DNA from: Kocuria coralli
Lineage (GTDB): Bacteria; Actinomycetota; Actinomycetes; Actinomycetales; Micrococcaceae
NCBI RefSeq assembly: GCF_008831305.1
Contig: NZ_ML708622.1
Coordinates: 1 to 64,000 of the forward strand
DNA length: 64,000 nucleotides
Direction of reading: 5' to 3'
Below, piece by piece: positions 1 to 64,000 of this stretch. The position numbers and the translations under genes were made by a program. The notes under the pieces are model-generated. The model saw nothing but the letters and a program-made list of their open reading frames with translations, had not been told where the DNA came from and did no database searches. Position 1 is the first letter of the stretch. Each line of letters starts with the position of its first letter.

Positions 1-31
1 CCGCTACCCACACTCAGCTGTGAAGGCCCGG

Positions 32-3000
32 TTATCGGGTCCATGATGCTCCGGTGGGGTTGCTGACCAGAACCGCGTCCTGAACAGGTCCCGTTGTCTG
101 GGGTGGTGGTGCCGGCACGAAGGCGGTGTCGGGTTGTGGAGTGGTGGTGCGCCGGGATGCGTGCAACTGCTCGAAGGCCTCCAAGGCGTGCAGGGATCGA
201 CGGTCCGGGCAGGCGTCCCGTGGGGGCATCAACGCCTCTCCGGTGTAGTTCAGGGCAGCGCGGGTCAGGAGGGCGGCGTCGAGGACGTCGGACGGGGCGC
301 CGATGAGCTCGGCGCGCCACGGTTCGGTTCGGCTTTGGGTTTCGAGCTGGTCCAGGCGGTGCTGAACGTGCTCCAGGAGACGGGTCAGGGTGCGTTGTTC
401 CTCAGAAGTGCTTGGAACGGGTAGAGGAAGGACCCCGTGGATCGTGGTGGGCGCCCGCCCGTGACGGGCCAGGTCTTGGGCGGCGGTCGCGGGATCCTGT
501 GGAGCCAGATCAGGCAGGGTCGCGCGGGATGCGTACTGGATAATGCTGGTCCAGTGGGGTGATGTTACCCAAGTATCCAGGGCCTGGTGACCGTGGGTGT
601 TGGTGACCCATTGGGTGGCGCGGTGTGTGCCGATGGCGTCCGTAAGGTACCCGGCTTCGTCTTTGAGCCGCGCCAGGTCGTTGGCCCACCCGTGTTCGTG
701 GTCCTGGACCTCATGGGCCGTGAGCTCCGTATCGGTGCGAGTCATCACTGTCTGCAGCTGCTGCATCAGTGATTTGGGGGTGATCTCGTGGAGCATGTGC
801 CACGGGTCCGGTGAAGGGAGTTCCTCCGGTGGAGGCAAGACTGCATGGTTAGAGAGCCTGCCTCGGGTGAGGGCCACGTAGAACTGTTCGCGTGAGGTGT
901 TGTCCGGATCGATGGCAGCGATCCCGCGATCCACGGTCACGCCCTGTGCCCGGTATGCGGTGGAGGCGTAGCCCAGTTGCGTTGTGGACAGCGTCTCTGG
1001 GGTGAGGGTGACGACTTCGCCGGTGGCCCGGGCCGCGGTGAGGCTGCCGTCGTCGTGGATGTCTGAGATGGTGAACAGGTCGCCGTTCTTCACGAACCCG
1101 CCGGCCTCATCGGTGATGCGTCGGTCATTCCGACGGGTCAGCACGGTGTCACCCACACCGGCCTTCACCCCGTTGCTGAGGACGACTGTGGCGGAGTGAT
1201 CCACGACCCCTGCCTCCATGCGTGCGGCTTGAACACGGGCGTTGAGGCGGTCAACGGCTGGGAGTGATCCGGCGATCAACAGCGCGGTCTCCCCGGCTTC
1301 TTCGGCCACCACCCACCGGTTGAAGGCAATGGATTCCACGTCGTCCTCGGAGGCGGCTCCCAGCACTCGTCCTTGTTCGATCAGGGTCTTGATGCCGTTG
1401 GTGTCGCCTGCACGCAGCCGGGTGCTGTTGGAGGCTTCCCAACTCTCTTTGAAACGCCACAGAGAGGTCAGACGGGCGGATGCGACGCCCTCGGCGTCGT
1501 GGTGGCGGTCCATCCATCCCAGGATCCCGCCTGCGTCAATGGAGCCCAGCTGCATGGGGTCCCCCACGACCACGACTTTCGCGCCAGCTTCTTGGGCTTG
1601 GCCGCGCAGTTGGTCCAGGGCGTGAGTGCCGGCCATTGAGGCCTCATCGACGATGATCAGCTGCCCGGGGTTCATACGGTATCGGTCAGCGGTGGCTTCC
1701 AGGCCGGTGATGATGGTGTTCAGTCGTGAGCGTCGGGCGGTGTCGGTGGCGGGGGTGGTTTCAAACTCGGTGCGCGCAGCATCCAGGCGTTGGGCGCGTT
1801 GTTGGCCTCCGGGGCCGGTCTCCCACAGCCATTTCGCCACGTTGTCTGTGGGGATCTCCAGGTCCTTGGCCAGCACGGCTGCAGCCGCTGCCGATGGTGC
1901 CAGCCCCACCACGGACCCAGGGCCGTGAGTGTCCTCCCAGACCTTGCGGATCCCTGCCAGGGCGGCCGTCTTGCCGGCACCTGCAGGCCCGACGATCCCG
2001 GTGAGGGATTGCCGGGAGGTGAGGATCTCGAAAGCTGCTTGTGACTGGTCTGCGGCCAGTTTGTGGCCACCGGCGATCGTGACCTCCTCCAGGAGCTCCT
2101 GCACGCGGTCGTGATTCTCGATCGTGGGACCGTTCACGGTGGTCGCTGCGGCAATGAGCCGGGCCTCGGCCGAGACGATCTCCTGAGTGGAGAAACGGCG
2201 GTCGTGGTCAAAGGCATGTCGGCCGTGAACGCTGAGCCCGCTGTGACTCTCCAGCGGTGTGCCGTATCGGGTGGGGGAAAGCGAGACTGCTTGGTCGATG
2301 GCCGCATCGACCACCCGCGTCAACAGAGCATCACGGTCCTCGTCCCTGATCGTTCGCACCAACGCCAATGCCCGGGAGGCTTCAGCATGAATGTTCGTGA
2401 CCGCGAATGTGGTGTGCCGGGCGCCGAGCGTGGCGATCACCCGTCCAGCGATCTGGTCCGCCGTCTCGGGATGCACTGTGGCGGACTGCAGCAGGGTGGG
2501 GTCACGGTCAAGGGTTGCCGCAACCACGGCCGCCGGATCGTGCCCCAGACCTTGGGTTCGGGTGCGCCACGCGGCTGCTTTCTCCACCAGCGATGTCACG
2601 CCATCGGACTTCCGATCCCGTGTGGCCAGCGTGGCTGACTGCCGGATCTGGGCGAGGACATGACCGGTGGGTGGTTGACCGTGAGTCAGGGTCCATTGCT
2701 CCACCAGACGGTCCACCTGTGCCTCGATGTCGTGGGAACGGGTGGAGAACTCCGCGATGAGCTCATCCGGGATCCCGGCGAGCTCCACACGCGCCCCGCC
2801 CTGGGCGATCGGCAATGACGAATCACCAGCACTGGGTTCAATGGCGGGGGTGCCGCGGTGACCGTCCTTCGCGCGAGAAGGCTTGGCACGTACCTCCGTT
2901 TGGGTGCCCAGGGTGCGGGCCAGTTCATCAAAGAGCGTGGCGTTGAATCGTTCGGAGGCTGCGACGACGTTGCGGTGCAGGGTGTAGGAATCCAAGGTCA

Positions 3001-3637
3001 CCCACTTGCCATCTGCGACTCGTTGGACGCGATTGGCGATGACGACGTGGGTGTGTAGTTGTGGGTCACCGGCCCGTGAGTCCCAGTGGTCAAAGGCTGT
3101 GGCCGCGACTCCGTGAACGGGGACGTGGGCTACGCCGCCGGGCCCGGACCGTGACTGGATGACGTTGGTTTCCAGCCAGGAGACGGTGGAGGATACGGCA
3201 GCGCGGTGTGCGGCGTGGATCTTGGCTCGGGTCGGCTCATCAGCCAACGCCCAGAGCACCGAGACGGATTTCGGTACCGAGCAGGTCAGATCGAACCCAG
3301 CCACCGGTTGGCGTTGCGGGCCGGCGGCCTTGCCTACAGGTGTCTTGGCGTCGGCAGGCGCGGTGGTGGCCTTGATCGGTGCGCGACCTAACTGCGCACC
3401 GGTCACCGGGTTTTGGGCGTGCTCCAACAGTCGGCGCGCCTCCCGAGCGGTGACGCGCTGCCCCTCAGCCAGGTTCAACCCCGCCAGGCCGGCACCGAGC
3501 CACCTGCCTGGTGGGGCACCGGAGGCCGTGTAGTAGGCGGTGAGATCACGGGATCCGGTTCCGGACGGGGCGGCATCGCCGACGGCGACGGATTGAAGGT
3601 AGTACTCCACACTCATCTTCGAGATTGAGACCGTCAC
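32..3637 (-). CDS. MobF-family conjugative relaxase with RecD-like helicase (TrwC/TraA type)
   Basis: This is a DNA-nicking relaxase fused to a 5'-3' helicase that would cut and unwind the transfer strand. The N-terminus has the paired tyrosines (YY after MSVE), and near residue 192 there is the metal-binding histidine cluster (LHTHVV). A Walker A motif (GPAGAGKT) sits near residue 550, a Walker B/DEAD-like IIVDEAS near 662, and a UvrD-C-like end with VALTRGR near 920. The length of 1201 residues is normal for the family. The GTG start overlaps the stop of the upstream gene as GTGA, so translation is probably coupled; an ATG seven codons in is the alternative. The reading frame is intact. Function is secure at family level, while the transfer partners are not visible. 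Confidence 0.93.
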   Translation of the reverse strand: MTVSISKMSVEYYLQSVAVGDAAPSGTGSRDLTAYYTASGAPPGRWLGAGLAGLNLAEGQRVTAREARRLLEHAQNPVTGAQLGRAPIKATTAPADAKTPVGKAAGPQRQPVAGFDLTCSVPKSVSVLWALADEPTRAKIHAAHRAAVSSTVSWLETNVIQSRSGPGGVAHVPVHGVAATAFDHWDSRAGDPQLHTHVVIANRVQRVADGKWVTLDSYTLHRNVVAASERFNATLFDELARTLGTQTEVRAKPSRAKDGHRGTPAIEPSAGDSSLPIAQGGARVELAGIPDELIAEFSTRSHDIEAQVDRLVEQWTLTHGQPPTGHVLAQIRQSATLATRDRKSDGVTSLVEKAAAWRTRTQGLGHDPAAVVAATLDRDPTLLQSATVHPETADQIAGRVIATLGARHTTFAVTNIHAEASRALALVRTIRDEDRDALLTRVVDAAIDQAVSLSPTRYGTPLESHSGLSVHGRHAFDHDRRFSTQEIVSAEARLIAAATTVNGPTIENHDRVQELLEEVTIAGGHKLAADQSQAAFEILTSRQSLTGIVGPAGAGKTAALAGIRKVWEDTHGPGSVVGLAPSAAAAAVLAKDLEIPTDNVAKWLWETGPGGQQRAQRLDAARTEFETTPATDTARRSRLNTIITGLEATADRYRMNPGQLIIVDEASMAGTHALDQLRGQAQEAGAKVVVVGDPMQLGSIDAGGILGWMDRHHDAEGVASARLTSLWRFKESWEASNSTRLRAGDTNGIKTLIEQGRVLGAASEDDVESIAFNRWVVAEEAGETALLIAGSLPAVDRLNARVQAARMEAGVVDHSATVVLSNGVKAGVGDTVLTRRNDRRITDEAGGFVKNGDLFTISDIHDDGSLTAARATGEVVTLTPETLSTTQLGYASTAYRAQGVTVDRGIAAIDPDNTSREQFYVALTRGRLSNHAVLPPPEELPSPDPWHMLHEITPKSLMQQLQTVMTRTDTELTAHEVQDHEHGWANDLARLKDEAGYLTDAIGTHRATQWVTNTHGHQALDTWVTSPHWTSIIQYASRATLPDLAPQDPATAAQDLARHGRAPTTIHGVLPLPVPSTSEEQRTLTRLLEHVQHRLDQLETQSRTEPWRAELIGAPSDVLDAALLTRAALNYTGEALMPPRDACPDRRSLHALEAFEQLHASRRTTTPQPDTAFVPAPPPQTTGPVQDAVLVSNPTGASWTR

Positions 3638-4329
3638 GCATCCACCTGCTTTCCATGGACCGGAGCCGCCGAGGGTACCGCAGCGGCACGACGGCGAGGC
3701 CGCGGTGAAGCACCCGCGCTGTTTCCGGTCGCGTTCTCGATCTCTGCGTGGTGACGGCGGTAGGTGGTGAGCACGTCACGTTCCAGGACCGTGAGCTCGG
3801 ACCCGGCACGTTGGCGCTGAGCGATCTGGGCGGCAAGGCCCTGCCACTGCCGCATCACGGCAAGCGGCACCACCTTGACGGCAGCGACTTCCGCCAGCCG
3901 GTTCCGCAGGTCGGCGATCTCCTCATCACGTTGCCGCAGCGTGCCACCGGTTCCGGAACCCGTTGCCCCTTCCGCCGCCCGTTGCCGCACTTCCGCTTCT
4001 GCGGTTCCGGCGGCAATGATCGCCCGTTCCGCCCGGCGTGCCGATGCCGCAGCTTCCGCGCGTGCTTCCGCAGCCTGCTTCCGGGCGGCATCGCGGGAGG
4101 ACCGCAGCCGGGTAATCGTTGCCGCCTTGCCAGCCAACTGCCGTTCGCGACGACGCAGCGTGTCCAGGAGCTCCTGCTGAGCACCATGCATCAGAGCATC
4201 AGCCTCCGGCCGGCCTCGGAGCCGACGGCGTTGGGCCCGCCGCCGGCACGGTGTCGAACAGAACCGACGAGAGGGCCGGGATCCGAGTTCTAAAGGCGTA
4301 CCGCAGGCAGCGCAGAACGTGGTTCGCAT
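3634..4329 (-). CDS. Small zinc-finger plus coiled-coil protein, relaxase partner
   Basis: The protein of about 231 residues starts with a compact C-x2-C-x14-C-x3-C cluster (Cys6, 9, 24, 28) followed by a run of arginines. This looks like the short zinc-binding headers common in actinobacterial plasmid and phage proteins. Residues about 45-190 are charged, Ala/Glu/Arg-rich and likely coiled coil, and the tail is basic. I chose the ATG at 4329 because the longer reading frame back to 4596 would start inside a terminator hairpin. The stop overlaps the relaxase start by four bases, so the two are probably co-translated. A role as a relaxosome accessory or DNA-binding factor is an inference from position. 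Its DNA is dense in TTCCG (plus strand). Confidence 0.7.
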   Translation of the reverse strand: MRTTFCAACGTPLELGSRPSRRFCSTPCRRRAQRRRLRGRPEADALMHGAQQELLDTLRRRERQLAGKAATITRLRSSRDAARKQAAEARAEAAASARRAERAIIAAGTAEAEVRQRAAEGATGSGTGGTLRQRDEEIADLRNRLAEVAAVKVVPLAVMRQWQGLAAQIAQRQRAGSELTVLERDVLTTYRRHHAEIENATGNSAGASPRPRRRAAAVPSAAPVHGKQVDA

Positions 4330-4371
4330 GCCCACCCATCGGACCTGATGCTGCGCCACGTATCTGGTGCG

Positions 4372-4558
4372 GGCGACACATGTCGCCGTGAGTGCACCTC
4401 GGTGCCAGAGGTGTGTGCAGTTAGTTCTTGATTTTCTTGTCAGGACGGGGGTTCTCGTTCGTGGTCCGGTGTTGATCGTGGATGGTGGGTTCGTTGGTGC
4501 TGTGATTCGGGGTCTGGTGTGGAGGGTGGTTGGTCTGCTGGTGGTGTCCGTTAGGTAT
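4372..4558 (+). other. G/T-rich intergenic strip with small hairpin, candidate oriT
   Basis: No gene is convincing here. A hairpin with stem GGCGAC/GTCGCC and loop ACAT lies at 4372-4387, followed by about 170 bases with strong strand asymmetry. From 4441 to 4560 roughly 95 of 120 plus-strand bases are G or T. The strip sits immediately upstream of the relaxase operon, where transfer origins of mobile elements are often found. The assignment as oriT is an inference; a leader or promoter region is equally possible. Confidence 0.3.
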
Positions 4559-4600
4559 GACAGTGGCCCCTCCACCTGGGTTGGTGGAGGGGCCACTGTC
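4559..4600 (-). terminator. Perfect 18-bp hairpin after the LysM gene
   Basis: The left arm GACAGTGGCCCCTCCACC is matched exactly by the right arm around a six-base loop (TGGGTT). It begins 26 bases past the stop of the LysM gene on the minus strand and separates that unit from the relaxase operon. There is no U-tract, as is common for high-GC actinobacteria. Confidence 0.8.
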
Positions 4601-4626
4601 TGTCCCTGTGGGGGTGTCCCAGAGTC

Positions 4627-5649
4627 CTAGTCGTTGGGGATGGTGAGGATCTGGCCAGGGAAGATCAGGTCGGGGTCATTGATGATGTCCGAGTTCGCGG
4701 CGGCCAGGGCTTGCCAGCCTCCGTCGATGTCATAGCGGATGGCAATGTCCCACAGAGTGTCGCCGGAGACCACCGTGTAGGTTCCGGGATCGTTCTCGGT
4801 CACCGTGCGTGAGAGTTCCGGGGCGGAAGCAGACGCTGCCATGGGGAACCCGGTTTCCGGAAGACCGGAACCCGGGGCGGCAAACGTCGCGGTCCAAGCG
4901 GAAGCGGAAGACAACGCGGCCGGAAGCGGAACCGGCGTGCGTGCCGCTTCCGTTGCCGTTGCCGGAAGCGGTGCGGAACCGGCAATGGCGGAAGGAGCCG
5001 AAGGCGCGGCCGCCGGGGCGGAGGCGGAAGGTGGCGTGCCACCGGAAACGGCGTTGCCGGAACCTGCCGGGGTACCGGCAATCGGTGCGGACGGGGCGGA
5101 CGTGCCACCGGAAGAGCTCTGCGGAACGATCGGCTGCGCGGTGGCAGGCATCGGGGCAGCGGAAGGTACCTGGGCTGCCGGTGCTGTGACCGCTGCCGGC
5201 GGTTGCGTTTGCACCGGAGCCGCGGGGGCAACCGGTGCGACCGGAACAGGCTGTTCAACGACGGGTGCCAGTGCCGGCTGCTCAACCACGGGTAAAACGG
5301 GTACCTGCTCAGCCGTGTCCGGAACCGGCACTGCCGGAACGGCCGGCGGCTCAACAACTGGCTGTGCCGGAACTGGTTCCGGTGCGGGAGCCTCAGTGGC
5401 CGGAGGGAAAGACGGGGCAGCAGGTTCGCTGGGGGCGGTGTCAACGACCGGATCCACGGCGGGTGCCGGTTCAACTGCCGGGACACCCGGGTCAATGACC
5501 CCAGGGCCTTCCAAGCCGGGGCCTGTCTCGGGCGCCGTGCCGGGGTCAATGGTCACCGGGGTGAAGTCATCTGCGAATGCTGGGGCCGCCGTGAGCGTGA
5601 GCATCGGGGTGATGGCCAGGACTGCTGCGGCGGTTCGTGTGCGGATCAT
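4627..5649 (-). CDS. Secreted Pro/Ala-rich protein with C-terminal LysM domain
   Basis: The 340-residue protein has a clear signal peptide (MIRTRTAAAVLAITPMLTL, cleavage near APAFA-DD). A long low-complexity stalk rich in Pro, Ala and Val follows (about residues 30-285), then one LysM module at the end (YTVVSGDTLWDIA ... FPGQILTI). LysM binds peptidoglycan or chitin, so the protein is probably wall-associated outside the cell. The ATG is preceded by AAAGGA at good spacing. It follows the membrane protein gene by 38 bases, so the two are likely co-transcribed. The stalk-coding DNA is extraordinarily dense in CGGAA/TTCCG. No hydrolase domain is visible, so this looks like an adhesin or wall spacer rather than a lysin. 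Confidence 0.85.
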   Translation of the reverse strand: MIRTRTAAAVLAITPMLTLTAAPAFADDFTPVTIDPGTAPETGPGLEGPGVIDPGVPAVEPAPAVDPVVDTAPSEPAAPSFPPATEAPAPEPVPAQPVVEPPAVPAVPVPDTAEQVPVLPVVEQPALAPVVEQPVPVAPVAPAAPVQTQPPAAVTAPAAQVPSAAPMPATAQPIVPQSSSGGTSAPSAPIAGTPAGSGNAVSGGTPPSASAPAAAPSAPSAIAGSAPLPATATEAARTPVPLPAALSSASAWTATFAAPGSGLPETGFPMAASASAPELSRTVTENDPGTYTVVSGDTLWDIAIRYDIDGGWQALAAANSDIINDPDLIFPGQILTIPND

Positions 5650-5687
5650 GATGGGTTCCTTTCGTGATGAAACAGGGTGTGTGGAAA

Positions 5688-7418
5688 TCAGGGGGTTTCA
5701 GGTGGTGCCGGGTCGAAGCGGGCCAGGGCACCGCGGTGATCAACGACCACGGAATCCTCACCGGTGAGACCCACCAAGGTCTCCGTAGAGGTGGGAGAGA
5801 TGATCGTGGATCCGCGCGATGTGACGATCGTTTCGGTCCCGTCCTGGGCTCGGAGCAACCACCCGCCGGGCACGGCCTTGGCTGCATCGGTCGTAGACGG
5901 CAGGTCCTCCGTGCGGGTTCCGATACGGCCGGTATCCAGATCCACGGGGGTGGAGCCCACGAGCATCACGGTCTTCTCCAGGCCCAAAACGGCTCGGGTG
6001 CTGGTAGCGGTACCGGAGCCCATGGAGGTGGTGTCCCCGACTTCTCCAGTGTCTGCTGCGTGTAGCGCCAGTACGGGTTCCCTGCCGGTTTCGGACCACG
6101 TCACGGCCACGAACTTCTCGCTGGCACCCAACCACCGGCTGATTTTCGCGGAGGGAGATGGACCGACCAGCCGGGTGGAGGACTTGGTCTTCCCCTCGGC
6201 GTCTGCCGTCACCAACGTCCCACCGTCCACGGAACTGGCCCACAGCATGCCGCCATCGACCGGGGTGATAGGTGATGCACCGGTGCCGGGGGACTTCCAG
6301 GTCTCAAAGTCGTTGCCGTGCAGCAGACGAATGGCATCCGGTCGGGTGGACGTGGATTTGGGTACGGCGATGACGGTGGGCCCGGTGACCTGCAGGGTTT
6401 CCTTCTCGCTGGTGGTGTGCATGGTCAACCCATCACCCGCGGTCCAGATCATCAAGGTGGTGCCGCCGGTCATCACCAGGCCCTCACCGGAACCGCGGGC
6501 GTCCTGAAATCCCACAGGGGCGGTGTCTGGCTTGACCGGTAGGTGCACCGTGTCACGGACCTCACCGGTTTCCGCGTCGATGATGTTCAGCACCCGGCCG
6601 GAGACCGTGCCGATCACCGAGCCCGATGGTGTCAAGGCGCTGCGCTGATCCGTGGCCCCATCAGCCGCCCAGGCGGCGTTGACCGAGAAGCCGGCTGGGG
6701 CCTCTGCAGCGGTCTGGATCCTGGGGGAACTGGTGGTATCAGGTGACTGGGCGGCTGCTGCCGCTGCGGACTCGGAAGGGTTCGTGGTCGAGTTGGCCAG
6801 AAGGATGCCGCCACCGACCAGGCCGATGAACAAAGCCGCACCGGCAGCCGAGGAGATGATCAAGGGTTTGCGGTGCTTCCGCAAAAATGCCGACAGGGCA
6901 CCGGCTGTGGCCTTGGGATCCTGGGCGTCTGCCTCGTCGGCGAACAACTCCTCCAAGGAATCGAGCTCGTCCTCGTCGTCCTCGACCATGACCACTGGTC
7001 GCGGGGAGATGACCTGGACGTCGTCCAGATCAGCGCCGGTGACCGCCACGGTGAAATCGTGATTCTGCGAGGTGGCTGCGTCCTCAGCCTGCTGACGGGC
7101 GACCGAGAGAGTGGAAACCTCACGCTCTACCGGGCCAGCCTCACTGGGCACCGTCATCACCCACGGCGCGAGATGCAACGTGAACGTGCTGGCGGCCGGC
7201 GTGCGCTCGAGCTGGGTGCGCTCACCGTGCGGGGCGATCGACCAGGTACGCAAGGTCGTGGACCCATCGAGCACAGACAGGGTGACCGGCTGGCCGGTGG
7301 CCCGGGCATGCTGGGCTGTGGCCGACCAGACCTCGTTCATGCCAGCGGCGTCCAGGACGGTGCCGGCGGCCCGCAGCGAGAGCTTCTGTGGCTGCAGCTG
7401 AATCGTTCGCATGGTCAC
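5688..7418 (-). CDS. Single-pass membrane protein with beta-propeller-like outer domain, function unknown
   Basis: I do not recognise a named family. About 190 residues precede one transmembrane segment (PLIISSAAGAALFIGLVGG, near residues 190-212), and the cytoplasmic end carries an acidic patch (EDDEDELDSLEELFADEADA). The roughly 360-residue outer part has repeating beta-strand blades of the kind seen in quinoprotein-like or WD-like propellers (for example RVLNIIDAETGEV). The GTG at 7418 is preferred because AGGGGA lies six bases upstream; an ATG at 7412 is close by. It sits upstream of the LysM gene in the same direction and belongs to the mobile element. A role in cell-surface contact or mating is speculation. 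Confidence 0.7.
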   Translation of the reverse strand: MTMRTIQLQPQKLSLRAAGTVLDAAGMNEVWSATAQHARATGQPVTLSVLDGSTTLRTWSIAPHGERTQLERTPAASTFTLHLAPWVMTVPSEAGPVEREVSTLSVARQQAEDAATSQNHDFTVAVTGADLDDVQVISPRPVVMVEDDEDELDSLEELFADEADAQDPKATAGALSAFLRKHRKPLIISSAAGAALFIGLVGGGILLANSTTNPSESAAAAAAQSPDTTSSPRIQTAAEAPAGFSVNAAWAADGATDQRSALTPSGSVIGTVSGRVLNIIDAETGEVRDTVHLPVKPDTAPVGFQDARGSGEGLVMTGGTTLMIWTAGDGLTMHTTSEKETLQVTGPTVIAVPKSTSTRPDAIRLLHGNDFETWKSPGTGASPITPVDGGMLWASSVDGGTLVTADAEGKTKSSTRLVGPSPSAKISRWLGASEKFVAVTWSETGREPVLALHAADTGEVGDTTSMGSGTATSTRAVLGLEKTVMLVGSTPVDLDTGRIGTRTEDLPSTTDAAKAVPGGWLLRAQDGTETIVTSRGSTIISPTSTETLVGLTGEDSVVVDHRGALARFDPAPPETP

Positions 7419-7442
7419 TGTGCATCCCCTCAGCCGAACCAC

Positions 7443-7479
7443 AACGGTCTGAGAACCCAGGTAGGGATCTCAGACCGTT
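7443..7479 (-). terminator. 12-bp hairpin between two element genes
   Basis: The arms AACGGTCTGAGA and TCTCAGACCGTT enclose a 13-base loop. It lies 35 bases past the stop of the 188-residue gene and 24 bases before the next start, so it may end or attenuate transcription between them. Minus-strand bases after the stem begin TTGTGG, a weak tail. Confidence 0.55.
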
Positions 7480-7514
7480 ATCGAGGTGCTGCAGACAGCG
7501 CGTGTGTCAGCGTG

Positions 7515-8081
7515 TCATGACTCGCCCAGCTGCTCAGGCCAGACCATCAAGTGCGCCCACATCTGCTGCGGGGCCACCTCCGCCCGGGTCAACCACCAGG
7601 CCGCGGATTCGATGAGCAGGGCCTGTCCGACGATCTCCTCACGCCACAGAGTCGTGGAGATCTCCGATTCGCGCACCAGGTGATCCCAGGTGGCCTTGAG
7701 TTGGTAACGCCTGATCGTCTCGGCAATCGGCACCAGGGTCGCGGTAGTCACGGCGGCCCATCCGCTGCCAACCAAACGTGGCAGGTCCTGGGCACGGCCA
7801 TCAATAGCGGCCAAATCATCGACGGAGTGACCGGCCTCGAACAAGGTTTCGGGCAGGACTGCGGGCCATGCCAAGACATGCGCGGTTGCCGGCCCGATGC
7901 TGATCCCAGCCCGGACCCAGAATCCTGCCTCCGTGATGGCTTGGGCATGCTCGAAGATGGTTGGGAAGGCGTGGGGGTTTTCGCGGCGCACGTCCTCCAA
8001 GATCGACTCGCGGAATTGGCTTCCCGCGACGACCTGCGTTGGCCGGCCCTGCAACGTAGAGGTGAGTTGTAAGGTGTTCAC
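7515..8081 (-). CDS. Hypothetical protein of the mobile element
   Basis: The product has 188 residues, no recognised family and no signal peptide. It is Ala/Trp-rich and mostly helical, with a moderately hydrophobic central part (WVRAGISIGPATAHVLAWP) and a tryptophan-rich end. I chose the GTG at 8081 because AAGGAG precedes it at seven bases; the frame extends upstream to 8126 without a better start. It is transcribed in the same direction as the membrane and LysM genes, with a hairpin between. The frame is intact and its codon use resembles its neighbours, which supports a real gene. Confidence 0.6.
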   Translation of the reverse strand: MNTLQLTSTLQGRPTQVVAGSQFRESILEDVRRENPHAFPTIFEHAQAITEAGFWVRAGISIGPATAHVLAWPAVLPETLFEAGHSVDDLAAIDGRAQDLPRLVGSGWAAVTTATLVPIAETIRRYQLKATWDHLVRESEISTTLWREEIVGQALLIESAAWWLTRAEVAPQQMWAHLMVWPEQLGES

Positions 8082-8357
8082 TGGGCGCTCCTTCATTCCC
8101 GTGCATCCAGTCTGACACCTCATCATCGGGGGACAAGCACAAATGCGTGCACTGTGGACAAACCCAAACGAACCGCTACGTCTTTAGCCCCTGTGGAGTC
8201 TGGTACCCCGGGCCACAGACAGGTGACCCCAGAGGCGCTACAGCTGCGGTTGTCCACCGTCACCCAGCCAGTGGCCCCCCACCCCAGGTGACCGATCCTT
8301 CCTTGATGGTTTTACCGCCTCGGGTCGCAGTTCACCCAGCGCGAGGAGAAGCGTGGG
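8082..8357. other. Divergent intergenic region of the element
   Basis: The stretch separates a minus-strand gene from plus-strand reading frames and presumably holds promoters for both. I see no gene and no strong -35/-10 pair. A GGTTTTACCGCC segment near 8308 and several CTGTGG/CCACAG pairs are present but not assignable. Confidence 0.4.
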
Positions 8358-8489
8358 ATGACTGAAGCTGAGGCAACCAGCCATAGCAGGCACGTGTTGA
8401 AGCTCAAGGGATGCCGCAGAGAGCCCTACCCGCATTCGGGTGGGGCTCTTGTGTTGTCCGGGCTGTCGGTGACCATGGACTCATGTTGA
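8358..8489 (+). CDS. Possible 43-residue small protein upstream of the next gene
   Basis: An ATG at 8358 is preceded by AGGAGA at eight bases and opens a 43-codon frame ending in TGA at 8487-8489, which overlaps the start of the next gene (ATG at 8483). The peptide has no recognisable motif. A good ribosome site plus stop-start overlap is what a coupled leader peptide looks like. However, the frame runs through a terminator-like hairpin at 8421-8448, so the hairpin rather than the peptide may be the functional feature. Low confidence. Confidence 0.25.
   Translation: MTEAEATSHSRHVLKLKGCRREPYPHSGGALVLSGLSVTMDSC
8421..8448 (+). terminator. 12-bp hairpin, possible terminator or attenuator
   Basis: The arms GAGCCCTACCCG and CGGGTGGGGCTC pair with one G-U around the loop CATT and are followed by TTGTGTTG. 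It lies 35 bases ahead of the 95-residue gene. It could attenuate that gene or end an upstream short transcript. Confidence 0.55.
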
Positions 8490-8770
8490 CGCGAGAGATC
8501 TGGGCCAGTGTCTTGTCCAATGAGCGGGTGGGAAAGCCCTTAGCAATACCGACTCCGGATGGTTGGGTGGAGTGCGTTCTTCACGATGTGCAAGTGATGC
8601 GCAATGGCATGACCCACATCGAGTGCGTGTGGGTTTGGGTAGTGCTCGATGGGTCCGTGGCGCTCTACCGCCTTCCTGGGGATGCCATGGTCAGGATCGA
8701 GGAGTTGCCTCCCCTATGGACTCCGGAAATGGCCCTGGGGCGTCGGGTGGGGGGCTCAGCTGCTGAGTAG
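8483..8770 (+). CDS. Hypothetical 95-residue protein
   Basis: The short intact frame starts MLTREIWASVLSNERVG and contains a beta-rich middle with several tryptophans (WVECV, VWVWVV). I find no family. The ATG at 8483 is chosen over an in-frame ATG at 8411, which would be read through the hairpin stem. The ribosome site is weak. It is convergent with the integrase gene, with 15 bases between the stops, and belongs to the mobile element. It could be a small accessory or regulatory protein, but nothing in the sequence shows which. Confidence 0.5.
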   Translation: MLTREIWASVLSNERVGKPLAIPTPDGWVECVLHDVQVMRNGMTHIECVWVWVVLDGSVALYRLPGDAMVRIEELPPLWTPEMALGRRVGGSAAE

Positions 8771-8785
8771 CCACGCCGCGCGGGC

Positions 8786-9634
8786 TCACGCGGCGGATGG
8801 CAGGGTGCGGATGGCGTTGAGCAGTGTGTTGCGGTCGATGCCGACATAGATCTGTGTAGTGGCGATGTTCGCGTGGCCCAGGAGCTCTTGGACCGCGCGG
8901 AGATCTCCGGTGGAGGTGTAGAGGGTCGTGGCGAACCAGTGACGCAGGTTGTGAGTGCTCCAGCCTGGCCCCAATGCGCGGGAGATCGTCTTGGCTACGT
9001 GATCGTGGTGGCAGTGGCCGGTAAATCGTCCCGGGAAGATCCAGCCCCCTCGTTCTTTGGCTGCTCGCAGTAGTGGGTCCAGATCTTCGTGGATGGGGAT
9101 GAACCTGCGTTGTCCGCCTTTGCCTGTGACGAACAGCCAACCCGGCTCGATGTCGCGGGAGTGGAGGGCGGCGATTTCTGAGCGTCGGAGGCCTGCACGT
9201 GATCCCAGCAGCAGCATGAGCCTGGCTTTGGGATCCGCTTGCCGGATGGCGCGGTCCAGGACGTCGCTGGGAACGGGGCGAGACACAGCCCGTGGTGGTT
9301 TGGTGCTGATCAGCAAGTGCGAAGGGTTGTCGGCTCGGTGGCCGGCAAGGTTGGCCCAGACGAAGAACCGTTGGATGGATGTCCGGGCGGACCTGCGGGT
9401 GTTAGGTGCCCACGTTTGGGTTGCCACCCAGCTGATGATCTGTTGTCCGGTGATCTCCCACGGTCCGGTTGGGGCGACCCCCGCGGCGAGATGTCGGATC
9501 CACAACGCGCGCAAGTCCACGGTTGCCGGGCGTCGGCCGGAGGCGATCAGCCAGCGGGTGAAGTCCGCGAGAGCGTCCTCCCAGGCCGGATGCGGCGTGT
9601 GAGGCGCCTGGATGCGGGTTGTGGGGGCGTCCAT
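8786..9634 (-). CDS. int: Tyrosine recombinase/integrase
   Basis: This is a phage-type integrase of about 282 residues that would catalyse site-specific integration and excision. All active-site residues are visible: Arg in SRAGLRRSEI, Lys in TGKGGQ, the HxxR box in HNLRHWF, His in LLGHANI and Tyr in TQIYVGID near the C-terminus. A SAM-like core-binding domain precedes them (TRWLIASGR through FFVWANLAG). The ATG at 9634 gives a normal XerC/D-like length, although the frame stays open to 9901. Its position about 670 bases from the tRNA fragment fits an enzyme acting at that site. Recognition of the tRNA is an inference. Confidence 0.9.
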   Translation of the reverse strand: MDAPTTRIQAPHTPHPAWEDALADFTRWLIASGRRPATVDLRALWIRHLAAGVAPTGPWEITGQQIISWVATQTWAPNTRRSARTSIQRFFVWANLAGHRADNPSHLLISTKPPRAVSRPVPSDVLDRAIRQADPKARLMLLLGSRAGLRRSEIAALHSRDIEPGWLFVTGKGGQRRFIPIHEDLDPLLRAAKERGGWIFPGRFTGHCHHDHVAKTISRALGPGWSTHNLRHWFATTLYTSTGDLRAVQELLGHANIATTQIYVGIDRNTLLNAIRTLPSAA

Positions 9635-9731
9635 CCGGTCATAGTCACCCGCCAGGGCATCGGTTTCACAGTGGGCAGCTTCAACCTGTGGGTAACTTGG
9701 GGGGATGTGGAGTCGCAACCGCGCGATCAGC

Positions 9732-10232
9732 TCAGAAGAGAGTGAGAGCGTTTGGATCTGTTCCGTGGGCGATTTCTTGGATGACGGCGTCGTCCCAACC
9801 GTCACGGGTAAGTGCGTCGCGTAGTTCCCGGATCCGTGCTGCGCTGTGTTGGCGTGATTGGGCTTTGTACCGGGGTAGTGAGGGTGCCGGCAGACGCCCA
9901 CGTTGGGAGCGTTGGCGCATGTTCTCGGACCTGGTGCCGGCGATTAGGTGGGTGTCTGGGCCAGTGGTGGCGCGCACACAGAGTGGGACGTCGCAGAGGT
10001 GCAGGGATTGGAGTCCGTCGATGGCGGACCAGGAATGATCGAGTGCGGCCAGGGCCCAGCGGTGTGGCCGCACGGCGCGTTGTCCGTTAGGTGCGGTTTC
10101 GTCGCGGATCCAGAAGCGTCCGTAGCCGTCGTCGCCGATGGCGCCGACCCAGATCCAACAGGATGTTGGTCCTGGTCCTCGTAGGACATGCCGATCGAAT
10201 CGAGCGCGTTCGGAGTCCGCGAACGTGGTCAT
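9732..10232 (-). CDS. HNH endonuclease (phage/element type)
   Basis: The 166-residue protein has the features of phage HNH nucleases: an N-terminal CWIWVGAIGDDGYGRF strand pair, RPHRWAL, then HLCDVPLC with the zinc-type cysteines, and HLIAGTRSENM near residue 120. In relatives the segment between the second cysteine and the next His is typically the short VNPDH; here it is longer (VRATTGPDTH), a small insertion near the active site. The ATG at 10232 has GGGACG nine bases upstream. It is the last gene before the attachment site, 77 bases away, and 97 bases upstream of the integrase in the same direction. It may be a homing-type nuclease or help excision; both are inferences. Confidence 0.78.
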   Translation of the reverse strand: MTTFADSERARFDRHVLRGPGPTSCWIWVGAIGDDGYGRFWIRDETAPNGQRAVRPHRWALAALDHSWSAIDGLQSLHLCDVPLCVRATTGPDTHLIAGTRSENMRQRSQRGRLPAPSLPRYKAQSRQHSAARIRELRDALTRDGWDDAVIQEIAHGTDPNALTLF

Positions 10233-10304
10233 CGATCGTCCCGGTTCCGTACCACCTGGGAGTAGATGGCCACGACGGCGAGTATGAGGGTAGAGCCGAA
10301 TCTG

Positions 10305-10353
10305 AGGTCTGATAATCCTTTGGTCGTGGGTTCAAGCCCCACCCGCCCTACTC
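10305..10353 (+). other. tRNA 3' fragment: attachment site (attL/attR) of the element
   Basis: From about 10317 to 10350 the sequence reads as the 3' part of a tRNA. There is a 3' anticodon-stem strand, a variable loop, a perfect T-arm (GTGGG, loop TTCAAGC, CCCAC), a seven-base acceptor strand CCGCCCT and discriminator A. CCA is not encoded. The matching 5' acceptor strand (AGGGCGG) and a proper D-arm are absent upstream, so it is a fragment and not a gene. The loop CTGATAA at 10309-10315 would read as anticodon GAT, but its stem is imperfect and may be element DNA, so the tRNA identity is open. Confidence 0.75.
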
Positions 10354-10403
10354 ATGGTGCCGGGCATCTGCACGCCCCATCTGCCCAGTGCACCCGCTCA
10401 CGG

Positions 10404-11366
10404 TCAGAGTCTCTCCACGGGGACCAGCGCGGGCTGGGCGATGCAACTCGTGCCGAGGCTGTTGACGGCCAGCGCGGCGAAGAGCACCTTGAGTGTCTGC
10501 AGCGCCGCGATGATCTCATCCCGGTCGTCGCGACGCCGCCGGACGGCAGACAGCGGGGTCGGCGGAACACCCATCAGAGGTACCGCCCTCAGTCCCGGAT
10601 TCAGCAAGGGGGTCACCGTCGCGGACGCTATGGTCACGGCCACCCCGGTCAGGATCGCCGCCTGCACATCGGCCAGGCTGCGGGCCCGGACGTCCACCAC
10701 GGGGGTCTCGGAGAGGTCGCGGAGGTCCTGCAGCAACCACGGCGCCATCCACTCCGGTGTGGCCGTGGGCTCCCTGATCAGCGGAAGATCGGCGATGTCC
10801 GCGGGGCCGAGGCGCTCTGCCTCAGCCAGCTCGTGATGAGCGGGGACGAGCAGGACCCGGTAGGCGAGCATCATCGGAACGGCCAGCAGTTCGGGGTGAT
10901 CGAACTCCCCGGTGCTCAGCAGGACGTCCACACGGTGCGTCAGCAGACTCTCCTCGAGCCTGCCGTACGGGACACGGCAGGCGCGCAGATGACAGCCCGG
11001 GAGCACCTGTGCCATGGCCACGACCATGGTCCTCCAGGCCGTCAGGGACAGATGGTCGGCCGGCGAGCCCGGTATGCCGAGACGTACGACCGGCGGCTCG
11101 CGGTCCTCCAGGGCTGAACGGCGGGCTTCCCGTGCGCTGCGCAGCAGGGCGTAGCAGTGACTCAGGAAATGCGCACCCGCCGGCGTCAGGGCCAGGTAGC
11201 CGCTGGAGTCCCTGTCCACCAGGCGGATACCGACCTGGCCTTCCAGGCGCGTCAGACGTTTCGACAGCCCTGCCACACTCAGGTTCAGGCGCCTCGCGGC
11301 TTTCCCGAAGTGGCCCTCGTGGGCCAGCACCAGAAAGCTCTCGACGCAGGGAAGGTCCAGGTCCAC
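10404..11366 (-). CDS. LysR-family transcriptional regulator
   Basis: The 320-residue protein has an N-terminal winged helix-turn-helix of LysR type (FLVLAHEGHFGKAARRLNLS, then SKRLTRLE) and a C-terminal effector-binding region of usual length. It is the first chromosomal gene after the attachment site and is transcribed toward it. LysR proteins often control a divergent neighbour, but here the next gene runs in the same direction, 216 bases away. The target cannot be read from the context. A tyrosine or short-chain ligand cannot be told apart by eye. Confidence 0.9.
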   Translation of the reverse strand: MDLDLPCVESFLVLAHEGHFGKAARRLNLSVAGLSKRLTRLEGQVGIRLVDRDSSGYLALTPAGAHFLSHCYALLRSAREARRSALEDREPPVVRLGIPGSPADHLSLTAWRTMVVAMAQVLPGCHLRACRVPYGRLEESLLTHRVDVLLSTGEFDHPELLAVPMMLAYRVLLVPAHHELAEAERLGPADIADLPLIREPTATPEWMAPWLLQDLRDLSETPVVDVRARSLADVQAAILTGVAVTIASATVTPLLNPGLRAVPLMGVPPTPLSAVRRRRDDRDEIIAALQTLKVLFAALAVNSLGTSCIAQPALVPVERL

Positions 11367-11499
11367 GGTGACCTCCGCACCCGCCTGCCAAGCGGCGGAC
11401 TCTCAGGACGATTTTCGCTTCACCTGAAAATACAAACATGTCAATCCATACGTGTCAAGAGCCGTTTCCGGCTGCGACAAGGGCCTTCATTCCGGCGTG

Positions 11500-11540
11500 C
11501 GGAAGCCGCGGAGGTGAGCCGGGTACCTCCGCGGCTTCCG
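11500..11540 (-). terminator. Perfect 16-bp hairpin after the metallopeptidase gene
   Basis: CGGAAGCCGCGGAGGT pairs fully with its right arm around a nine-base loop. A second small hairpin (TGACCGG/CCGGTCA, 11547-11563) sits between it and the stop codon. Together they should end the metallopeptidase transcript on the minus strand. Confidence 0.8.
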
Positions 11541-11582
11541 GGGGAATGACCGGGTTCCGGTCATCGACCACGACGCCGGCCC

Positions 11583-12674
11583 TCAGCCGGCCTGGCGTAC
11601 GGCGATCTCGTAACCTCCGGTGCCGGTCGGACTGTAGTGCCGCACTCTCGCGTAGTAGCGGCCGGGTGAGAGCTGAGCCGTGACCTTGGCGTTCTTCGCG
11701 GCGCCCCCGTCGTCGTCCTCGGCCAGGAGGGTGGTCTGGCTGTCGGGTCCGAAGAGGGACAGGACGACGTCGGTGGGCCCGAAGGTCTCGACGCTGTACT
11801 TCTGCGCGTCGGTCACGGTGAAGGCGTACAGGTCCTGCTCGGCGTGGGCGCCGATGGCGGCTTTGACGTACGCCGGGCTGATCGTGAGCTCCGTGACCGC
11901 GGGCGATGCCTTCGGGTAGAGGGTGGCCATGAACGCCTTGTCCGTGGAGGAGAGCACGCGGTTCCACCCCACCTCGTAGTCGCCGAGCGTGAGCGAGTTC
12001 GGGATGGCGTAGAGCATGATCGAATCGCGATCGAAATCCGTGTGGTTCGTGACCGTCGTCGAATACTTCGCGAAGAGGTTCGAATCGATCTGCGCTTTCG
12101 TCCAGTTGTTCGGCGGGCCGCCGTAGTAGGCGTACACGGCCGGCTTGTCCCAGGGGATGTTCGCCGCGGGATTCTGATGCTCGTGGATCGCGGACAGCGC
12201 GTGGCCGAACTCGTGCAGGACGACGCGGCTGATCTCGTCGTCCGGGCTGGAGTCGGTGAGCCACCCGTAGTTCATGGTCGGCTGGCTCTGCTGGATGCTC
12301 AGCGCATCGGTGCCGAGATAGGACCAGGATCCGCCGGGTGTGAAACCGATGCGGATCTCCGGCGACGCGTGGTTCCCGAAATCCAGGGTGAGATTGGCGT
12401 GGTCCTCCCATTGCCTGGCGACGGCCTCGACTTTGGCCCGCAGACCGGCTGACCCGTCGAGGAAGCCCACGGTGAGGGTCCTGCCGGTCTGCCATTTCTT
12501 GCCCGTGAGGATCGCGAGTTCCAGGGGCGCATGGGGATACACCCCCGGGAGAGGCGCCCGGACGGTCAGGTCGGGTGCGTTCTCCTGAGCCTCGGTGATG
12601 GCGCGTTGCGATGCGTCGACGATGCTGTCTGCCGGCAGCGTCTTGTCGATGCAGACGTGGACTTGCTCGGACAC
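11583..12674 (-). CDS. Zinc metallopeptidase, astacin/matrixin-like, with PPC-type C-terminal domain
   Basis: The 363-residue protein has the zinc motif HEFGHALSAIHEH (HExxHxxxxxH, near residue 154) and a Met-turn SIMLYA near 218. This places it in the metzincin superfamily of endopeptidases. Residues about 265-360 look like a PPC beta-sandwich (DLYAFTVTDA, GRYYARVRHYSPTGTGGYEI), a module normally found on secreted proteases. No signal peptide is visible, which is unusual for such an enzyme. The start is either GTG 12674 or GTG 12683; neither has ideal spacing to GGAG. It begins about 20 bases after the coiled-coil gene and is surely in the same operon. Confidence 0.85.
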   Translation of the reverse strand: MSEQVHVCIDKTLPADSIVDASQRAITEAQENAPDLTVRAPLPGVYPHAPLELAILTGKKWQTGRTLTVGFLDGSAGLRAKVEAVARQWEDHANLTLDFGNHASPEIRIGFTPGGSWSYLGTDALSIQQSQPTMNYGWLTDSSPDDEISRVVLHEFGHALSAIHEHQNPAANIPWDKPAVYAYYGGPPNNWTKAQIDSNLFAKYSTTVTNHTDFDRDSIMLYAIPNSLTLGDYEVGWNRVLSSTDKAFMATLYPKASPAVTELTISPAYVKAAIGAHAEQDLYAFTVTDAQKYSVETFGPTDVVLSLFGPDSQTTLLAEDDDGGAAKNAKVTAQLSPGRYYARVRHYSPTGTGGYEIAVRQAG

Positions 12675-12694
12675 TGTCTCCACCTGCCCGGGTC

Positions 12695-13606
12695 TCAGGA
12701 GACGTACACGTAGGGAGCGGTGATGTAGTTGCCGGCCCCCGTGCCGAAGTCCAGCTGGGAGAAGGCGGAACCGCCACGGGCGTAGACCCACAGCTTCACG
12801 CGATTGAGGATCCACGCGCCGTCGTTGGCGCCCAGCAGCGTGGAGTAGTAGTGGTTGCGCACGGTGTCGAAGCGCTGGTTGACATTGATGTTGTCATTGC
12901 CGACATCCAGCTCGTTCACGCTGTTCCAGCCCTTCCAGTTGTACTGGAAGACGTTGACGTGGCTGGAGACCACGGCCCGGGCGTAGTGGGAGTCGTACCA
13001 GCTGTCGTCCGACTTCACGATGTAGAACCCGCGGTAGTACGTGTAGGGATTGACGCCGTAGAACCGCGCGGCGGTGGGGACGAAGTAGTACCAGAAGTCG
13101 ACCTCGATGCTGGTCTCGCCGACGCCGGTGCCCGCGATCCCGGATCCGGCGCCCCGGGCCCAGACCCAGGGGTTCTGCTCCGTGTTGTTGTAGTACCAGT
13201 CCGAGGCGGGGGCATCGGCCCGTGCGTCGGTCTGTTCATGGGTCGCGCTGAGCACCGAGGCGAATGCGGGCCGGAGAACCCGGACCCCTTCGGGAGCGGA
13301 GCCGGGCGTCAGATCGACCTGGGAGGGGTCGAAACCGCCGTCATCTCCCCCTGGGCTCTTGCTGAGTTCCTTGCGGAGGCGGTCGATGTCCTTCTGCTGC
13401 GCTGCGGCCTGTTTCTCGTCGACGACGAGATCGGACTCGCTGAGACCGAGCCCGAGGAGCTGATCGCGGGTGGCCGCCGCTTTCGCAGTGCCTTGTTCTT
13501 CGGCGCGTTCGAGTTCCTTCTCGCGCTCGGCGTTCTGACGCTCGGACTCCTCCCGGATCTGTTGCACGAGAGACTGCACGTGGTCGAGGCTGTCTTGAGT
13601 GGTCAT
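12695..13606 (-). CDS. Unrecognised coiled-coil plus beta-rich protein, partner of the metallopeptidase
   Basis: I do not recognise this 303-residue protein. Residues 1-85 are highly charged and likely coiled coil (SLVQQIREESERQ, KELERAEEQ). A Pro/Gly-rich linker follows. Residues about 130-303 are rich in Tyr, Trp, Asn and Val, as in a beta-sandwich or lectin-like fold (WYYNNTEQNPWVW, VDFWYYFVP). There is no signal peptide or membrane segment. It is the first gene of a two-gene unit with the metallopeptidase. It could be a substrate, inhibitor, targeting factor or carrier of the protease; the sequence does not say which. Confidence 0.75.
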   Translation of the reverse strand: MTTQDSLDHVQSLVQQIREESERQNAEREKELERAEEQGTAKAAATRDQLLGLGLSESDLVVDEKQAAAQQKDIDRLRKELSKSPGGDDGGFDPSQVDLTPGSAPEGVRVLRPAFASVLSATHEQTDARADAPASDWYYNNTEQNPWVWARGAGSGIAGTGVGETSIEVDFWYYFVPTAARFYGVNPYTYYRGFYIVKSDDSWYDSHYARAVVSSHVNVFQYNWKGWNSVNELDVGNDNINVNQRFDTVRNHYYSTLLGANDGAWILNRVKLWVYARGGSAFSQLDFGTGAGNYITAPYVYVS

Positions 13607-13773
13607 GATGAGTTCCCGTCAGGAGAGGGTGGGGTCTATCCGTGGACGCGACTCTAATGACGGGCGGGGACGGCGTAGTGCCTGGTTTCCTCAGAGGAAA
13701 TGGGTGTTGACCAGCCAGGATGTACGGAGTCTTGCCAAACGCTCCCGGTCCTTTTCCGGAAAGGCGCTGCAGC

Positions 13774-14766
13774 TCACATGCGGTGTGCGGCGATGTAGCT
13801 GTCGAAGTCCCATGCCTGGCGGGTGGGGGTCCCGTCGAGGAAGTTCTCGGCCGCGGCCCGGCCCCGGCGGTACAGGAACTCACGATCTTCGCGGGTGAGA
13901 CCGAAGTCAGTGGTCCGGATGGTGCCGGTGTCCACGAAGATGGTGCGAGCCCGGGTGTCGGAGGAATCGATGTGCATCCGGTCGTAGAACCCGGTCATGG
14001 TCTTGAGCATGGCGCGGCCCATGCTCAGCGGCCCGGTGACGGGATAACCCCGCCCCTGGGAGGCATCGGGCAGGGCGGACAGCTTGATCCCCAGGGTGGG
14101 CCACCTCGGGACCGTTCCCGACGGGACGTCGAAGACGCCGATGGGGAAGTTGGAGAGCATCCCGCCATCGACCAGCCAGGCCCTCTGCGCTGACGGGGAG
14201 CCCAGCCGGACGGGGCGGTAGAAGAACGGGAGCGACATGGAGGTCCTCACCGCATCGACCACGGACTGACCGGAACGGTCGAAGCCGAATTCGCCGTAGT
14301 CCGCCGGGAAATAGCGCAGCCGACCGTTGGAGATGTCCGAGGCGGTGACCACCAGCCTGAAAGCCCTCTCCGGGGCGGGCGGTCGCTCGGCATCCGCGTA
14401 GGGCAGATCGGCGAAGGTTTTGACGCCGTACTCATCGAGGTGAGACTGCAGCCAGGTGCGCAGGTAGTCACCCCGGTAGATCCCGTTTCCGGCGAGGATG
14501 CTGATCGCCTTCCCGGCCGTGTAGCGGGTGAACCATCGCCCGTCACGGAATGCCGGGTAGTCGACGGCGCTCATGATCTCGACGAGTTTCCCGGCCGGGA
14601 TCCCGGCTGCCACGAGGGCTCCGACGATCGCGCCGTCGGAGGTCCCGGCCACGCGTTTGAAGGTGTAGCCGCGTTCCTCGAGGACCTCGATGGCGCCGAC
14701 CAGGGCGATGCCCTTGACGCCTCCGCCTTCGAGCACAAGATCCGCTACCCGTTCCATGAGCTCCAC
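13774..14766 (-). CDS. Patatin-like phospholipase/lipid acyl hydrolase
   Basis: The 330-residue protein has the patatin catalytic layout: the oxyanion loop GGGVKG (residues 14-19), nucleophile serine in GTSDG (Ser43) and the catalytic aspartate in LVDGGML near residue 195. These form the Ser-Asp dyad that hydrolyses acyl lipids. There is no signal peptide, so it is probably cytosolic or peripherally membrane-bound. The start is GTG at 14766, supported by AAGGG seven bases upstream; an ATG three codons in is the alternative. It is on the same strand as the metallopeptidase unit but 167 bases away, so it is probably separate. Confidence 0.9.
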   Translation of the reverse strand: MELMERVADLVLEGGGVKGIALVGAIEVLEERGYTFKRVAGTSDGAIVGALVAAGIPAGKLVEIMSAVDYPAFRDGRWFTRYTAGKAISILAGNGIYRGDYLRTWLQSHLDEYGVKTFADLPYADAERPPAPERAFRLVVTASDISNGRLRYFPADYGEFGFDRSGQSVVDAVRTSMSLPFFYRPVRLGSPSAQRAWLVDGGMLSNFPIGVFDVPSGTVPRWPTLGIKLSALPDASQGRGYPVTGPLSMGRAMLKTMTGFYDRMHIDSSDTRARTIFVDTGTIRTTDFGLTREDREFLYRRGRAAAENFLDGTPTRQAWDFDSYIAAHRM

Positions 14767-14837
14767 CCCCAGACCCTTGCGCCGAGTCTATCGCCGGGTG
14801 GCGGGAAGAGCTCCGTGAGAATCCGGCCGGGGTGGTT

Positions 14838-16571
14838 TCAGGCAGCCGGCGTGAGCTGTCCGATCTGCAGCCAGACGCATTCCTCGGAGCCCAGGACGCG
14901 AGGTGTAGTCGTCTCCGGCCGGCTGCGGAGGAGGACCGGCAGGTCCGGCAGATCCACCGCGGTGGCGTTCAGGTTGAGCAGGACGAGGATGCCGTCGTTG
15001 ACGAAGCCCAGGCAGCCGTCGCCGGAGAAGTCCTCCGCCCATGCCAGCGAGCCGGCACCCAGCCCGCGAGTCCGTCGCAGCGCCAACGCGGAGCGGTACA
15101 GGGCCAGGGTCGATGAGGGGTCACGGCGTTGCGCCTCCCGGGAGAGCTCGGCCCACCCCTGGGGCTGCGGCAGCCACGAGGTCCCGGGGGCGCTGAAGCC
15201 CAGGGAGTCCCCGTCGCGGGTCCATGGCAGCGGGACCCGGCAGCCGTCGCGGCCCACGCGCTGCCCGCCGGTGCGCTGGTAGGTGGGATCCTGCCGGAAC
15301 TCGTGCGGCATGGTGGTGTGGTCGGTAAGGCCGAGCTCCTCGCCCTGATACAGGTAGACGCCGCCGGGCAGGCCGAGGGTGAAGAGCGAGGCCGCCCGCG
15401 CCCGGCGGACGCCCAGGTCATGGTCGGGTTGTTCGTCCTCGGGGCCGATGCCGTCGCCGGGGCGGGCCGGATCGGCGGACTGGCCGAAGCGGGTGGCGTG
15501 GCGCAGGACGTCATGGTTGGACAGCACCCAGGTGGTCGGCGCCTCCACAGCATCGAAGGCCTCGAGGGACGAGGTGATGATCCGGCGCAGCTCCGCGGCG
15601 TCCCAGGGCGCCTCCAGATAGGAGAAGTTGAAGGTCTGGTGCATCTGGCCCGGGCGGACCCAGTCGGCCATGCGCTCGATCGGGTGCGCGTTCGCCTCGG
15701 AGCACAGGATGCGTTCGCCGTCGTATTCGTCCAGGATCCTCCGCCAGCGCTGGAAGATCTCCTGGATCCGGGGCTGGCCGAACATGGGCGCCTCGGTGAA
15801 GGGATAGCCGGGGGAGGGTTTCCCGTCGGCTCGCCCGCCCCAGTCCGGGAGGCCGTCGGCCTTGATCAGGGTATGGGCGGCATCCACGCGGAACCCGGCG
15901 ACGCCGCGGTCGAGCCAGAAGCGCAGGACGCCGTCGAATTCCTGGCGGACACCCTCGTGATCCCAGTTGAAGTCCGGTTGCGAGGAGTCGAAGAGGTGCA
16001 GGTACCACTGACCCGGGCTGCCGTCGGACTCGGTGACCCGCGTCCAGGCGGGCCCGCCGAAATGCGACTGCCAGTTATTGGGAGGCAGCTGCCCGGACTC
16101 CCCACGGCCGTCGCGGAAGACGAACAGCTCCCTTTCCGGGCTTCCGGGCTCCGCGGCGAGAGCAGCCCGGAACAACGGATGGTCGTGCGAGCAGTGGTTG
16201 GGCACCAGGTCGATGATGACCTTGATCGACAGGGCCCCGGCGGCCTCCATCAGGGCGTCGAAGTCCTGGAGGGTGCCGAAGGCCGGATCGACGTCGCAGT
16301 AGTCGCTGACGTCGTAGCCGCCGTCGAGCTGAGGGGAGGGGTAGAAAGGCGAGAGCCAGAGCGCGTCGATGCCCAGATCGGCCAGCTGCTCCATCTCGGC
16401 GGTGATCCCCGGCAGGTCGCCGATGCCGTCGCCGTTGAGGTCGCGGAACGAACGGGGATAGACCTGATAGATCACCGAGGAGCGCCACCACCTCGATTCC
16501 TCGTCGCGGTCGTGGATAGGCGTGAGACGCAGGGCTCGAAGATCGTTGAGGGTCACCGACATGGGCTCCAT
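14838..16571 (-). CDS. GH13 alpha-glucosidase (oligo-1,6-glucosidase type)
   Basis: The 577-residue enzyme hydrolyses alpha-glucosidic linkages of malto- or isomalto-oligosaccharides. It opens with the family signature (SVIYQVYPRSFRD, NGDGIGDLPGI). The nucleophile Asp is in GFRVDAAH (about 227), the acid/base Glu in CSEAN (about 289) and the third Asp in SNHD (about 350). It has no signal peptide, so it acts inside the cell on imported sugars. Two starts are possible, ATG 16571 and ATG 16562; a TACGAT box seven bases before the second suggests a possible leaderless transcript. Exact substrate (maltose, isomaltose, sucrose, trehalose) cannot be decided by eye. Confidence 0.92.
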   Translation of the reverse strand: MEPMSVTLNDLRALRLTPIHDRDEESRWWRSSVIYQVYPRSFRDLNGDGIGDLPGITAEMEQLADLGIDALWLSPFYPSPQLDGGYDVSDYCDVDPAFGTLQDFDALMEAAGALSIKVIIDLVPNHCSHDHPLFRAALAAEPGSPERELFVFRDGRGESGQLPPNNWQSHFGGPAWTRVTESDGSPGQWYLHLFDSSQPDFNWDHEGVRQEFDGVLRFWLDRGVAGFRVDAAHTLIKADGLPDWGGRADGKPSPGYPFTEAPMFGQPRIQEIFQRWRRILDEYDGERILCSEANAHPIERMADWVRPGQMHQTFNFSYLEAPWDAAELRRIITSSLEAFDAVEAPTTWVLSNHDVLRHATRFGQSADPARPGDGIGPEDEQPDHDLGVRRARAASLFTLGLPGGVYLYQGEELGLTDHTTMPHEFRQDPTYQRTGGQRVGRDGCRVPLPWTRDGDSLGFSAPGTSWLPQPQGWAELSREAQRRDPSSTLALYRSALALRRTRGLGAGSLAWAEDFSGDGCLGFVNDGILVLLNLNATAVDLPDLPVLLRSRPETTTPRVLGSEECVWLQIGQLTPAA

Positions 16572-16599
16572 CGTAGGGGCGAGTGCGGGTCCCCGCGGC

Positions 16600-17163
16600 T
16601 CAGTCCGGCACCGGCAGGAGCACGGAGGGCAGGAACGCCCCGACGAACTGCAGCGGGTTCACGTACTCGTCCCGCAGGCGCACGCCCCAGTGAACGCAGG
16701 CCCGGATCGAGAAGAAGCAGTGATCGCCGTTGGCCAGGGTGCCGATCACCTGCCCTTTGCGGACCGTATCGCCGCGCTTCAGATCGCTGTCGACGGGTTC
16801 GAAGCTCGAGCGCAGCCCGTTGCCGTGATCCACGGTGATGGTGCTGCGATCCACCACGGTTCCGACATGGGAGATCGTGCCGTCCGCGGGGGCCCGGATC
16901 TGGCCGTTGAGCTGGACGGTCAGATCGACGCCCCGGTGCCCCGAGAGCCACCTCTTGGCCGGTGGCTGGAAATCCTTGGCCACGTCGGGCTCGGAGCCCG
17001 TCGGGGAATCCCAGGTTCCCCGCTGATCCGCCAGCAGGGTTTCATCGGCGGCGCTCACGGGGGCGAGTGGCAGGACGGGCAGCGTCCCGGCGGCCGGTGC
17101 CGCCACGGGCAGGATCAGTGCCAGCGCGGTCAGGGTCGCCATGAAGCGGGGGAGCGGTCTCAT
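16600..17163 (-). CDS. Secreted M23-family peptidoglycan peptidase
   Basis: The 188-residue protein has an N-terminal signal peptide (FMATLTALALILPVAAPAAG) and a LysM-free M23/LytM domain with the zinc residues HRGVD near residue 85 and a late CVHWGV. Other M23 features are LTVQLNGQIRAPADG, DHGNGL and GQVIGTLANG. M23 enzymes cut peptide cross-links in the wall. The usual final HxH is reduced to a single His (VHW), so activity is not certain. An M23 gene divergent from rpsB is a common actinobacterial arrangement, as seen here. The ATG at 17163 was chosen because it starts the signal peptide. Confidence 0.85.
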   Translation of the reverse strand: MRPLPRFMATLTALALILPVAAPAAGTLPVLPLAPVSAADETLLADQRGTWDSPTGSEPDVAKDFQPPAKRWLSGHRGVDLTVQLNGQIRAPADGTISHVGTVVDRSTITVDHGNGLRSSFEPVDSDLKRGDTVRKGQVIGTLANGDHCFFSIRACVHWGVRLRDEYVNPLQFVGAFLPSVLLPVPD

Positions 17164-17675
17164 GGCATCAGGGTGGACGTGCGGAGAGATCGTCTCCACG
17201 CGGTGACCGAAGCTGGGTACGGCCGCCCCCGCCGCCGTGGACGGCCGGGACCTGTGGAGCCGGATGACCATGGCGCGGCGGCTGCGAGCGACCCGTCCCG
17301 GCTTCAGCAACGTCCTGTCTCCGGCAACCGTGCCGATGTAGTAAAGTTGACCCTCGCAGTGCTTGAACTGTGCCGTTCGCGATGCCCCGGGCAGGCGAAC
17401 ACCGTTCAGCGCTGACTTCGCGCACGTCGTCGTCGCGAGTCCACTACGGTACCGGCCCTATGGTCGAGCCCGCGTGGACGCGCGGCCCGCTCGCACCGGT
17501 CCCGGAAACCCCGCACGAGGGTGACGGGTCGTGGGCGGAAGCTCGATGCAGTTCTTGAGTCGCAGCAGCCGCGACGTGCCAGGGGTCCTTCCGCCGGATA
17601 GGACCGACAACCGCTAACCGTGCTTCGTATACCCGGACCAGGGGTGCGCGAGCACTTTTCATCAAGGAGAACGAC
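17164..17675. other. Divergent promoter region and long rpsB leader
   Basis: There are 512 bases without a convincing gene between the M23 peptidase and rpsB. A TTGACC at 17347 is the best -35-like element for rpsB, but I find no matching -10 at normal spacing. A GTATACC at 17631 is another candidate closer to the gene. The segment from about 17440 to 17600 is GC-rich with several possible stems. Long leaders of rpsB are often autoregulatory in bacteria, but I cannot assign a known structure. Confidence 0.4.
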
Positions 17676-18572
17676 ATGTCCGTCGTCACCATGCGCCAGC
17701 TGCTGGACAGCGGCGTCCACTTCGGCCACCAGACCCGCCGCTGGAACCCGAAGATGAAGCGCTTCATCCTGACGGAGCGCAACGGCATCTACATCATCGA
17801 CCTGCAGAACTCGCTGTCCTACATCGACCGCGCTTTCGAGGCCGTCAAGTCCACCGTGGCCCACGGCGGCACCATCCTGTTCGTCGGCACCAAGAAGCAG
17901 GCCCAGGAGGCCATCGCCGAGCAGGCCACCCGCGTGAACATGCCCTATGTCAACCACCGGTGGCTCGGCGGCATGCTGACCAACTTCCAGACCGTCTCCA
18001 AGCGCATCGACCGCATGAAGGAGCTGGAAGAGATCGACTTCGAGGACGTCGCCGGCTCGCAGTACACCAAGAAGGAACTGCTCCTGCTGCGCCGCGAGAA
18101 GGAGAAGCTCGAGCGCACCCTGGGCGGTATCCGCAACCTGAACCGCACCCCCTCCATGGTGTGGATCGTGGATACCAAGAAGGAGCACCTGGCGATCGAC
18201 GAGGCCCAGAAGCTGGGCATCCCCGTCGTCGCGATCCTCGACACCAACTGCGACCCGGACGAGGTCACGTTCCCGATCCCGGGCAACGACGACGCCATCC
18301 GCTCGGTCAACCTCCTGACCCGCGTCGTCGCCGACGCCGTCGCCGAGGGCCTGCTGGCCCGTTCCGGCAAGGGCTCGGAGGGCGCCGCCGAGGAGCCCAT
18401 GGCCGAGTGGGAGCGCGAGCTGCTCGAGCAGCACAACGCCGAGCAGGCCGCTGCCGCCGAGGCTCAGGCCGAGGGCACCGCGGAGGCCGCTGAAGCCGCC
18501 GAGGCCACCGAGGCTTCGGAGCAGGCCGCCGACGCCGCCGAGGTCACCGCAGAGGCCACTTCCGCCGAGTGA
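17676..18572 (+). CDS. rpsB: 30S ribosomal protein S2
   Basis: The 298-residue protein matches S2 throughout ([51 protein letters not shown]). S2 binds the head-body junction of the 30S subunit and helps recruit S1 and mRNA. The last 50 residues are an Ala/Glu-rich acidic tail, longer than in E. coli and typical of actinobacteria. The ATG is preceded by AAGGAG at seven bases. It is followed by tsf after 161 bases containing a strong hairpin. Confidence 0.98.
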
Positions 18573-18578
18573 TCTTCC

Positions 18579-18622
18579 CCTTCGTGTGCCTCTCATCGGA
18601 ACCGGTGAGGGGCACACGAAGG
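18579..18622 (+). terminator. 17-bp hairpin between rpsB and tsf
   Basis: The arms CCTTCGTGTGCCTCTCA and TGAGGGGCACACGAAGG pair with one G-U around a ten-base loop, starting seven bases after the rpsB stop. It may partially end transcription and lower tsf relative to rpsB. No U-tract follows, and no clear internal promoter is visible before tsf. Confidence 0.75.
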
Positions 18623-18733
18623 TCAGGCGCGTCCGGACGCGCCCTACCGTTCAACTTTTCTTCAGTCCCGGAAGCGCCTGACGCGCCACGGGACCCCGCG
18701 CTGGCCGCGGGCACGAAAGACCAAGGAGCTGAC

Positions 18734-19564
18734 ATGGCGAACTACACCGCCAAGGACATCAAGGAACTGCGCGAGCGCACCGGTGCCGGCATGCTCGACG
18801 TCAAGAAGGCGCTGGACGAGGCCGACGGCGATCAGCAGAAGGCCCTGGAGATCATCCGCGTCAAGGGCCTCAAGGGCGTGACCAAGCGAGAGGGCCGCAC
18901 CACGGCCGAGGGTATCGTCGTGGGCCGTGTCGAAGGCGGCAAGGGCTACCTGATCGAGGTCAACTCCGAGACCGACTTCGTCGCCAAGGCCGATCCCTTC
19001 GTCGCCTTCGGCGAGAAGGTCATGGATGCCGCCATCGCCAACGATGTCGCCGACCTGGACGCCCTGCTCGAGGCCGAGGTCGACGGCAAGAAGGTCTCCG
19101 ATCTGGTGACCGAGACCGGCGCCCTGCTGGGCGAGAAGGTCGTCGTCCGCCGCATCGCGCGCGTCGAGGGCACCGAGGTCGACCTCTACCTGCACCGCAC
19201 CTCCAAGGATCTTCCCGCTCAGGTCGGCGTGCTGCTGGCCGTCGACGGCGAGAACGTCTCCGAGGCCGCTCACGACGTCGCCGTGCACATCGCCGCGATG
19301 TCGCCGTCCTTCCTCTCCCGCGACGAGGTTCCCGCCGAGACCGTTGCCAACGAGCAGCGCGTGGCCGAGGAGACCGCCAAGGCGGAGGGCAAGCCCGAGA
19401 AGATCATCCCGAAGATCGTCGAGGGCCGCATGAACGGGTTCTACAAGGAGTCCGTGCTGGTCGACCAGGACTTCGCCAAGGACTCCAAGGTCTCCGTGGG
19501 CAAGTTCCTCGAGGGCGCAGGCGCTACCGCCACCGGTTTCGCCCGCTTCCGCGTGGGTGCATGA
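18734..19564 (+). CDS. tsf: Translation elongation factor Ts
   Basis: The 276-residue nucleotide exchange factor for EF-Tu starts MANYTAKDIKELRERTG and has the TGAGMLDVKKAL and SETDFVAK signatures of the family. It regenerates EF-Tu-GTP during elongation. The ATG at 18734 has AAGGAG seven bases upstream. Codon use is strongly biased, as expected for an abundant protein. Its place between rpsB and pyrH is the conserved bacterial order. Confidence 0.98.
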   Translation: MANYTAKDIKELRERTGAGMLDVKKALDEADGDQQKALEIIRVKGLKGVTKREGRTTAEGIVVGRVEGGKGYLIEVNSETDFVAKADPFVAFGEKVMDAAIANDVADLDALLEAEVDGKKVSDLVTETGALLGEKVVVRRIARVEGTEVDLYLHRTSKDLPAQVGVLLAVDGENVSEAAHDVAVHIAAMSPSFLSRDEVPAETVANEQRVAEETAKAEGKPEKIIPKIVEGRMNGFYKESVLVDQDFAKDSKVSVGKFLEGAGATATGFARFRVGA

Positions 19565-19620
19565 TCCCCACCTCGTCTTAGGGCGCAGTGGCGCGATGAG
19601 CGCCACGCCAGCCTGAACCT

Positions 19621-19667
19621 CGACGCCCCGTCGGTGCGCGGCCTCCGCGTTCACCGGCGGGGCGTCG
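19621..19667 (+). terminator. 16-bp hairpin after tsf
   Basis: CGACGCCCCGTCGGTG pairs with CACCGGCGGGGCGTCG (one G-U) around a 15-base loop, 57 bases after the tsf stop. It should end the rpsB-tsf transcript. The remaining 229 bases up to pyrH hold no convincing gene and presumably carry the pyrH promoter. Confidence 0.8.
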
Positions 19668-19896
19668 CCGTGCACGCTCCGCGCATGCAACCGGTCAGAC
19701 GCCGGCCGCAGCGCGGACGCGGAGGGAACGCGGCCGTCGCCTGGCGGTTATGCTGAATCCGGCTCATCGGCGGCGGCCTCGGAAGTATCCCGCGCCCTCC
19801 GCCTGAGACCCGTCGATCATCGTCAGTACCGCCGCAATCGTCACCGCCACAGCAACCGCCGAGCAAACATTGCCGCAATCATCGTTGGGAGCAGAT

Positions 19897-20670
19897 ATGC
19901 CGACCACCACGCCCTCCGAAATCAAGGACGACGCCGTGCGTGCCAGCCGGGACGCGGGTCAGGGGGCAGGGCGACGGCGCATCCTGCTCAAGCTCTCCGG
20001 TGAGGTCTTCGGCGGGGGGAAGGTTGGCCTGGACACCGACGTCGTCCGCAATATCGCCGAGCAGATCGCCACGACGGTAGGGACCGTCGAGACCTCGATC
20101 GTGGTCGGCGGCGGCAACTTCTTCCGCGGAGCGGAGCTGTCCACCGCAGGCATGGACCGGTCCCGGGCGGACTACATGGGCATGCTGGGCACGGTCATGA
20201 ACTGCCTCGCCCTCCAGGACTTCCTGGAGCAGTGCGGCGTGGATACCCGCGTGCAGTCGGCGATCTCCATGGAGCAGGTGGCCGAGGCCTATATCCCCCG
20301 CCGGGCGATCCGGCACATGGAGAAGGACCGCGTGGTGATCTTCGGGGCCGGCGCGGGCCTGCCCTATTTCTCCACGGACACCGTGGCCGCCCAGCGAGCC
20401 CTCGAAGTGCACGCCGACGAGGTGCTGGTCGGCAAGAACGGCGTGGACGGCGTCTACACGGACGATCCCCGGGCCAACCCGGAGGCGAAGAAGCTCGACA
20501 CCCTGACCTACGACGACGCCCTGACGCACAACATCCGGGTGATGGACCAGACGGCGTTCTCCCTGTGCCGGGACAACAACGTGACCATGAGGGTGTTCGG
20601 CATGCAGGAGCCGGGCAACGTCACCCGTGCCGTGCTGGGAGAGGACCTGGGCACGCTCATCACGGTCTGA
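19897..20670 (+). CDS. pyrH: UMP kinase
   Basis: The 257-residue amino-acid-kinase-fold enzyme phosphorylates UMP to UDP in pyrimidine synthesis. Diagnostic segments are [13 protein letters not shown] near residue 30, [21 protein letters not shown] and [11 protein letters not shown]. Bacterial UMP kinases are hexameric and regulated by GTP and UTP. The ATG at 19897 has GGGAG six bases before it; a longer frame back to 19870 lacks a ribosome site. The N-terminal 25 residues are a poorly conserved extension. frr follows after 97 bases, behind its own promoter-like box. Confidence 0.97.
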
Positions 20671-20683
20671 GCGCTTGCGCCGG

Positions 20684-20693
20684 TAGACTGTTC
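20684..20693 (+). promoter_or_regulatory. TAGACTGTTC promoter box upstream of frr
   Basis: TAGACT is a good actinobacterial -10 (TAnnnT), lying 74 bases before the frr start. The same ten bases recur upstream of ylxR and rpsO. No convincing -35 is seen 16-18 bases upstream, which is common for this class. Confidence 0.5.
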
Positions 20694-20767
20694 CCCAGTG
20701 TCCGCGGCCGGGTACTGCCCCGTGGGGCGGACCCGACCACACAGCTTGTCGCAAGAAGGAGTTCTCA

Positions 20768-21325
20768 GTGATCGCTGACATCCAGTCCGACGTCACCACC
20801 CGCATGGGCAAGGCGGTGGCCAATGCCTCGGAGGAGTTCTCGGCGGTGCGCACCGGCCGAGCCAATCCGTCGCTGTTCTCCGGGGTGCTCGTCGAGTACT
20901 ACGGTGCGCCGACCCCGCTGCAGCAGCTGGCCAGCTTCCAGAACCCGGAAGCCCGCACCCTGCTGATCACCCCGTACGACCGTGCGGCCCTGACCGATAT
21001 CGAGAAGGCCCTCCGCGACTCGGACATCGGCGCCAACCCGGCCAACGACGGCAACGTCATCCGCGTGGTGATGCCCGAGCTGACCGAGGAGCGCCGCCGG
21101 GAATACGTCAAGGTCGTCCACGGCAAAGCCGAGGACGCCCGCATCTCGGTCCGCAACGTCCGCCGTCAGGCCAAGGACGCCATCGAGAAGCTGGTCAAGG
21201 ACGGGGAGATCGGCGAGGACGAGGGCAAGCGCGCCGAGAAGGACCTGGACGCCGAGACCAAGAAGCACATCGAGCAGATCGACACCCTGCTCAAGAACAA
21301 GGAAGCCGAGCTGCTGCAGGTCTGA
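20768..21325 (+). CDS. frr: Ribosome recycling factor
   Basis: The 185-residue protein matches RRF along its length (MGKAVANASEEFSAVRTGRANP, DVEKALRDSDIG-type segment, VVMPELTEERR). With EF-G it splits the post-termination ribosome. The start is GTG at 20768 with AAGGAG seven bases upstream. Its TGA overlaps the ATG of cdsA by one base (TGATG), so the two are translationally coupled. Confidence 0.97.
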   Translation: MIADIQSDVTTRMGKAVANASEEFSAVRTGRANPSLFSGVLVEYYGAPTPLQQLASFQNPEARTLLITPYDRAALTDIEKALRDSDIGANPANDGNVIRVVMPELTEERRREYVKVVHGKAEDARISVRNVRRQAKDAIEKLVKDGEIGEDEGKRAEKDLDAETKKHIEQIDTLLKNKEAELLQV

Positions 21326-22191
21326 TGCCGGCGGTCGACCACGAAGCCCAGCCCGAGTCCGGCGGCGCGGCGCCCAAACCATCGCGCGCGGGACGAGACC
21401 TCCCGGCCGCCATCGCGGTCGGCGTGGGCCTTCTCGTCATGCTCGGGCTGGGTCTGTTCGTCGTCCCTCCCCTGATAGCGCTGCTGGCCGCGGCCGCGGC
21501 CAGCCTGGGGGTCTTCGAGCTCTGCCGATCCCTGGCGCACGGAGGGATCCGGATCCCGATCCTGCCCGCGAGCATCATGGCGGCGGTGATGCCGGTCGCG
21601 GCGTTCTACGGCGGCGCGCAGGCGCTGATCATCGCCACGATCCTGGCCTCCCTGGTGGTGATCACCGTCCGCGTGTTCGGATCGCGGCAGGGCATGATGC
21701 TCTCCGTGATGGGCGCCTTGTTCGCCCTCACCTGGGTGGCACTGTGCCTGTCCCTGCTCGTCCTGCTGTTCCGCACGGAGCAGGGTGCGGCCAAGGTCCT
21801 GATCGTGATCCTGATGGCGGTCGGCAACGATACCTTCGGCTACTTCGCGGGCGTGCTCTTCGGCAAGCATCCGATGGCGCCGCGGATCAGCCCCAAGAAG
21901 ACCTGGGAGGGCTTCGCCGGGTCCATGACCGGGTCGATGATCCTGGCCTCCCTGCTGATCCCGCTGCTTCTGGGCGATCCCTGGTGGCACGGTCTGATCC
22001 TGGCCTTCTGCCTGGTGTGGGTGGCCGCGCTCGGGGACTTCGCGGAGTCGATGGTCAAACGCGAGATCGGCGTCAAGGACATGGGAACACTCCTGCCCGG
22101 ACATGGGGGAGTGATGGACCGCATCGACTCGATCGTCTTCGTGGCACCGGTGGGCTACGTGGTCTTCGAACTGCTCCACATCCTGCAATGA
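21325..22191 (+). CDS. cdsA: Phosphatidate cytidylyltransferase (CDP-diacylglycerol synthase)
   Basis: The 288-residue polytopic membrane enzyme makes CDP-diacylglycerol from phosphatidate and CTP for phospholipid synthesis. About eight hydrophobic segments are visible, and the C-terminal family signature is present (SPKKTWEGFAGS, then GDFAESMVKRE and LLPGHGGVMDRIDS, carrying the metal-binding acidic residues). The N-terminal 25 residues are hydrophilic. The start overlaps the frr stop by one base. Confidence 0.96.
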   Translation: MPAVDHEAQPESGGAAPKPSRAGRDLPAAIAVGVGLLVMLGLGLFVVPPLIALLAAAAASLGVFELCRSLAHGGIRIPILPASIMAAVMPVAAFYGGAQALIIATILASLVVITVRVFGSRQGMMLSVMGALFALTWVALCLSLLVLLFRTEQGAAKVLIVILMAVGNDTFGYFAGVLFGKHPMAPRISPKKTWEGFAGSMTGSMILASLLIPLLLGDPWWHGLILAFCLVWVAALGDFAESMVKREIGVKDMGTLLPGHGGVMDRIDSIVFVAPVGYVVFELLHILQ

Positions 22192-22256
22192 CCGCCGCCG
22201 TCCCCGGCGACCCGTCAGCGACCAGAACTCCCCATCGACCCCGGCAGGAGCGCAGC

Positions 22257-22919
22257 ATGTCCCCTCGAACCCAGGACCCGCAGACCGACTCCTCGGACCG
22301 GCCGGACCGTCCCGGCAGAGCTGACCGCGACGAACGGACGGGAGCCGGCAACGACGACGGCTCGCGCTTCCCGCGCGTCGGGTCACGGGCCTGGGGTTAC
22401 GCCCCCGAGACGGTCGACGCGTTCCTCGCCGACGTCGAGGCCGCACTGACATCCGATGGCACGTCGGCCGAGGGCGCCCTCACGAGCGCGGACGTCCGGG
22501 CGGTCGTCTTCGGCCGGGCCCGCGGGGGCTACGAGCCCCAAGAGGTCGACACGACGCTGGACCGCGTCGAGGACGCCCTGACCGAACGGGAGATCCAGGC
22601 CTACGTGCGGGATCACGGACAGGAGGCCTGGGAGACGAGGGTCAACCAGCTCTCGGAGCTGATCTTCGGGCGTCTCGAGCGTGCCGACGGACAGCGCTTC
22701 CGCGCACCCTCCGGTGCGAGCACCCGCGGATACGCCGTCGGCGACGTCGACGAGCTGTGCCGCTCCCTGACCGACCGGCTCGGCCGGTCCCGCGCAGTGG
22801 ATCCGGACAGCGTGCGCAGCGCGGTCTTCGGACCGGCCGTGGGCGGGAACGCCTACGAGGAGCAGCAGGTGGACGCGTTCCTGGACAAGGTCGTGGAGCT
22901 GCTGCTGGCTCTTCGCTGA
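22257..22919 (+). CDS. Protein with repeated DivIVA-like motifs
   Basis: This 220-residue protein has at least three and probably four short repeats of the DivIVA-domain type. Each has a hydrophobic-aromatic start and VDxFLxxVExxL helix: WGYAPETVDAFLADVEAAL near 45, GGYEPQEVDTTLDRVEDAL near 90, RGYAVGDVDELCRSL near 160 and EEQQVDAFLDKVVELL near 205. DivIVA helices bind curved membrane and polar division proteins, but a repeat array without a long coiled coil is different from true DivIVA/Wag31. The ATG at 22257 has AGGAG six bases upstream; an ATG at 22188 overlapping cdsA is less likely. A role in polar or septal assembly is an inference. Confidence 0.8.
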   Translation: MSPRTQDPQTDSSDRPDRPGRADRDERTGAGNDDGSRFPRVGSRAWGYAPETVDAFLADVEAALTSDGTSAEGALTSADVRAVVFGRARGGYEPQEVDTTLDRVEDALTEREIQAYVRDHGQEAWETRVNQLSELIFGRLERADGQRFRAPSGASTRGYAVGDVDELCRSLTDRLGRSRAVDPDSVRSAVFGPAVGGNAYEEQQVDAFLDKVVELLLALR

Positions 22920-22959
22920 GCTGCAGCTTTCATGACGGCAACTGGTTGTCCAGAGCCCT

Positions 22960-23003
22960 GAAATGGTGTTCGCGCCCGTCATGACGGGCGCGAACACCAT
23001 TTC
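22960..23003 (+). terminator. 22-bp perfect palindrome after the DivIVA-like gene
   Basis: The arms starting GAAATGGTGTTCGCG pair completely, with essentially no loop outside CCGTCATGACGG. It begins 41 bases after the stop codon. The nonamer GGCAACTGG is repeated on either side (22937 and 23007). It may work in both directions. Confidence 0.75.
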
Positions 23004-23039
23004 GATGGCAACTGGGGAGCTCGATTTGCGATACCGAGC

Positions 23040-23068
23040 TTGGTGCCAGGCAAACGTAAGGATAATGT
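23040..23068 (+). promoter_or_regulatory. Promoter of the acetate transport genes
   Basis: TTGGTG (23040-23045) and TAATGT (23063-23068) are separated by 17 bases, giving a good -35/-10 pair. Transcription would begin near 23075, just ahead of the CRP-like operator. Confidence 0.55.
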
Positions 23069-23082
23069 AAGCGAGTCCCTAC

Positions 23083-23098
23083 TGTGACACCTGTCACA
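23083..23098 (+). promoter_or_regulatory. CRP/GlxR-type operator upstream of DUF485-actP
   Basis: TGTGACACCTGTCACA is an exact TGTGA-N6-TCACA match and a perfect inverted repeat. It lies just downstream of the predicted start of transcription and 25 bases before the first gene. In corynebacteria the CRP homologue GlxR binds such sites and controls acetate genes. A site in this position would usually repress. Confidence 0.75.
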
Positions 23099-23122
23099 TA
23101 CGTTCTTTACGAGAGGACTCCC

Positions 23123-23515
23123 GTGTCAGAGCACCCCTCACCGGCCGAACCGACGGCCGAGGACTTCGTGGCGGCGCAGCGCTCGCCCGAGTTCGAATCT
23201 CTCCGGTCCACGCACCGCAAGTTCGTCGTTCCCATGACCGTCTTCTTCCTGGTCTGGTTCGCGCTGTACGTGCTCCTGTCCATCTACGCGACGGACTTCA
23301 TGTCGATCCAGGTCATCGGCAATGTGAACCTGGGCATCATCCTGGGCCTCCTGCAGTTCGTCACCACGTTCGGTATCACCGGCCTGTACGTGGCCTTCGC
23401 CAACAAGAGCCTGGACCCGCAGGCGCGGGATCTGCGCGCAACCCTCGAGGCCGGTGATTTCGCGGGACGCAATGGTGCGGCCCGTCCCGGCTCGACCCTC
23501 GCCGAGGAGGCCTGA
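23123..23515 (+). CDS. DUF485 membrane protein, ActP partner
   Basis: The 130-residue protein has two transmembrane helices (VPMTVFFLVWFALYVLLSIY and LGIILGLLQFVTTFGITGLY) with the usual DUF485 lead-in (RSPEFESLRSTHRKFV). Members of this family are encoded directly upstream of acetate symporters (YjcH/MctB-like) and are thought to assist them. The GTG at 23123 has AGAGGA upstream; the frame extends further but through the operator. The gap to actP is three bases. Confidence 0.93.
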   Translation: MSEHPSPAEPTAEDFVAAQRSPEFESLRSTHRKFVVPMTVFFLVWFALYVLLSIYATDFMSIQVIGNVNLGIILGLLQFVTTFGITGLYVAFANKSLDPQARDLRATLEAGDFAGRNGAARPGSTLAEEA

Positions 23516-23518
23516 TCC

Positions 23519-25135
23519 ATGAACGTAATGCTTCCAGCAGCCGAGGCGACCGAGACCGTCGGCACGCCCTGGCTGAACATGCTGATCTTCGGGGCCTTCG
23601 TGGTCGTGACCATGGTGGTCGTGCTGCGGGCCTCGAAGTACACCTCGACCGCCGCGGACTACTTCGCCGGCGGCCGGTCCTTCTCGGGCCAGCAGAACGG
23701 GCTCGCGATCGCGGGCGACTACCTGTCGGCGGCCTCCTTCCTGGGCATCGTGGGCGCGATCGCCCTGCAGGGGTACGACGGCTTCCTGTACTCCATCGGC
23801 TTCCTGGTGGCCTGGCTCGTCGCGCTGCTGCTCATCGCCGAGCCGCTGCGCAACACCGGCAAGTTCACGATGGCCGACGTTCTCTCCTTCCGCCTGCGGC
23901 AGCGGCCCGTCCGGATCGCCGCCGCGACCTCCACGTTGTGCGTGACCTTCTTCTACCTGCTCGCGCAGATGGCCGGTGCCGGGGCACTGGTCTCCCTGCT
24001 CATGGGCATCCACTCGGGCTGGGGCCAGTCGCTCGTCATCGTCGTCGTCGGCTCCCTGATGATCGCCTACGTGCTCATCGGCGGCATGAAGGGCACCACC
24101 TGGGTGCAGATCATCAAGGCGTGCCTGCTGATGACCGGCGTCGGCATCATGACCATCTGGGCACTGGCCCTGTTCGGGTTCAACTTCTCGGCCATGCTCG
24201 GGGAGGCCGTCGACGTCGCCAACAACGCCGCGATCCTGGAGCCCGGCCTGCGCTACGGCGAGGACAGCATCACCAAGCTGGACTTCCTCTCTCTCGGCAT
24301 GGCGCTGGTCTTCGGCGCGGCGGGACTGCCCCACGTGCTGATGCGCTTCTACACCGTCCCCACGGCCAAGGAGGCCCGCGTCTCCGTGGTGTGGGCGATC
24401 GCCCTGATCGGCTTGTTCTACCTGTTCACCCTGGTCCTGGGCTTCGCTGCGGCGGCTCTGATCGGCGAGGAGCGCATCCTCAGTGCTCCCGGTGGCGTGA
24501 ACTCGGCCGCACCGCTCCTGGCCTTCGAACTCGGCGGCTCGGTGCTGCTCGGCGTCATCGCGGCGGTGGCCTTCGCCACCATCCTGGCCGTGGTCGCCGG
24601 CCTGGCCATCACGGCCTCGGCGTCCTTCGCCCATGACATCTATTCGAACGTGATCAAGAAGGGCAAGTCCAGCGGCAAGGAGGAGCTGCGCGTCGCCAAG
24701 ATCACCGTGGTGGTCATCGGTATCGTCTCGATCCTGGGCGGCATCGGCGCGCAGGGGCAGAACGTGGCCTTCCTGGTCGCCCTGGCCTTCGCCGTCGCGG
24801 CGTCGGCCAACCTGCCCACCATCCTGTACTCGCTGTACTGGAGGGGATTCACCACCCGCGGTGCAGTGTGGTCGATGTACGGCGGCCTGATCATCTCGGT
24901 GGGCCTGATCATCTTCTCCCCGGTCATGTCCGGGGCCGAGACCGCGATGATCGCGGGCGTGGACTTCGCCTGGTTCCCGCTGACCAACCCGGGCCTGGTG
25001 TCCATCCCTGCCTCCTTCCTCCTCGGGTTCATCGGTTCCAAGACCGACCCCTACAAGGAGGACCTGAAGAAGCAGGCCGAGATGGAGGTCCGCTCCATGA
25101 CCGGTGTGGGTGCGGAGGCGCCCGTTCAGCACTGA
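23519..25135 (+). CDS. actP: Cation/acetate symporter of the sodium:solute family
   Basis: The 538-residue protein has about 13 membrane helices and the sodium:solute symporter motifs (ADYFAGGRSFSGQQNGLAIAG, SAASFLGIVG, LPHVLMRFYTVP). It would take up acetate and related short carboxylates with a cation. ATG at 23519 follows the DUF485 stop, with GAGGAGG inside that gene's end as ribosome site. The paired DUF485-ActP order is diagnostic, and the CRP/GlxR operator suggests control by carbon status. Specificity for acetate over pyruvate or propionate is an inference. Confidence 0.92.
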   Translation: MNVMLPAAEATETVGTPWLNMLIFGAFVVVTMVVVLRASKYTSTAADYFAGGRSFSGQQNGLAIAGDYLSAASFLGIVGAIALQGYDGFLYSIGFLVAWLVALLLIAEPLRNTGKFTMADVLSFRLRQRPVRIAAATSTLCVTFFYLLAQMAGAGALVSLLMGIHSGWGQSLVIVVVGSLMIAYVLIGGMKGTTWVQIIKACLLMTGVGIMTIWALALFGFNFSAMLGEAVDVANNAAILEPGLRYGEDSITKLDFLSLGMALVFGAAGLPHVLMRFYTVPTAKEARVSVVWAIALIGLFYLFTLVLGFAAAALIGEERILSAPGGVNSAAPLLAFELGGSVLLGVIAAVAFATILAVVAGLAITASASFAHDIYSNVIKKGKSSGKEELRVAKITVVVIGIVSILGGIGAQGQNVAFLVALAFAVAASANLPTILYSLYWRGFTTRGAVWSMYGGLIISVGLIIFSPVMSGAETAMIAGVDFAWFPLTNPGLVSIPASFLLGFIGSKTDPYKEDLKKQAEMEVRSMTGVGAEAPVQH

Positions 25136-25151
25136 TCCGCTTCGCTGATAC

Positions 25152-25201
25152 GCTCACAGTCGCGGTCCGGTACCTGAAGGTGCCGGGCCGCGACTGTGAG
25201 C
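25152..25201 (+). terminator. 23-bp hairpin after actP
   Basis: The stem beginning GCTCACAGTCGCGG pairs over 23 positions (two G-U) around the loop TGAA, 17 bases after the actP stop. It is a strong factor-independent terminator for the acetate operon. Confidence 0.85.
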
Positions 25202-25417
25202 GCATCCTGTCCTGAGGCGATGCCCCGCTCGTTCGCCAGGCCTTCTCCGCGTCGCGCTCGAGTCGAGGACGGCAGGAGCCGGAATGGCATAAGTCTCATG
25301 CACGGTGGACGCTTTCGAGCCCCGGGTCGAGTAGGCTCGGTATCGTCATCAGCGATCAGTATGCTGATGAAATGTCCTCAGCGTCCCCCATGGGGAAACC
25401 TACGGAAAGAGAATCTC

Positions 25418-25696
25418 ATGATCGGCTCCATTATCGGATGGATCGTCCTGGGCTTGATCGCCGGTGCGCTGGCCAAGCTCATCATGCCCGGCAAGCAGGG
25501 CGGCGGCATCGTCGTGACCATGCTGCTCGGCATCGTCGGTGCAGTCATCGGAGGTTTCATCATCTCTGTCCTGCCCGGCATCGACATGGAAGGCAGCGGT
25601 TGGATCTTCTCACTGATCGTGGCCGTCATCGGCGCACTCGTCGTGCTGTTCGTCTGGGGCCTGGTCGCAGGCCGCGGCAACCGCGCGGGTCGTTGA
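25418..25696 (+). CDS. GlsB/YeaQ/YmgE-family small membrane protein
   Basis: The 92-residue protein has three hydrophobic segments with the glycine-rich family pattern (IIGWIVLGLIAGALAKLIMPG, MLLGIVGAVIGGFI, SLIVAVIGALVVLFVWGL). The family is annotated as transglycosylase-associated but has no enzymatic domain. Members are often stress-induced and of unknown role. The ATG has GGAAAGAG upstream. It is a single gene between two terminators. The 216 bases upstream hold its promoter region, without a clear consensus pair. Confidence 0.92.
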   Translation: MIGSIIGWIVLGLIAGALAKLIMPGKQGGGIVVTMLLGIVGAVIGGFIISVLPGIDMEGSGWIFSLIVAVIGALVVLFVWGLVAGRGNRAGR

Positions 25697-25720
25697 TGCG
25701 ATAGTCCTCGACGCGGACGG

Positions 25721-25762
25721 TAAAACCCCTTCGGGGCCCTGACGGGCCGCGGAGGGGTTTTA
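25721..25762 (+). terminator. Bidirectional terminator with U-tract
   Basis: TAAAACCCCT and AGGGGTTTTA flank an inner GGCCC/GGGCC stem, and the plus-strand side ends TTTTATG. Tails are T-rich on both strands, so it can stop transcription from either side. Confidence 0.85.
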
Positions 25763-26044
25763 TGTCATCTGAATGGCCTCGACGCCGGTCCGTGACAAAG
25801 ACCACAGAACAATGGCGATCGCCGTGATCCCGCAGGTGGCGCCGGGGATCCACCCCGGAGGTATAGGTTCGGCGTTTCGCGGCCCCGCCCGGCAGTGCTC
25901 GCAAAGGCAGCCCTGTATTCGACCCGGCGCACAATTCCTGCAGGTGAGGAAATCCCGGGTGACATGGGGCTTTGAACTGATTTCACCGGTGATGCCTTCA
26001 CCTACCGGACTCCGGGAAGATATCCTCCCTGCCGCGTTACGCAT
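25760..26044 (-). CDS. Possible small cysteine-motif membrane protein
   Basis: An open frame of about 94 residues ends with a TAA that lies within the edge of the bidirectional terminator, as real genes often do. Its second half has a C-x2-C ... C-x-C-x2-C cluster (CRNC, CLCEHC) followed by one transmembrane helix (ATCGITAIAIVLWSL). The ATG at 26044 is the best start but has no clear ribosome site. GC content falls in this stretch compared with neighbours. Antisense reading frames overlap. It may be real, but nothing identifies a family. Confidence 0.3.
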   Translation of the reverse strand: MRNAAGRISSRSPVGEGITGEISSKPHVTRDFLTCRNCAPGRIQGCLCEHCRAGPRNAEPIPPGWIPGATCGITAIAIVLWSLSRTGVEAIQMT

Positions 26045-26621
26045 AGTGACGGACCATGCATCAGTTGTCCTGACCTGGGAAAACGAGGCACGGGAGAGGC
26101 TGAACGCTGCGAATTCGACGGTACGCAGGCGAAAACCCGCGACTAGAGCATGAGAGGTATCACATCCCCGGCATCGCCGCCGCGCCACGAGGGGATGATC
26201 CGGTCGTGAGATGCCCCGCGCACCTGGCGGCACGGGCACCCGGACAGGCCGGCGGAAGCGGGCCTGTCGGGCGGCCAGTGCCTTCTGACCTCGTCATATG
26301 CGGAATGACCCCGCGCCCGCGGTGCAGAACCCCATGGGGGCGCAGTCTGCTCCGACGGCTCCGCCCGAGCCGTCGGAGTTCGTAACAGACCGATGCGTAA
26401 CACTCTGTTCTCTGTGGTCATAAGAGTCTCAGCGGAAGCTCAGCCGCGCTGAAACTCCTATGATGTGGATGTCATCGCTCGACTCCGGGGGAACGGAGTG
26501 GGCATGACTCGTGAAGCGTGCGTTCACATTTCGCGGTCGCCTTGTTGAGGGGGAATCACAGGGCCCGCGCTGCGGCAGATCCACCGTCGGTGTGACGCGC
26601 GCACGGAAACAGGGGGAAATA
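26045..26621. other. Intergenic region before the glycan synthase
   Basis: There are 577 bases with no convincing gene. An 11-bp perfect hairpin (CTCCGACGGCT, loop CCGCCCG, AGCCGTCGGAG) lies at 26350-26378. The repeated GTAACA elements at 26381 and 26397 follow it. The segment from 26380 to 26621 has lower GC and should contain the promoter and leader of cslA. No -35/-10 pair stands out. Confidence 0.4.
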
Positions 26622-28451
26622 ATGGGGGTTTGCCTTGACGAGACGGAGCTCGAAAAAGCTTTCGTCGTCGGAGAGCCACAGGAAACACGGGATACCAAGA
26701 TCTCGTTCCGTCGAATGCAAGAATCCGCCGGGAGGTGGATTCTCACACTTTTTGTCGCCCTGCTCGCGGTGGGGTTTTCTTTCGCCTACCTGGTTTGGCA
26801 GGCGTACTACGGCTACGTGGCCGGGGTGCTCACGGTAGGTATCGCTCTGGCGTTCGTCGCCGACCTGCTGCGCACCACCTTCACCATCTCGTTGTCGTGG
26901 ACGGCGCTGCTGGCCAAGAAGCCGGTGCTGCCCCGTGCGCGCGACGATCATCGGGTCGCGCTCATCGTCACCTTCGTGCCGTCCTCCGAGGACGCGGCGA
27001 TGCTGGAGAGCCTCCTGCAGGAGGCGCAGAGGATCGACTACCCGGCGAACCAGCTCGAGATCTTCGTCTTCGACGAGGGCGACGGCGGTGTGGTGAATCC
27101 GATCATCCAGCGCGTCAACCGCCTGCCCGGCCACCGCGTGCAGCGGATATCCCGCCATGGTCAGCGCGTGTACAACCAGCCCAAGGGGCGGTTCGAGGCG
27201 AAGACCAAGCACGGCAACATCAACGCTGCGCTGGACAAGATCTGGCGCCACCCCGAGGTCTACGGGACGTTCGACATCATGATGGGGCTGGATCCCGATC
27301 ACATCCCCATGCCCGAGTTCGCCCGGCGCATGCTGGGGTACTTCCGTGATGCCAACGTGGCCTACGTGGCCGGCCCGCAGAGCTACGAGAACGCTCGCCG
27401 CTCCGTCGTGGCCAGGCTGGCGGAGTCGCAGCAGTTCGTCTTCCACACGGTCTCCCAGACGGGGGCGAACGCCGCGCGGGCCCCGATGCTCGTGGGCACC
27501 AGCTACGCCGTCCGGATGAGCGTCCTCCAGCAGGTCGGCGGCATCCAGCCGTCGATCACGGAGGACATGGCCACCTCCCTGGCGATCCTCAGCCGGTGCA
27601 ACCCGGCCACCAGGAAGCAGTGGAAGGCGGTGTACACGCCGGATCTCCTGGCGCACGGGGAAGGCCCTGCGACCTGGGGCGCTTTCTTCAAACAGCAGGA
27701 CCGCTGGTCGCGTGGCGCCATCGAGTACGTGCTGAGCGGGAAGCTCCTGTGGAACACGCTGCGGATGTGGCGGAACCCGCTGGGCGTCATGCACTACAAC
27801 ATCATGATGTCGTTCTACGGCATCATGGGCGTCCTCTGGCTGCTCGCGGCGGCCAATATGGTGGTGACGGCCGTGTGGGGCCCGACCGCCATCGCCGTGG
27901 ACCCCTCGCACTGGGCGATCTTCTACGGCTGGGTGGCCTTCTTCCAGATCACGCTCTACAGCGTGATGCGGCGGTACAACACCAGTCCGTACGAGGAGCG
28001 GTTCTCCTACGGGATCTACGGGATGTTCATGAGCGTCGTGTCGGCGCCCATCTATGCGGCGGCTCTCGTCAAGACCCTCCTCCGCCGCCCGGTCGGCTTC
28101 TCCGTGACCCCGAAGGGCGCCAAGGCCTCGGGGGACAGCCTGTTCACGTTCCGGATCAACATCATGTGGGCCGCGTTCTACGCCGCGATGCTGGGCGTCG
28201 CGATCTCCCTCGGCCACATGCCCCTGGCATCGATGTCCTGGCCGATCATGGGCATCGCCATCGCGCTTGCTCCCGCCGTCCTGTGGCGTTGCGAGCTCCA
28301 CGCCCAGAGGCGGGCGCTCCCCGCCGGGGACGGAGCCGTCGTCGACCGCCTGGGCGGGAGCCTGGACTCTCAGTTCGAAGAGCTCATGGCCGGCCAGGAA
28401 ACAGTACCCACCAGCACCAGGCGCCCCGCGGCCCTGAGCGTTCTGACCTGA
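26622..28451 (+). CDS. cslA: Cellulose synthase-like processive GT2 glycosyltransferase
   Basis: The 609-residue membrane enzyme would polymerise a beta-glycan and extrude it. Two N-terminal helices (residues about 38-85) are followed by a GT2 domain with all processive motifs: FDEGDGG near 150, DPD of MGLDPDH near 223, TED near 313 and QxxRW (QQDRW) near 358. Five or more C-terminal helices follow. The ATG at 26622 has AGGGGG five bases upstream; an upstream GTG frame is not supported. glxA begins 13 bases after the stop. In Streptomyces, CslA works with GlxA and CslZ to make a glycan at hyphal tips. I use the name by homology of layout; the polymer here is unknown. Confidence 0.88.
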   Translation: MGVCLDETELEKAFVVGEPQETRDTKISFRRMQESAGRWILTLFVALLAVGFSFAYLVWQAYYGYVAGVLTVGIALAFVADLLRTTFTISLSWTALLAKKPVLPRARDDHRVALIVTFVPSSEDAAMLESLLQEAQRIDYPANQLEIFVFDEGDGGVVNPIIQRVNRLPGHRVQRISRHGQRVYNQPKGRFEAKTKHGNINAALDKIWRHPEVYGTFDIMMGLDPDHIPMPEFARRMLGYFRDANVAYVAGPQSYENARRSVVARLAESQQFVFHTVSQTGANAARAPMLVGTSYAVRMSVLQQVGGIQPSITEDMATSLAILSRCNPATRKQWKAVYTPDLLAHGEGPATWGAFFKQQDRWSRGAIEYVLSGKLLWNTLRMWRNPLGVMHYNIMMSFYGIMGVLWLLAAANMVVTAVWGPTAIAVDPSHWAIFYGWVAFFQITLYSVMRRYNTSPYEERFSYGIYGMFMSVVSAPIYAAALVKTLLRRPVGFSVTPKGAKASGDSLFTFRINIMWAAFYAAMLGVAISLGHMPLASMSWPIMGIAIALAPAVLWRCELHAQRRALPAGDGAVVDRLGGSLDSQFEELMAGQETVPTSTRRPAALSVLT

Positions 28452-28464
28452 GAAGCAAAAAACT

Positions 28465-30498
28465 ATGGAAAAAACTCGAACCAGCAAATGGAAGCCGCGC
28501 CGCCTCGTACCCGTGGTGGCCACGGGGGCACTGCTCGCGGTCAGCCTTCCCGCCTTCATCATTCCGACCACTACCGCCTACGTCCACGAGTGGCGGATCA
28601 ACACCCCTGAGTACAAGGCGGAGTTCGGCAAGTGGGACCTCCTGGACATCGACGCCGATCTGAAGATCAACGCGATCCATTCGGTGCTGCTGCCCACCGG
28701 CGACGTTCTCCTGATCGCCGGATCGGGCAATGACGCGAAGCACTTCGAGGCCGGTACGTTCCAGACGCTCCTGTACTCCCCGGAGACGGGGGAGGGGGAG
28801 CTGATCGACACCCCGGAGGACCTCTTCTGCAACGGGCACGCGCACCTGCCGAACGGCAACGTCCTGGTGGCCGGGGGCACCCAGGGCTACGAGGTGCTGC
28901 CCGAGAACAAGGAGGCCGCCGGCGGGGTGCTGACGCTCGTCAACGAGAACCCCGACAAGGAGTACATCGTCGAGGCCGGGACCACCGTCAAGGGGCTCAA
29001 GAGCGGCAAGGAGTACGTCACGGACTCCGACATCACCGTGCCGGCGGCCAAGAAGACCCAGGTGGACGACACCTCCTGGGACGTGTCGTCCACGGAGCGC
29101 AACGTCTACATCAACAGCGTCGAAGACGGCGAGGCGGGCATGCTCCCGGAGGGCGACCAGTTCGTGGTCGAGGACATGAAGGGCGACGACCGCGAGAATC
29201 TCCACGGGTACTCGGCGGCGATCGACATGTCCAAGAAGGAGTACCAGGGCATCGACGTCTCCTACGAGTTCGATCCCTTCCAGAAGAAGTACATCAAGGG
29301 CGACCCCATGAACTACGCCCGGTGGTACCCCACGCTGACCTCGATGCATGACGGTCACGTCATCGCGTTGTCCGGTTTGGACGCCGCGGGCAATATCCTC
29401 GACGGCCAGAACGAGGTGTACGACCCGGACACCAAGAAGTGGACCGAACGCGAGGACCTGCGCCGGTTCTTCCCCACCTACCCCGCGGTCTTCCAGACCG
29501 CGGAGGAGGACGTCCTCTTCTCCGCCGGTCCCTCGACGGGCTGGGGCCCGCACGACCAGGGCCGCGACCCGGGGTTCTGGGACCTGACCGATAACACCTT
29601 CGACATCGTCCCAGGCCTCCGGGACCCCGACCTGCTGGAGACCGGCTCGGCCTCGTGGCTCGGCCCGGTCAACGACCAGCGGCTGGTCGTGGTCGGCGGC
29701 GGCGGAATCGGCCACTCGGAAGAGGCGACGGGGCGGATCGACGTCATCGATCTCGACTCTGAGGCCCCGGAGTTCGAGGCCCTGGCCGACCTGCCCGACC
29801 AGACCCGCTACCCGAACCTGGTCACCCTGCCCACGGGCGACATGTTCATCACGAACGGTTCGCGCGACTACCGCGGGCGCGGGGCGTCGGACATCTTCAA
29901 GAGCTACATGCTCGACCACGAGACCGGTGCGCTCGCGGACATGGCGGAGCCGGAGGTGGGCCGCAACTACCACAGCACGGCGATCATGCTCCCCAATGGG
30001 CAGATCCTCGTGGCCGGCAGCGACCCGCTGTACGCCGACGAGGAGAACACGCAGCCGGGCAAGTTCGACCAGCGCATCGAGATCTTCACCCCGCCGTATC
30101 TGTACGGCGAGGACGGGGAGCTGACCGATCGGCCGGCCATCACCTCCGTCCCCGAGACCTCTTCACGGGGATCGGAGATCGTGATCGAGGCCGACCAGGT
30201 GCAGAACTCGGCGATCGAGCACGTCCGGCTCATGGTGCCCAGCGCGGTGACTCACGTCACCGACACCAATCAGCGGATGGTGGACGTGCCGTTCACGGTC
30301 GGCGAGAACGGTGAGCTCATCGGTCACATCCCCGACAATCCGGCGCTCGTCCCGGACGCCCATTACATGGTGGTCGTGGTCGACGAGCGTGGTGTGCCGT
30401 CGGAAGCCGCGTGGACGCACGTCACGGGGGAGGGCGCCGGGGAACCTGCCGACGCCGAGGCCCCCGCTGCCGAGCACGCGGGGCACGCCGGTCACTAG
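28465..30498 (+). CDS. glxA: Membrane-anchored radical copper oxidase, GlxA-like
   Basis: The 677-residue kelch-fold oxidase has an N-terminal signal anchor (residues about 13-35). The galactose-oxidase ligand set is all visible: the cross-linking Cys in LFCNGHAHLPNG near 122, its Tyr partner in RWYPTLTSM near 287, axial Tyr-His in NYHSTAIMLPNG near 501, and the last His in VTHVTDTNQR near 597. Such enzymes oxidise a primary alcohol on a sugar or glycolaldehyde to an aldehyde and release peroxide. A C-terminal DUF1929-type Ig domain follows. In Streptomyces GlxA acts on the CslA glycan. Here it shares the operon with cslA, strong support for the same partnership. The tail is Ala/Glu/His-rich (HAGHAGH), possibly copper-binding. 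Confidence 0.9.
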   Translation: MEKTRTSKWKPRRLVPVVATGALLAVSLPAFIIPTTTAYVHEWRINTPEYKAEFGKWDLLDIDADLKINAIHSVLLPTGDVLLIAGSGNDAKHFEAGTFQTLLYSPETGEGELIDTPEDLFCNGHAHLPNGNVLVAGGTQGYEVLPENKEAAGGVLTLVNENPDKEYIVEAGTTVKGLKSGKEYVTDSDITVPAAKKTQVDDTSWDVSSTERNVYINSVEDGEAGMLPEGDQFVVEDMKGDDRENLHGYSAAIDMSKKEYQGIDVSYEFDPFQKKYIKGDPMNYARWYPTLTSMHDGHVIALSGLDAAGNILDGQNEVYDPDTKKWTEREDLRRFFPTYPAVFQTAEEDVLFSAGPSTGWGPHDQGRDPGFWDLTDNTFDIVPGLRDPDLLETGSASWLGPVNDQRLVVVGGGGIGHSEEATGRIDVIDLDSEAPEFEALADLPDQTRYPNLVTLPTGDMFITNGSRDYRGRGASDIFKSYMLDHETGALADMAEPEVGRNYHSTAIMLPNGQILVAGSDPLYADEENTQPGKFDQRIEIFTPPYLYGEDGELTDRPAITSVPETSSRGSEIVIEADQVQNSAIEHVRLMVPSAVTHVTDTNQRMVDVPFTVGENGELIGHIPDNPALVPDAHYMVVVVDERGVPSEAAWTHVTGEGAGEPADAEAPAAEHAGHAGH

Positions 30499-30524
30499 CC
30501 GGCTCACGGGTCGCAAGCCTCCAA

Positions 30525-30575
30525 ACACCAGTACCCCCGCACCGCCCGTAGAAGGCGGTGCGGGGGTACTGGTGT
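30525..30575. terminator. 22-bp perfect bidirectional hairpin between glxA and cslZ
   Basis: The stem beginning ACACCAGTACCCCC pairs over 22 bases around a seven-base loop. It lies 26 bases past the glxA stop and 36 bases past the end of the convergent GH6 gene, so it serves both. Confidence 0.9.
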
Positions 30576-30611
30576 ATCCGGGCGGGCGTGGTCCGCCTAC
30601 CCGGGGCCGTG

Positions 30612-31721
30612 CTATTCCGCCGGGGTCTCGGACCGCCCGCCGACCTGCTCGAGCAGCAGCTCGCCGTCGAATTCCCCGGCGGGTCGCTGGCTGATGCCGC
30701 ACTCACCGTCGGATTGGCCGAGCACCTTGATGTAGGCGACCTCGACGGGCTCGTCGGGATCGAAGGTGGTGTCGATGGCCCCGACGCGCTGTCCCACGGG
30801 GTTGCACCAATCGCCCTCGGCGACGCCCTCCGGGTCGCCGTTGCGGGAGTTGTCGATCAGGACGTACAGCGGCTTCCCGAACGCTTCCTGCACCTCTTCG
30901 GCGTAGGCGCGGGTGTCCTCCTCGGAGATGAAGTTGGCGACGTTGAGAGAGATGCCTTCGACGCCGTGCTGGCTCTGCTCTTCCACCCTCTTGAGCAGAT
31001 CGGCCGTCAACTCGGGGTCGCGCCAGGTGGCGTTGCCGGCGTCGAGGTAGGTGGCCGTGTTGGAGTTCGCGTGGAGGGTGTCCAGGGCGTTCGCCAGCAG
31101 GCCGACCCTGGCCTCCGCCTCCTCGTCGGACAGGTCGGGCAGGTGCGCGAGGGCGTCCGGCTCGAGGACCACGACGGCGCCGTTGTCGCCGATCTGCTCG
31201 CTCAGCGCCGTGATCCAGCCCTCGTACTCGCCGTCGGAGTCCACGCCCCCGGTGGAGTGGTTGCCGACATCGCGCTCGGGGATGTTGTAGGCCACGAACA
31301 ACGGCAGCTGCCCCTGCTCGGAGGCAGCCTGAACGGTCTGCGCGACGTAGCCGTCGTCGATCTTCTTGGTGTCGGCGATCCACTCGGCGATGGGGAGGTT
31401 CTCGAGCTCCTCCAGATCCGCCTGGGTCTCGCCCTGCGAACTGCTGGCGATCATGCCGACGTCGGTGTAGTAGGAGTTCTCCTTATGAGCGTAGAACTCG
31501 CCGCGTCCGGGAGCGTTCCGCTCGGGGAGCGTCTCGCCTTCTGGCTGCGGTTCGGGGGAGGTGCACGCCACCAGACCGAGGACCAGCGCCCCCGTGACGG
31601 CGCCGCCGTAGACTCCCCGCGTCCACCGTCCTCTCCCGGCGCTGCCCGCCTCCGCGAGATCCCCGGGACGGGCCTCGACCGGAGCGGGCGCCTTCGAAGC
31701 CTGTCTACGAGCAAACATCAT
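30612..31721 (-). CDS. cslZ: GH6 family endoglucanase lipoprotein, CslZ-like
   Basis: The 369-residue protein has a transmembrane lipobox (LVLGLVAC-TS, Cys about 53) after a long basic cytoplasmic head, so it is anchored outside the cell. GH6 motifs are all present: AEWIADTKKID, VAYNIPERDVG, the catalytic Asp in VLEPDAL near 182, YLDAGNATW, ISLNVANF, IDNSRNG and a late YIKVLGQSDG. GH6 enzymes cut beta-1,4-glucan. In Streptomyces CslZ is a GH6 partner of CslA/GlxA. Here it is convergent to cslA-glxA instead of co-directional. The start is one of three adjacent ATGs (31724, 31721, 31718). GGGGA spacing favours 31721. Confidence 0.88.
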   Translation of the reverse strand: MMFARRQASKAPAPVEARPGDLAEAGSAGRGRWTRGVYGGAVTGALVLGLVACTSPEPQPEGETLPERNAPGRGEFYAHKENSYYTDVGMIASSSQGETQADLEELENLPIAEWIADTKKIDDGYVAQTVQAASEQGQLPLFVAYNIPERDVGNHSTGGVDSDGEYEGWITALSEQIGDNGAVVVLEPDALAHLPDLSDEEAEARVGLLANALDTLHANSNTATYLDAGNATWRDPELTADLLKRVEEQSQHGVEGISLNVANFISEEDTRAYAEEVQEAFGKPLYVLIDNSRNGDPEGVAEGDWCNPVGQRVGAIDTTFDPDEPVEVAYIKVLGQSDGECGISQRPAGEFDGELLLEQVGGRSETPAE

Positions 31722-31935
31722 CATGAAATCCCCATGCCTCTGGTGTCTCTCTGCAACGGTAGTCCAGGGTGCGACCGCCGGTTCCCCGTCGACGGTCTCG
31801 CCGCGGCGCACCGGCGTAGTCGCGCCGCCCCTGTGATCGGCCGTGCCCGGGAGATCGAAGATGCCTGCAGTGCTCTCCCGTTCCTGTGCGCCTCAGACAG
31901 AACTTTATCCCACTCACCGCCGGCGACGGGTCGGT

Positions 31936-31941
31936 CATACT
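31936..31941 (+). promoter_or_regulatory. Candidate -10 for a leaderless dxr transcript
   Basis: CATACT ends six bases before the dxr ATG, the spacing of leaderless actinobacterial messages. There is no separate ribosome binding site at normal distance. It sits in the 226-base divergent region with cslZ. Confidence 0.4.
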
Positions 31942-31947
31942 GGGGGC

Positions 31948-33225
31948 ATGGCCCGCACCGAGAACCCATCCACCGGACGACCCCCTCACCTGTGGGAGTC
32001 CCTGCTGGAGCACCGCCCGCGCCGGGTGAGCATCCTCGGCTCCACGGGATCGATCGGTACCCAGGCCCTCGACGTGATCCGCGGGGCCCGCCGGGAGGCG
32101 CAGCGGGAGGTCTTCATCGTGACGGCCCTGTCCGCGGGGCGGTCCAACCTGGAGCTGCTGGCCCGGCAGGCGGTGGAGACCCGCCCAGAGCTGGTGGCCA
32201 CCAGCGGTGACGGTGACGACGCCGCCCGCCTGGCCGAGCTCATCTCCACGTGCGCCGGGGACGCCGGGGCGGCGGGGTATCGCCCGCAGGTGATCCACGG
32301 ACCCGACGCGGCGACCCGGGCCGCTGCCGTGGAGACCGCGGACCTGGTGCTCAACGGGATCACGGGCTCGATCGGACTGGCTCCGACGCTCGCCGCCCTG
32401 GAGTCCGGCAAGCTCCTGGCCCTTGCGAACAAGGAGTCCTTGATCGCCGGCGGGGCCCTGATCGACGAGGCGGTTGCCGCCTCCCCCCACGAGGATCCGC
32501 TCATCCCCGTGGACTCCGAACACTCCGCGCTGGCTCAGGCCCTCCGCTCTGGGACGTCCGCGGAGGTGGACCGCCTGGTCCTGACGGCCTCGGGCGGCCC
32601 GTTCCGGGGACGGGCACGGAGCGAGCTGCTGGAGGTGCAGCCCTCCGACGCGCTGGCGCATCCCACCTGGGACATGGGCCTGATGGTCACCACCAATTCG
32701 GCCACCATGGTCAACAAGGCTCTGGAGGTGCTCGAGGCCCATCTGCTGTTCGGCGTCCCGCTGGAACGGATCGACGTCGTGGTCCATCCCCAGTCCGTGG
32801 TGCACTCCATGGTGCAGTTCACAGACGGTTCCACGATCGCCCAGGCCTCACCGCCCGACATGCGCCTGCCGATCGCCCTGGGGCTGGGCTGGCCGCACCG
32901 GGTCCCCGGGGCTGCGGCACCGTGCGACTGGTCCCGGGCCACCTCCTGGAGCTTCGAGCCGCTGGATGAGGACGCGTTTCCGGCCGTGCGCCTGATCAAG
33001 CGGGCGGCCGCCAAGAGCCCCACCACGCCCGCGGTCTACAACGCGGCCAATGAGCAGGCGGTGCTGGCCTTCCACGACGGCAGGATCGGGTTCCTGGACA
33101 TCGTGGACACCGTGGCCCGTGTGGTCGACGAGCACGAACCGGCCCGGGAGCTCAGCGTCGAGACCGTTCTGGCCGCCGAGGAATGGGCTCGGGCGCGGGC
33201 GGACGAACTGCTCAGTACACGGTGA
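31948..33225 (+). CDS. dxr: 1-deoxy-D-xylulose 5-phosphate reductoisomerase
   Basis: The 425-residue enzyme converts DXP to MEP in the non-mevalonate isoprenoid pathway using NADPH. The NADPH loop is GSTGSIG near residue 31, and the substrate and metal segments are [30 protein letters not shown] and [12 protein letters not shown] at 31948 was chosen because upstream sequence is not conserved and shows no ribosome site. Its 3' end overlaps the convergent pflA gene by 14 bases. Together with ispG 9 kb downstream it shows the organism uses the MEP route. Confidence 0.96.
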
Positions 33226-34174
33226 GCCCCCTGGCGCGGAACCGGTCGCGAGCCGCTTCCGTCTCCCGCGCCGTCGGCGGCTGGGTGCCTCCGAGGGTGT
33301 AGTCCAGCCCCAGTGCGGCCCATTTGTCCGCGCCCATGGTGTGGAAGGGCAGCACCTCGACCCGTTCCACGGAGCCCCATTGCGCGACGATGTCCGCGAC
33401 GGCCTCGATGTTCTCCGGGGCGTCCGTGAGGCCGGGGACCAGGACGAAGCGGATCCACAGGGGCTTCCGCATGGCGGCCAGCCTGTCGCCGAACGCGATG
33501 GTGGGGGCCAGGGCGCGGCCGGTGGTCTCCCGGTAGACGGCCTCGGTGCCGGATTTCACGTCCAGCAGCACGAGGTCCACGTCGTCGAGCAGCTCATCGT
33601 CGGCGACCCGGCCCAGGAAACCGGAGGTGTCCAGGGCGGTGTGAACCCCCATCTCGCGGGCGCCGCGCAGGATGCGGCGTACGAACCGGTGCTGGAACAA
33701 CGGCTCGCCCCCGGAGATGGTGAGCCCTCCGCCCGTTGCCGCGAAGACCTTCCGGTAGCGCCTGATCCGCCGGAGCACCTCCTCGACCGGCTGCAGCGTG
33801 CCGCTCTTGAGCTGCATGGTGTCCGGGTTGTGGCAGTACTGGCACCGCAACGGGCAACCGGAGAGGAACAGGGTCATCCGCGTGCCCGGCCCGTCGACGG
33901 CGGTCACGAGCTCCCACGAATGGATCGACCCGATCCGCCCCGCATGCAGGGCCTGGACCTTCTCGTGATGGAGTGGTGCTCCGTCGTCGTCCAGCGGCAG
34001 GAGCTCCCGGTGGAGCTCCGCCAGGGTCTCGGGCAGTCCGGAGGCCGTTCCGCGGCTGCGCGGTCGTGCCGGGGCCCCGTGGCCGACGGGGGACACCGCC
34101 TCGGTGGGTCGCATGGCCGCGACTGAGCCCTCCGACGGTGTGAATCTGGGGTGGATGGTGCGTGTTCCGGGCAT
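33212..34174 (-). CDS. pflA: Pyruvate formate-lyase activating enzyme (radical SAM)
   Basis: The 320-residue protein installs the glycyl radical on PflB using S-adenosylmethionine and a 4Fe-4S cluster. The radical SAM motif [11 protein letters not shown] is near residue 107, followed by [11 protein letters not shown] and the DVKSG segment. The N-terminus carries about 75 residues more than typical PflA; the start at 34174 has GGAG close by, but an ATG at 34114 would give a shorter form. It lies downstream of pflB in the same direction, after a strong hairpin. Confidence 0.93.
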
Positions 34175-34214
34175 GGTTCTCCGCTCGATTCGTCGCTGCC
34201 CGAGGGGTCCGGGG

Positions 34215-34263
34215 CGGCAGCCGCCCTGCCGTGCCCTGGCGAGGTACGGCAGGGCGGCTGCCG
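34215..34263 (-). terminator. 21-bp hairpin between pflB and pflA
   Basis: The stem with arms around GCCGCCCTGCC / GGCAGGGCGGC pairs over 21 bases (one G-U) with a seven-base loop. It begins 12 bases past the pflB stop. It probably makes pflA expression lower than pflB, since the activase is needed catalytically. Confidence 0.75.
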
Positions 34264-34274
34264 GCGGGACCGGC

Positions 34275-36554
34275 TCAGACGCGGTCGTGGAAGGTGCGGG
34301 AGAGCACGTCGAGCTGCTGCTCCCTGGTCAGCCGCACGAAGTTCACCGCGTAGCCGGAGACCCGGACCGTCAGCTGCGGGTAGTCCTCCGGATGGACCAT
34401 GGCGTCCTCGAGCGTCTCCCGGTTCAGCACGTTGATGTTCATGTGGTAGCCGTCGGAGAGGTTCTGCGCATCCAGCAGGCCGACCAGGTTGGTGACCTGC
34501 TCGTCCCGGGTACGTCCGAGCCCGCTGGGCACCACGGTGCTGGTCAGCGAGATCCCGTCCATGGCCTCGCCGAACGGCAGCTTGGCCACGGACAGCGCGG
34601 AGGCCAGCATGCCGTGGGTGTCACGGCCGTTGGACGGATTGGCACCGGGGGCGAAGGGCTCACCGAGCCTGCGGCCGTCCGGGGTGTTGCCGGTGGCCTT
34701 GCCGTAGACCACGTTCGAGGTGATGGTCAGCACCGACTGGGTGTGCACGGCGTCCCGGTAGGTCGGGTGGCGGCGGATCCGCTCCATGAACTCGTGCACG
34801 ATCCGCACGGCGATCTCGTCGGCGCGGTCGTCATCGTTACCGTAGGCGGGGAACTCGCCCTCGATCTCGTAGTCCACCACCAGCCCGGTGTCATCGCGCA
34901 CCGGCCGCACCGTGGCGTACCTGATCGCGGACAGGGAGTCGGCGGTCACCGACAGCCCGGCGATGCCGCACGCCATGGTGCGCAGCACCTCGCGGTCGTG
35001 CAGGGCCATCTCCAGGCGCTCATAGGCGTACTTGTCGTGCATGTAGTGAATGCAGTTCAGCGCCTCGACGTAGGTGGCGGCCAGCCAGTCCAGCAGGACC
35101 AGGAACTTCTCCCAGACGTCGTCGAAGTCCAGGACCTCGCCGGTGACCGCGGGGGACTCGGGGGCGATCTGCTGCCCGGAGACCTCGTCGCGGCCACCGT
35201 TGATCGCGTAGAGCAGCGATTTGGCCACGTTGACCCGGGCGCCGAAGAACTGCATCTGCTTGCCCACGGTCATCGGGGAGACGCAGCAGGCGATCGCGGC
35301 ATCGTCGCCGCAGGCGTCGCGGATCAGTTCGTCGGACCCGAACTGGATGGCCGAGGTGTCGATCGAGACCTGCGCGCAGAAGCGCTTGAAGCCTTCGGGA
35401 AGCTCCGCCGACCAGAACACGGTCAGGTTCGGCTCGGGGGCCGGGCCCAGGTTGTACAGGGTCTGCAGGAAGCGGAACGAGGTCCTGGTGACAAGGGTCC
35501 GCCCGTCGGCGCCCATGCCTCCGATCGACTCGGTGACCCAGGTCGGATCACCCGAGAAGAGCTGGTCGTATTCGGGGGTGCGCAGGAAGCGCACGATACG
35601 CAGCTTGATCACCAGGTCGTCGACGATCTCCTGGACCTCGGACTCCGTCAGCGTGCCCTCGGCGAGGTCCCGGGTGAAGTAGGCGTCGAGGAAGGCGGTA
35701 TTGCGGCCGAAGGACATGGCGGCGCCGTTCTGCTCCTTGACCGCGCCCAGATAAGCGAAGTACAGCCACTGCACGGCCTCGGTGGCATTGGCAGCGGGGC
35801 CGGAGATGTCGAAGCCGTAGGAGCGGGCCATCTGCTCGAGCTCGCGCAGGGCGCGGACCTGCTCCGCGTTCTCCTCGCGCTCGCGGATCACCTTCTCCTC
35901 GGCGGGGTAGAGGTCCAGCTCCGCGCGCTCACGCAGCTTGCCCTCGACCAGGGCGTCGACGCCGTAGAGGGCGACGCGGCGGTAGTCGCCGATGATGCGG
36001 CCGCGTCCGTAGGCGTCGGGCAGGCCCGTCACCACGTGGGAGGAGCGTGCGGCCCGCACGTTGGGGGAGTAGACGTCGAAGACGCCGTCGTTGTGGGTCT
36101 TGCGGTAGGTCGAGTAGACCTTCTCGAGGTTCTCGTCGACGGGGTAGCCGTAGGTCTGCAGCGAACTCTTGACCATGCGCCATCCGCCGTTGGGCATGAT
36201 GGAGCGCTTGAGCGGGGCGTCGGTCTGCAGACCCACGATGATCTCCTGCTCGGCGTCGATGTAGCCGGGCCGGTGGGAGGTGATGGTCGACGGCGTCGTG
36301 GCGTCGATGTCGTAGACGCCCTTCTCCCGTTCGGCCGGGAACATCTCGAGCAGCTTCTGCCAGATGCCGGTCGTGCGCTCGGTGGCATCCTCGAGGAAGG
36401 CGGAGTCCCCGTCGTAGGGGGTGTAGTTGCGCTGGATGAAGTCGCGGACGTCGATGTCCGTCTGCCACGGACCGGCCGCGAAACCACGCCAGGCTCGCGC
36501 TCCGGGGTCGACGTCCTCGTCGTGGACGGGGCGATCGGTGGTCTGTGCGGTCAT
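34275..36554 (-). CDS. pflB: Formate C-acetyltransferase (pyruvate formate-lyase)
   Basis: The 759-residue glycyl-radical enzyme splits pyruvate and CoA into acetyl-CoA and formate without oxygen. The adjacent active-site cysteines are in [12 protein letters not shown] near 424, and the glycyl radical loop is RVSGYAVNF near 732. The length matches the E. coli enzyme. It shows the strain can ferment or overflow pyruvate under low oxygen, although the rest of the locus is aerobic in character. No FNR-type site is evident in the 280 bases between its start and the SAM riboswitch. Confidence 0.96.
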
Positions 36555-36831
36555 GCGGCTCCTCCTTCGCGCAGCCGGGACGATCGTGACGTCCCGGCGG
36601 TCCGGTGAGGCCGCCGTCCGGGTCTGAACGCGTCCTCACGTACAGCTACAACGTTAGGGATCCCGGTACGCGCACCGGAGGGAGTTGCAGTGGGTTTCTT
36701 GCCGAACATGTGTGTTCGTTTGCGTTTAATACGTTCGTATCGCGCACATCTTCTGGATGGACGGTTCGGCCCGAGTATTGCGTGATGCGACACGACGCGG
36801 TCCGAGAGGCGGCCACGATGTTAAAGTTTCC

Positions 36832-36950
36832 GCAAAGGATGACGAGTCCCGGCGACTAGCTCTGGCTGGCCGGGCGGCAACCCTCTCACGTGGTGGGGTG
36901 CCCCAGATGAACATCCGGCTCCGGTCACGGACCTGACAGCAAGCACGAAA
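36832..36950 (+). ncRNA. SAM-type riboswitch (SAM-IV/S-box like) upstream of metQNI
   Basis: A closing stem GGATG (36837-36841)/CATCC (36912-36916) encloses the pieces expected of a SAM aptamer: GGCCGGGCGGCAACCC and GTGGTGGGGTGCCCC. This GGCAACC plus GGGGTGCC pattern is typical of actinobacterial SAM-I/SAM-IV leaders. Bases 36917-36950 can supply the outer pseudoknot partner. It lies 85 bases ahead of metQ, a methionine importer, which is its logical target: high SAM would switch the importer off. The subclass was not proven by alignment. Confidence 0.75.
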
Positions 36951-37034
36951 TCTGCGCCCCTCGTCGAGGTGCTTTCCACCGTGCATGCCGCGGGCCCTGT
37001 GGCCGCCGCATCACGAACGAAAGGCACACCCTTC

Positions 37035-37916
37035 ATGCGCGCTTACCGAGTTTCCGCATTGGCCCTGACCTCCGTCCTCGGTCTCACCCTGGCCGCTTGC
37101 GGCGGATCCGACAACGAGGAGGGTCAGGGCCCTTACGACGACGGCGTGGTCACCCTCGGCGTGATCGGCTCCTCGCCCGTGGACGATGCGATCGTCGAGG
37201 CAGCGGCCGAAGAGGGCATCACCGTCGAGCTGCAGGAGTTCGGCGACTACAGCCAGGTGAACCCGGCGACCGTCAACGGCGACATCGATATGTCCCGGTT
37301 CCAGCACATCGCCTACCTGGCCGACTACATGAACAACTCGGGGGAAGAGATCACCCCGATCGTGTCGACCTCGATCTACCCCCTGGGCCTGTACTCGAAC
37401 CAGTACGACTCCCTGGACCAGATCCAGGACGGTGACGAGATCGCGATCCCCAACGACTCCATCAACCAGACCCGTGCCCTGCTGCTGCTGAAGGCCAACG
37501 ACCTGGTCGAGTTCACCTCCGAGACGACGGCGCCCACCGAGACCGACGTCGACACGGAGAACTCCAAGGTGACCGTGACCCCGGTCTCCGCCGAGCAGAC
37601 GGTGCTGTCGATGGACTCCGTGGCCGCGTCGGTGATCAACAACGACTTCCTGGAGCGCGCCGACATCGATCCGGAGAGCGCCCTGGCCGAGGACGGCGTG
37701 GGGGAGGAGAGCTCCTACCCCTACGTCAACCTGTTCACCACGACCCCGGAGAACGCCGACGACGAGACGCTGAACAAGGTCGCCGAGCTCTTCCACACCC
37801 AGCCCGTCCTGGATGCGGAGGCGGAGGAGTCCAAGGGGACCGCCGTCTCCCTGGACCTGCCCCGTGAGCAGCTCGAGCAGATCCTCGCCGACTACCAGCA
37901 GGACCTGCAGAAGTGA
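37035..37916 (+). CDS. metQ: Methionine ABC transporter substrate-binding lipoprotein
   Basis: The 293-residue lipoprotein has a lipobox (LTLAAC, Cys22) and the MetQ/NlpA fold (VVTLGVIGSSPVDD, MSRFQHIAYLADYM, SIYPLGLYS, IAIPNDSINQTRALLLL). It captures D/L-methionine outside the cell and delivers it to MetNI. ATG 37035 has GAAAGG upstream. Its stop overlaps the metN start (GTGA). In many genomes metQ is last in the operon; here it comes first, directly behind the riboswitch. Confidence 0.94.
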   Translation: MRAYRVSALALTSVLGLTLAACGGSDNEEGQGPYDDGVVTLGVIGSSPVDDAIVEAAAEEGITVELQEFGDYSQVNPATVNGDIDMSRFQHIAYLADYMNNSGEEITPIVSTSIYPLGLYSNQYDSLDQIQDGDEIAIPNDSINQTRALLLLKANDLVEFTSETTAPTETDVDTENSKVTVTPVSAEQTVLSMDSVAASVINNDFLERADIDPESALAEDGVGEESSYPYVNLFTTTPENADDETLNKVAELFHTQPVLDAEAEESKGTAVSLDLPREQLEQILADYQQDLQK

Positions 37917-38995
37917 CCTCCACGGCAACGGACAACCCTCTCGCCCGGCCGGGTGAGGACGCCGAGGTGATCGTCCGGTTCGACGGCGCCACCAAGACGT
38001 TCGTCACCGGCAAGGGCAAGGGGCGCCGTGAGGTCACCGCCGTGGACGACGTCACGCTGAACATCCGGCGTGGCGAGATCTACGGCGTGATCGGGTACTC
38101 GGGGGCGGGGAAGTCGACCCTGGTGCGCATGATCAACGGCCTCGAGCCCGCCACCAGCGGCGAGATCGAGGTCGACGGGCGGCGCGTGGACGGCCGGACG
38201 GAAGAGCAGCTGGCTCCCATCCGCCGCGATATCGGCATGATCTTCCAGCAGTTCAACCTCTTCACGTCCCGGACCGTTGCCGGCAACGTCGAGTACCCGC
38301 TGATCCGCGCGGGCTGGTCCAAGGACAAGCGCAAGGCGCGGGTCGCCGAGCTGCTGCAGTTCGTGGGCCTGTCCGAGCGGGCGGGGAACTACCCCGAGCA
38401 GCTCTCGGGCGGGCAGAAGCAGCGCGTGGGCATCGCCCGCGCGCTGGCCGCCCAGCCCAAGATCCTGCTGGCCGACGAGTCCACCTCCGCGCTCGACCCG
38501 GAGACCACGCAGGAGGTGCTGAACCTGCTGCGCCGCGCCAACCGCGAGTTCGGGATCACGGTCGTGCTGATCACCCACGAGATGGACGTGGTCCGCTCGA
38601 TCGCGGACCGGGTCGCCGTCATGGACAGCGGCAGGGTGGTGGAGGAGGGGGCCACGGCCCAGGTCTTCTCCGCCCCCACCACCTCGACGGCCCGCAAGTT
38701 CGTGGCCACCGTCAGCCATGACGAGCCCGATGCGGAGGAACTGGCCTACCTGAGCGAGAAACGCCAGGGCAGGCTCGTCGTCATCGACATCCGGCAGGGG
38801 GTCGACGTCGGTCCCGTCCTGTCCGCGGCGGCCGCGCGCGGCGTGAGTTTCCGCATCGTCTTCGGGGGAGTCTCCGTGCTGCAGAAGCAGTCCTTCGGCT
38901 CGCTGACCGTGGATCTGAGCGGTGAGCCCCATGTCGTGGACGATGCCATCGAAGCACTGAGTCAGGTCACCACCGTCAAGGAGGTCTCGGCATGA
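37913..38995 (+). CDS. metN: Methionine ABC transporter ATP-binding protein
   Basis: The 360-residue ATPase has Walker A GYSGAGKST near 64, signature LSGGQKQR near 162 and Walker B LLADEST. A C-terminal NIL domain (about 265-345) is the allosteric methionine sensor of MetN proteins. Start is GTG overlapping the metQ stop. It powers import through MetI and is inhibited by internal methionine. Confidence 0.96.
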   Translation: MTSTATDNPLARPGEDAEVIVRFDGATKTFVTGKGKGRREVTAVDDVTLNIRRGEIYGVIGYSGAGKSTLVRMINGLEPATSGEIEVDGRRVDGRTEEQLAPIRRDIGMIFQQFNLFTSRTVAGNVEYPLIRAGWSKDKRKARVAELLQFVGLSERAGNYPEQLSGGQKQRVGIARALAAQPKILLADESTSALDPETTQEVLNLLRRANREFGITVVLITHEMDVVRSIADRVAVMDSGRVVEEGATAQVFSAPTTSTARKFVATVSHDEPDAEELAYLSEKRQGRLVVIDIRQGVDVGPVLSAAAARGVSFRIVFGGVSVLQKQSFGSLTVDLSGEPHVVDDAIEALSQVTTVKEVSA

Positions 38996-39648
38996 ACTGG
39001 TCCGTCCAAGGTCCCCAGCTGCTGACCGCCATCGGGGAGACCCTCTACATGGTCGCCCTGACCATGCTGATCGCCGGCGTGATCGGGCTGTTCTTCGGCG
39101 TCGCGCTCTACGTGACGCGTACGGGGAACCTCTACGCCAGCCGTGCGGTGAACACGGGGATCAACCTGGTGGTCAACTTCGTCCGGCCCATCCCGTTCAT
39201 CATCCTCCTGGCCGCGCTGGGGCCGCTGACCGATGCGGTGGTCGGCACCCGGCTGGGGCAGAACGCGGCCATCTTCGCCATGTCCATCGCGGCGGTCTTC
39301 GCCGTGGCGCGCATCGTGGAGCAGAACCTGATGTCCGTGGATCCCGGTGTGGTCGAGGCCGCCCGCTCCATGGGGGTCTCCCGGCCCAAGATCATCACTA
39401 CCGTGATCCTCCCCGAGGCACTGGGCCCGCTGGTGCTGGGCTACACCTTCCTGGTGATCGGCGTGACCGACATGTCCGCCATGGCCGGTGCGATCGGCGC
39501 CGGCGGCCTCGGCGACTTCGCCCTGCGCCTGGGGTATCAGCGGTTCAACGACGAGGTCACCTGGGCCGCCGTCGCCGTGATCATCGTGCTGGTCCAGCTC
39601 GTGCAGTTCGTCGGCAACTCGGCGGCACGCAAGATCATGCGGCGGTAG
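38992..39648 (+). CDS. metI: Methionine ABC transporter permease
   Basis: The 218-residue permease has five hydrophobic helices and the EAA loop (DPGVVEAARSMGVSRPKII). It is the membrane channel of MetNIQ. The ATG overlaps the metN stop as ATGA. It completes the three-gene operon under the SAM-type riboswitch. Confidence 0.95.
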   Translation: MNWSVQGPQLLTAIGETLYMVALTMLIAGVIGLFFGVALYVTRTGNLYASRAVNTGINLVVNFVRPIPFIILLAALGPLTDAVVGTRLGQNAAIFAMSIAAVFAVARIVEQNLMSVDPGVVEAARSMGVSRPKIITTVILPEALGPLVLGYTFLVIGVTDMSAMAGAIGAGGLGDFALRLGYQRFNDEVTWAAVAVIIVLVQLVQFVGNSAARKIMRR

Positions 39649-39664
39649 GGCGCGGTCCCTACCT

Positions 39665-39727
39665 CAATGCCGAAGAGGCGCCTCCCCGGACAGCTCAGTC
39701 GTCCGGGGAGGCGCCTCTTCGGCATTG
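39665..39727 (+). terminator. 27-bp perfect hairpin after metI
   Basis: The stem starting CAATGCCGAAGAGGCGCC is complemented exactly over 27 bases around a nine-base loop, 17 bases after the metI stop. It ends the operon and probably also works for the convergent TPM gene. Confidence 0.9.
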
Positions 39728-39784
39728 TCCCACCAGTTCCGCACCGTCAGCCCGCTGTCACCGGCACCCGCTGTGGACGGAGGC

Positions 39785-40771
39785 TCACCAGCTGCCGCCG
39801 GCACCGCCCCCGCTGAATCCGCCGCCACCGCCGAAGGAGGATCCTCCTCCGGCGCCGGGGTCCCCCGAGGAAGAAGGCGGCGGTGCGGCGCCGTAGTTCG
39901 AGGGCTCCTGGGCGTAGAGAGGCAGCCACAGGGCGACGGTCGAGATGTTGGCCATGCGCTGTCCTCTGGCCCAGCGCACATAGTCCTCCTCCTGCTGCTC
40001 CGTCAGCTGAAGGTCCGGGTCCTCGCGCCGCGCCTGTTCCAGAAACTGCTGCGCCGTCCGCTTCCGGCGGCGGTCGACGACCACCGAGGCCACGACGATC
40101 ACGCCGACGACGACGGCGAGACCGGTCATGACGATCACGATCCACATCACCGCATTGTTCGACCCTCCGGCCTCCGACTCCGCGACGGGGTCCCGCTGTC
40201 CGGAGGCGGTCTCGTAGATCATCCGGGTGCCCTCGATGAGACCGGCGCCGTAGTTCTCGTCCTCGAACTCGGGCACCATGGTGTCCTCCACGATGGCCGC
40301 GGCGTCGTCGTCATCGAGGTGCTCCCGGGCTCCGTCGGCCACCTCGATCCGCACCTCGCGGTCCTCGACCGCCAGCAGGACGAGCACGCCGTTGTCCTCG
40401 CCTTTGTCCCCGACGCCCCACGCCGTGGCCACGGCACGCGCACGGTCCTCGATGTCGCCGCCGGCGTCCTCCTCGGTCAGGACGGCGACCCGGGCGTTGC
40501 CGGTCGAGTCGTTGCCCGCCTCGATCACCCGTTCGAGTTCCTGCTCCTGGTCGTCGGAGAGCACGTCCGCGGTGTCCGTGACATTGCCCGTCGCCGGCGG
40601 GACCGGGAGCGGGTCGGAGGACGAACAGCCGGACAGGGCCATGAGGGCTCCGGCCGCGAGGAGGAGCAGGCTCGTGGCGGTCGCTTTTCGTGCCGGGCCC
40701 GGTCGCTCGCGACGAGCGGATGCCCCGGTCGCCGGCGGAGCGGGTGAACCGATGGATGCGATATGCCTCAT
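39785..40771 (-). CDS. TPM-domain (TLP18.3/Psb32/MOLO-1) membrane lipoprotein
   Basis: The 328-residue protein has an N-terminal lipobox-like segment (LLLLAAGALMALSGC-SS), a TPM domain at about 60-190 (VLSDDQEQELERVIEAG, GVLVLLAVEDREVRIE) and a central transmembrane helix (AVMWIVIVMTGLAVVVGVIVV). The C-terminal glycine-rich tail (SSFGGGGGFSGGGAGGSW) is typical of YgcG-like TPM proteins. TPM proteins are found in membrane quality-control contexts; here it is divergent, 51 bases from the site-2 protease. The ATG at 40771 lacks a clear ribosome site. Confidence 0.85.
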   Translation of the reverse strand: MRHIASIGSPAPPATGASARRERPGPARKATATSLLLLAAGALMALSGCSSSDPLPVPPATGNVTDTADVLSDDQEQELERVIEAGNDSTGNARVAVLTEEDAGGDIEDRARAVATAWGVGDKGEDNGVLVLLAVEDREVRIEVADGAREHLDDDDAAAIVEDTMVPEFEDENYGAGLIEGTRMIYETASGQRDPVAESEAGGSNNAVMWIVIVMTGLAVVVGVIVVASVVVDRRRKRTAQQFLEQARREDPDLQLTEQQEEDYVRWARGQRMANISTVALWLPLYAQEPSNYGAAPPPSSSGDPGAGGGSSFGGGGGFSGGGAGGSW

Positions 40772-40822
40772 GGGGCAGAGCTTAGGCGGCGGGCACGGTA
40801 ATTCCAGGGTGAGTGTGGTTGC

Positions 40823-42175
40823 ATGGCCGCCGTGACCGTTCTGCTCTACGCCGTCGGCGTCATCCTGGCCGCCGTCGCCTTCATCGTCTCGATCGCCTTG
40901 CACGAGCTGGGCCACCTGGTGCCCGCCAAGCTCTTCAAAGTGCGCGTGCGGCAGTACATGGTGGGTTTCGGCCGCACTGTCTTCTCCTGGCGCCGCGGCG
41001 AGACGGAGTACGGGCTGAAGGCGATCCCGCTCGGCGGCTACGTGGCGATGGTGGGCATGTACCCGCCGCACCGGGGCGAGGCACCGCGCGTGGACTCCAC
41101 GGGCCTGCTCCAGCAGGCGGCGGCGCAGACCCGCAGCGCGGAGGACCTGCTGGCACAACCCGGGGACGAGGAACGGGCGTTCTACCGGCTCCCGGTGTAC
41201 CGCCGGATCATCATCATGCTCGGGGGGCCGTTCATGAACTTCGTGATCGCGGTCGTGTGCATCGCGGTCCTGATCACGGGATTCGGGGTCCAGGCCCCGA
41301 CGACCCAGGTCTCCTCCGTCAACGAATGCGTGGTGCAGGTCCGAGCGGGCGACGCCGACGGCCCCGGGCCGGCCCAGGAGGGTTGCGGCGAGGCCGACCC
41401 CGAGGCCCCCGCCCACGCCGCCGGTCTGGAGCCCGGCGACAGGATCGTGTCGATCAACGGCCAGGACGTGGACTCTTGGACGCAGCTCACCTCGATCATC
41501 CGGGAGCAGGGCGATCGGGAGGTGCCCCTGGAGTACGAGCGCGACGGGCAGCGGGTCAGCACCACCATCACCCCGCTCCTGACCGAACGCCCACAACAGG
41601 ACGCCAACGGCGAGCCGATCGTCCGTAACGGGCAGTACGTCCTGGAGCAGGTCGGGTTCATCGGGGTCTCTCCGCGTTTCGACATGGTCCCCCAGCCCGT
41701 GACGGAGGTGCCCGGGGCGGTCGGCGATGCCCTCAGCTCCGTGGCCGGAGTGCTGTGGCGATTGCCGGTCAACGTCTGGAACGCGGCCGTCTCCACGGTC
41801 ACCGACGCCCCGAGGGATCCGGAAGGCCCCATGTCCGTGGTGGGCGTGGGCCGGATCTCCGGCGAGGTGGCCACGACCGACCGGCTGGACCTGAGGGAGA
41901 AGGCCGCCACGCTGGTCGGCCTGATCGGCTCCGTCAACCTGGCGCTGTTCGCCTTCAACCTGCTTCCCCTGCTCCCGCTGGATGGCGGCCATATCGCCGG
42001 CGCCCTGTGGGAGCGCATCCGCCGGACCCTGGCCAAGCTCACCCGCCGCACCGATCCCGGCCCCTTCGACCCGCTCAAGCTCCTGCCGCTGACCTACGTG
42101 GTCGTGGGCGCCTTCATGGTGATGACGCTGGTCCTGGTGCTGGCGGACATCGTCGAGCCGATCCGGATGTTCTGA
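40823..42175 (+). CDS. rip1: Site-2 intramembrane metalloprotease (RseP/Rip1)
   Basis: The 450-residue zinc protease cuts transmembrane segments of anti-sigma factors and other substrates. The active site HELGH is at residues 27-31 in the first helix. A PDZ domain lies in the middle ([17 protein letters not shown] near 200), and the second catalytic segment is [11 protein letters not shown] near 390. The dxr-rip1-ispG order is conserved in actinobacteria, here broken by the pfl and met genes. Which anti-sigma factors it cuts is unknown. Confidence 0.93.
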
Positions 42176-42365
42176 CGTTCACCGGGGCGCGGACCGCTCG
42201 GATCGCCCGGTGCGCCGCCGGCGGATGCCGCCGCCGGTGTGCCCGAGCGCTCACGAATCCGGTGCCCGTCGCGCCCTCAACTGGGGCACAATGGGAAATC
42301 GGCAACGCGCCGTTCACAAACGGCCCCGCCGAGAGAATTCAATCGCCAATGTGTCAGGAGCATTC

Positions 42366-43529
42366 GTGAGTCCGGTCAGCCTGGGCATGCCCGCAGCACC
42401 CCCGCCCGTCCTCTCGCCGCGTCGCAAGACCCGGCAGATCAGGGTGGGTTCCGTGGGCGTCGGCTCCGATTCCCCGGTCAGCGTCCAGTCGATGACGACG
42501 ACCCCCACCACCGACATCAACTCGACGCTCCAGCAGATCGCCGAGCTCAATGCGGCGGGCTGCGACATCGTGCGGGTCGCCTGCCCGTCCCAGGACGACG
42601 CCGAGGCCCTGCCGATCATCGCGATGAAATCACCCATCCCGGTGATCGCGGACATCCACTTCCAGCCCAAGTACGTATTCGCCGCCATCGACGCCGGATG
42701 CGCCGGCGTGCGCGTGAACCCGGGCAATATCCGCAAGTTCGACGACCAGGTGGGGGCGATCGCGAAGGCCGCCCAGGACGCCGGGGTGTCCATCCGGATC
42801 GGCGTGAACGCGGGCTCTCTGGACAAACGCCTCATGGAGAAATACGGCAAGGCCACCCCCGAGGCCCTGGCCGAGTCGGCCCGGTGGGAGGCCTCGCTGT
42901 TCGAGGAGCACGACTTCCACGACTTCAAGATCTCCGTCAAGCACAACGACCCCGTCACCATGGTCCGCGCCTACCAGCTGCTGGCCGAGTCGGGTGATTG
43001 GCCGCTGCACCTGGGCGTGACCGAGGCCGGCCCGGCGTTCCAGGGGACGATCAAGTCCGCCACCGCGTTCGGCGCCCTGCTCTCGCAGGGCATCGGGGAC
43101 ACCATCCGGGTCTCCCTGTCCGCACCGCCCGTGGAGGAGGTCAAGGTCGGCAGCCAGATCCTGCAGTCGCTGGGTCTGCGCCCCAAGAAGCTGGAGATCG
43201 TCTCCTGCCCCTCCTGCGGCCGTGCCCAGGTGGACGTCTACAAGCTCGCGGACGACGTGACGGAAGGCCTCAAGGACCTGACCGTCCCCCTGCGGGTGGC
43301 CGTGATGGGCTGCGTGGTGAACGGACCGGGTGAGGCGCGGGAGGCCGATCTGGGAGTGGCCTCCGGCAACGGGAAGGGGCAGATCTTCGTCAAGGGCGAG
43401 GTGATCCGCACGGTTCCCGAGGACCAGATCGTGGAGACCCTGATCACAGAGGCCAATCGCATCGCCGAGGACATGGACGTGGCCGAGGGGGAGGAGTCCG
43501 GTGCTCCGACCGTGACCGTCGCGGGATGA
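42366..43529 (+). CDS. ispG: 4-hydroxy-3-methylbut-2-enyl diphosphate synthase
   Basis: The 387-residue 4Fe-4S enzyme converts MEcPP to HMBPP late in the MEP pathway. It has the TIM-barrel N-terminus ([24 protein letters not shown]) and cluster cysteines in SCPSCGR and [10 protein letters not shown]. The GTG at 42366 has CAGGAG at six bases; longer reading into 42210 is not supported. Its stop overlaps the GNAT gene (ATGA). It pairs with dxr functionally. Confidence 0.96.
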
Positions 43530-44407
43530 GACTCTTCGCCGGGACGGCCCCACGGCTGGTTCCACCGCATGCCGTCCCGGACGGGGCGCTCGAGCATCTG
43601 CTCGCAGCGACCCCCGTGTCCTCGGTGTTCGTGGCCGAGAACGTCGGCCGATACCGCGCGGCGGGTTCCAGGCGGGCCGCGCCGGTGGTGGGAATCACCA
43701 GCGGGGGCCGTGGCCTGCCCGGCAGGCGCACGGAGGCCGTGAAACTCCACGGAGCGTGCTGGGTCGGTACCAACGTGGTGCCGGTCAGCCTGGACGACGA
43801 CGGGATCAGGCTCGTGGCCGATCACCTGCTGGTCACCAGGACACCGCGCTCGTCCTTCTTCGGCCCGCAGCGCGAGGTTCTGGGGGTCTGGGACTCCCTG
43901 AAGGACAGGTGGCCTCAGCCTTTCGCCGTGCGGGACGATCAGCCGCTGCTCGTCTTCGAGGGAAACGGCGAGGTGACCCCGCATCCCGAGGTCCGGTACG
44001 CCGAACCCGCCGAGATCGCCGAGGTGCTGCCGGCCAGCGCCGCCATGTTCCAGGAGGAAGTGGGCTACTCGCCCTATGTCGAGGGCGACAACGGCTACGT
44101 CCGCAGGGTGTCCCGGCTGATCCAGGACCGGCGCACGTTCGTGGTGATGCGCGACGGGCGCGTGGTGTTCAAGGCCGATGTGGGGGCCGCCGCCGGGGAG
44201 GTCTGCCAGATCCAGGGCGTCTGGGTAGCGCCGGCCTTCCGGGGTCAGGGTCTCGCCGCGCCCTGCATGGCCGCCGTCGTGGAGCGGGTGCAGCAGCGCT
44301 GGCCGACCGTGAGCCTCTACGTGAACTCCTACAACCTGCCCGCGCTGAGGACCTACCGCCGTGTCGGCTTCCGGCAGGCGGGGACGTTCGCCACGGTCCT
44401 CTTCTGA
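43526..44407 (+). CDS. GNAT acetyltransferase with DUF4081-type N-terminal domain
   Basis: The 293-residue protein has an N-terminal half of the DUF4081 type and a GNAT domain at the C-terminus ([21 protein letters not shown], the acetyl-CoA P-loop, then [18 protein letters not shown]). The pair is a common fixture directly after ispG in actinobacteria. The substrate is unknown. It starts on the overlapped ATG of the ispG stop and has no signal peptide. It may modify a protein N-terminus or small molecule; neither can be decided by eye. Confidence 0.85.
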
Positions 44408-44618
44408 GCCTCATCTGTGCACGGAGACGCCCTTCCGGCCGGATCCCCGATCGGGCCCGTGCGACGTCATGTCATGTCACACGAGCGCCGTATCCCGTGG
44501 CTGTGCGTCAATGGATAGCGTTCGCATCTGCACATAACTAATGTGAATCCATACAATCTTCCGACGCGAAGCCTCCACGGTCCGAGTGGATGGTGGTCGG
44601 ACGACGAAGGGGAGAACC

Positions 44619-45455
44619 ATGACGGAGAAGTCCAAGTTCCTGCTGGCGACCGGAGCGGTCTGCGTGCTGGCCCTGACGGCATGCGGCGGCGGGGGCGGAG
44701 GCGGCGGGGAGGAGAGCGCCGCACCCGTTGAGGCACCGGCCGACTACACGCTGGAGAACACCGAGTCCACGCTGGCCTCCGCCACGGTGGGCGGCGAACA
44801 GGTCTCGGACGTGACCCCCGCCTCGGAGGCCCTGTCCGAGGGCGGTTCCGAGGCCGAGTCGGCCCAGGCCATGCTCGGCGCGATGATGGCACTCGTGGAG
44901 ACCGATCCGGAGGAGTGCAAGGACCCGCTGTTCACCATCGTCTCCGCCGGCGTCATGGACGGCCAGGGGATGAGTGAGAACCTCGACCAGATGGTGGGCG
45001 GCAGCGCCGGACAGGACATCGTGGTCTCCGCCCGGGTCATGGACTCCCGCGAGGCAGCCGACCAGGCGGTCCAGGACATGACCTCCAGCCTGGACGGCTG
45101 CGGCGACATCACCCTGTCGGCGATGGGTGAGGAGGGTCAGATGACCTCCTCGACCTCCTCGCCGGAGATCGAGGGCGCGGGCCAGGTGCTGCTCGTCGAG
45201 GGCAGCGCCAGCGATGCCGGGAGCACGGCGAGCCCCAGCGGGGAGAGCACCTTCAGCGCCGCCTCCATGAGCGTGGGCAACCTGGTCGTCATGGTCTCGC
45301 CCGGCGACAGCATGTCGGTCGTGGACGGCGGTTCGGATACGACGGCGTCACCGGCGAGCGAGGACGAGCTGGAGTCCAGCCTGAAGGACCTCGCCGGCGC
45401 GTTCGTCGACGGTCCCGTGGAGCCCACCTCCTCCGCCAGCCCGTCCGCATCCTGA
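44619..45455 (+). CDS. Secreted lipoprotein, first of two related proteins
   Basis: The 278-residue protein has a lipobox (VLALTAC, Cys22) followed by a glycine run. Its outer domain has two likely paired cysteines (DPEECKDP and LDGCGDI). The spacing recalls the PknH-type extracellular sensor fold, and the same pattern appears in the next gene. The protein is Ser/Ala/Glu-rich. ATG 44619 has AAGGGGAG upstream. The 211 bases before it hold a possible promoter around CATAACTAATG at 44532. Function unknown; a sensor or scavenger of small ligands is an inference. Confidence 0.75.
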   Translation: MTEKSKFLLATGAVCVLALTACGGGGGGGGEESAAPVEAPADYTLENTESTLASATVGGEQVSDVTPASEALSEGGSEAESAQAMLGAMMALVETDPEECKDPLFTIVSAGVMDGQGMSENLDQMVGGSAGQDIVVSARVMDSREAADQAVQDMTSSLDGCGDITLSAMGEEGQMTSSTSSPEIEGAGQVLLVEGSASDAGSTASPSGESTFSAASMSVGNLVVMVSPGDSMSVVDGGSDTTASPASEDELESSLKDLAGAFVDGPVEPTSSASPSAS

Positions 45456-45464
45456 TATAGCCAC

Positions 45465-45495
45465 CGTTCCGGGGGCCGGCGCGGCCCCCGGAACG
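45465..45495 (+). terminator. 13-bp hairpin between the two lipoprotein genes
   Basis: CGTTCCGGGGGCC pairs fully with GGCCCCCGGAACG around a five-base loop, nine bases past the first stop. It could be an attenuator, since the second gene starts 17 bases later with its own ribosome site inside the same interval. Confidence 0.7.
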
Positions 45496-45512
45496 CCCGG
45501 GAGGAGCCCACC

Positions 45513-46373
45513 ATGAGAGACCACCGAAGAGCCCCCCTGCTGGCTGCCGCCTCGGCGGCAGCAGCCCTGGTGCTGACCGGTTGCGGCCTGTTCGGCGGCG
45601 AGGATGAGCCGGCACCCGAGGAGACCGCGCAGCAGAGCAGCGCGGAAGCCACGGCGACGACGGCGAGCCCGGATGCCACAGACGAGGCCACCGCGGAGAC
45701 CTCCTCGGCGGCACCGTCCCCGAGCGCCACGGCGAGCTCGTCCGCCACGGCGGGCGGGGGCGCGGGTGAGGCGCCCGCGGATCTGTCCAACAGCAGCGTC
45801 ATGGGAGCGCTCAACGGCCAGGTGGTCGGCGGGGTGGAGCTCAACGCGCTGCCGGTGAGCCTCATGGAGGCCTCCGGGCAGGACATTCCCGCGCTGCTCG
45901 AGGAGTCCCTGGGCGTCGTCGCGGTCGACCCGGCCAGCTGCGCGGACCCGGTCCAGGGTTCCTTCATGGGCGGGATCATGCAGTCGAACATGGCCGACGG
46001 CGTCGTGGGAGTGGACACCGGCGGAAGCGTGATCATCACCGTGCACTCCTTCGACTCGGTCCAGGACGCCGAGGCCGACCTGCAGGGGTTCCGTGACGAG
46101 GTGGACGACTGCTCCGAGGCCACCATGTCGGTCGACGGGGAATCCCTGCCGGTGGAACTGAGCGACGAGGACCTCACCGTCGAAGGCGCGGAGACCGCGA
46201 TCCGCACCCGGCTCAACGCCAGCGGGGCCGGAGAGAGCATCGCCGTGCACTCCGGCCGCATGGTCTACGGCAACTCCGTCGTCTCCGTGCTGTCCTCGGG
46301 CGAGTACCAGGGCGAGCAGGCGGACTACGAGGCGCTGCTGACCGAGGTGGCCCAGCTCCTCCAGGGGGCCTGA
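45513..46373 (+). CDS. Secreted lipoprotein, second of two related proteins
   Basis: The 286-residue protein has a lipobox (LVLTGC, Cys24), a Pro/Ala/Thr-rich linker (about 30-85) and an outer domain resembling its upstream neighbour, with cysteines in DPASCADP and VDDCSEA and the flanking GxMxxxM region. ATG 45513 has GGGAGGAG upstream. The arrangement suggests an old tandem duplication. It is followed by proS, 140 bases away. Identity at the residue level is low, so the two have diverged in what they bind. Confidence 0.75.
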
Positions 46374-46513
46374 CGGGATCCTGCGGTGTGCGGGGGCCGG
46401 ACCCATGGGCGATAGGATGGCCCGGGTCTGGCCCTTCGTCGTCGCGCTGCAGCGGCACACCGGGGAAGCGCTGGGACCGAACTCTTCACCGATCACCCCG
46501 AAACGGAGCGCCC

Positions 46514-48313
46514 GTGGCACTGCGACTCTCCACCTTGTTCCTGCGCACCCTGCGCGAGGACCCCGTAGACGCCGAGGTGGCCAGTCACCGCCTGCTTGCG
46601 CGCGGCGGCTACATCCGGCGGGTCGCCCCCGGCGGTTTCGCCTGGCTGCCCCTGGGCATGATCGTGCTGCGCAACATCGAGGCGATCGTGCGCGAGGAGA
46701 TGAACGCCATCGGCGGCCAGGAGGTGCTGTTCCCGGCGCTCCTGCCCCGTGAGCCCTACGAGGCCACCGGCCGCTGGGAGGAGTACGGCGACAACCTCTT
46801 CCGGGTCAAGGACCGCAAGGACGCGGACCACCTCCTGGCGCCCACCCACGAAGAGGTCTTCACCCTGCTGGTCAAGGACCTCTACTCGTCCTACAAGGAC
46901 CTGCCCACGATCCTCTACCAGATCCAGACCAAGTACCGGGACGAGGCGCGTCCGCGGGCCGGGCTGATCCGGACGCGGGAGTTCATCATGAAGGACTCGT
47001 ACTCCTTCGACGTCGACGACGATGGCCTGGCCGAGTCCTACCGCCTGCACCGGGCCGCCTATGTGCGAATCTTCGAACGACTGGGACTCGAGGTCGTCGC
47101 CGTCTCCGCCGACTCGGGCGCCATGGGCGGTTCGCGATCGGAGGAGTTCCTGTTCCCCACCGCCATAGGGGAGGACACCTTCGTACGATCGCCCGGAGGG
47201 TACGCCGCCAACGTGGAGGCGGTGACCACCGTCGTGCCGGAGGCCGTGCCCTACGACGACGCCCCGGCCGCCGTCGTGCGCAACACCCCGGCCTCGCCGA
47301 CCATCGAGTCGCTCGTGCGCCAGTCCCAGGAGCTGCACCCGCGCGAGGACCGGGAGTGGACCGCCGCGGACACACTGAAGAACGTGGTCCTGAAGATCAC
47401 CCGCCCGGACGGCGAGCACGTCCTGGTGGCGGTGGGGCTGCCGGGCGACCGCAACGTCGACATCAAGCGCCTGGAGGTCAGCATCGGCGACGCCCTGGAG
47501 ATCCAGGGCGAGATCGAGGTCGAGCAGGCCTCCGACGACGACCTCCGGTCCCGGCCGCTGATCGTCAAGGGCTACCTGGGGCCGGGGCTGAACCTCGGCG
47601 AGCCCCTGCTGGGCGAGAAGTCCGTGACGGGTATCCCGTACTTCGTGGATCCGCGCGTGGTCGAGGGCACCCGCTGGGTGACCGGGGCGAACGTCTCCGG
47701 ACAGCACGTCTACGACCTCGTGGCCGGCCGGGACTTCACGTGGGACGGCACCATCGAGTGCGCGCAGGTACTGCCCGGTGATCCCGCCCCGGACGGATCC
47801 GGGCCCCTGGAGGCCGCCCGCGGCATCGAGATGGGGCACGTCTTCGCCCTGGGCCGCAAGTACGCGGAGGTCCTGGGGCTCAAGGTCCTCGACCAGAACG
47901 GCAAGCAGGTCGTGGTGACCATGGGCTCCTACGGGTTCGGCGTCACCAGGGCCGTGGCTGCCCTGGCCGAGGCCTACCACGATGACAAGGGCCTGATCTG
48001 GCCCCGGGCGGTGGCCCCGGCCGACATCCACGTCGTGGCCACCGGCAAGGGGGCGGAGTTCATGGCCGAGGCCGAGAAGATCGTGGAAGAGCTGGAGGCC
48101 CAAGGCCTCAAGGTGCTCTTCGACGACCGCGCCAAGGTCTCCCCGGGTGTGCGGTTCGGCGACTTCGAGCTGCTGGGCGTGCCCACCATGCTGGTGGTCG
48201 GCCGCGGCCTGGCCGATGGGATGCTCGAGCTCAAGGACCGTGCCACCGGAGAGGCCCGCGACGTCCGGCGCGACGGCGTCGGCCCGGAGGTGGCCGCGGC
48301 GATCCGTGGCTGA
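46514..48313 (+). CDS. proS: Prolyl-tRNA synthetase
   Basis: The 599-residue class II enzyme charges tRNA-Pro. It has the bacterial-type motif 2 region ([21 protein letters not shown] near 155-175), the INS editing insertion in the middle (about 220-400, [17 protein letters not shown] segment) and the C-terminal anticodon domain ([21 protein letters not shown]). GTG at 46514 has GGAG six bases upstream. The full set of motifs and length match the long bacterial ProS with editing. Nothing unusual was seen. Confidence 0.97.
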
Positions 48314-48341
48314 TCCGTACCCGTCCTTCAGAGTCCGTCTC

Positions 48342-49361
48342 TCAGCCGGTCTCGAGACCCGGAAGGGCTTCGAGACCGGCTGCGGCATCTCCGGGAGCCG
48401 CGTCGATCCCGCGGACCCGGACCTGGGTCACGACGGCTCGCAGCAGCACCGCCTCGCCGGGCGCCGACGCCCGCGGATCCTCCCCGGCGTCCAGAATCTG
48501 GGCTGCGGCGGCATCGGTGAGATCGGCCATCAGCCGGTCGAGGGCTCGTCCCGGTTCGCTCCGGAACCCGGCGGGCATGCTCGGCTGCCCGCTGACCACC
48601 CCCGGGCTGCGGGCGGTCATGGCCCGGAGCCAGGCGCCGTCGAGCACGGGGTCCAGGGAACGCGACCAGTCCCCGGGCCGGGGCCTCTCGCCTTTCGGCA
48701 GGGCCTCCCAGGTCTGCGCCGCGAAGCGGGTGCCGGCCAGGGCGGAGGCGAGCCCGAACGCCGGCTCGTCCGACGGCGCCGGTGAGCTGCCGTCCTCCGC
48801 CGGCCCCTCCGTCACGGCGGATGCCGCCTCCTCGGCCGGTTCCGGCACCAGGGAGGTCGCGCTGCCGGGATCGGCACCCAGGTCCACGGCGACGGCGGCG
48901 CGATATGCCGCCGCCGAGACGTTCACCGCGCGCTGCTGCCGGTCCGCCGCGGGCAGGTCCAGGAGTTCACGCGCCGTGCTCAGCAGGGCCCGCTGCGGAT
49001 CCGTCACGGTGGAATATTGCACCAGCTGCGTCTCGTCGTCCGCTTCTTCGGCAGCCCGCTCCCGCGCGGACTGCGACGGCTCCGGCCCCATGGCGTCGAG
49101 CTGCTGCTGGAGGTCCTCCCTGATGGCCTCCGCCTGCCCGGCCGTCAGGCCCTCCCAGTGCCGGGCCTCCGTCAGGGCCTCGGAGGCGAGCCAGGCACGG
49201 GTGGCGTCCGGATCCTCGATGTCCCGGGAGGAGCCGACCGCGCCCGCGAGCCCCCAGACCCCGGCCAGCGCCGCAGCCAGCACGACGATCAGGACGAGGA
49301 CCGGCGTGGTGCCCGGCCAGGACCGGGCCCGCGGAGCGGGGCGTACGGAGCGTTGACGCAT
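48342..49361 (-). CDS. Single-pass membrane/secreted protein of unknown function
   Basis: The 339-residue protein has one N-terminal transmembrane segment (TPVLVLIVVLAAALAGVWGLAGAV) after an Arg-rich head. The remainder is extracellular, helical and Ala/Glu-rich (about residues 60-330), perhaps a two-domain helical bundle like the ferritin-like DUF4439 protein often found between proS and rimP. I cannot see the metal ligands of a ferritin fold, so I do not name it. It is convergent to proS and ends in the shared hairpin. The 163 bases to rimP are divergent. Confidence 0.65.
   Translation of the reverse strand: MRQRSVRPAPRARSWPGTTPVLVLIVVLAAALAGVWGLAGAVGSSRDIEDPDATRAWLASEALTEARHWEGLTAGQAEAIREDLQQQLDAMGPEPSQSARERAAEEADDETQLVQYSTVTDPQRALLSTARELLDLPAADRQQRAVNVSAAAYRAAVAVDLGADPGSATSLVPEPAEEAASAVTEGPAEDGSSPAPSDEPAFGLASALAGTRFAAQTWEALPKGERPRPGDWSRSLDPVLDGAWLRAMTARSPGVVSGQPSMPAGFRSEPGRALDRLMADLTDAAAAQILDAGEDPRASAPGEAVLLRAVVTQVRVRGIDAAPGDAAAGLEALPGLETG
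48343..48382 (+). terminator. 12-bp hairpin after proS
   Basis: CAGCCGGTCTCG pairs with CGAGACCGGCTG around a 16-base loop, 30 bases past the proS stop. It lies over the last codons of the convergent membrane protein gene, so the two genes share this 3' end. Confidence 0.6.
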
Positions 49362-49524
49362 GGTCGTCCTCTCTCACGATCTGTGCTTCGCGGCCGGGGC
49401 GGGGGCTGAGCTGCGGGGCCGGCACTCAGGGGCGCCCGCGGACTGGGGAAGACTCCCGGGCCGGCGGGAGACCTTAGGATGGGGGCGCTTGGACCGTAAC
49501 CCGCCGATCACCAGGAGCCTAACC

Positions 49525-50058
49525 GTGACCACTCCGGCAAGCACCGACCCCGCTGCCCCGCTGCGCGAGATCCTGACCCCCGTGGTCGAAGGCCAGGGTC
49601 TGTACCTGGAGGAGATCAGCGTCAGGGGAGCGGGCGCCAGCCGCATCGTGCAGGTCCTGGTGGACCTGCCCGACGACACCACCGAGGGCGTGGACCTCGA
49701 AGACATCGCCCGGGTGTCGCGCGCGGTGTCGGAGGCCCTGGACGAGTACGACGCCGTGGACGGTCCCGGCTACGAGCTGGAGGTCTCCTCCCCGGGGGCC
49801 GCCCGGGAACTCAAGCAGCTACGGCACTGGAAGCGCTCCGTGGGCCGTCAGGTCACGGTCACGCCCATGGACACCGTCCGTGAGGCGAAGTTCACGGCCC
49901 GCCTGCTGTCCGTCGACACGTCGGCCGGCGAGGACCACGCCGTCGTCACGCTGCAGCGCAGCGAGCAGGTCAAGAAGGGCATGCCGGTCAAGCAGCTGCC
50001 GCCCGAGACCTGGACGCTGACGGAGATCCGGCGGGCCAAGGTCCAGGTCCAGGATTGA
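49525..50058 (+). CDS. rimP: Ribosome maturation factor RimP
   Basis: The 177-residue protein has the RimP N-terminal alpha/beta domain (LREILTPVVEGQGLYLEEI, VQVLVDLPDD, DIARVSRAVSEALDE, YELEVSSPG) and C-terminal SH3-like domain. It assists 30S assembly. The GTG at 49525 has AGGAG seven bases upstream. nusA follows after 234 bases, so it may be one unit with nusA-infB or have an extra promoter; a TATGGT box at 50115 is a candidate. Confidence 0.95.
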   Translation: MTTPASTDPAAPLREILTPVVEGQGLYLEEISVRGAGASRIVQVLVDLPDDTTEGVDLEDIARVSRAVSEALDEYDAVDGPGYELEVSSPGAARELKQLRHWKRSVGRQVTVTPMDTVREAKFTARLLSVDTSAGEDHAVVTLQRSEQVKKGMPVKQLPPETWTLTEIRRAKVQVQD

Positions 50059-50292
50059 GCCCGTACCGCATCCGCGGCGAGGACGGGCCCGCTCGGCCGG
50101 TCCCGGGCGGGTGTATGGTGGAGGGCTGATACCGGAGCGCAGCGCGCAATCCGGGCCGCCGGATCGGCGGACCGGAGCGGAAGCGACCGCCATGTAAGTT
50201 CTCGAGGACAGCGTTCCGCCCGGACCGGGTGGTGCGCTGTTGTCAATCACTGGGCGCAGGAGGTCCCGCGCACCACGACAGGAAGGCCCGAT

Positions 50293-51267
50293 ATGGACAT
50301 CGACATGAGTGCCCTGCGGATGCTTGAGCGTGAGCGCGAAATCCCCGTAGACCTGCTGGTCCCCACGATCGAGCAGGCCCTGGTCCTGGCCTACATGCGC
50401 TCCCCGGGCGCCATCAAGGACGCCCGCGCGGAGATCGATCCCAAGACCGGCCACGTGACCATCTGGGCTCCCGAAGTGGACGAGGACGGCAGCAGGATCG
50501 GGGAGTTCGACGACACCCCGGACGGCTTCGGCCGGATCGCCGCCTCGACCGCCCGGCAGGTCATCCTGCAGCGTCTGCGCGACGTCGAGGACGACACCGT
50601 CCTGGGCCATTTCAAGGGCCGCGAGGGCGAAGTGGTCTCCGGGCAGATCCAGCAGGGCCGCAATCCGCACATGGTCCAGGTGGACCTGGGGACGGTCGAG
50701 GCCGTCCTTCCGCCGCACGAGCAGGTGCCGGGGGAGAAGTACCCCCACGGCGGCCGGATCCGCGCCTACGTGCTCGAGGCCCGCCGGGGCCCCAAGGGAC
50801 CCTCCATCACCCTGTCCCGTTCGCATCCGGAACTGGTCCGCCGGCTCTTCGAGTTCGAGGTCCCGGAGATCGCCGACGGCGACGTCGAGATCATGGCCAT
50901 CGCCCGGGAGGCCGGCCACCGGTCCAAGATCGCCGTGGCCGCCAACACGTCGGGCGTCAACGCCAAGGGATCGTGCATCGGCGAGATGGGCACCCGCGTG
51001 CGCGCCGTCATGAACGAGCTGGGTGGCGAGAACATCGATATCGTCGACTGGTCCAACGACCCCGCCGTATTCATCGGCAACGCCCTGTCTCCCGCGAAGA
51101 CCGTGAAGGTCGAGGTTCTCGACGAGCGGGCCAAGACAGCGCGCGCCGTCGTGGCCGATAACAAGCTCTCCCTGGCCATCGGCAAGGAGGGGCAGAACGC
51201 CCGCCTGGCGGCCAAGCTGACCGGGTGGAAGATCGACATCGTTCCCGAATCCCGCGACAGCGCCTGA
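50293..51267 (+). CDS. nusA: Transcription termination/antitermination factor NusA
   Basis: The 324-residue protein has the RNA polymerase-binding N-terminal domain, an S1 domain beginning around [11 protein letters not shown] near 111 and KH domains at about 205-320 ([38 protein letters not shown]). It has no acidic C-terminal repeats, as usual outside proteobacteria. ATG 50293 has AGGAAGG upstream. It couples pausing and termination. Confidence 0.96.
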
Positions 51268-51331
51268 GGGCCGTCCCGAGCCGCCCAGCGTGGCGAAGGC
51301 CTCAAATTCGGCTGAGAATCGATCGAGGGGC

Positions 51332-51348
51332 TAGACTGTTCGGCGGTC
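51332..51348 (+). promoter_or_regulatory. TAGACTGTTC promoter box upstream of ylxR-infB
   Basis: TAGACTGTTCGGCGGTC here is identical over 17 bases to the segment before rpsO and shares its first ten with the frr promoter. TAGACT is the likely -10. It lies 73 bases before ylxR, with a hairpin CCTCCGCG/CGCGGAGG at 51368-51391 in the leader. It would give ylxR and infB transcription independent of nusA. Confidence 0.55.
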
Positions 51349-51421
51349 GAAAAGTCGATGGGACGTGCCTCCGCGCGGAACCACGCGGAGGAATTTCTCA
51401 ACACAGGGGTGCGTTCATTTC

Positions 51422-51712
51422 GTGAGACACGTTGCGCGCCGCACCTGTATTGGATGCCGGGCCGTCGATGAACCCGACCAGCTCGTGCGCTTGACCGTGC
51501 GCACCGACGCGACCGGGACCGCCGTCGTCATGATCGACGAAGGGCGCAGACTCGGTGGCCGAGGTGCTTGGCTGCATCCCACGGAACAGTGTCTGCAGAA
51601 CGCCGTGCGCCGCAAGGCTTTCAACCGCGCCTTCCGCGCGCCGGTGGACGCGGACGCCGTGGTGCAGACGTTCAGGCAGGTGGCCTCGGAAACGGCCGCC
51701 GAGCACGAGTAA
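51422..51712 (+). CDS. ylxR: YlxR-family (DUF448) RNA-binding protein
   Basis: The 96-residue protein has the YlxR signature near its start (RRTCIGCRAV ... DQLVRLTV) and RRLGGRGAWLHP near residue 45. It is a small nucleic-acid-binding protein found between nusA and infB; in Bacillus it also affects transcription. The GTG at 51422 gives the conserved N-terminus; AGGGG is a little far at 12 bases. infB begins 257 bases on. Confidence 0.92.
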   Translation: MRHVARRTCIGCRAVDEPDQLVRLTVRTDATGTAVVMIDEGRRLGGRGAWLHPTEQCLQNAVRRKAFNRAFRAPVDADAVVQTFRQVASETAAEHE

Positions 51713-51969
51713 GCCGACCACGGCCGCCAGTACGGGCGGCCGGGTCCGGACCGGCTGGCCCGTCAACGTGGCGGACAGACGACTTCCGGTGCGGACTGTT
51801 ATGGAAAGCGAGTCAGAAGCTGATGGAAACCCGATGAGTGCCGAACGATGAGTGCTTCAGAGTGCTCTGAAAACGGTGTTCCCGTGCGCCCGAAGTCTGC
51901 GCGGGAGAACCCCCACGGCAAGTAGTCGGTCCGCCTCCTGTCACGGATGCGGACCGGGACAGGAGAGAA

Positions 51970-54906
51970 GTGGCTAAGCAACGAGTACACGAGCTGGCCA
52001 AAGAGCTCGGCATGACCTCCAAGGAGGCCATCGCCAAACTGCAGGATCTGGGCGAATTCGTCCGCGGAGCGTCCTCTACGGTCGAACCGCCGGTCGCCAA
52101 GAAGCTCAAGGACGCCATCGGCACCGGTGGTGCGGCGTCCGCCAAGTCCGCTGCGGCCAAGGAGTCCGCCGGGAAGGCGGCCCAGGCCCCCCAGACCGAT
52201 ACGAAAGCCGCGGCGCCCAAGCCCTCGGCTGCTCCCAAGCCCGGTGTGAAGCCCGGGCCCAAGCCGGCTGCCGCGAAGGCACCGGCCGAGGAGACCAAGC
52301 CCGAGACCCCGGCGGAGCCGCAGCAAGCACCGGCTGAGCCGGCTGCCGAGGCCGCTCCGGCTGCGGAGACCCCGGAGGCTCCGGCGGCCAAGCCCGCGCC
52401 CAAGCCCACCGGCGGCCCGACCCCGGGCCCCAAGCCCGGCGGGGCCGGCCCGCGTCCGGGCAACAACCCGTTCGCCTCGCAGCAGGGGATGTCGCGCTCC
52501 GGTCCGCGCCCGCAGGGCGGCGGCCAGGGCGGTCCCCGTCCCGGCGGCCCGCGTCCGGGCAACAACCCGTTCGCCTCGCAGCAGGGGATGTCGCGTCCTG
52601 GTCCGCGCCCGCAGGGCGGTCAGGGCGGTCCCCGTCCGGCGGCTCCCCGTCCGGGTCAGGGCGGCGGCCAGGGCGGTCCCCGTCCGGCGGCTCCCCGTCC
52701 GGGTCAGGGCGGCGGCCAGGGCGGTCCCCGTCCCGCTGCTCCCCGTCCGGGACAGGCGCCTCGCGGACCCCGTCCCGCGGGTCCCCGCCCCAGCCCGAAC
52801 ATGATGCCCGGTCACACCGCCAACGTGGCCCCGGTCGGTTCGCGGCCCGGCGGCCGCGGCGGAGCCGGTGCCGGCCAGGGCGGCCCGCGCCGCGGTGGCG
52901 GTGGCGGTGCTCCCGGCGGCGGAGGCGGATTCCGTCCCGGTGGCGGACCCGGCCGCGGTGGCCGCGGTGCGACCCAGGGCGCCTTCGGGCGCGGTGGGCC
53001 CTCCCGCAAGGGCCGCAAGTCGCGTCGGGCGAAGCGCCAGGAACTGGAGCAGATGAACGCACCGAAGATCGGTGGCGTCTCCGTTCCGCACGGTGACGGC
53101 TCGACCGAGGTGCGGCTGCGCCGCGGCGCGTCCCTGATGGACTTCGCCGAGAAGATCGAGGCCAACCCGGCAGCGCTGGTCCAGGTGCTGATCCACCTGG
53201 GCGAGATGGCGACCCAGACCCAGTCGCTGGACGAGGAGACCTTCGAGCTGCTCGGTGCCGAGCTGGGCTACGTCATCAAGGTGGTCTCGCCCGAGGACGA
53301 GGAGCGCGAGCTCTTCGAGTCCTTCGACATCGACCTGGCCGCCGAATCGGCTGCCGAGGACGAGGAAGTGCTGGAGCCGCGCCCGGCCGTCGTGACCGTC
53401 ATGGGCCACGTCGACCATGGTAAGACCCGCCTGCTGGACGCCATCCGGAACACCCGCGTGATCGAGGGCGAAGCCGGCGGCATCACCCAGCACATCGGTG
53501 CCTACCAGATCTCCACCGAGGTGGAGGGCGAGGATCGCCGCCTGACCTTCATCGACACCCCCGGTCACGAGGCCTTCACGGCCATGCGTGCCCGCGGTGC
53601 CCAGGTCACGGACATCGCCCTGCTCGTGGTCGCCGCCGACGACGGCGTCATGCCGCAGACCGTCGAGGCGCTCAACCACGCCCAGGCGGCCAACGTGCCG
53701 ATCGTCGTCGCGGTGAACAAGATCGACAAGCCCGACTCCAACCCGGAGAAGATCCGCGGCCAGCTCACCGAGTACGGCCTGGTTCCCGAGGAATACGGTG
53801 GCGACACCATGTTCGTCGACGTCTCCGCACGTGCCGGTCAGAACATCCAGGGCCTGCTCGAGGCGGTCGTGCTGACCGCCGACGGCACCCTGGAGCTGCA
53901 GGCGAACCCGAACAAGGAAGCCCGCGGTGTGGCCATCGAGGCCAACCTGGACAAGGGCCGTGGCGCGGTGTGCACCGTGCTGGTCCAGTCCGGCACCCTG
54001 CACGTGGGCGACGCCATGGTGGCTGGTGGCGCGCACGGCCGCGTCCGGGCGATGTTCGACGAGGACGGCCAGGCAGTGGAAGAGGCGACTCCTTCGCGGC
54101 CCGTGCAGGTGCTCGGCCTGAACTCCGTGCCGCGTGCCGGTGACACCTTCCTGGTGACCAGCGAGGAGCGGACGGCCCGGCAGATCGCCGAGAAGCGTCA
54201 GGCGGCCGACCGCAACGCCCTGCTGGCCAAGCGCCGCAAGCGCGTGACCCTGGAGTCCTTCGACGCCGCCGTGGCCGAGGGCAAGATCGACACCCTGAAC
54301 CTGATCATCAAGGGCGACGTGTCCGGTGCCGTGGAGGCCCTGGAAGACTCGCTCATGAAGATCGAGGTGGCCTCGGACGAGGTTCAACTGCGCGTGATCC
54401 ACCGCGGCGTGGGTGCGATCACCCAGAACGACGTCAACCTGGCGACCGTGGACAACGCGATCATCATCGGCTTCAACGTCCGTCCGGCGGAGCGGGTCAC
54501 CGACCTCGCCGACCGCGAAGGCGTCGAGATGAAGTTCTACTCGGTCATCTACAACGCCCTGGACGACGTCGAGGCAGCCTTGAAGGGCATGCTCAAGCCG
54601 GAGTACGAGGAAGTCGAGCTCGGCAAGGCGGAGGTCCGCGAGGTGTTCCGCTCCTCCAAGTGGGGCAACATCGCCGGTTCCTACGTGACCGAGGGGCTGA
54701 TCAGGCGCAACGCCAACGCGCGTCTGGTCCGCGACGGCAACGTGGTGCAGGACAAGCTGAAGATCGAGTCGCTGCGTCGCTTCAAGGACGACGCCGTCGA
54801 GGTCCGCGACGGATACGAGTGCGGTATCGGACTCGGCTCCTTCAACGACATCAAGGAAGGCGACATCATCGAGACCTGGGAGCTTCAGGAGAAGCCCCGC
54901 GCTTGA
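51970..54906 (+). CDS. infB: Translation initiation factor IF-2
   Basis: The 978-residue GTPase brings initiator tRNA to the ribosome. It has an IF2 N-terminal domain ([13 protein letters not shown]), a very long disordered Pro/Gly/Ala/Arg-rich segment (about 55-360), a second IF2_N-like segment near 375, then the G domain with GHVDHGKT near 478, DTPGHEAF and NKID, and domains II-IV. GTG start with GACAGGAGAG upstream. The disordered part carries exact tandem repeats (see separate entry). Its length is large but normal for actinobacteria. Confidence 0.97.
52447..52767 (+). repeat. In-frame tandem and dispersed repeats in the infB linker
   Basis: Two copies of a 48-bp unit (starting GGCGGTCCCC, 52624-52671 and 52672-52719) are identical, and a third diverged copy follows from 52720. 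Upstream, a unit encoding [15 protein letters not shown] occurs twice, 102 bases apart (about 52447 and 52549). All keep the frame, so the linker length can vary by whole repeats. Confidence 0.85.
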
Positions 54907-54920
54907 TCGCCCGATCGTGA

Positions 54921-54960
54921 CGGCCCGTACCGTTGTCCTCACCGGACGGGGTACGGGCCG
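54921..54960 (+). terminator. 11-bp hairpin after infB
   Basis: CGGCCCGTACC pairs with GGTACGGGCCG around an 18-base loop containing a second small stem, 14 bases past the infB stop. Confidence 0.7.
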
Positions 54961-55029
54961 TTGCCACCCTCGCGGATCCACCAAGCCCTCAAGCAAATCC
55001 CACCGAACTCACCGAGCCAAGGAGCAACC

Positions 55030-55518
55030 ATGGCCGACACTCAGCGCGCATCCCGCCTGGCCGACCGCATCAAGGTGATCGTGGCCCAGGCCCTGGAGCG
55101 TCGCATCAAGGATCCCCGGCTGGGGTTCGTGACCATCACGGACGCCCGGGTGACCAATGACCTTCAGCATGCCACCGTGTACTACACGGTCTACGGCACC
55201 GCCGAGGAGAAGGCCGACTCGGCCCGGGCACTGGAGTCCGCCAAGGGCATCCTGCGCTCCGAGGTCGGCAAGAACATCACGGCGCGGCTGACCCCGACCC
55301 TGACCTTCGTGGCCGACGAGATCCCCGAGGCCGCATCGCACCTCGAGGACGTGCTGCGCCGGGCCAAGGAGAAGGACGCCGAGGTCGCGGCAGCCGCCGT
55401 CGGCGCCCAGTACGCCTCCGACGAGAACCCCTACCGCAGCGCGGATGAGGACGCCGAGGACCTCGCCGACCAGGATTCCGGCGCGCCGGCCGGGTCGCCG
55501 GAGTCCACGGAGCGGTGA
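55030..55518 (+). CDS. rbfA: Ribosome-binding factor A
   Basis: The 162-residue protein matches RbfA (ASRLADRIKVIVAQALERRIKDPRLG-type start, then VTNDLQHATVYYTVYG and LTFVADEIPEAA). It binds free 30S subunits during 16S maturation. ATG 55030 has AAGGAG six bases upstream. The C-terminal 45 residues are an acidic tail. Its stop overlaps a GTG read as the truB start. Confidence 0.95.
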   Translation: MADTQRASRLADRIKVIVAQALERRIKDPRLGFVTITDARVTNDLQHATVYYTVYGTAEEKADSARALESAKGILRSEVGKNITARLTPTLTFVADEIPEAASHLEDVLRRAKEKDAEVAAAAVGAQYASDENPYRSADEDAEDLADQDSGAPAGSPESTER

Positions 55519-56549
55519 CCGCCTCGGCTCGCAGTGACTCCTCCCGCGGTGCCCGCTCCCCGTCCGTCGAGGGCGGGGAGCGGGCACCGCGGGAGGAGGT
55601 CCCGCGTCCGGATCCGCAGCTTCCCGTCCCCGAGGGACTGGTCGTGGTGGACAAACCCCAGGGCTGGACCAGCCACGATGTCGTCGGCCGCCTCCGCCGT
55701 CTGTGCGGCACCAAGAAGGTGGGCCACGCGGGGACGCTGGATCCGATGGCCACGGGCGTCCTGGTGGCGGGCGTGGGCCGGGGGACCAAGCTCCTGACCT
55801 ACCTGGTGGGCGCGGACAAGACCTACGACGCCGTCATCCGGCTGGGCGTGGCCACCGTCACGGAGGACGCCGAGGGAGAGGTCACCTCCGTCGCGGAGAC
55901 CGCACGCGTGGAGGCCGTGACCGACGAGGCGATCGCGGGGGCGGTGAGCGCGCTGACGGGTCCGATCCGGCAGGTGCCCTCCGCGGTGTCCGCGATCAAG
56001 GTCGACGGCAAGCGCTCCTACGCCCGTGTCCGGGCGGGGGAGGATGTCCAGCTCGACGCCCGGTCCGTGACCGTCTCGCGTTTCGAGGTGCACGAGGTCT
56101 CGCGGCACCGGCTGGCCGATGGCTCGGCCGTCATCGACCTGTCCGTCACCGTGGACGTCTCCTCGGGCACTTACGTGCGCGCCCTGGCCCGCGACCTGGG
56201 CGAGGCTCTGGGCATCCATGGCCACCTGACCGCGTTGCGGCGCACCCGCGTGGGTTCGCTGGACTTGTCGCACGCGAGCGACCTGGAGCGGCTGCGCGCC
56301 ATCGTCGCCGACGGCGGGACCGTTCCGGCGACCTCCCTGGACGAGGCGGCGCGAGCCATGTTCCCCGTCCGGGAGCTCTCGCAACGGGAAGCGCTCGATC
56401 TCAGCCACGGCAAGCGCATACCGGCTACCGGAACCCGGGACCTGACCGCTGCCTTCGACCCTGAGGGCCGTGTGGTGGCCCTGGTCGAAGACCGGGGCAA
56501 TCCCGGGGAGCGCACGGCGAAACCCGTCCTGGTGCTGCGCGCCCGGTGA
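55515..56549 (+). CDS. truB: tRNA pseudouridine-55 synthase
   Basis: The frame gives up to 344 residues. The conserved enzyme begins at GLVVVDKPQGWTSHDVV near residue 43, followed by the catalytic Asp motif GHAGTLDPMATG. It makes pseudouridine 55 in the tRNA T-loop. The first 40 residues, from the GTG overlapping rbfA, are not conserved, and their DNA contains a 24-bp inverted repeat. There is no ATG or GTG with a good ribosome site between the hairpin and the conserved part, so the true start is uncertain. The C-terminus carries a TruB-specific actinobacterial domain. Confidence 0.92.
   Translation: MTASARSDSSRGARSPSVEGGERAPREEVPRPDPQLPVPEGLVVVDKPQGWTSHDVVGRLRRLCGTKKVGHAGTLDPMATGVLVAGVGRGTKLLTYLVGADKTYDAVIRLGVATVTEDAEGEVTSVAETARVEAVTDEAIAGAVSALTGPIRQVPSAVSAIKVDGKRSYARVRAGEDVQLDARSVTVSRFEVHEVSRHRLADGSAVIDLSVTVDVSSGTYVRALARDLGEALGIHGHLTALRRTRVGSLDLSHASDLERLRAIVADGGTVPATSLDEAARAMFPVRELSQREALDLSHGKRIPATGTRDLTAAFDPEGRVVALVEDRGNPGERTAKPVLVLRAR
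55538..55598 (+). terminator. 24-bp perfect hairpin at the start of truB
   Basis: The stem beginning CTCCTCCCGCGGTGCCC pairs over 24 bases without mismatch around a 13-base loop. It starts 20 bases after the rbfA stop. It lies inside the nominal N-terminus of truB, so it is either an rbfA terminator/attenuator with truB starting later, or coding and structural at once. Confidence 0.6.
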
Positions 56550-56647
56550 GATGAGACGGGGATGGCCGGCCGGACAACACAGCCGGACTACGGTGGAACC
56601 GGCCCGCCCGGCGGAGGCAAAAGACATACGGATGAAGGAGACGACCG

Positions 56648-57019
56648 GTGCTGTGGGGTTATGACGGATGGTTCTGGGCCTCTGTGGTCCTCGGCACGCT
56701 GTCGTTCCTGGTGTGCGTGGTCCAAGCGCTGCGCGGCAAGGCGCCGGGCGACCTCACCCAGGGTTCCGTCCTGCTGCAGGAGGCCTTCCTGCTGCTGTAC
56801 GGCCTGGGGTCGATCCTGATGCTCTTCATCGGCCCCGAGGCCTCGGGCAGCGTGCTCGAATACTGGGGCTATCTGCTGACCGCCCTGATCATCCCGGCCG
56901 GGACCTTCATCTGGTCTCTCGTCGAGCGATCGAGCTGGTCCAACTGGATCCTCGCGGCCACCGGGCCCACCATCATCGTGATGGTCTACAGAATGAACTT
57001 CATCTGGTATTACCAGTAG
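56648..57019 (+). CDS. Four-helix small membrane protein, unknown
   Basis: The 123-residue protein is almost all hydrophobic, with four predicted helices (VVLGTLSFLVCVVQAL, EAFLLLYGLGSILMLFIG, WGYLLTALIIPAGTFIW, ILAATGPTIIVMVYRM). No family motif is recognised. GTG at 56648 has AAGGAG six bases upstream. It is followed after 44 bases by another membrane protein gene, and the pair is inserted between truB and ribF. Co-expression with the next gene is likely. Confidence 0.8.
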   Translation: MLWGYDGWFWASVVLGTLSFLVCVVQALRGKAPGDLTQGSVLLQEAFLLLYGLGSILMLFIGPEASGSVLEYWGYLLTALIIPAGTFIWSLVERSSWSNWILAATGPTIIVMVYRMNFIWYYQ

Positions 57020-57063
57020 GGAGCAGAGCCTCATCGAGAGAGCTCATCCAGAAAGGACTGTGC

Positions 57064-57624
57064 GTGGCTCACGACCCCATTCCCCCGAAGCCGGATGAGG
57101 ACGCCTCCCCGGTGGATCCCGCCGGGCAGGCACCTGTCCAGGGCACGGGCGGTGTGCTGCAACGCCGTTTCGGGCCGCGCGGGCAGCCCGTGCGCAAGGA
57201 TGCCAAGTCCACCGGATTCGGGCGCGTGATCATCGCGATCTACGGCATCTTCGCCCTCTCCGCGGGGGTACGCGCGATCTACCAGATCGGCACCCAGTTC
57301 GACGTCGCCCCGCTGGCCTACCTGCTCTCCCTCTTCGCCGCGGTGGTCTACGTCCTGGCCGCCGTCGCCCTGACCAGGGCGGGACGGGTGTGGCATCGAG
57401 TGGCTACGGCTGCCGTGCTCATCGAGATGGCGGGAGTCATCGCCATCGGCGCCTGGACGTTCATCGCCCCGGATCTGTTCGCCGACGACACCGTGTGGTC
57501 CCACTTCGGGCAGGGCTACGGCTTCATCCCCCTCGTGCTGCCGTTCATCGGCATCCTCTGGCTCTGGCGCACCCGCCCCATGGCAGGCCTGGACGATGTC
57601 CCCTTGGAACGCGAGATCGCATGA
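57064..57624 (+). CDS. Four-helix membrane protein with hydrophilic head, unknown
   Basis: The 186-residue protein has a Pro/Asp/Gly-rich head of about 45 residues ending in a basic patch. Four helices follow (VIIAIYGIFALSAGVRAIY, APLAYLLSLFAAVVYVLAAVAL, VATAAVLIEMAGVIAIGAW, GFIPLVLPFIGILWLW). The layout resembles small actinobacterial proteins of unknown function, often paired with the upstream type. The GTG at 57064 has GAAAGGA nearby. The downstream pseudogene continues in the same frame after its TGA. Confidence 0.8.
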   Translation: MAHDPIPPKPDEDASPVDPAGQAPVQGTGGVLQRRFGPRGQPVRKDAKSTGFGRVIIAIYGIFALSAGVRAIYQIGTQFDVAPLAYLLSLFAAVVYVLAAVALTRAGRVWHRVATAAVLIEMAGVIAIGAWTFIAPDLFADDTVWSHFGQGYGFIPLVLPFIGILWLWRTRPMAGLDDVPLEREIA

Positions 57625-57636
57625 GCGTCGTGCGCG

Positions 57637-57933
57637 GCCGACATCGGGCTGAACTTCGGCCCGCACGCCCGTGGGACGGGGGCCGCACAGGCGGCGTGCC
57701 GGCTGCTGATGGACTAGGCCTTCGGCACGCTGGGTTTCACTCATCTCCACTGGATCGCCTTCGACGGGAACTGGGCATCGGTCAAGACGGCCTGGAAGCT
57801 GGGTTTCGGCGAGCCCGTCTTCGTCCCGGGCTTCGGCGAGCAGCGCGGGGCGCTCGTGGACTGCTGGATGGCCTCGATCAAGGCCGGGGACCCCAGGGAG
57901 CCCGCCAACGCCTGGCGGGTACCGTCGTCGTGA
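57637..57933 (+). pseudogene. Broken GNAT (RimJ/RimL-type) acetyltransferase remnant
   Basis: One frame reads as the C-terminal two thirds of an acetyltransferase: NFGPHARGTGAAQAACRLLMD, then an in-frame TAG at 57715-57717, then AFGTLGFTHLHWIAFDGNW, VKTAWKLGFGE and GFGEQRGALVDCW to a TGA at 57931. The acetyl-CoA loop (RGTGAA) and the conserved NW...WKLGF helix are recognisable. The N-terminal strands are missing. A single C-to-G or A-to-G change at the TAG would have given Tyr or Trp. It is probably a decaying gene, not a split one. Confidence 0.7.
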
Positions 57934-58057
57934 GTCCGCCCGAATCGATTCGAGCGGCTACCCTGTGGGACGGGGAACGACCCGGCTGCCAGGATCCGCG
58001 GATCGGGCAGCCACCGACGCCCTGCCTCAGGATGAACCGCCGCCGCCAAGGAGCACT

Positions 58058-59026
58058 GTGCACCGTTTCCACGCCCTGACCGAGGTCCCCCGTGATTTCG
58101 GGCCGTCCGTGGTAACCGTCGGGAACTTCGACGGGGTCCACCGCGGTCACCAGGAGGTCCTCAGGAAGCTGGTGGGGCGTGCCCGAGCCGCGGGGCTGCA
58201 AGCGGTCGTGCTGACCTTCGACCCCCACCCGGCCGAGGTCCACCGCCCGGAGACGCACCGCGGCAAGATCATGGGCACCCGCGACAAGCTCGACGCCATG
58301 GAGGCCATCGGCCTGGACGCGGTGCTCGTGCAGCACTACGACCTGGACTTCTCGGCGCAGGCGCCCGAGGAGTTCGTCGCCGACTACCTGTGCGCCGGGC
58401 TGAACGCGCACTGCGTGGTGGTCGGTGCGGACGCCCGGTTCGGCAGGGGCAACTCCGGCGACGTCAAGGTCCTCCAGGAGCTGGGGGAGCGGCATGGTTT
58501 CGAGGTGGTGGTGGTCGAGGATCTCGAAGGCGACATGGTCGGCCACCACGTCGACCGCCGGATCTCCTCCACCTGGATCCGGGAGCTGCTCAACCAGGGC
58601 GACGTGGCCGAGGCCGCGATCATGCTGGGCAGGCCTCATCGCGTGCGCGGCACCGTGGTGCACGGGGCGGCGCGCGGACGCGAGCTGGGCTTCCCGACGG
58701 CCAATCTCGACTCCGCATCCGACGGCTACGTGCCCGCTGACGGCGTGTACGCCGGCTGGCTCATCGACGCGCGGGACCGCCGGTGGCCCGTGGCCGTTTC
58801 CGTGGGCTCGAACCCCACCTTCGACGGCGTGTCACGGGTGGTCGAGGCCCACGTCATCGACCGCCCGGTCGAGCGGGTCGAGGATTTCGACCTCTACGCC
58901 CAGGAGGTCGTGGTCGAGTTCGTGCAGCGCCTGCGCGGCATGGTGGCCTACGAGGGCGTGGAGAAGCTCGTGTCCCAGATGACGAAGGACGTCGACCGGA
59001 CCCGCGAGATCCTTCGATCGCACTGA
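58058..59026 (+). CDS. ribF: Bifunctional riboflavin kinase/FAD synthetase
   Basis: The 322-residue enzyme makes FMN and FAD from riboflavin. The N-terminal FAD synthetase has the nucleotidyltransferase site VGNFDGVHRGHQ near residue 24, and the C-terminal kinase has GRELGFPTANL near 205 and the metal-binding PTFDG. The GTG at 58058 has AAGGAG six bases upstream. truB-ribF-rpsO-pnp is the conserved order, here with a convergent reductase between ribF and rpsO. Confidence 0.96.
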   Translation: MHRFHALTEVPRDFGPSVVTVGNFDGVHRGHQEVLRKLVGRARAAGLQAVVLTFDPHPAEVHRPETHRGKIMGTRDKLDAMEAIGLDAVLVQHYDLDFSAQAPEEFVADYLCAGLNAHCVVVGADARFGRGNSGDVKVLQELGERHGFEVVVVEDLEGDMVGHHVDRRISSTWIRELLNQGDVAEAAIMLGRPHRVRGTVVHGAARGRELGFPTANLDSASDGYVPADGVYAGWLIDARDRRWPVAVSVGSNPTFDGVSRVVEAHVIDRPVERVEDFDLYAQEVVVEFVQRLRGMVAYEGVEKLVSQMTKDVDRTREILRSH

Positions 59027-59054
59027 CCCGCCCGATGTTCCTCGCCCGGTCCTG

Positions 59055-59071
59055 CCCGGTCCGAGACCGGG
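59055..59071. terminator. Small hairpin between convergent ribF and reductase genes
   Basis: CCCGGTC pairs with GACCGGG around CGA, 29 bases past the ribF stop and 22 bases from the end of the convergent gene. A short stem, but well placed for both. Confidence 0.45.
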
Positions 59072-59092
59072 GCCCCGTCGCCTGCGGCGCGG

Positions 59093-60061
59093 TCACATCT
59101 CTTCGTGCTCCCACGGGTCGAAACCGGAGGCCGACAGACCGGTGTGCAGCATCTTCATCCGGCTCATCTGCCGGGAGGTCAGCTCCCATCCGAAGACATC
59201 CAGGTTCTCGGCCATGCGCTTGGCCTTGGAGGTCTTCGGGATCGGGAGCACGCCCGACTGGACGTGCCAGCGCAGGATGACCTGGGCCGGTGTGCGGCCC
59301 TGGTCGGCGGCGATCTCCTGGACCCACTCGTGCTCCAGCATCTTCGAGTCGTAGCCCAGGGGAGCCCACGCCTCGACCAGGATGCGATGCCCGTGATGAT
59401 GGGCGCGCAGCTGTTCCTGCTGATACTGAGGCTGCAGTTCCACCTGGTTGACCGTCGGCGCCTCGCCCACCTTGGCGATGAGCTCGTCAACCATCTCGGG
59501 CGTGAAGTTCGAGACGCCCACCGAACCCACCAGGCCCTCGTCCCGCAGCTCCAGCATCGTCCGGAACGAGTCCACGTACAGGCCGTGCTTCGGGTTGGGC
59601 CAGTGGATGAGGTAGAGATCCACCCTGTCCAGGCCGAGACGGCCGAGGGAGCCCTCCAGGGAGCGGCGCACCGAATCCGTGCCGTGATCGCGTCCGGGCA
59701 GCTTGGTGGTCACGAAGACCTCGTCGCGCGGCAGCAGGGAATCCTTGATGGCCCGGCCGACCCCGGTCTCGTTCTCGTAGTTGACCGCCGTGTCGATCAG
59801 GCGGAAGCCGGTGGAGAGCGCCTCGTACACCACGGCCTCCGCCTCGGCGTCGTCCATGCGCGCGGTACCCAGGCCGATCTGGGGAATCCGGGTTCCGTCG
59901 TGCAGGGTATGACGGCGTCCGGCCACCCCCGCCTGATCGGTCAGCCCGGCGTCGAACTCGTGGTCGTCGAAGAAGTCCTCGCCCTTCTCGGCCTCTGCGC
60001 CGGCCCGGGCGATCTTCTCCTCGTCGTATTCGATCTGCGCTTCCTGCGGCTGATTGCTCAC
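59093..60061 (-). CDS. Aldo-keto reductase
   Basis: The 322-residue NADPH-dependent oxidoreductase has the AKR tetrad: Asp and Tyr in [13 protein letters not shown], Lys in VTTKLPG and His in YLIHWPNP. It also has the [14 protein letters not shown] cofactor loop. The first 50 residues are an acidic extension ([17 protein letters not shown]) not usual in AKRs. GTG 60061 has AAGG about ten bases upstream. It sits alone on the minus strand between ribF and rpsO, an insertion relative to the usual order. Substrates such as 2,5-diketogluconate or methylglyoxal cannot be told apart. Confidence 0.9.
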
Positions 60062-60219
60062 TGTTCTCTGCCTTCTCTCCGGTCGCGGACTGTTACCGTC
60101 ATCCCATTCTCCCAGCAGCATGCTGTCAATACGGGTGACCGCGCGGATACGGGTTCGCGGGTCGTCCGGCCGGCGGTGGCGCCCTGCCCCGCCATCTCGT
60201 GGAGAGAGAGGCGGCCTGT

Positions 60220-60236
60220 TAGACTGTTCGGCGGTC
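60220..60236 (+). promoter_or_regulatory. TAGACTGTTC promoter box upstream of rpsO
   Basis: TAGACTGTTCGGCGGTC is identical over 17 bases to the ylxR-infB promoter. It lies 109 bases before rpsO. The leader has a GTCCGCC/GGCGGAC stem (60234-60257), which could be part of an S15 autoregulatory site. Confidence 0.55.
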
Positions 60237-60344
60237 CGCCTGCAGTCCGTGGCGGACGGACCCCCTCTCACCGGCTCGCCGGGCAGGGACCCGGCGCGAA
60301 GAATCGCGTACGGGCCGCACGGCACTGAACGCAAGGAGTTCATC

Positions 60345-60614
60345 ATGGCCCTTGACCCCGCCGTCAAGCAGGAGATCATCAAGGAATACGCGACCCACGA
60401 GGGTGACACCGGTTCACCCGAGGTCCAGGTCGCCGTCCTGACCCGCCGCATCTCGGATCTCACCGAGCACCTGAAGATGCACAAGCACGACCACCACACC
60501 CGCCGCGGCCTCATGGCCCTGGTCGGTCGCCGTCGTCGTATGCTCACCTACCTGCGCGACACCGACATCGCCCGCTACCGTGCGCTCATCGGGCGCCTCG
60601 GCCTGCGCCGCTGA
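60345..60614 (+). CDS. rpsO: 30S ribosomal protein S15
   Basis: The 89-residue protein has the standard S15 length and signature ([38 protein letters not shown]). It binds 16S rRNA early in 30S assembly. ATG 60345 has AAGGAG at eight bases. Upstream leader and box as described separately; pnp follows after 377 bases with a terminator between. Confidence 0.98.
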
Positions 60615-60629
60615 TCGACGTCTTGAGCC

Positions 60630-60672
60630 GGGGCGGAGCCGAGGCCGCCACTGGTGGCCACGGCCCCGCCCC
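60630..60672 (+). terminator. Hairpin after rpsO
   Basis: GGGGCGGAGCCG pairs with CGGCCCCGCCCC (one G-U), enclosing an inner GGCCGCC...GGTGGCC stem, 15 bases past the stop. In the remaining 319 bases before pnp I find no gene. An eight-pair hairpin (GTTCGCCT/AGGCGAAC, 60774-60796) lies in the pnp leader, where pnp autoregulation by RNase III operates in other bacteria. A weak CTGACA/TAGAAC pair at 60747-60772 has short spacing. Confidence 0.75.
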
Positions 60673-60991
60673 GACCTCTATCCCGGTACCGGCATCCCGT
60701 ACCGGCCAAACTCCCAGCCGCAAATCCCGGCGCGCACGCCGGTCACCTGACAGGCTGGGGATGCACTAGAACCGTTCGCCTCCATGCGAGGCGAACTCCG
60801 GCGGTCCCGCTCGCGGTGACCGCCGACGCCCCGATGACACCGAGACCCGGGTGACGGTCCTCGACAGTGGCTCACGGATCCGCTGCGCGCTGCGGCGCGC
60901 ACAGGCTCCGTGGGCTTCGATCGAAGGCCGAACGCGGGCGCGGTGACTTCTGGGCAGACCACAGAAGAATCCGATGAAATGGAGGTGACCC

Positions 60992-63250
60992 GTGGAGGGT
61001 CCCGAGATCCAGTTCGCTGAGGCCGTTATCGACAACGGCCGCTACGGCAAGCGCGTCGTGCGCTTCGAGACCGGTCTGCTGGCACAGCAGGCAGCCGGTT
61101 CCACCCTGGTGTCCATCGACGACGACACCACCCTGCTGTCCACCACCGCGATCGGCAAGAAGCCGCGCGAGGGTTTCGACTTCTTCCCGCTGACCGTGGA
61201 CGTCGAGGAGCGGATGTACGCCGACGGGCGCATCCCGGGCTCCTTCTTCCGCCGTGAGGGACGTCCGTCCACCGACGCGATCCTGGCCTGCCGCCTGATC
61301 GACCGTCCGCTGCGCCCCGGCTTCGACAAGGGCATCCGCAACGAGGTCCAGGTGGTCGTGACCGTCCTGGCGATCGACCCGGACGAGATCTACAACACCG
61401 TGGCGATCAACGCCGCCTCGATGTCCACGACCCTCTCCGGCGCCCCGTTCGGCGGTCCCGTCGGCGGCGTCCGCCTGGCGCTGATCGCCCAGGCCGACGG
61501 CTCGCACCAGTGGGTGTGCTTCCCCAAGCACTCCCAGCTGGAGAACGCCGTGTTCGACATGGCCGTCGCCGGCCGCGTCGTGACCGGTGCCGACGGCTCC
61601 GAGGACGTCGCGATCATGATGGTCGAGGCCGAGGCCACCGACAACTCCTGGAGCCTCATCCACAGCGGTGCCGTCGCCCCGTCCGAGGAGATCGTGGCCG
61701 AGGGCCTGGAGGCCGCCAAGCCGTTCATCAAGGCCCTGTGCGAGGCCCAGGCGGACCTCAAGGCCCGCGCCGGCAAGCCCGCCATGGAGCTGCCGTACTT
61801 CGGCGGGCACGGCGACGACGTCGCCGCGGCCGTCAAGGAGTCTGCCGGGGACCGGCTGGCCGAGGTGTACGCCATCGCCGGCAAGCAGGAGCGCGAGGAC
61901 GCCACCGACGAGCTGCACCAGGCCGTGCTGGCCGAGCTCGCCGGTGAGGGCAAGCCGTTCGAGGACCGTCTCAACGAGGTCAACGACGCCTACCAGAAGC
62001 TGACCAAGGAGACCGTGCGCCAGCGCATCCTGCGCGACGGCGTGCGCATCGACGGTCGCGGCCCCAAGGACATCCGCGAGCTGACCGCCATGGTGGAGAT
62101 CCTGCCGCGCGTCCACGGCTCGGCGATCTTCCAGCGCGGAGAGACCCAGATCATGGGCGTCACCACGCTGAACATGCTCAAGCTCGAGCAGCAGATCGAC
62201 TCCCTGTCGCCGGTGAAGTCCAAGCGGTACCTGCACCACTACAACTTCCCGCCGTACTCCACCGGCGAGACCGGCCGCGTGGGCTCGCCCAAGCGCCGCG
62301 AGATCGGCCACGGTGCGCTCGCCGAGCGCGCCCTGACGCCGGTCATCCCGTCGCGCGAGGAGTTCCCCTACGCGATCCGCCAGGTCTCCGAGGCCCTGGG
62401 CTCCAACGGCTCGACCTCCATGGGCTCGGTGTGCGCCTCGACCCTGTCGCTGCTCAACGCCGGCGTGCCCCTGCGCGCGCCCGTCGCCGGCATCGCGATG
62501 GGCCTGGTCACCGGCCAGGTCGACGGCCAGGACGCCCACGTGGCCCTGACCGACATCCTCGGCGCCGAGGACGCCCTGGGCGACATGGACTTCAAGGTCG
62601 CCGGCACCTCCGAGTTCGTCACCGCGATCCAGCTGGACACCAAGCTCGAGGGCATCCCCGCCGACGTCCTGGCCGCCGCGCTGACCCAGGCCCGCGATGC
62701 GCGCCTGGCCATCCTCGACGTGCTGAACTCCGCGATCGACGCTCCCGACGAGATGTCCGAGCACGCTCCGCGGATCATCACGGTCAACGTCCCGGTCTCC
62801 AAGATCGGCGAGGTCATCGGCCCCAAGGGCAAGATGATCAACCAGATCCAGGAGGACACCGGCGCCGACATCTCGATCGAGGACGACGGCACGGTCTACA
62901 TCGGCGCCGTCGACGGTCCCTCCGCGGAGGCCGCTCGCTCGGCGATCAACGCGATCGCCAACCCGCAGGTCCCCGAGGTGGGCGAGCGCTACCTCGGCAC
63001 GGTCGTGAAGACCACCACCTTCGGTGCCTTCGTGTCCCTGACCCCGGGTCGCGACGGCCTGCTGCATGTCACCGAGCTGCGCAAGCTCAACAACGGCGAG
63101 CGGGTCAACGACGTCGAGGACGTCGTCTCCGTCGGCCAGCAGGTGCAGGTGGAGATCACCAAGGTGGACGACCGCGGCAAGCTGTCGCTCTCCCCGGTGC
63201 TGGAGGCAGGCGACTCCGGCGACGAGGCCGAGGGATCCGAGGAGAACTGA
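60992..63250 (+). CDS. pnp: Polyribonucleotide nucleotidyltransferase
   Basis: The 752-residue phosphorolytic 3'-5' exoribonuclease has two RNase PH domains ([15 protein letters not shown] at the start, [20 protein letters not shown] in the second), a KH domain ([21 protein letters not shown] near 600) and an S1 domain near 660-730. It degrades mRNA and processes small RNAs. GTG 60992 has GGAGG upstream. The C-terminus is acidic. The rpsO-pnp-M16 peptidase order is the conserved one. Confidence 0.97.
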
Positions 63251-63259
63251 TCCCGCCAC

Positions 63260-63329
63260 GCCGGCCCCGTGAAGGGGCCGGCCACGACTGACGACATCCC
63301 CGGGGCGCACGCGAGTCCCGGGGATGTCG
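63260..63329 (+). terminator. Two tandem hairpins after pnp
   Basis: First stem GCCGGCCCC/GGGGCCGGC with loop GTGAA (63260-63282); second CGACATCCCCGGG/CCCGGGGATGTCG with a 12-base loop (63292-63329). Together they end the pnp transcript before the peptidase gene. Confidence 0.8.
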
Positions 63330-63408
63330 GCCATAATGGCCGCATCCGGCCCGGCATCCCGCGGAACCGGATGCGACCTCCCCTTCGACAGGAGACTGAA
63401 GTAGCCGT

Positions 63409-64000
63409 ATGACGGTTGTCGACCTACCATTGCTTCCCGCCGGCCTCGGCGGTGCGAACGATGCCAGCGCCCATGCGGCTCTGCGTCCCGGTGCAACCGG
63501 TGACCCCGGCTTCACGCACGTGATCCACGACGGCGACGGCGGCGCCGTCGTGACCCGGACCGTCCTGCCGTGCGGGACGCGGATCCTGACGGAGTCCATG
63601 CCCGGCCTGCTCTCGGCCACCGTGGGCTTCTGGGTGGGCGTCGGCTCGCGCGACGAGCAGCCGGGCCATCTGGGCTCCACCCATTTCCTGGAGCATCTCC
63701 TGTTCAAGGGCACGGCCAAGCGCAACGCCCTGCAGATCGCGGAGGCCTTCGATGAGGTCGGGGGCGAGTCCAACGCGATCACGGCCAAGGAGCACACCTG
63801 CTACTTCGCGCGTGTGCTCTCCGAGCAGCTGCCGATGGCGGTGGACGTGCTCATGGACATGGTCGCCGGCGCTGTGCTCGACCCCGAGGAACTCGAACGC
63901 GAACGCGGGGTCATCCTCGAAGAGCTGGCGATGGACCAGGACGATCCCACGGACGTGGCCTTCGAGCACTTCGTCGAGCACGTACTGCACGGCAACCCCC
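63409..64000 (+). CDS. M16 family (pitrilysin/PqqL-type) zinc peptidase, cut by window end
   Basis: The visible 197 residues begin MTVVDLPLLPAG and contain the inverted zinc motif HFLEH near residue 92 (GSTHFLEHLLFKGT) and the downstream Glu region (ELERERGVILEELAMDQD). This is the catalytic N-terminal half of a processing-peptidase-like M16 enzyme that follows pnp in most actinobacteria. ATG 63409 is about 14 bases after AGGAG. The 3' part lies beyond the window. Confidence 0.93.
   Translation, partial: MTVVDLPLLPAGLGGANDASAHAALRPGATGDPGFTHVIHDGDGGAVVTRTVLPCGTRILTESMPGLLSATVGFWVGVGSRDEQPGHLGSTHFLEHLLFKGTAKRNALQIAEAFDEVGGESNAITAKEHTCYFARVLSEQLPMAVDVLMDMVAGAVLDPEELERERGVILEELAMDQDDPTDVAFEHFVEHVLHGNP

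What the first reader, a model, noticed from the sequence alone, without database searches (positions are those of the whole stretch)
26622..31721. Complete cslA-glxA-cslZ glycan locus in a probable non-filamentous actinobacterium
Three genes encode a processive GT2 synthase with all D, DxD, TED and QxxRW motifs, a membrane-anchored radical copper oxidase with the full Cys/Tyr/Tyr-His/His ligand set, and a GH6 lipoprotein. Together they match the Streptomyces machinery that makes and modifies a glycan at hyphal tips. The surrounding gene order suggests Micrococcaceae, which do not form hyphae, so the polymer must have another use (surface matrix, aggregation). The GH6 gene is convergent rather than in the operon, and no copper chaperone or DtpA-like peroxidase is visible nearby.
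Basis: partly seen in the sequence, partly recalled or inferred. Interest (0 to 1): 0.75.

Follow-up and report, generated by a model that had tools for sequence, protein, structure and literature searches.

The report
Transplanted cellulose-synthase trio in Kocuria
A round, non-hyphal bacterium of the genus Kocuria carries, in one clean 6-kb insertion, the three-gene machine that Streptomyces uses to coat its growing tips with a cellulose-like polymer, in a version whose copper enzyme ends in a histidine-rich tail that may help it pick up copper.

Summary
In detail: cslA (26622-28451 +), glxA (28465-30498 +) and a GH6 lipoprotein gene (30612-31724 -) lie between conserved genes of a Kocuria species. 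GlxA passes NCBI's GlxA equivalog cut-off and has all five cofactor residues. The convergent GH6 gene is no departure from Streptomyces: it is convergent in all 31 Streptomycetaceae loci, of 48 examined, that have one. Nor is the trio confined to hyphal genera. What is unusual: (1) a clean insertion of about 6.3 kb; 12 of 12 congener stretches examined show the empty site, and none of the 26 other held genomes of the genus has a full GlxA; (2) its GlxA lies in a supported clade of 22 (98/97) whose members all end in a His- or Met-rich tail, against 1 of 107 other GlxAs; (3) no Sco or PCuAC copper chaperone was found in the genome. AA10 LPMO and GGDEF are missing too, but so they are in other non-Streptomyces carriers or in a congener. 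The only other named member of the clade is a Saccharibacteria MAG; CslA-GlxA occurs in 4 of 392 genomes of that class. Glucan synthesis and copper loading by the tail are inferred. New variant of a known kind.

The parts
25418..25696 (+). Transgly_assoc membrane protein gene, left flank of the insertion
   Evidence: Pfam PF04226; directly followed by dxr in 12 of 12 congener stretches examined
25687..32019 (.). Segment without a counterpart at this place in Kocuria soli-like L148; carries the trio
   Evidence: blastn alignments to L148 end at 25686 and resume at 32020
26622..28451 (+). cslA: GT2 beta-glucan synthase, 609 aa
   Evidence: DxD 224, TED 313, QxxRW 358, FxVTxK 493; BcsA relatives in PDB; tree
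28465..30498 (+). glxA: membrane-anchored radical copper oxidase, 677 aa
   Evidence: NF052501 941.9 bits; 4unm E 3e-158
28504..28599 (+). N-terminal hydrophobic helix of GlxA, residues 14-45 (probable membrane anchor)
   Evidence: hydropathy, predicted helix
28918..29214 (+). GlxA beta-barrel domain, residues 152-250
   Evidence: PF21110 E 1.5e-19
30130..30423 (+). Galactose-oxidase-like early set domain, residues 556-653
   Evidence: PF09118
30424..30495 (+). C-terminal tail, residues 654-677, ending EHAGHAGH; candidate copper-binding arm
   Evidence: lies beyond the GlxA family model, which ends at residue 654; pLDDT<50 for 657-677; tail clade
30525..30575 (.). 22-bp perfect hairpin with 7-nt loop between the converging genes; possible two-way terminator (no T tract; not listed by the terminator scan)
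   Evidence: z -7.7; repeat I2
30612..31724 (-). cslZ-like GH6 glucanase lipoprotein gene, convergent with glxA
   Evidence: PF01341 E 2.8e-48; lipobox LVAC; best solved match a putative Cel6 cellulase, 1up0
31948..33225 (+). dxr, right flank of the insertion (start inferred by eye)
   Evidence: DXP reductoisomerase domains

Best explanation
A horizontally acquired, self-contained cellulose-type glucan module of the CslA-GlxA-CslZ kind. CslA polymerises and extrudes a beta-1,4-glucan from UDP-sugar; GlxA, held beside it by its N-terminal helix, is needed for CslA activity and oxidises or processes the emerging chain with its Cu-radical site; the GH6 lipoprotein trims the glucan and helps it through the wall. 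In this coccus the product is most likely a surface glucan for wall protection, aggregation or adhesion, since there is no hyphal tip. Shown by sequence: gene identities, motifs, ligand residues, insertion, clade. Inferred: expression, polymer, interaction, role.
For: Families, motifs and ligands complete. S. lividans CslA-GlxA makes cellulose in vitro and GlxA is needed (PMC11022532, outline and sections 5, 6 and 9 read). CslZ is a lipoprotein and, together with LpmP, essential for glycan deposition (PMC9040799 passages). Clean insertion against 12 of 12 empty sites examined, boundaries 25686/32020. Full GlxA in 1 of 27 genus genomes and 1 of 197 family genomes. GlxA and CslA trees agree on the branch. 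Frames intact and GC3 0.90-0.92 like the neighbours. Another contig probably holds the glxA-dxr junction: both proteins list a longest contig of 8710 bases (inference).
Against: Partners used in Streptomyces were not found genome-wide: AA10 LPMO 0, GGDEF 0, Sco none (its one weak match is a peroxiredoxin), PCuAC 0. GGDEF matters because full in vitro activity of the S. lividans complex needed c-di-GMP (PMC11022532). These absences are not peculiar to this genome: LPMO is missing in all 10 non-Streptomyces genomes, GGDEF also in the congener G416 and in G572, G884 and G573. CslA is far below the curated CelA cut-off (88.5 against 699), so the sugar is not fixed by sequence. I saw no functional data for any Kocuria.
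Confidence: 0.75

Rival explanations
1. The tail matters most: this GlxA branch loads copper by itself. The His/Met-rich disordered C-terminus gathers copper outside the membrane and hands it to the active site, replacing the Sco/ECuC/DtpA route. (An addition to the main reading rather than a contradiction of it.)
For: 22 of 22 clade members carry H or M in the last three residues of a tail of at least 7, against 1 of 107 others. Clade tails hold 18.1% H+M against 2.1% in other tails and 3.6% in the protein bodies. Lengths (7-41) and sequences differ while composition is kept. One more such tail, in G143, lies outside the clade. None of the 3 searched genomes with a tailed GlxA (G000, G572, G143) has Sco; PCuAC is absent in the 2 tested. 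Extra copper rescues GlxA maturation in sco mutants (PMC4736821 passage), so loading without the chaperone is possible.
Against: 12 of 20 other distinct GlxA genomes also lack Sco, so 0 of 3 against 8 of 20 is not significant. Untailed Saccharibacteria-class genomes lack PCuAC too. This genome does have a DyP peroxidase, of EfeB type. Copper binding is not shown; the tails are related by descent.
Confidence: 0.35
2. A hetero-glycan rather than cellulose: CslA-GlxA-GH6 makes an oxidised or mixed beta-glycan (for example with galactose or GlcNAc).
For: CslA falls below the CelA cut-off and has weak PgaC similarity (34 bits, cut-off 422); the authors of PMC11022532 leave the in vivo polymer open; S. 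coelicolor CslZ also cuts chitin and peptidoglycan.
Against: The gating and acceptor motifs are of the cellulose-synthase type and the solved relatives are BcsA; GH6 acts on beta-1,4-linked glycans (PMC9040799).
Confidence: 0.2
3. A non-functional relic or assembly artefact.
For: Only one of 27 held genomes of the genus has it; accessory genes not found.
Against: All three frames intact with the motif and ligand residues; both flanks are Kocuria on one contig; clusters P0001 and P0241 stand for 3 and 6 member sequences; codon usage normal.
Confidence: 0.04

Closest known systems
cslA-glxA-cslZ locus of Streptomyces (SCO2836-2838)
   Same: Same three families, same order, same convergent GH6 lipoprotein; GlxA passes the equivalog model named after Sco2837
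   Different: GlxA mostly 41-47% identical to Streptomyces GlxAs, with a His-rich C-terminal tail; no LPMO, Sco, PCuAC or GGDEF found in the genome; coccoid host genus
CslA-GlxA of Saccharibacteria-class genomes (G572/L039, G884, G788, G965)
   Same: CslA next to GlxA in 4 of 4; GH6 downstream of glxA in G788 and G965 and upstream of cslA in G884; G572 GlxA is in the same tailed clade
   Different: Other phylum, genomes of 0.9-1.4 Mb; no GH6 on the 15.8-kb stretch of G572; three of four GlxAs untailed
Nocardia and Gordonia CslA-GlxA
   Same: Nearest untailed groups in the GlxA trees; Nocardia GlxA is the nearest named by identity, 53%
   Different: No metal-type tail; GH6 co-directional in the Gordonia locus L010
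Gram-negative bcsA-bcsB-bcsZ
   Same: Synthase, membrane-anchored partner and glucanase (PMC11022532)
   Different: BcsB has no homology to GlxA; the BcsZ family is recalled as GH8, not GH6

Membership tests
GlxA (radical copper oxidase) | Score above NCBIfam NF052501 cut-off | tested here: met
   941.9 against 800; control short oxidase L092 416
GlxA (radical copper oxidase) | GlxA barrel (PF21110) plus GO-like E-set | tested here: met
GlxA (radical copper oxidase) | Cys, Tyr, Tyr-His and His cofactor/copper residues | tested here: met
GlxA (radical copper oxidase) | Tyr-Cys cross-link and oxidase activity | not testable with these tools
   needs purified protein
CslA-type cellulose synthase | DxD(H), TED, QxxRW, FxVTxK motifs | tested here: met
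CslA-type cellulose synthase | RxxxR c-di-GMP motif after the gating loop | tested here: not met
   absent, but also absent in a number of Streptomyces CslAs, so not diagnostic
BcsA/CelA cellulose synthase (TIGR03030) | Curated score cut-off | tested here: not met
   88.5 against 699.1, so it is not filed as BcsA; Streptomyces CslA was not scored as control, Saccharibacterial CslA L039 gives 89.6
CslZ (GH6 lipoprotein) | GH6 domain and lipobox, next to glxA | tested here: met
Streptomyces apical-glucan system as a whole | LpmP-type LPMO in the genome | tested here: not met
   0 matches; 3 of 3 Streptomyces positive, 0 of the 10 others, this genome included
Streptomyces apical-glucan system as a whole | Sco/ECuC copper route | tested here: not met
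   (ECuC tested through Pfam PCuAC, which rings beside Sco in 3 of 3 Streptomyces)
Streptomyces apical-glucan system as a whole | DtpA peroxidase | tested here: inconclusive
   one DyP, of the EfeB iron-uptake type TIGR01412, 468 against 428; whether it can act as DtpA is unknown

The most novel reading that the evidence does not exclude
There is a distinct branch of the CslA-GlxA system in which GlxA carries its own copper-gathering C-terminal arm, works without Sco, ECuC, LPMO or c-di-GMP, and moves as a compact three-gene module between actinobacteria and Saccharibacteria, the ultra-small epibionts that live on them; the Kocuria insertion is one fresh landing of it.
Probability: 0.25. Interest if true: 0.75.

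Novelty: new variant of a known kind. Interest (0 to 1): 0.5.

Why it matters
In the papers I saw, the CslA-GlxA complex is studied in hyphal Streptomyces, where glucan synthesis, tip growth, copper maturation and wall passage are hard to separate. A coccus with the trio but without the accessory genes that were searched is a natural reduced system: it could tell which parts are essential, and it offers a direct test of whether a metal-binding tail can replace dedicated copper chaperones. The Saccharibacteria copies raise the question of why ultra-small bacteria would make or process cellulose.

Tried and rejected
Foreign composition as evidence of transfer: GC (65.8-68.4%) and GC3 of the trio match the neighbours, so composition neither supports nor dates it. 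Mobility: the GlxA search of plasmids gave 25 records, all under 60% identity, best 41.7% in a Streptomyces plasmid; viral contigs gave no relative. I noticed no transposase or integrase at the edges, but made no dedicated search for one.

RxxxR motif as predictor of c-di-GMP control: absent here, but scattered through all groups, so dropped. PF21110 as a stand-alone marker in Saccharibacteria: 46 of 392 genomes match, 30 over cut-off, yet of the 30 loci returned only 4 show similarity to GlxA; 5 of the other 26 that I looked at are unrelated proteins of about 550 aa; the 16 under the cut-off were not fetched. The idea that the tail replaces the chaperone was tested by co-occurrence and is not significant. 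A first table of gene orientation used stop-to-stop frames and missed neighbours; one search replaced it. Consensus promoters: none found.

Rows and limits: one search aligned 151 rows, with 53 of the 119 listed relatives (which itself shows 120 of 2277) and loci. For the tail count I left out 6 duplicates (L103 among them) and 16 short or damaged oxidases (L075, L078, L088, L089, L091-L102), leaving 22 + 107. The 107 still hold a few copies of one protein under two names (P0041/L143, P0086/L019) and one GlxA whose end is cut off by its contig (L027), counted as untailed. P0037 in the clade lacks its N-terminus. The 80 loci are the best 80 of 107 confirmed ones.
Full report
What is there. Three intact genes lie between a Transgly_assoc gene (25418-25696) and dxr: cslA 26622-28451 (+), glxA 28465-30498 (+, 13 bases after cslA) and a GH6 lipoprotein gene 30612-31724 (-). 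GlxA is the best supported: NCBIfam equivalog NF052501 941.9 bits (cut-off 800), 4unm as best solved relative (E 3e-158; recalled to be S. lividans GlxA), all five cofactor residues, and an AlphaFold2 model from 16 sequences with mean pLDDT 81, an N-terminal helix 14-45 and a low-confidence end 657-677. CslA has DPDH, TED, QQDRW and FSVTPK. The GH6 protein has a lipobox and aligns over most of its length with the putative Cel6 cellulase 1up0. A 22-bp perfect hairpin (30525-30575) separates the converging glxA and GH6 genes; it has no T tract and the terminator scan did not list it.

Host. Two new Kocuria species described in PMC12149201 have coccoid cells of 0.8-1.2 um (passages). The genome has 3.43 Mb in 70 contigs, 99.99% complete.

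Insertion. In 12 of 12 congener stretches fetched (12 of the 26 other genomes, all with dxr) the Transgly_assoc gene is followed by dxr with nothing of the trio between. Against the closest (L148) the alignment stops at 25686 and resumes at 32020. Full GlxA is found in 1 of 27 held genomes of the genus and 1 of 197 of the family; the other matching genomes (3 and 14) show no alignment to the barrel region in those outputs. In the order PF21110 occurs in 7 of 396 genomes, in the class in 31 of 394, 27 of them in one genus code, presumably Streptomyces.

Arrangement. Of the 80 named loci (the best 80 of 107), 48 are Streptomycetaceae: 36 have cslA just upstream and 31 a GH6 match within 3 kb downstream, all 31 convergent. 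Of the 32 others, 23 have cslA upstream and 26 a GH6 neighbour: 21 co-directional only, 3 convergent only, 2 both. The test used the window's proteins as queries, so a distant GH6 can be missed, and loci cut by contig ends are in the totals. Kocuria thus has the Streptomyces-like arrangement, though its proteins group elsewhere.

Phylogeny and tail. In a quick tree of 74 rows (3 of them outgroup oxidases) and a careful tree of 41 the window lies in a clade of 22 (in one search: bootstrap 98, SH-aLRT 97). The Nocardia type is next to it (89/87), then P0027 and the Gordonia type. The CslA tree agrees: the 7 CslAs whose GlxA partner is known to be tailed form one side of a branch, with 8 unassigned rows among them (support 91; five partners were assigned by equal contig length, an inference). 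All members of the GlxA clade have a C-terminal extension with H or M in its last three residues: 22 of 22, against 1 of 107 others, L005. A further table of 36 loci, which repeats L005 and L008, added no new case. Clade tails hold 18.1% H+M; the 15 tails of 7 or more residues outside the clade, L005 included, hold 2.1%. Members share ancestry, so these are not independent events, but length and sequence vary while composition holds. A subclade of 8 (P0005-P0012) has a lipobox-like cysteine at the N-terminus (7 by pattern, P0006 by eye). Of 12 papers listed for at least two of the words GlxA, radical copper oxidase and histidine-rich (20 found), none holds the last.

Copper and accessory genes. 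In S. lividans, Sco, ECuC and DtpA serve GlxA maturation at low copper and lie away from the locus (PMC4736821 passages). In this Kocuria genome the SCO1-SenC model gives one match of 24.2 bits, just over its cut-off, but that protein is a peroxiredoxin (AhpC-TSA 128.9 bits); PCuAC 0, while the K. soli-like G416 has one; one DyP of EfeB type; LPMO 0; GGDEF 0. Positive controls: the three Streptomyces genomes searched have Sco, PCuAC and a DyP within about 4 kb of one another, and all have LPMO and GGDEF. Against a simple reading: of the 25 genomes, three have a tailed GlxA; two pairs of handles among the rest are the same genome (identical DyP coordinates), leaving 20 others (one, G578, with the GlxA end cut off), of which 12 also lack Sco. 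LPMO is absent from all 10 non-Streptomyces genomes, and GGDEF also from G416, G572, G884 and G573. So the absence of single partners is common outside Streptomyces, and the trio without them is not unique to Kocuria.

Saccharibacteria. Of 392 genomes of the class of G572, four have CslA beside a real GlxA (G572, G788, G884, G965). GH6 genes follow glxA in G788 and G965; in G884 one lies upstream of cslA with a small ORF between. Three of these GlxAs were scored and pass the equivalog cut-off (P0033, P0041, L141). In the tree they sit in three places: G572 inside the tailed clade, G884 at the base of the Gordonia-Nocardia-tail group, G788 and G965 together far off. L039 has 47% GC with enolase- and PEP-synthase-like neighbours (by eye), and G884 and G788 lie on contigs of 1.29 and 1.10 Mb, so contamination is unlikely. 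Paper searches, open-licence full text only: Saccharibacteria with cellulose synthase 0, with galactose oxidase 3, with GlxA 1; Patescibacteria with cellulose synthase 5; Kocuria with cellulose synthase 7. By titles and abstract starts none is about this; none of these was opened.

Reading. The module most likely makes and processes a beta-1,4-glucan at the cell surface. That it works in Kocuria without the Streptomyces accessory genes, and that the tail is a copper arm, are inferences. 

Noticed in passing
L039, L141, L142, L143: CslA-GlxA in 4 of 392 Saccharibacteria-class genomes, with GH6 close by in 3; three separate positions in the GlxA tree. The paper searches showed nothing on it by title.
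   Followed up: partly
P0005-P0012: GlxA variants with a lipobox-like cysteine at the N-terminus, although in S. lividans the N-terminal helix anchors GlxA in the complex with CslA.
   Followed up: partly
window 33212-36554: pflA-pflB (pyruvate formate-lyase and activase) just right of dxr; also beside dxr in L148, but not matched between dxr and metQ in the 9 congener stretches that reach metQ.
   Followed up: no
window 36838-36951: SAM-IV riboswitch in front of a metQ-metN-like methionine transporter.
   Followed up: no
L100-L102 and L091-L099: Shorter galactose-oxidase-like proteins in some Micrococcaceae, 30-39% identical, with no alignment to the GlxA barrel; function unknown.
   Followed up: partly
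L112-L137: Proteins of about 550 aa in Saccharibacteria-class genomes that match the Pfam GlxA barrel model weakly; no similarity to GlxA by BLAST (5 looked at). The model alone can mislead.
   Followed up: partly
L005 (G143): A separate Met/His tail (MPGMDHAAMGH) on a GlxA of another family of the order; that genome has no Sco or DyP match.
   Followed up: partly
window 30525-30575: Long perfect hairpin (22 bp) between converging genes, without a T tract.
   Followed up: partly
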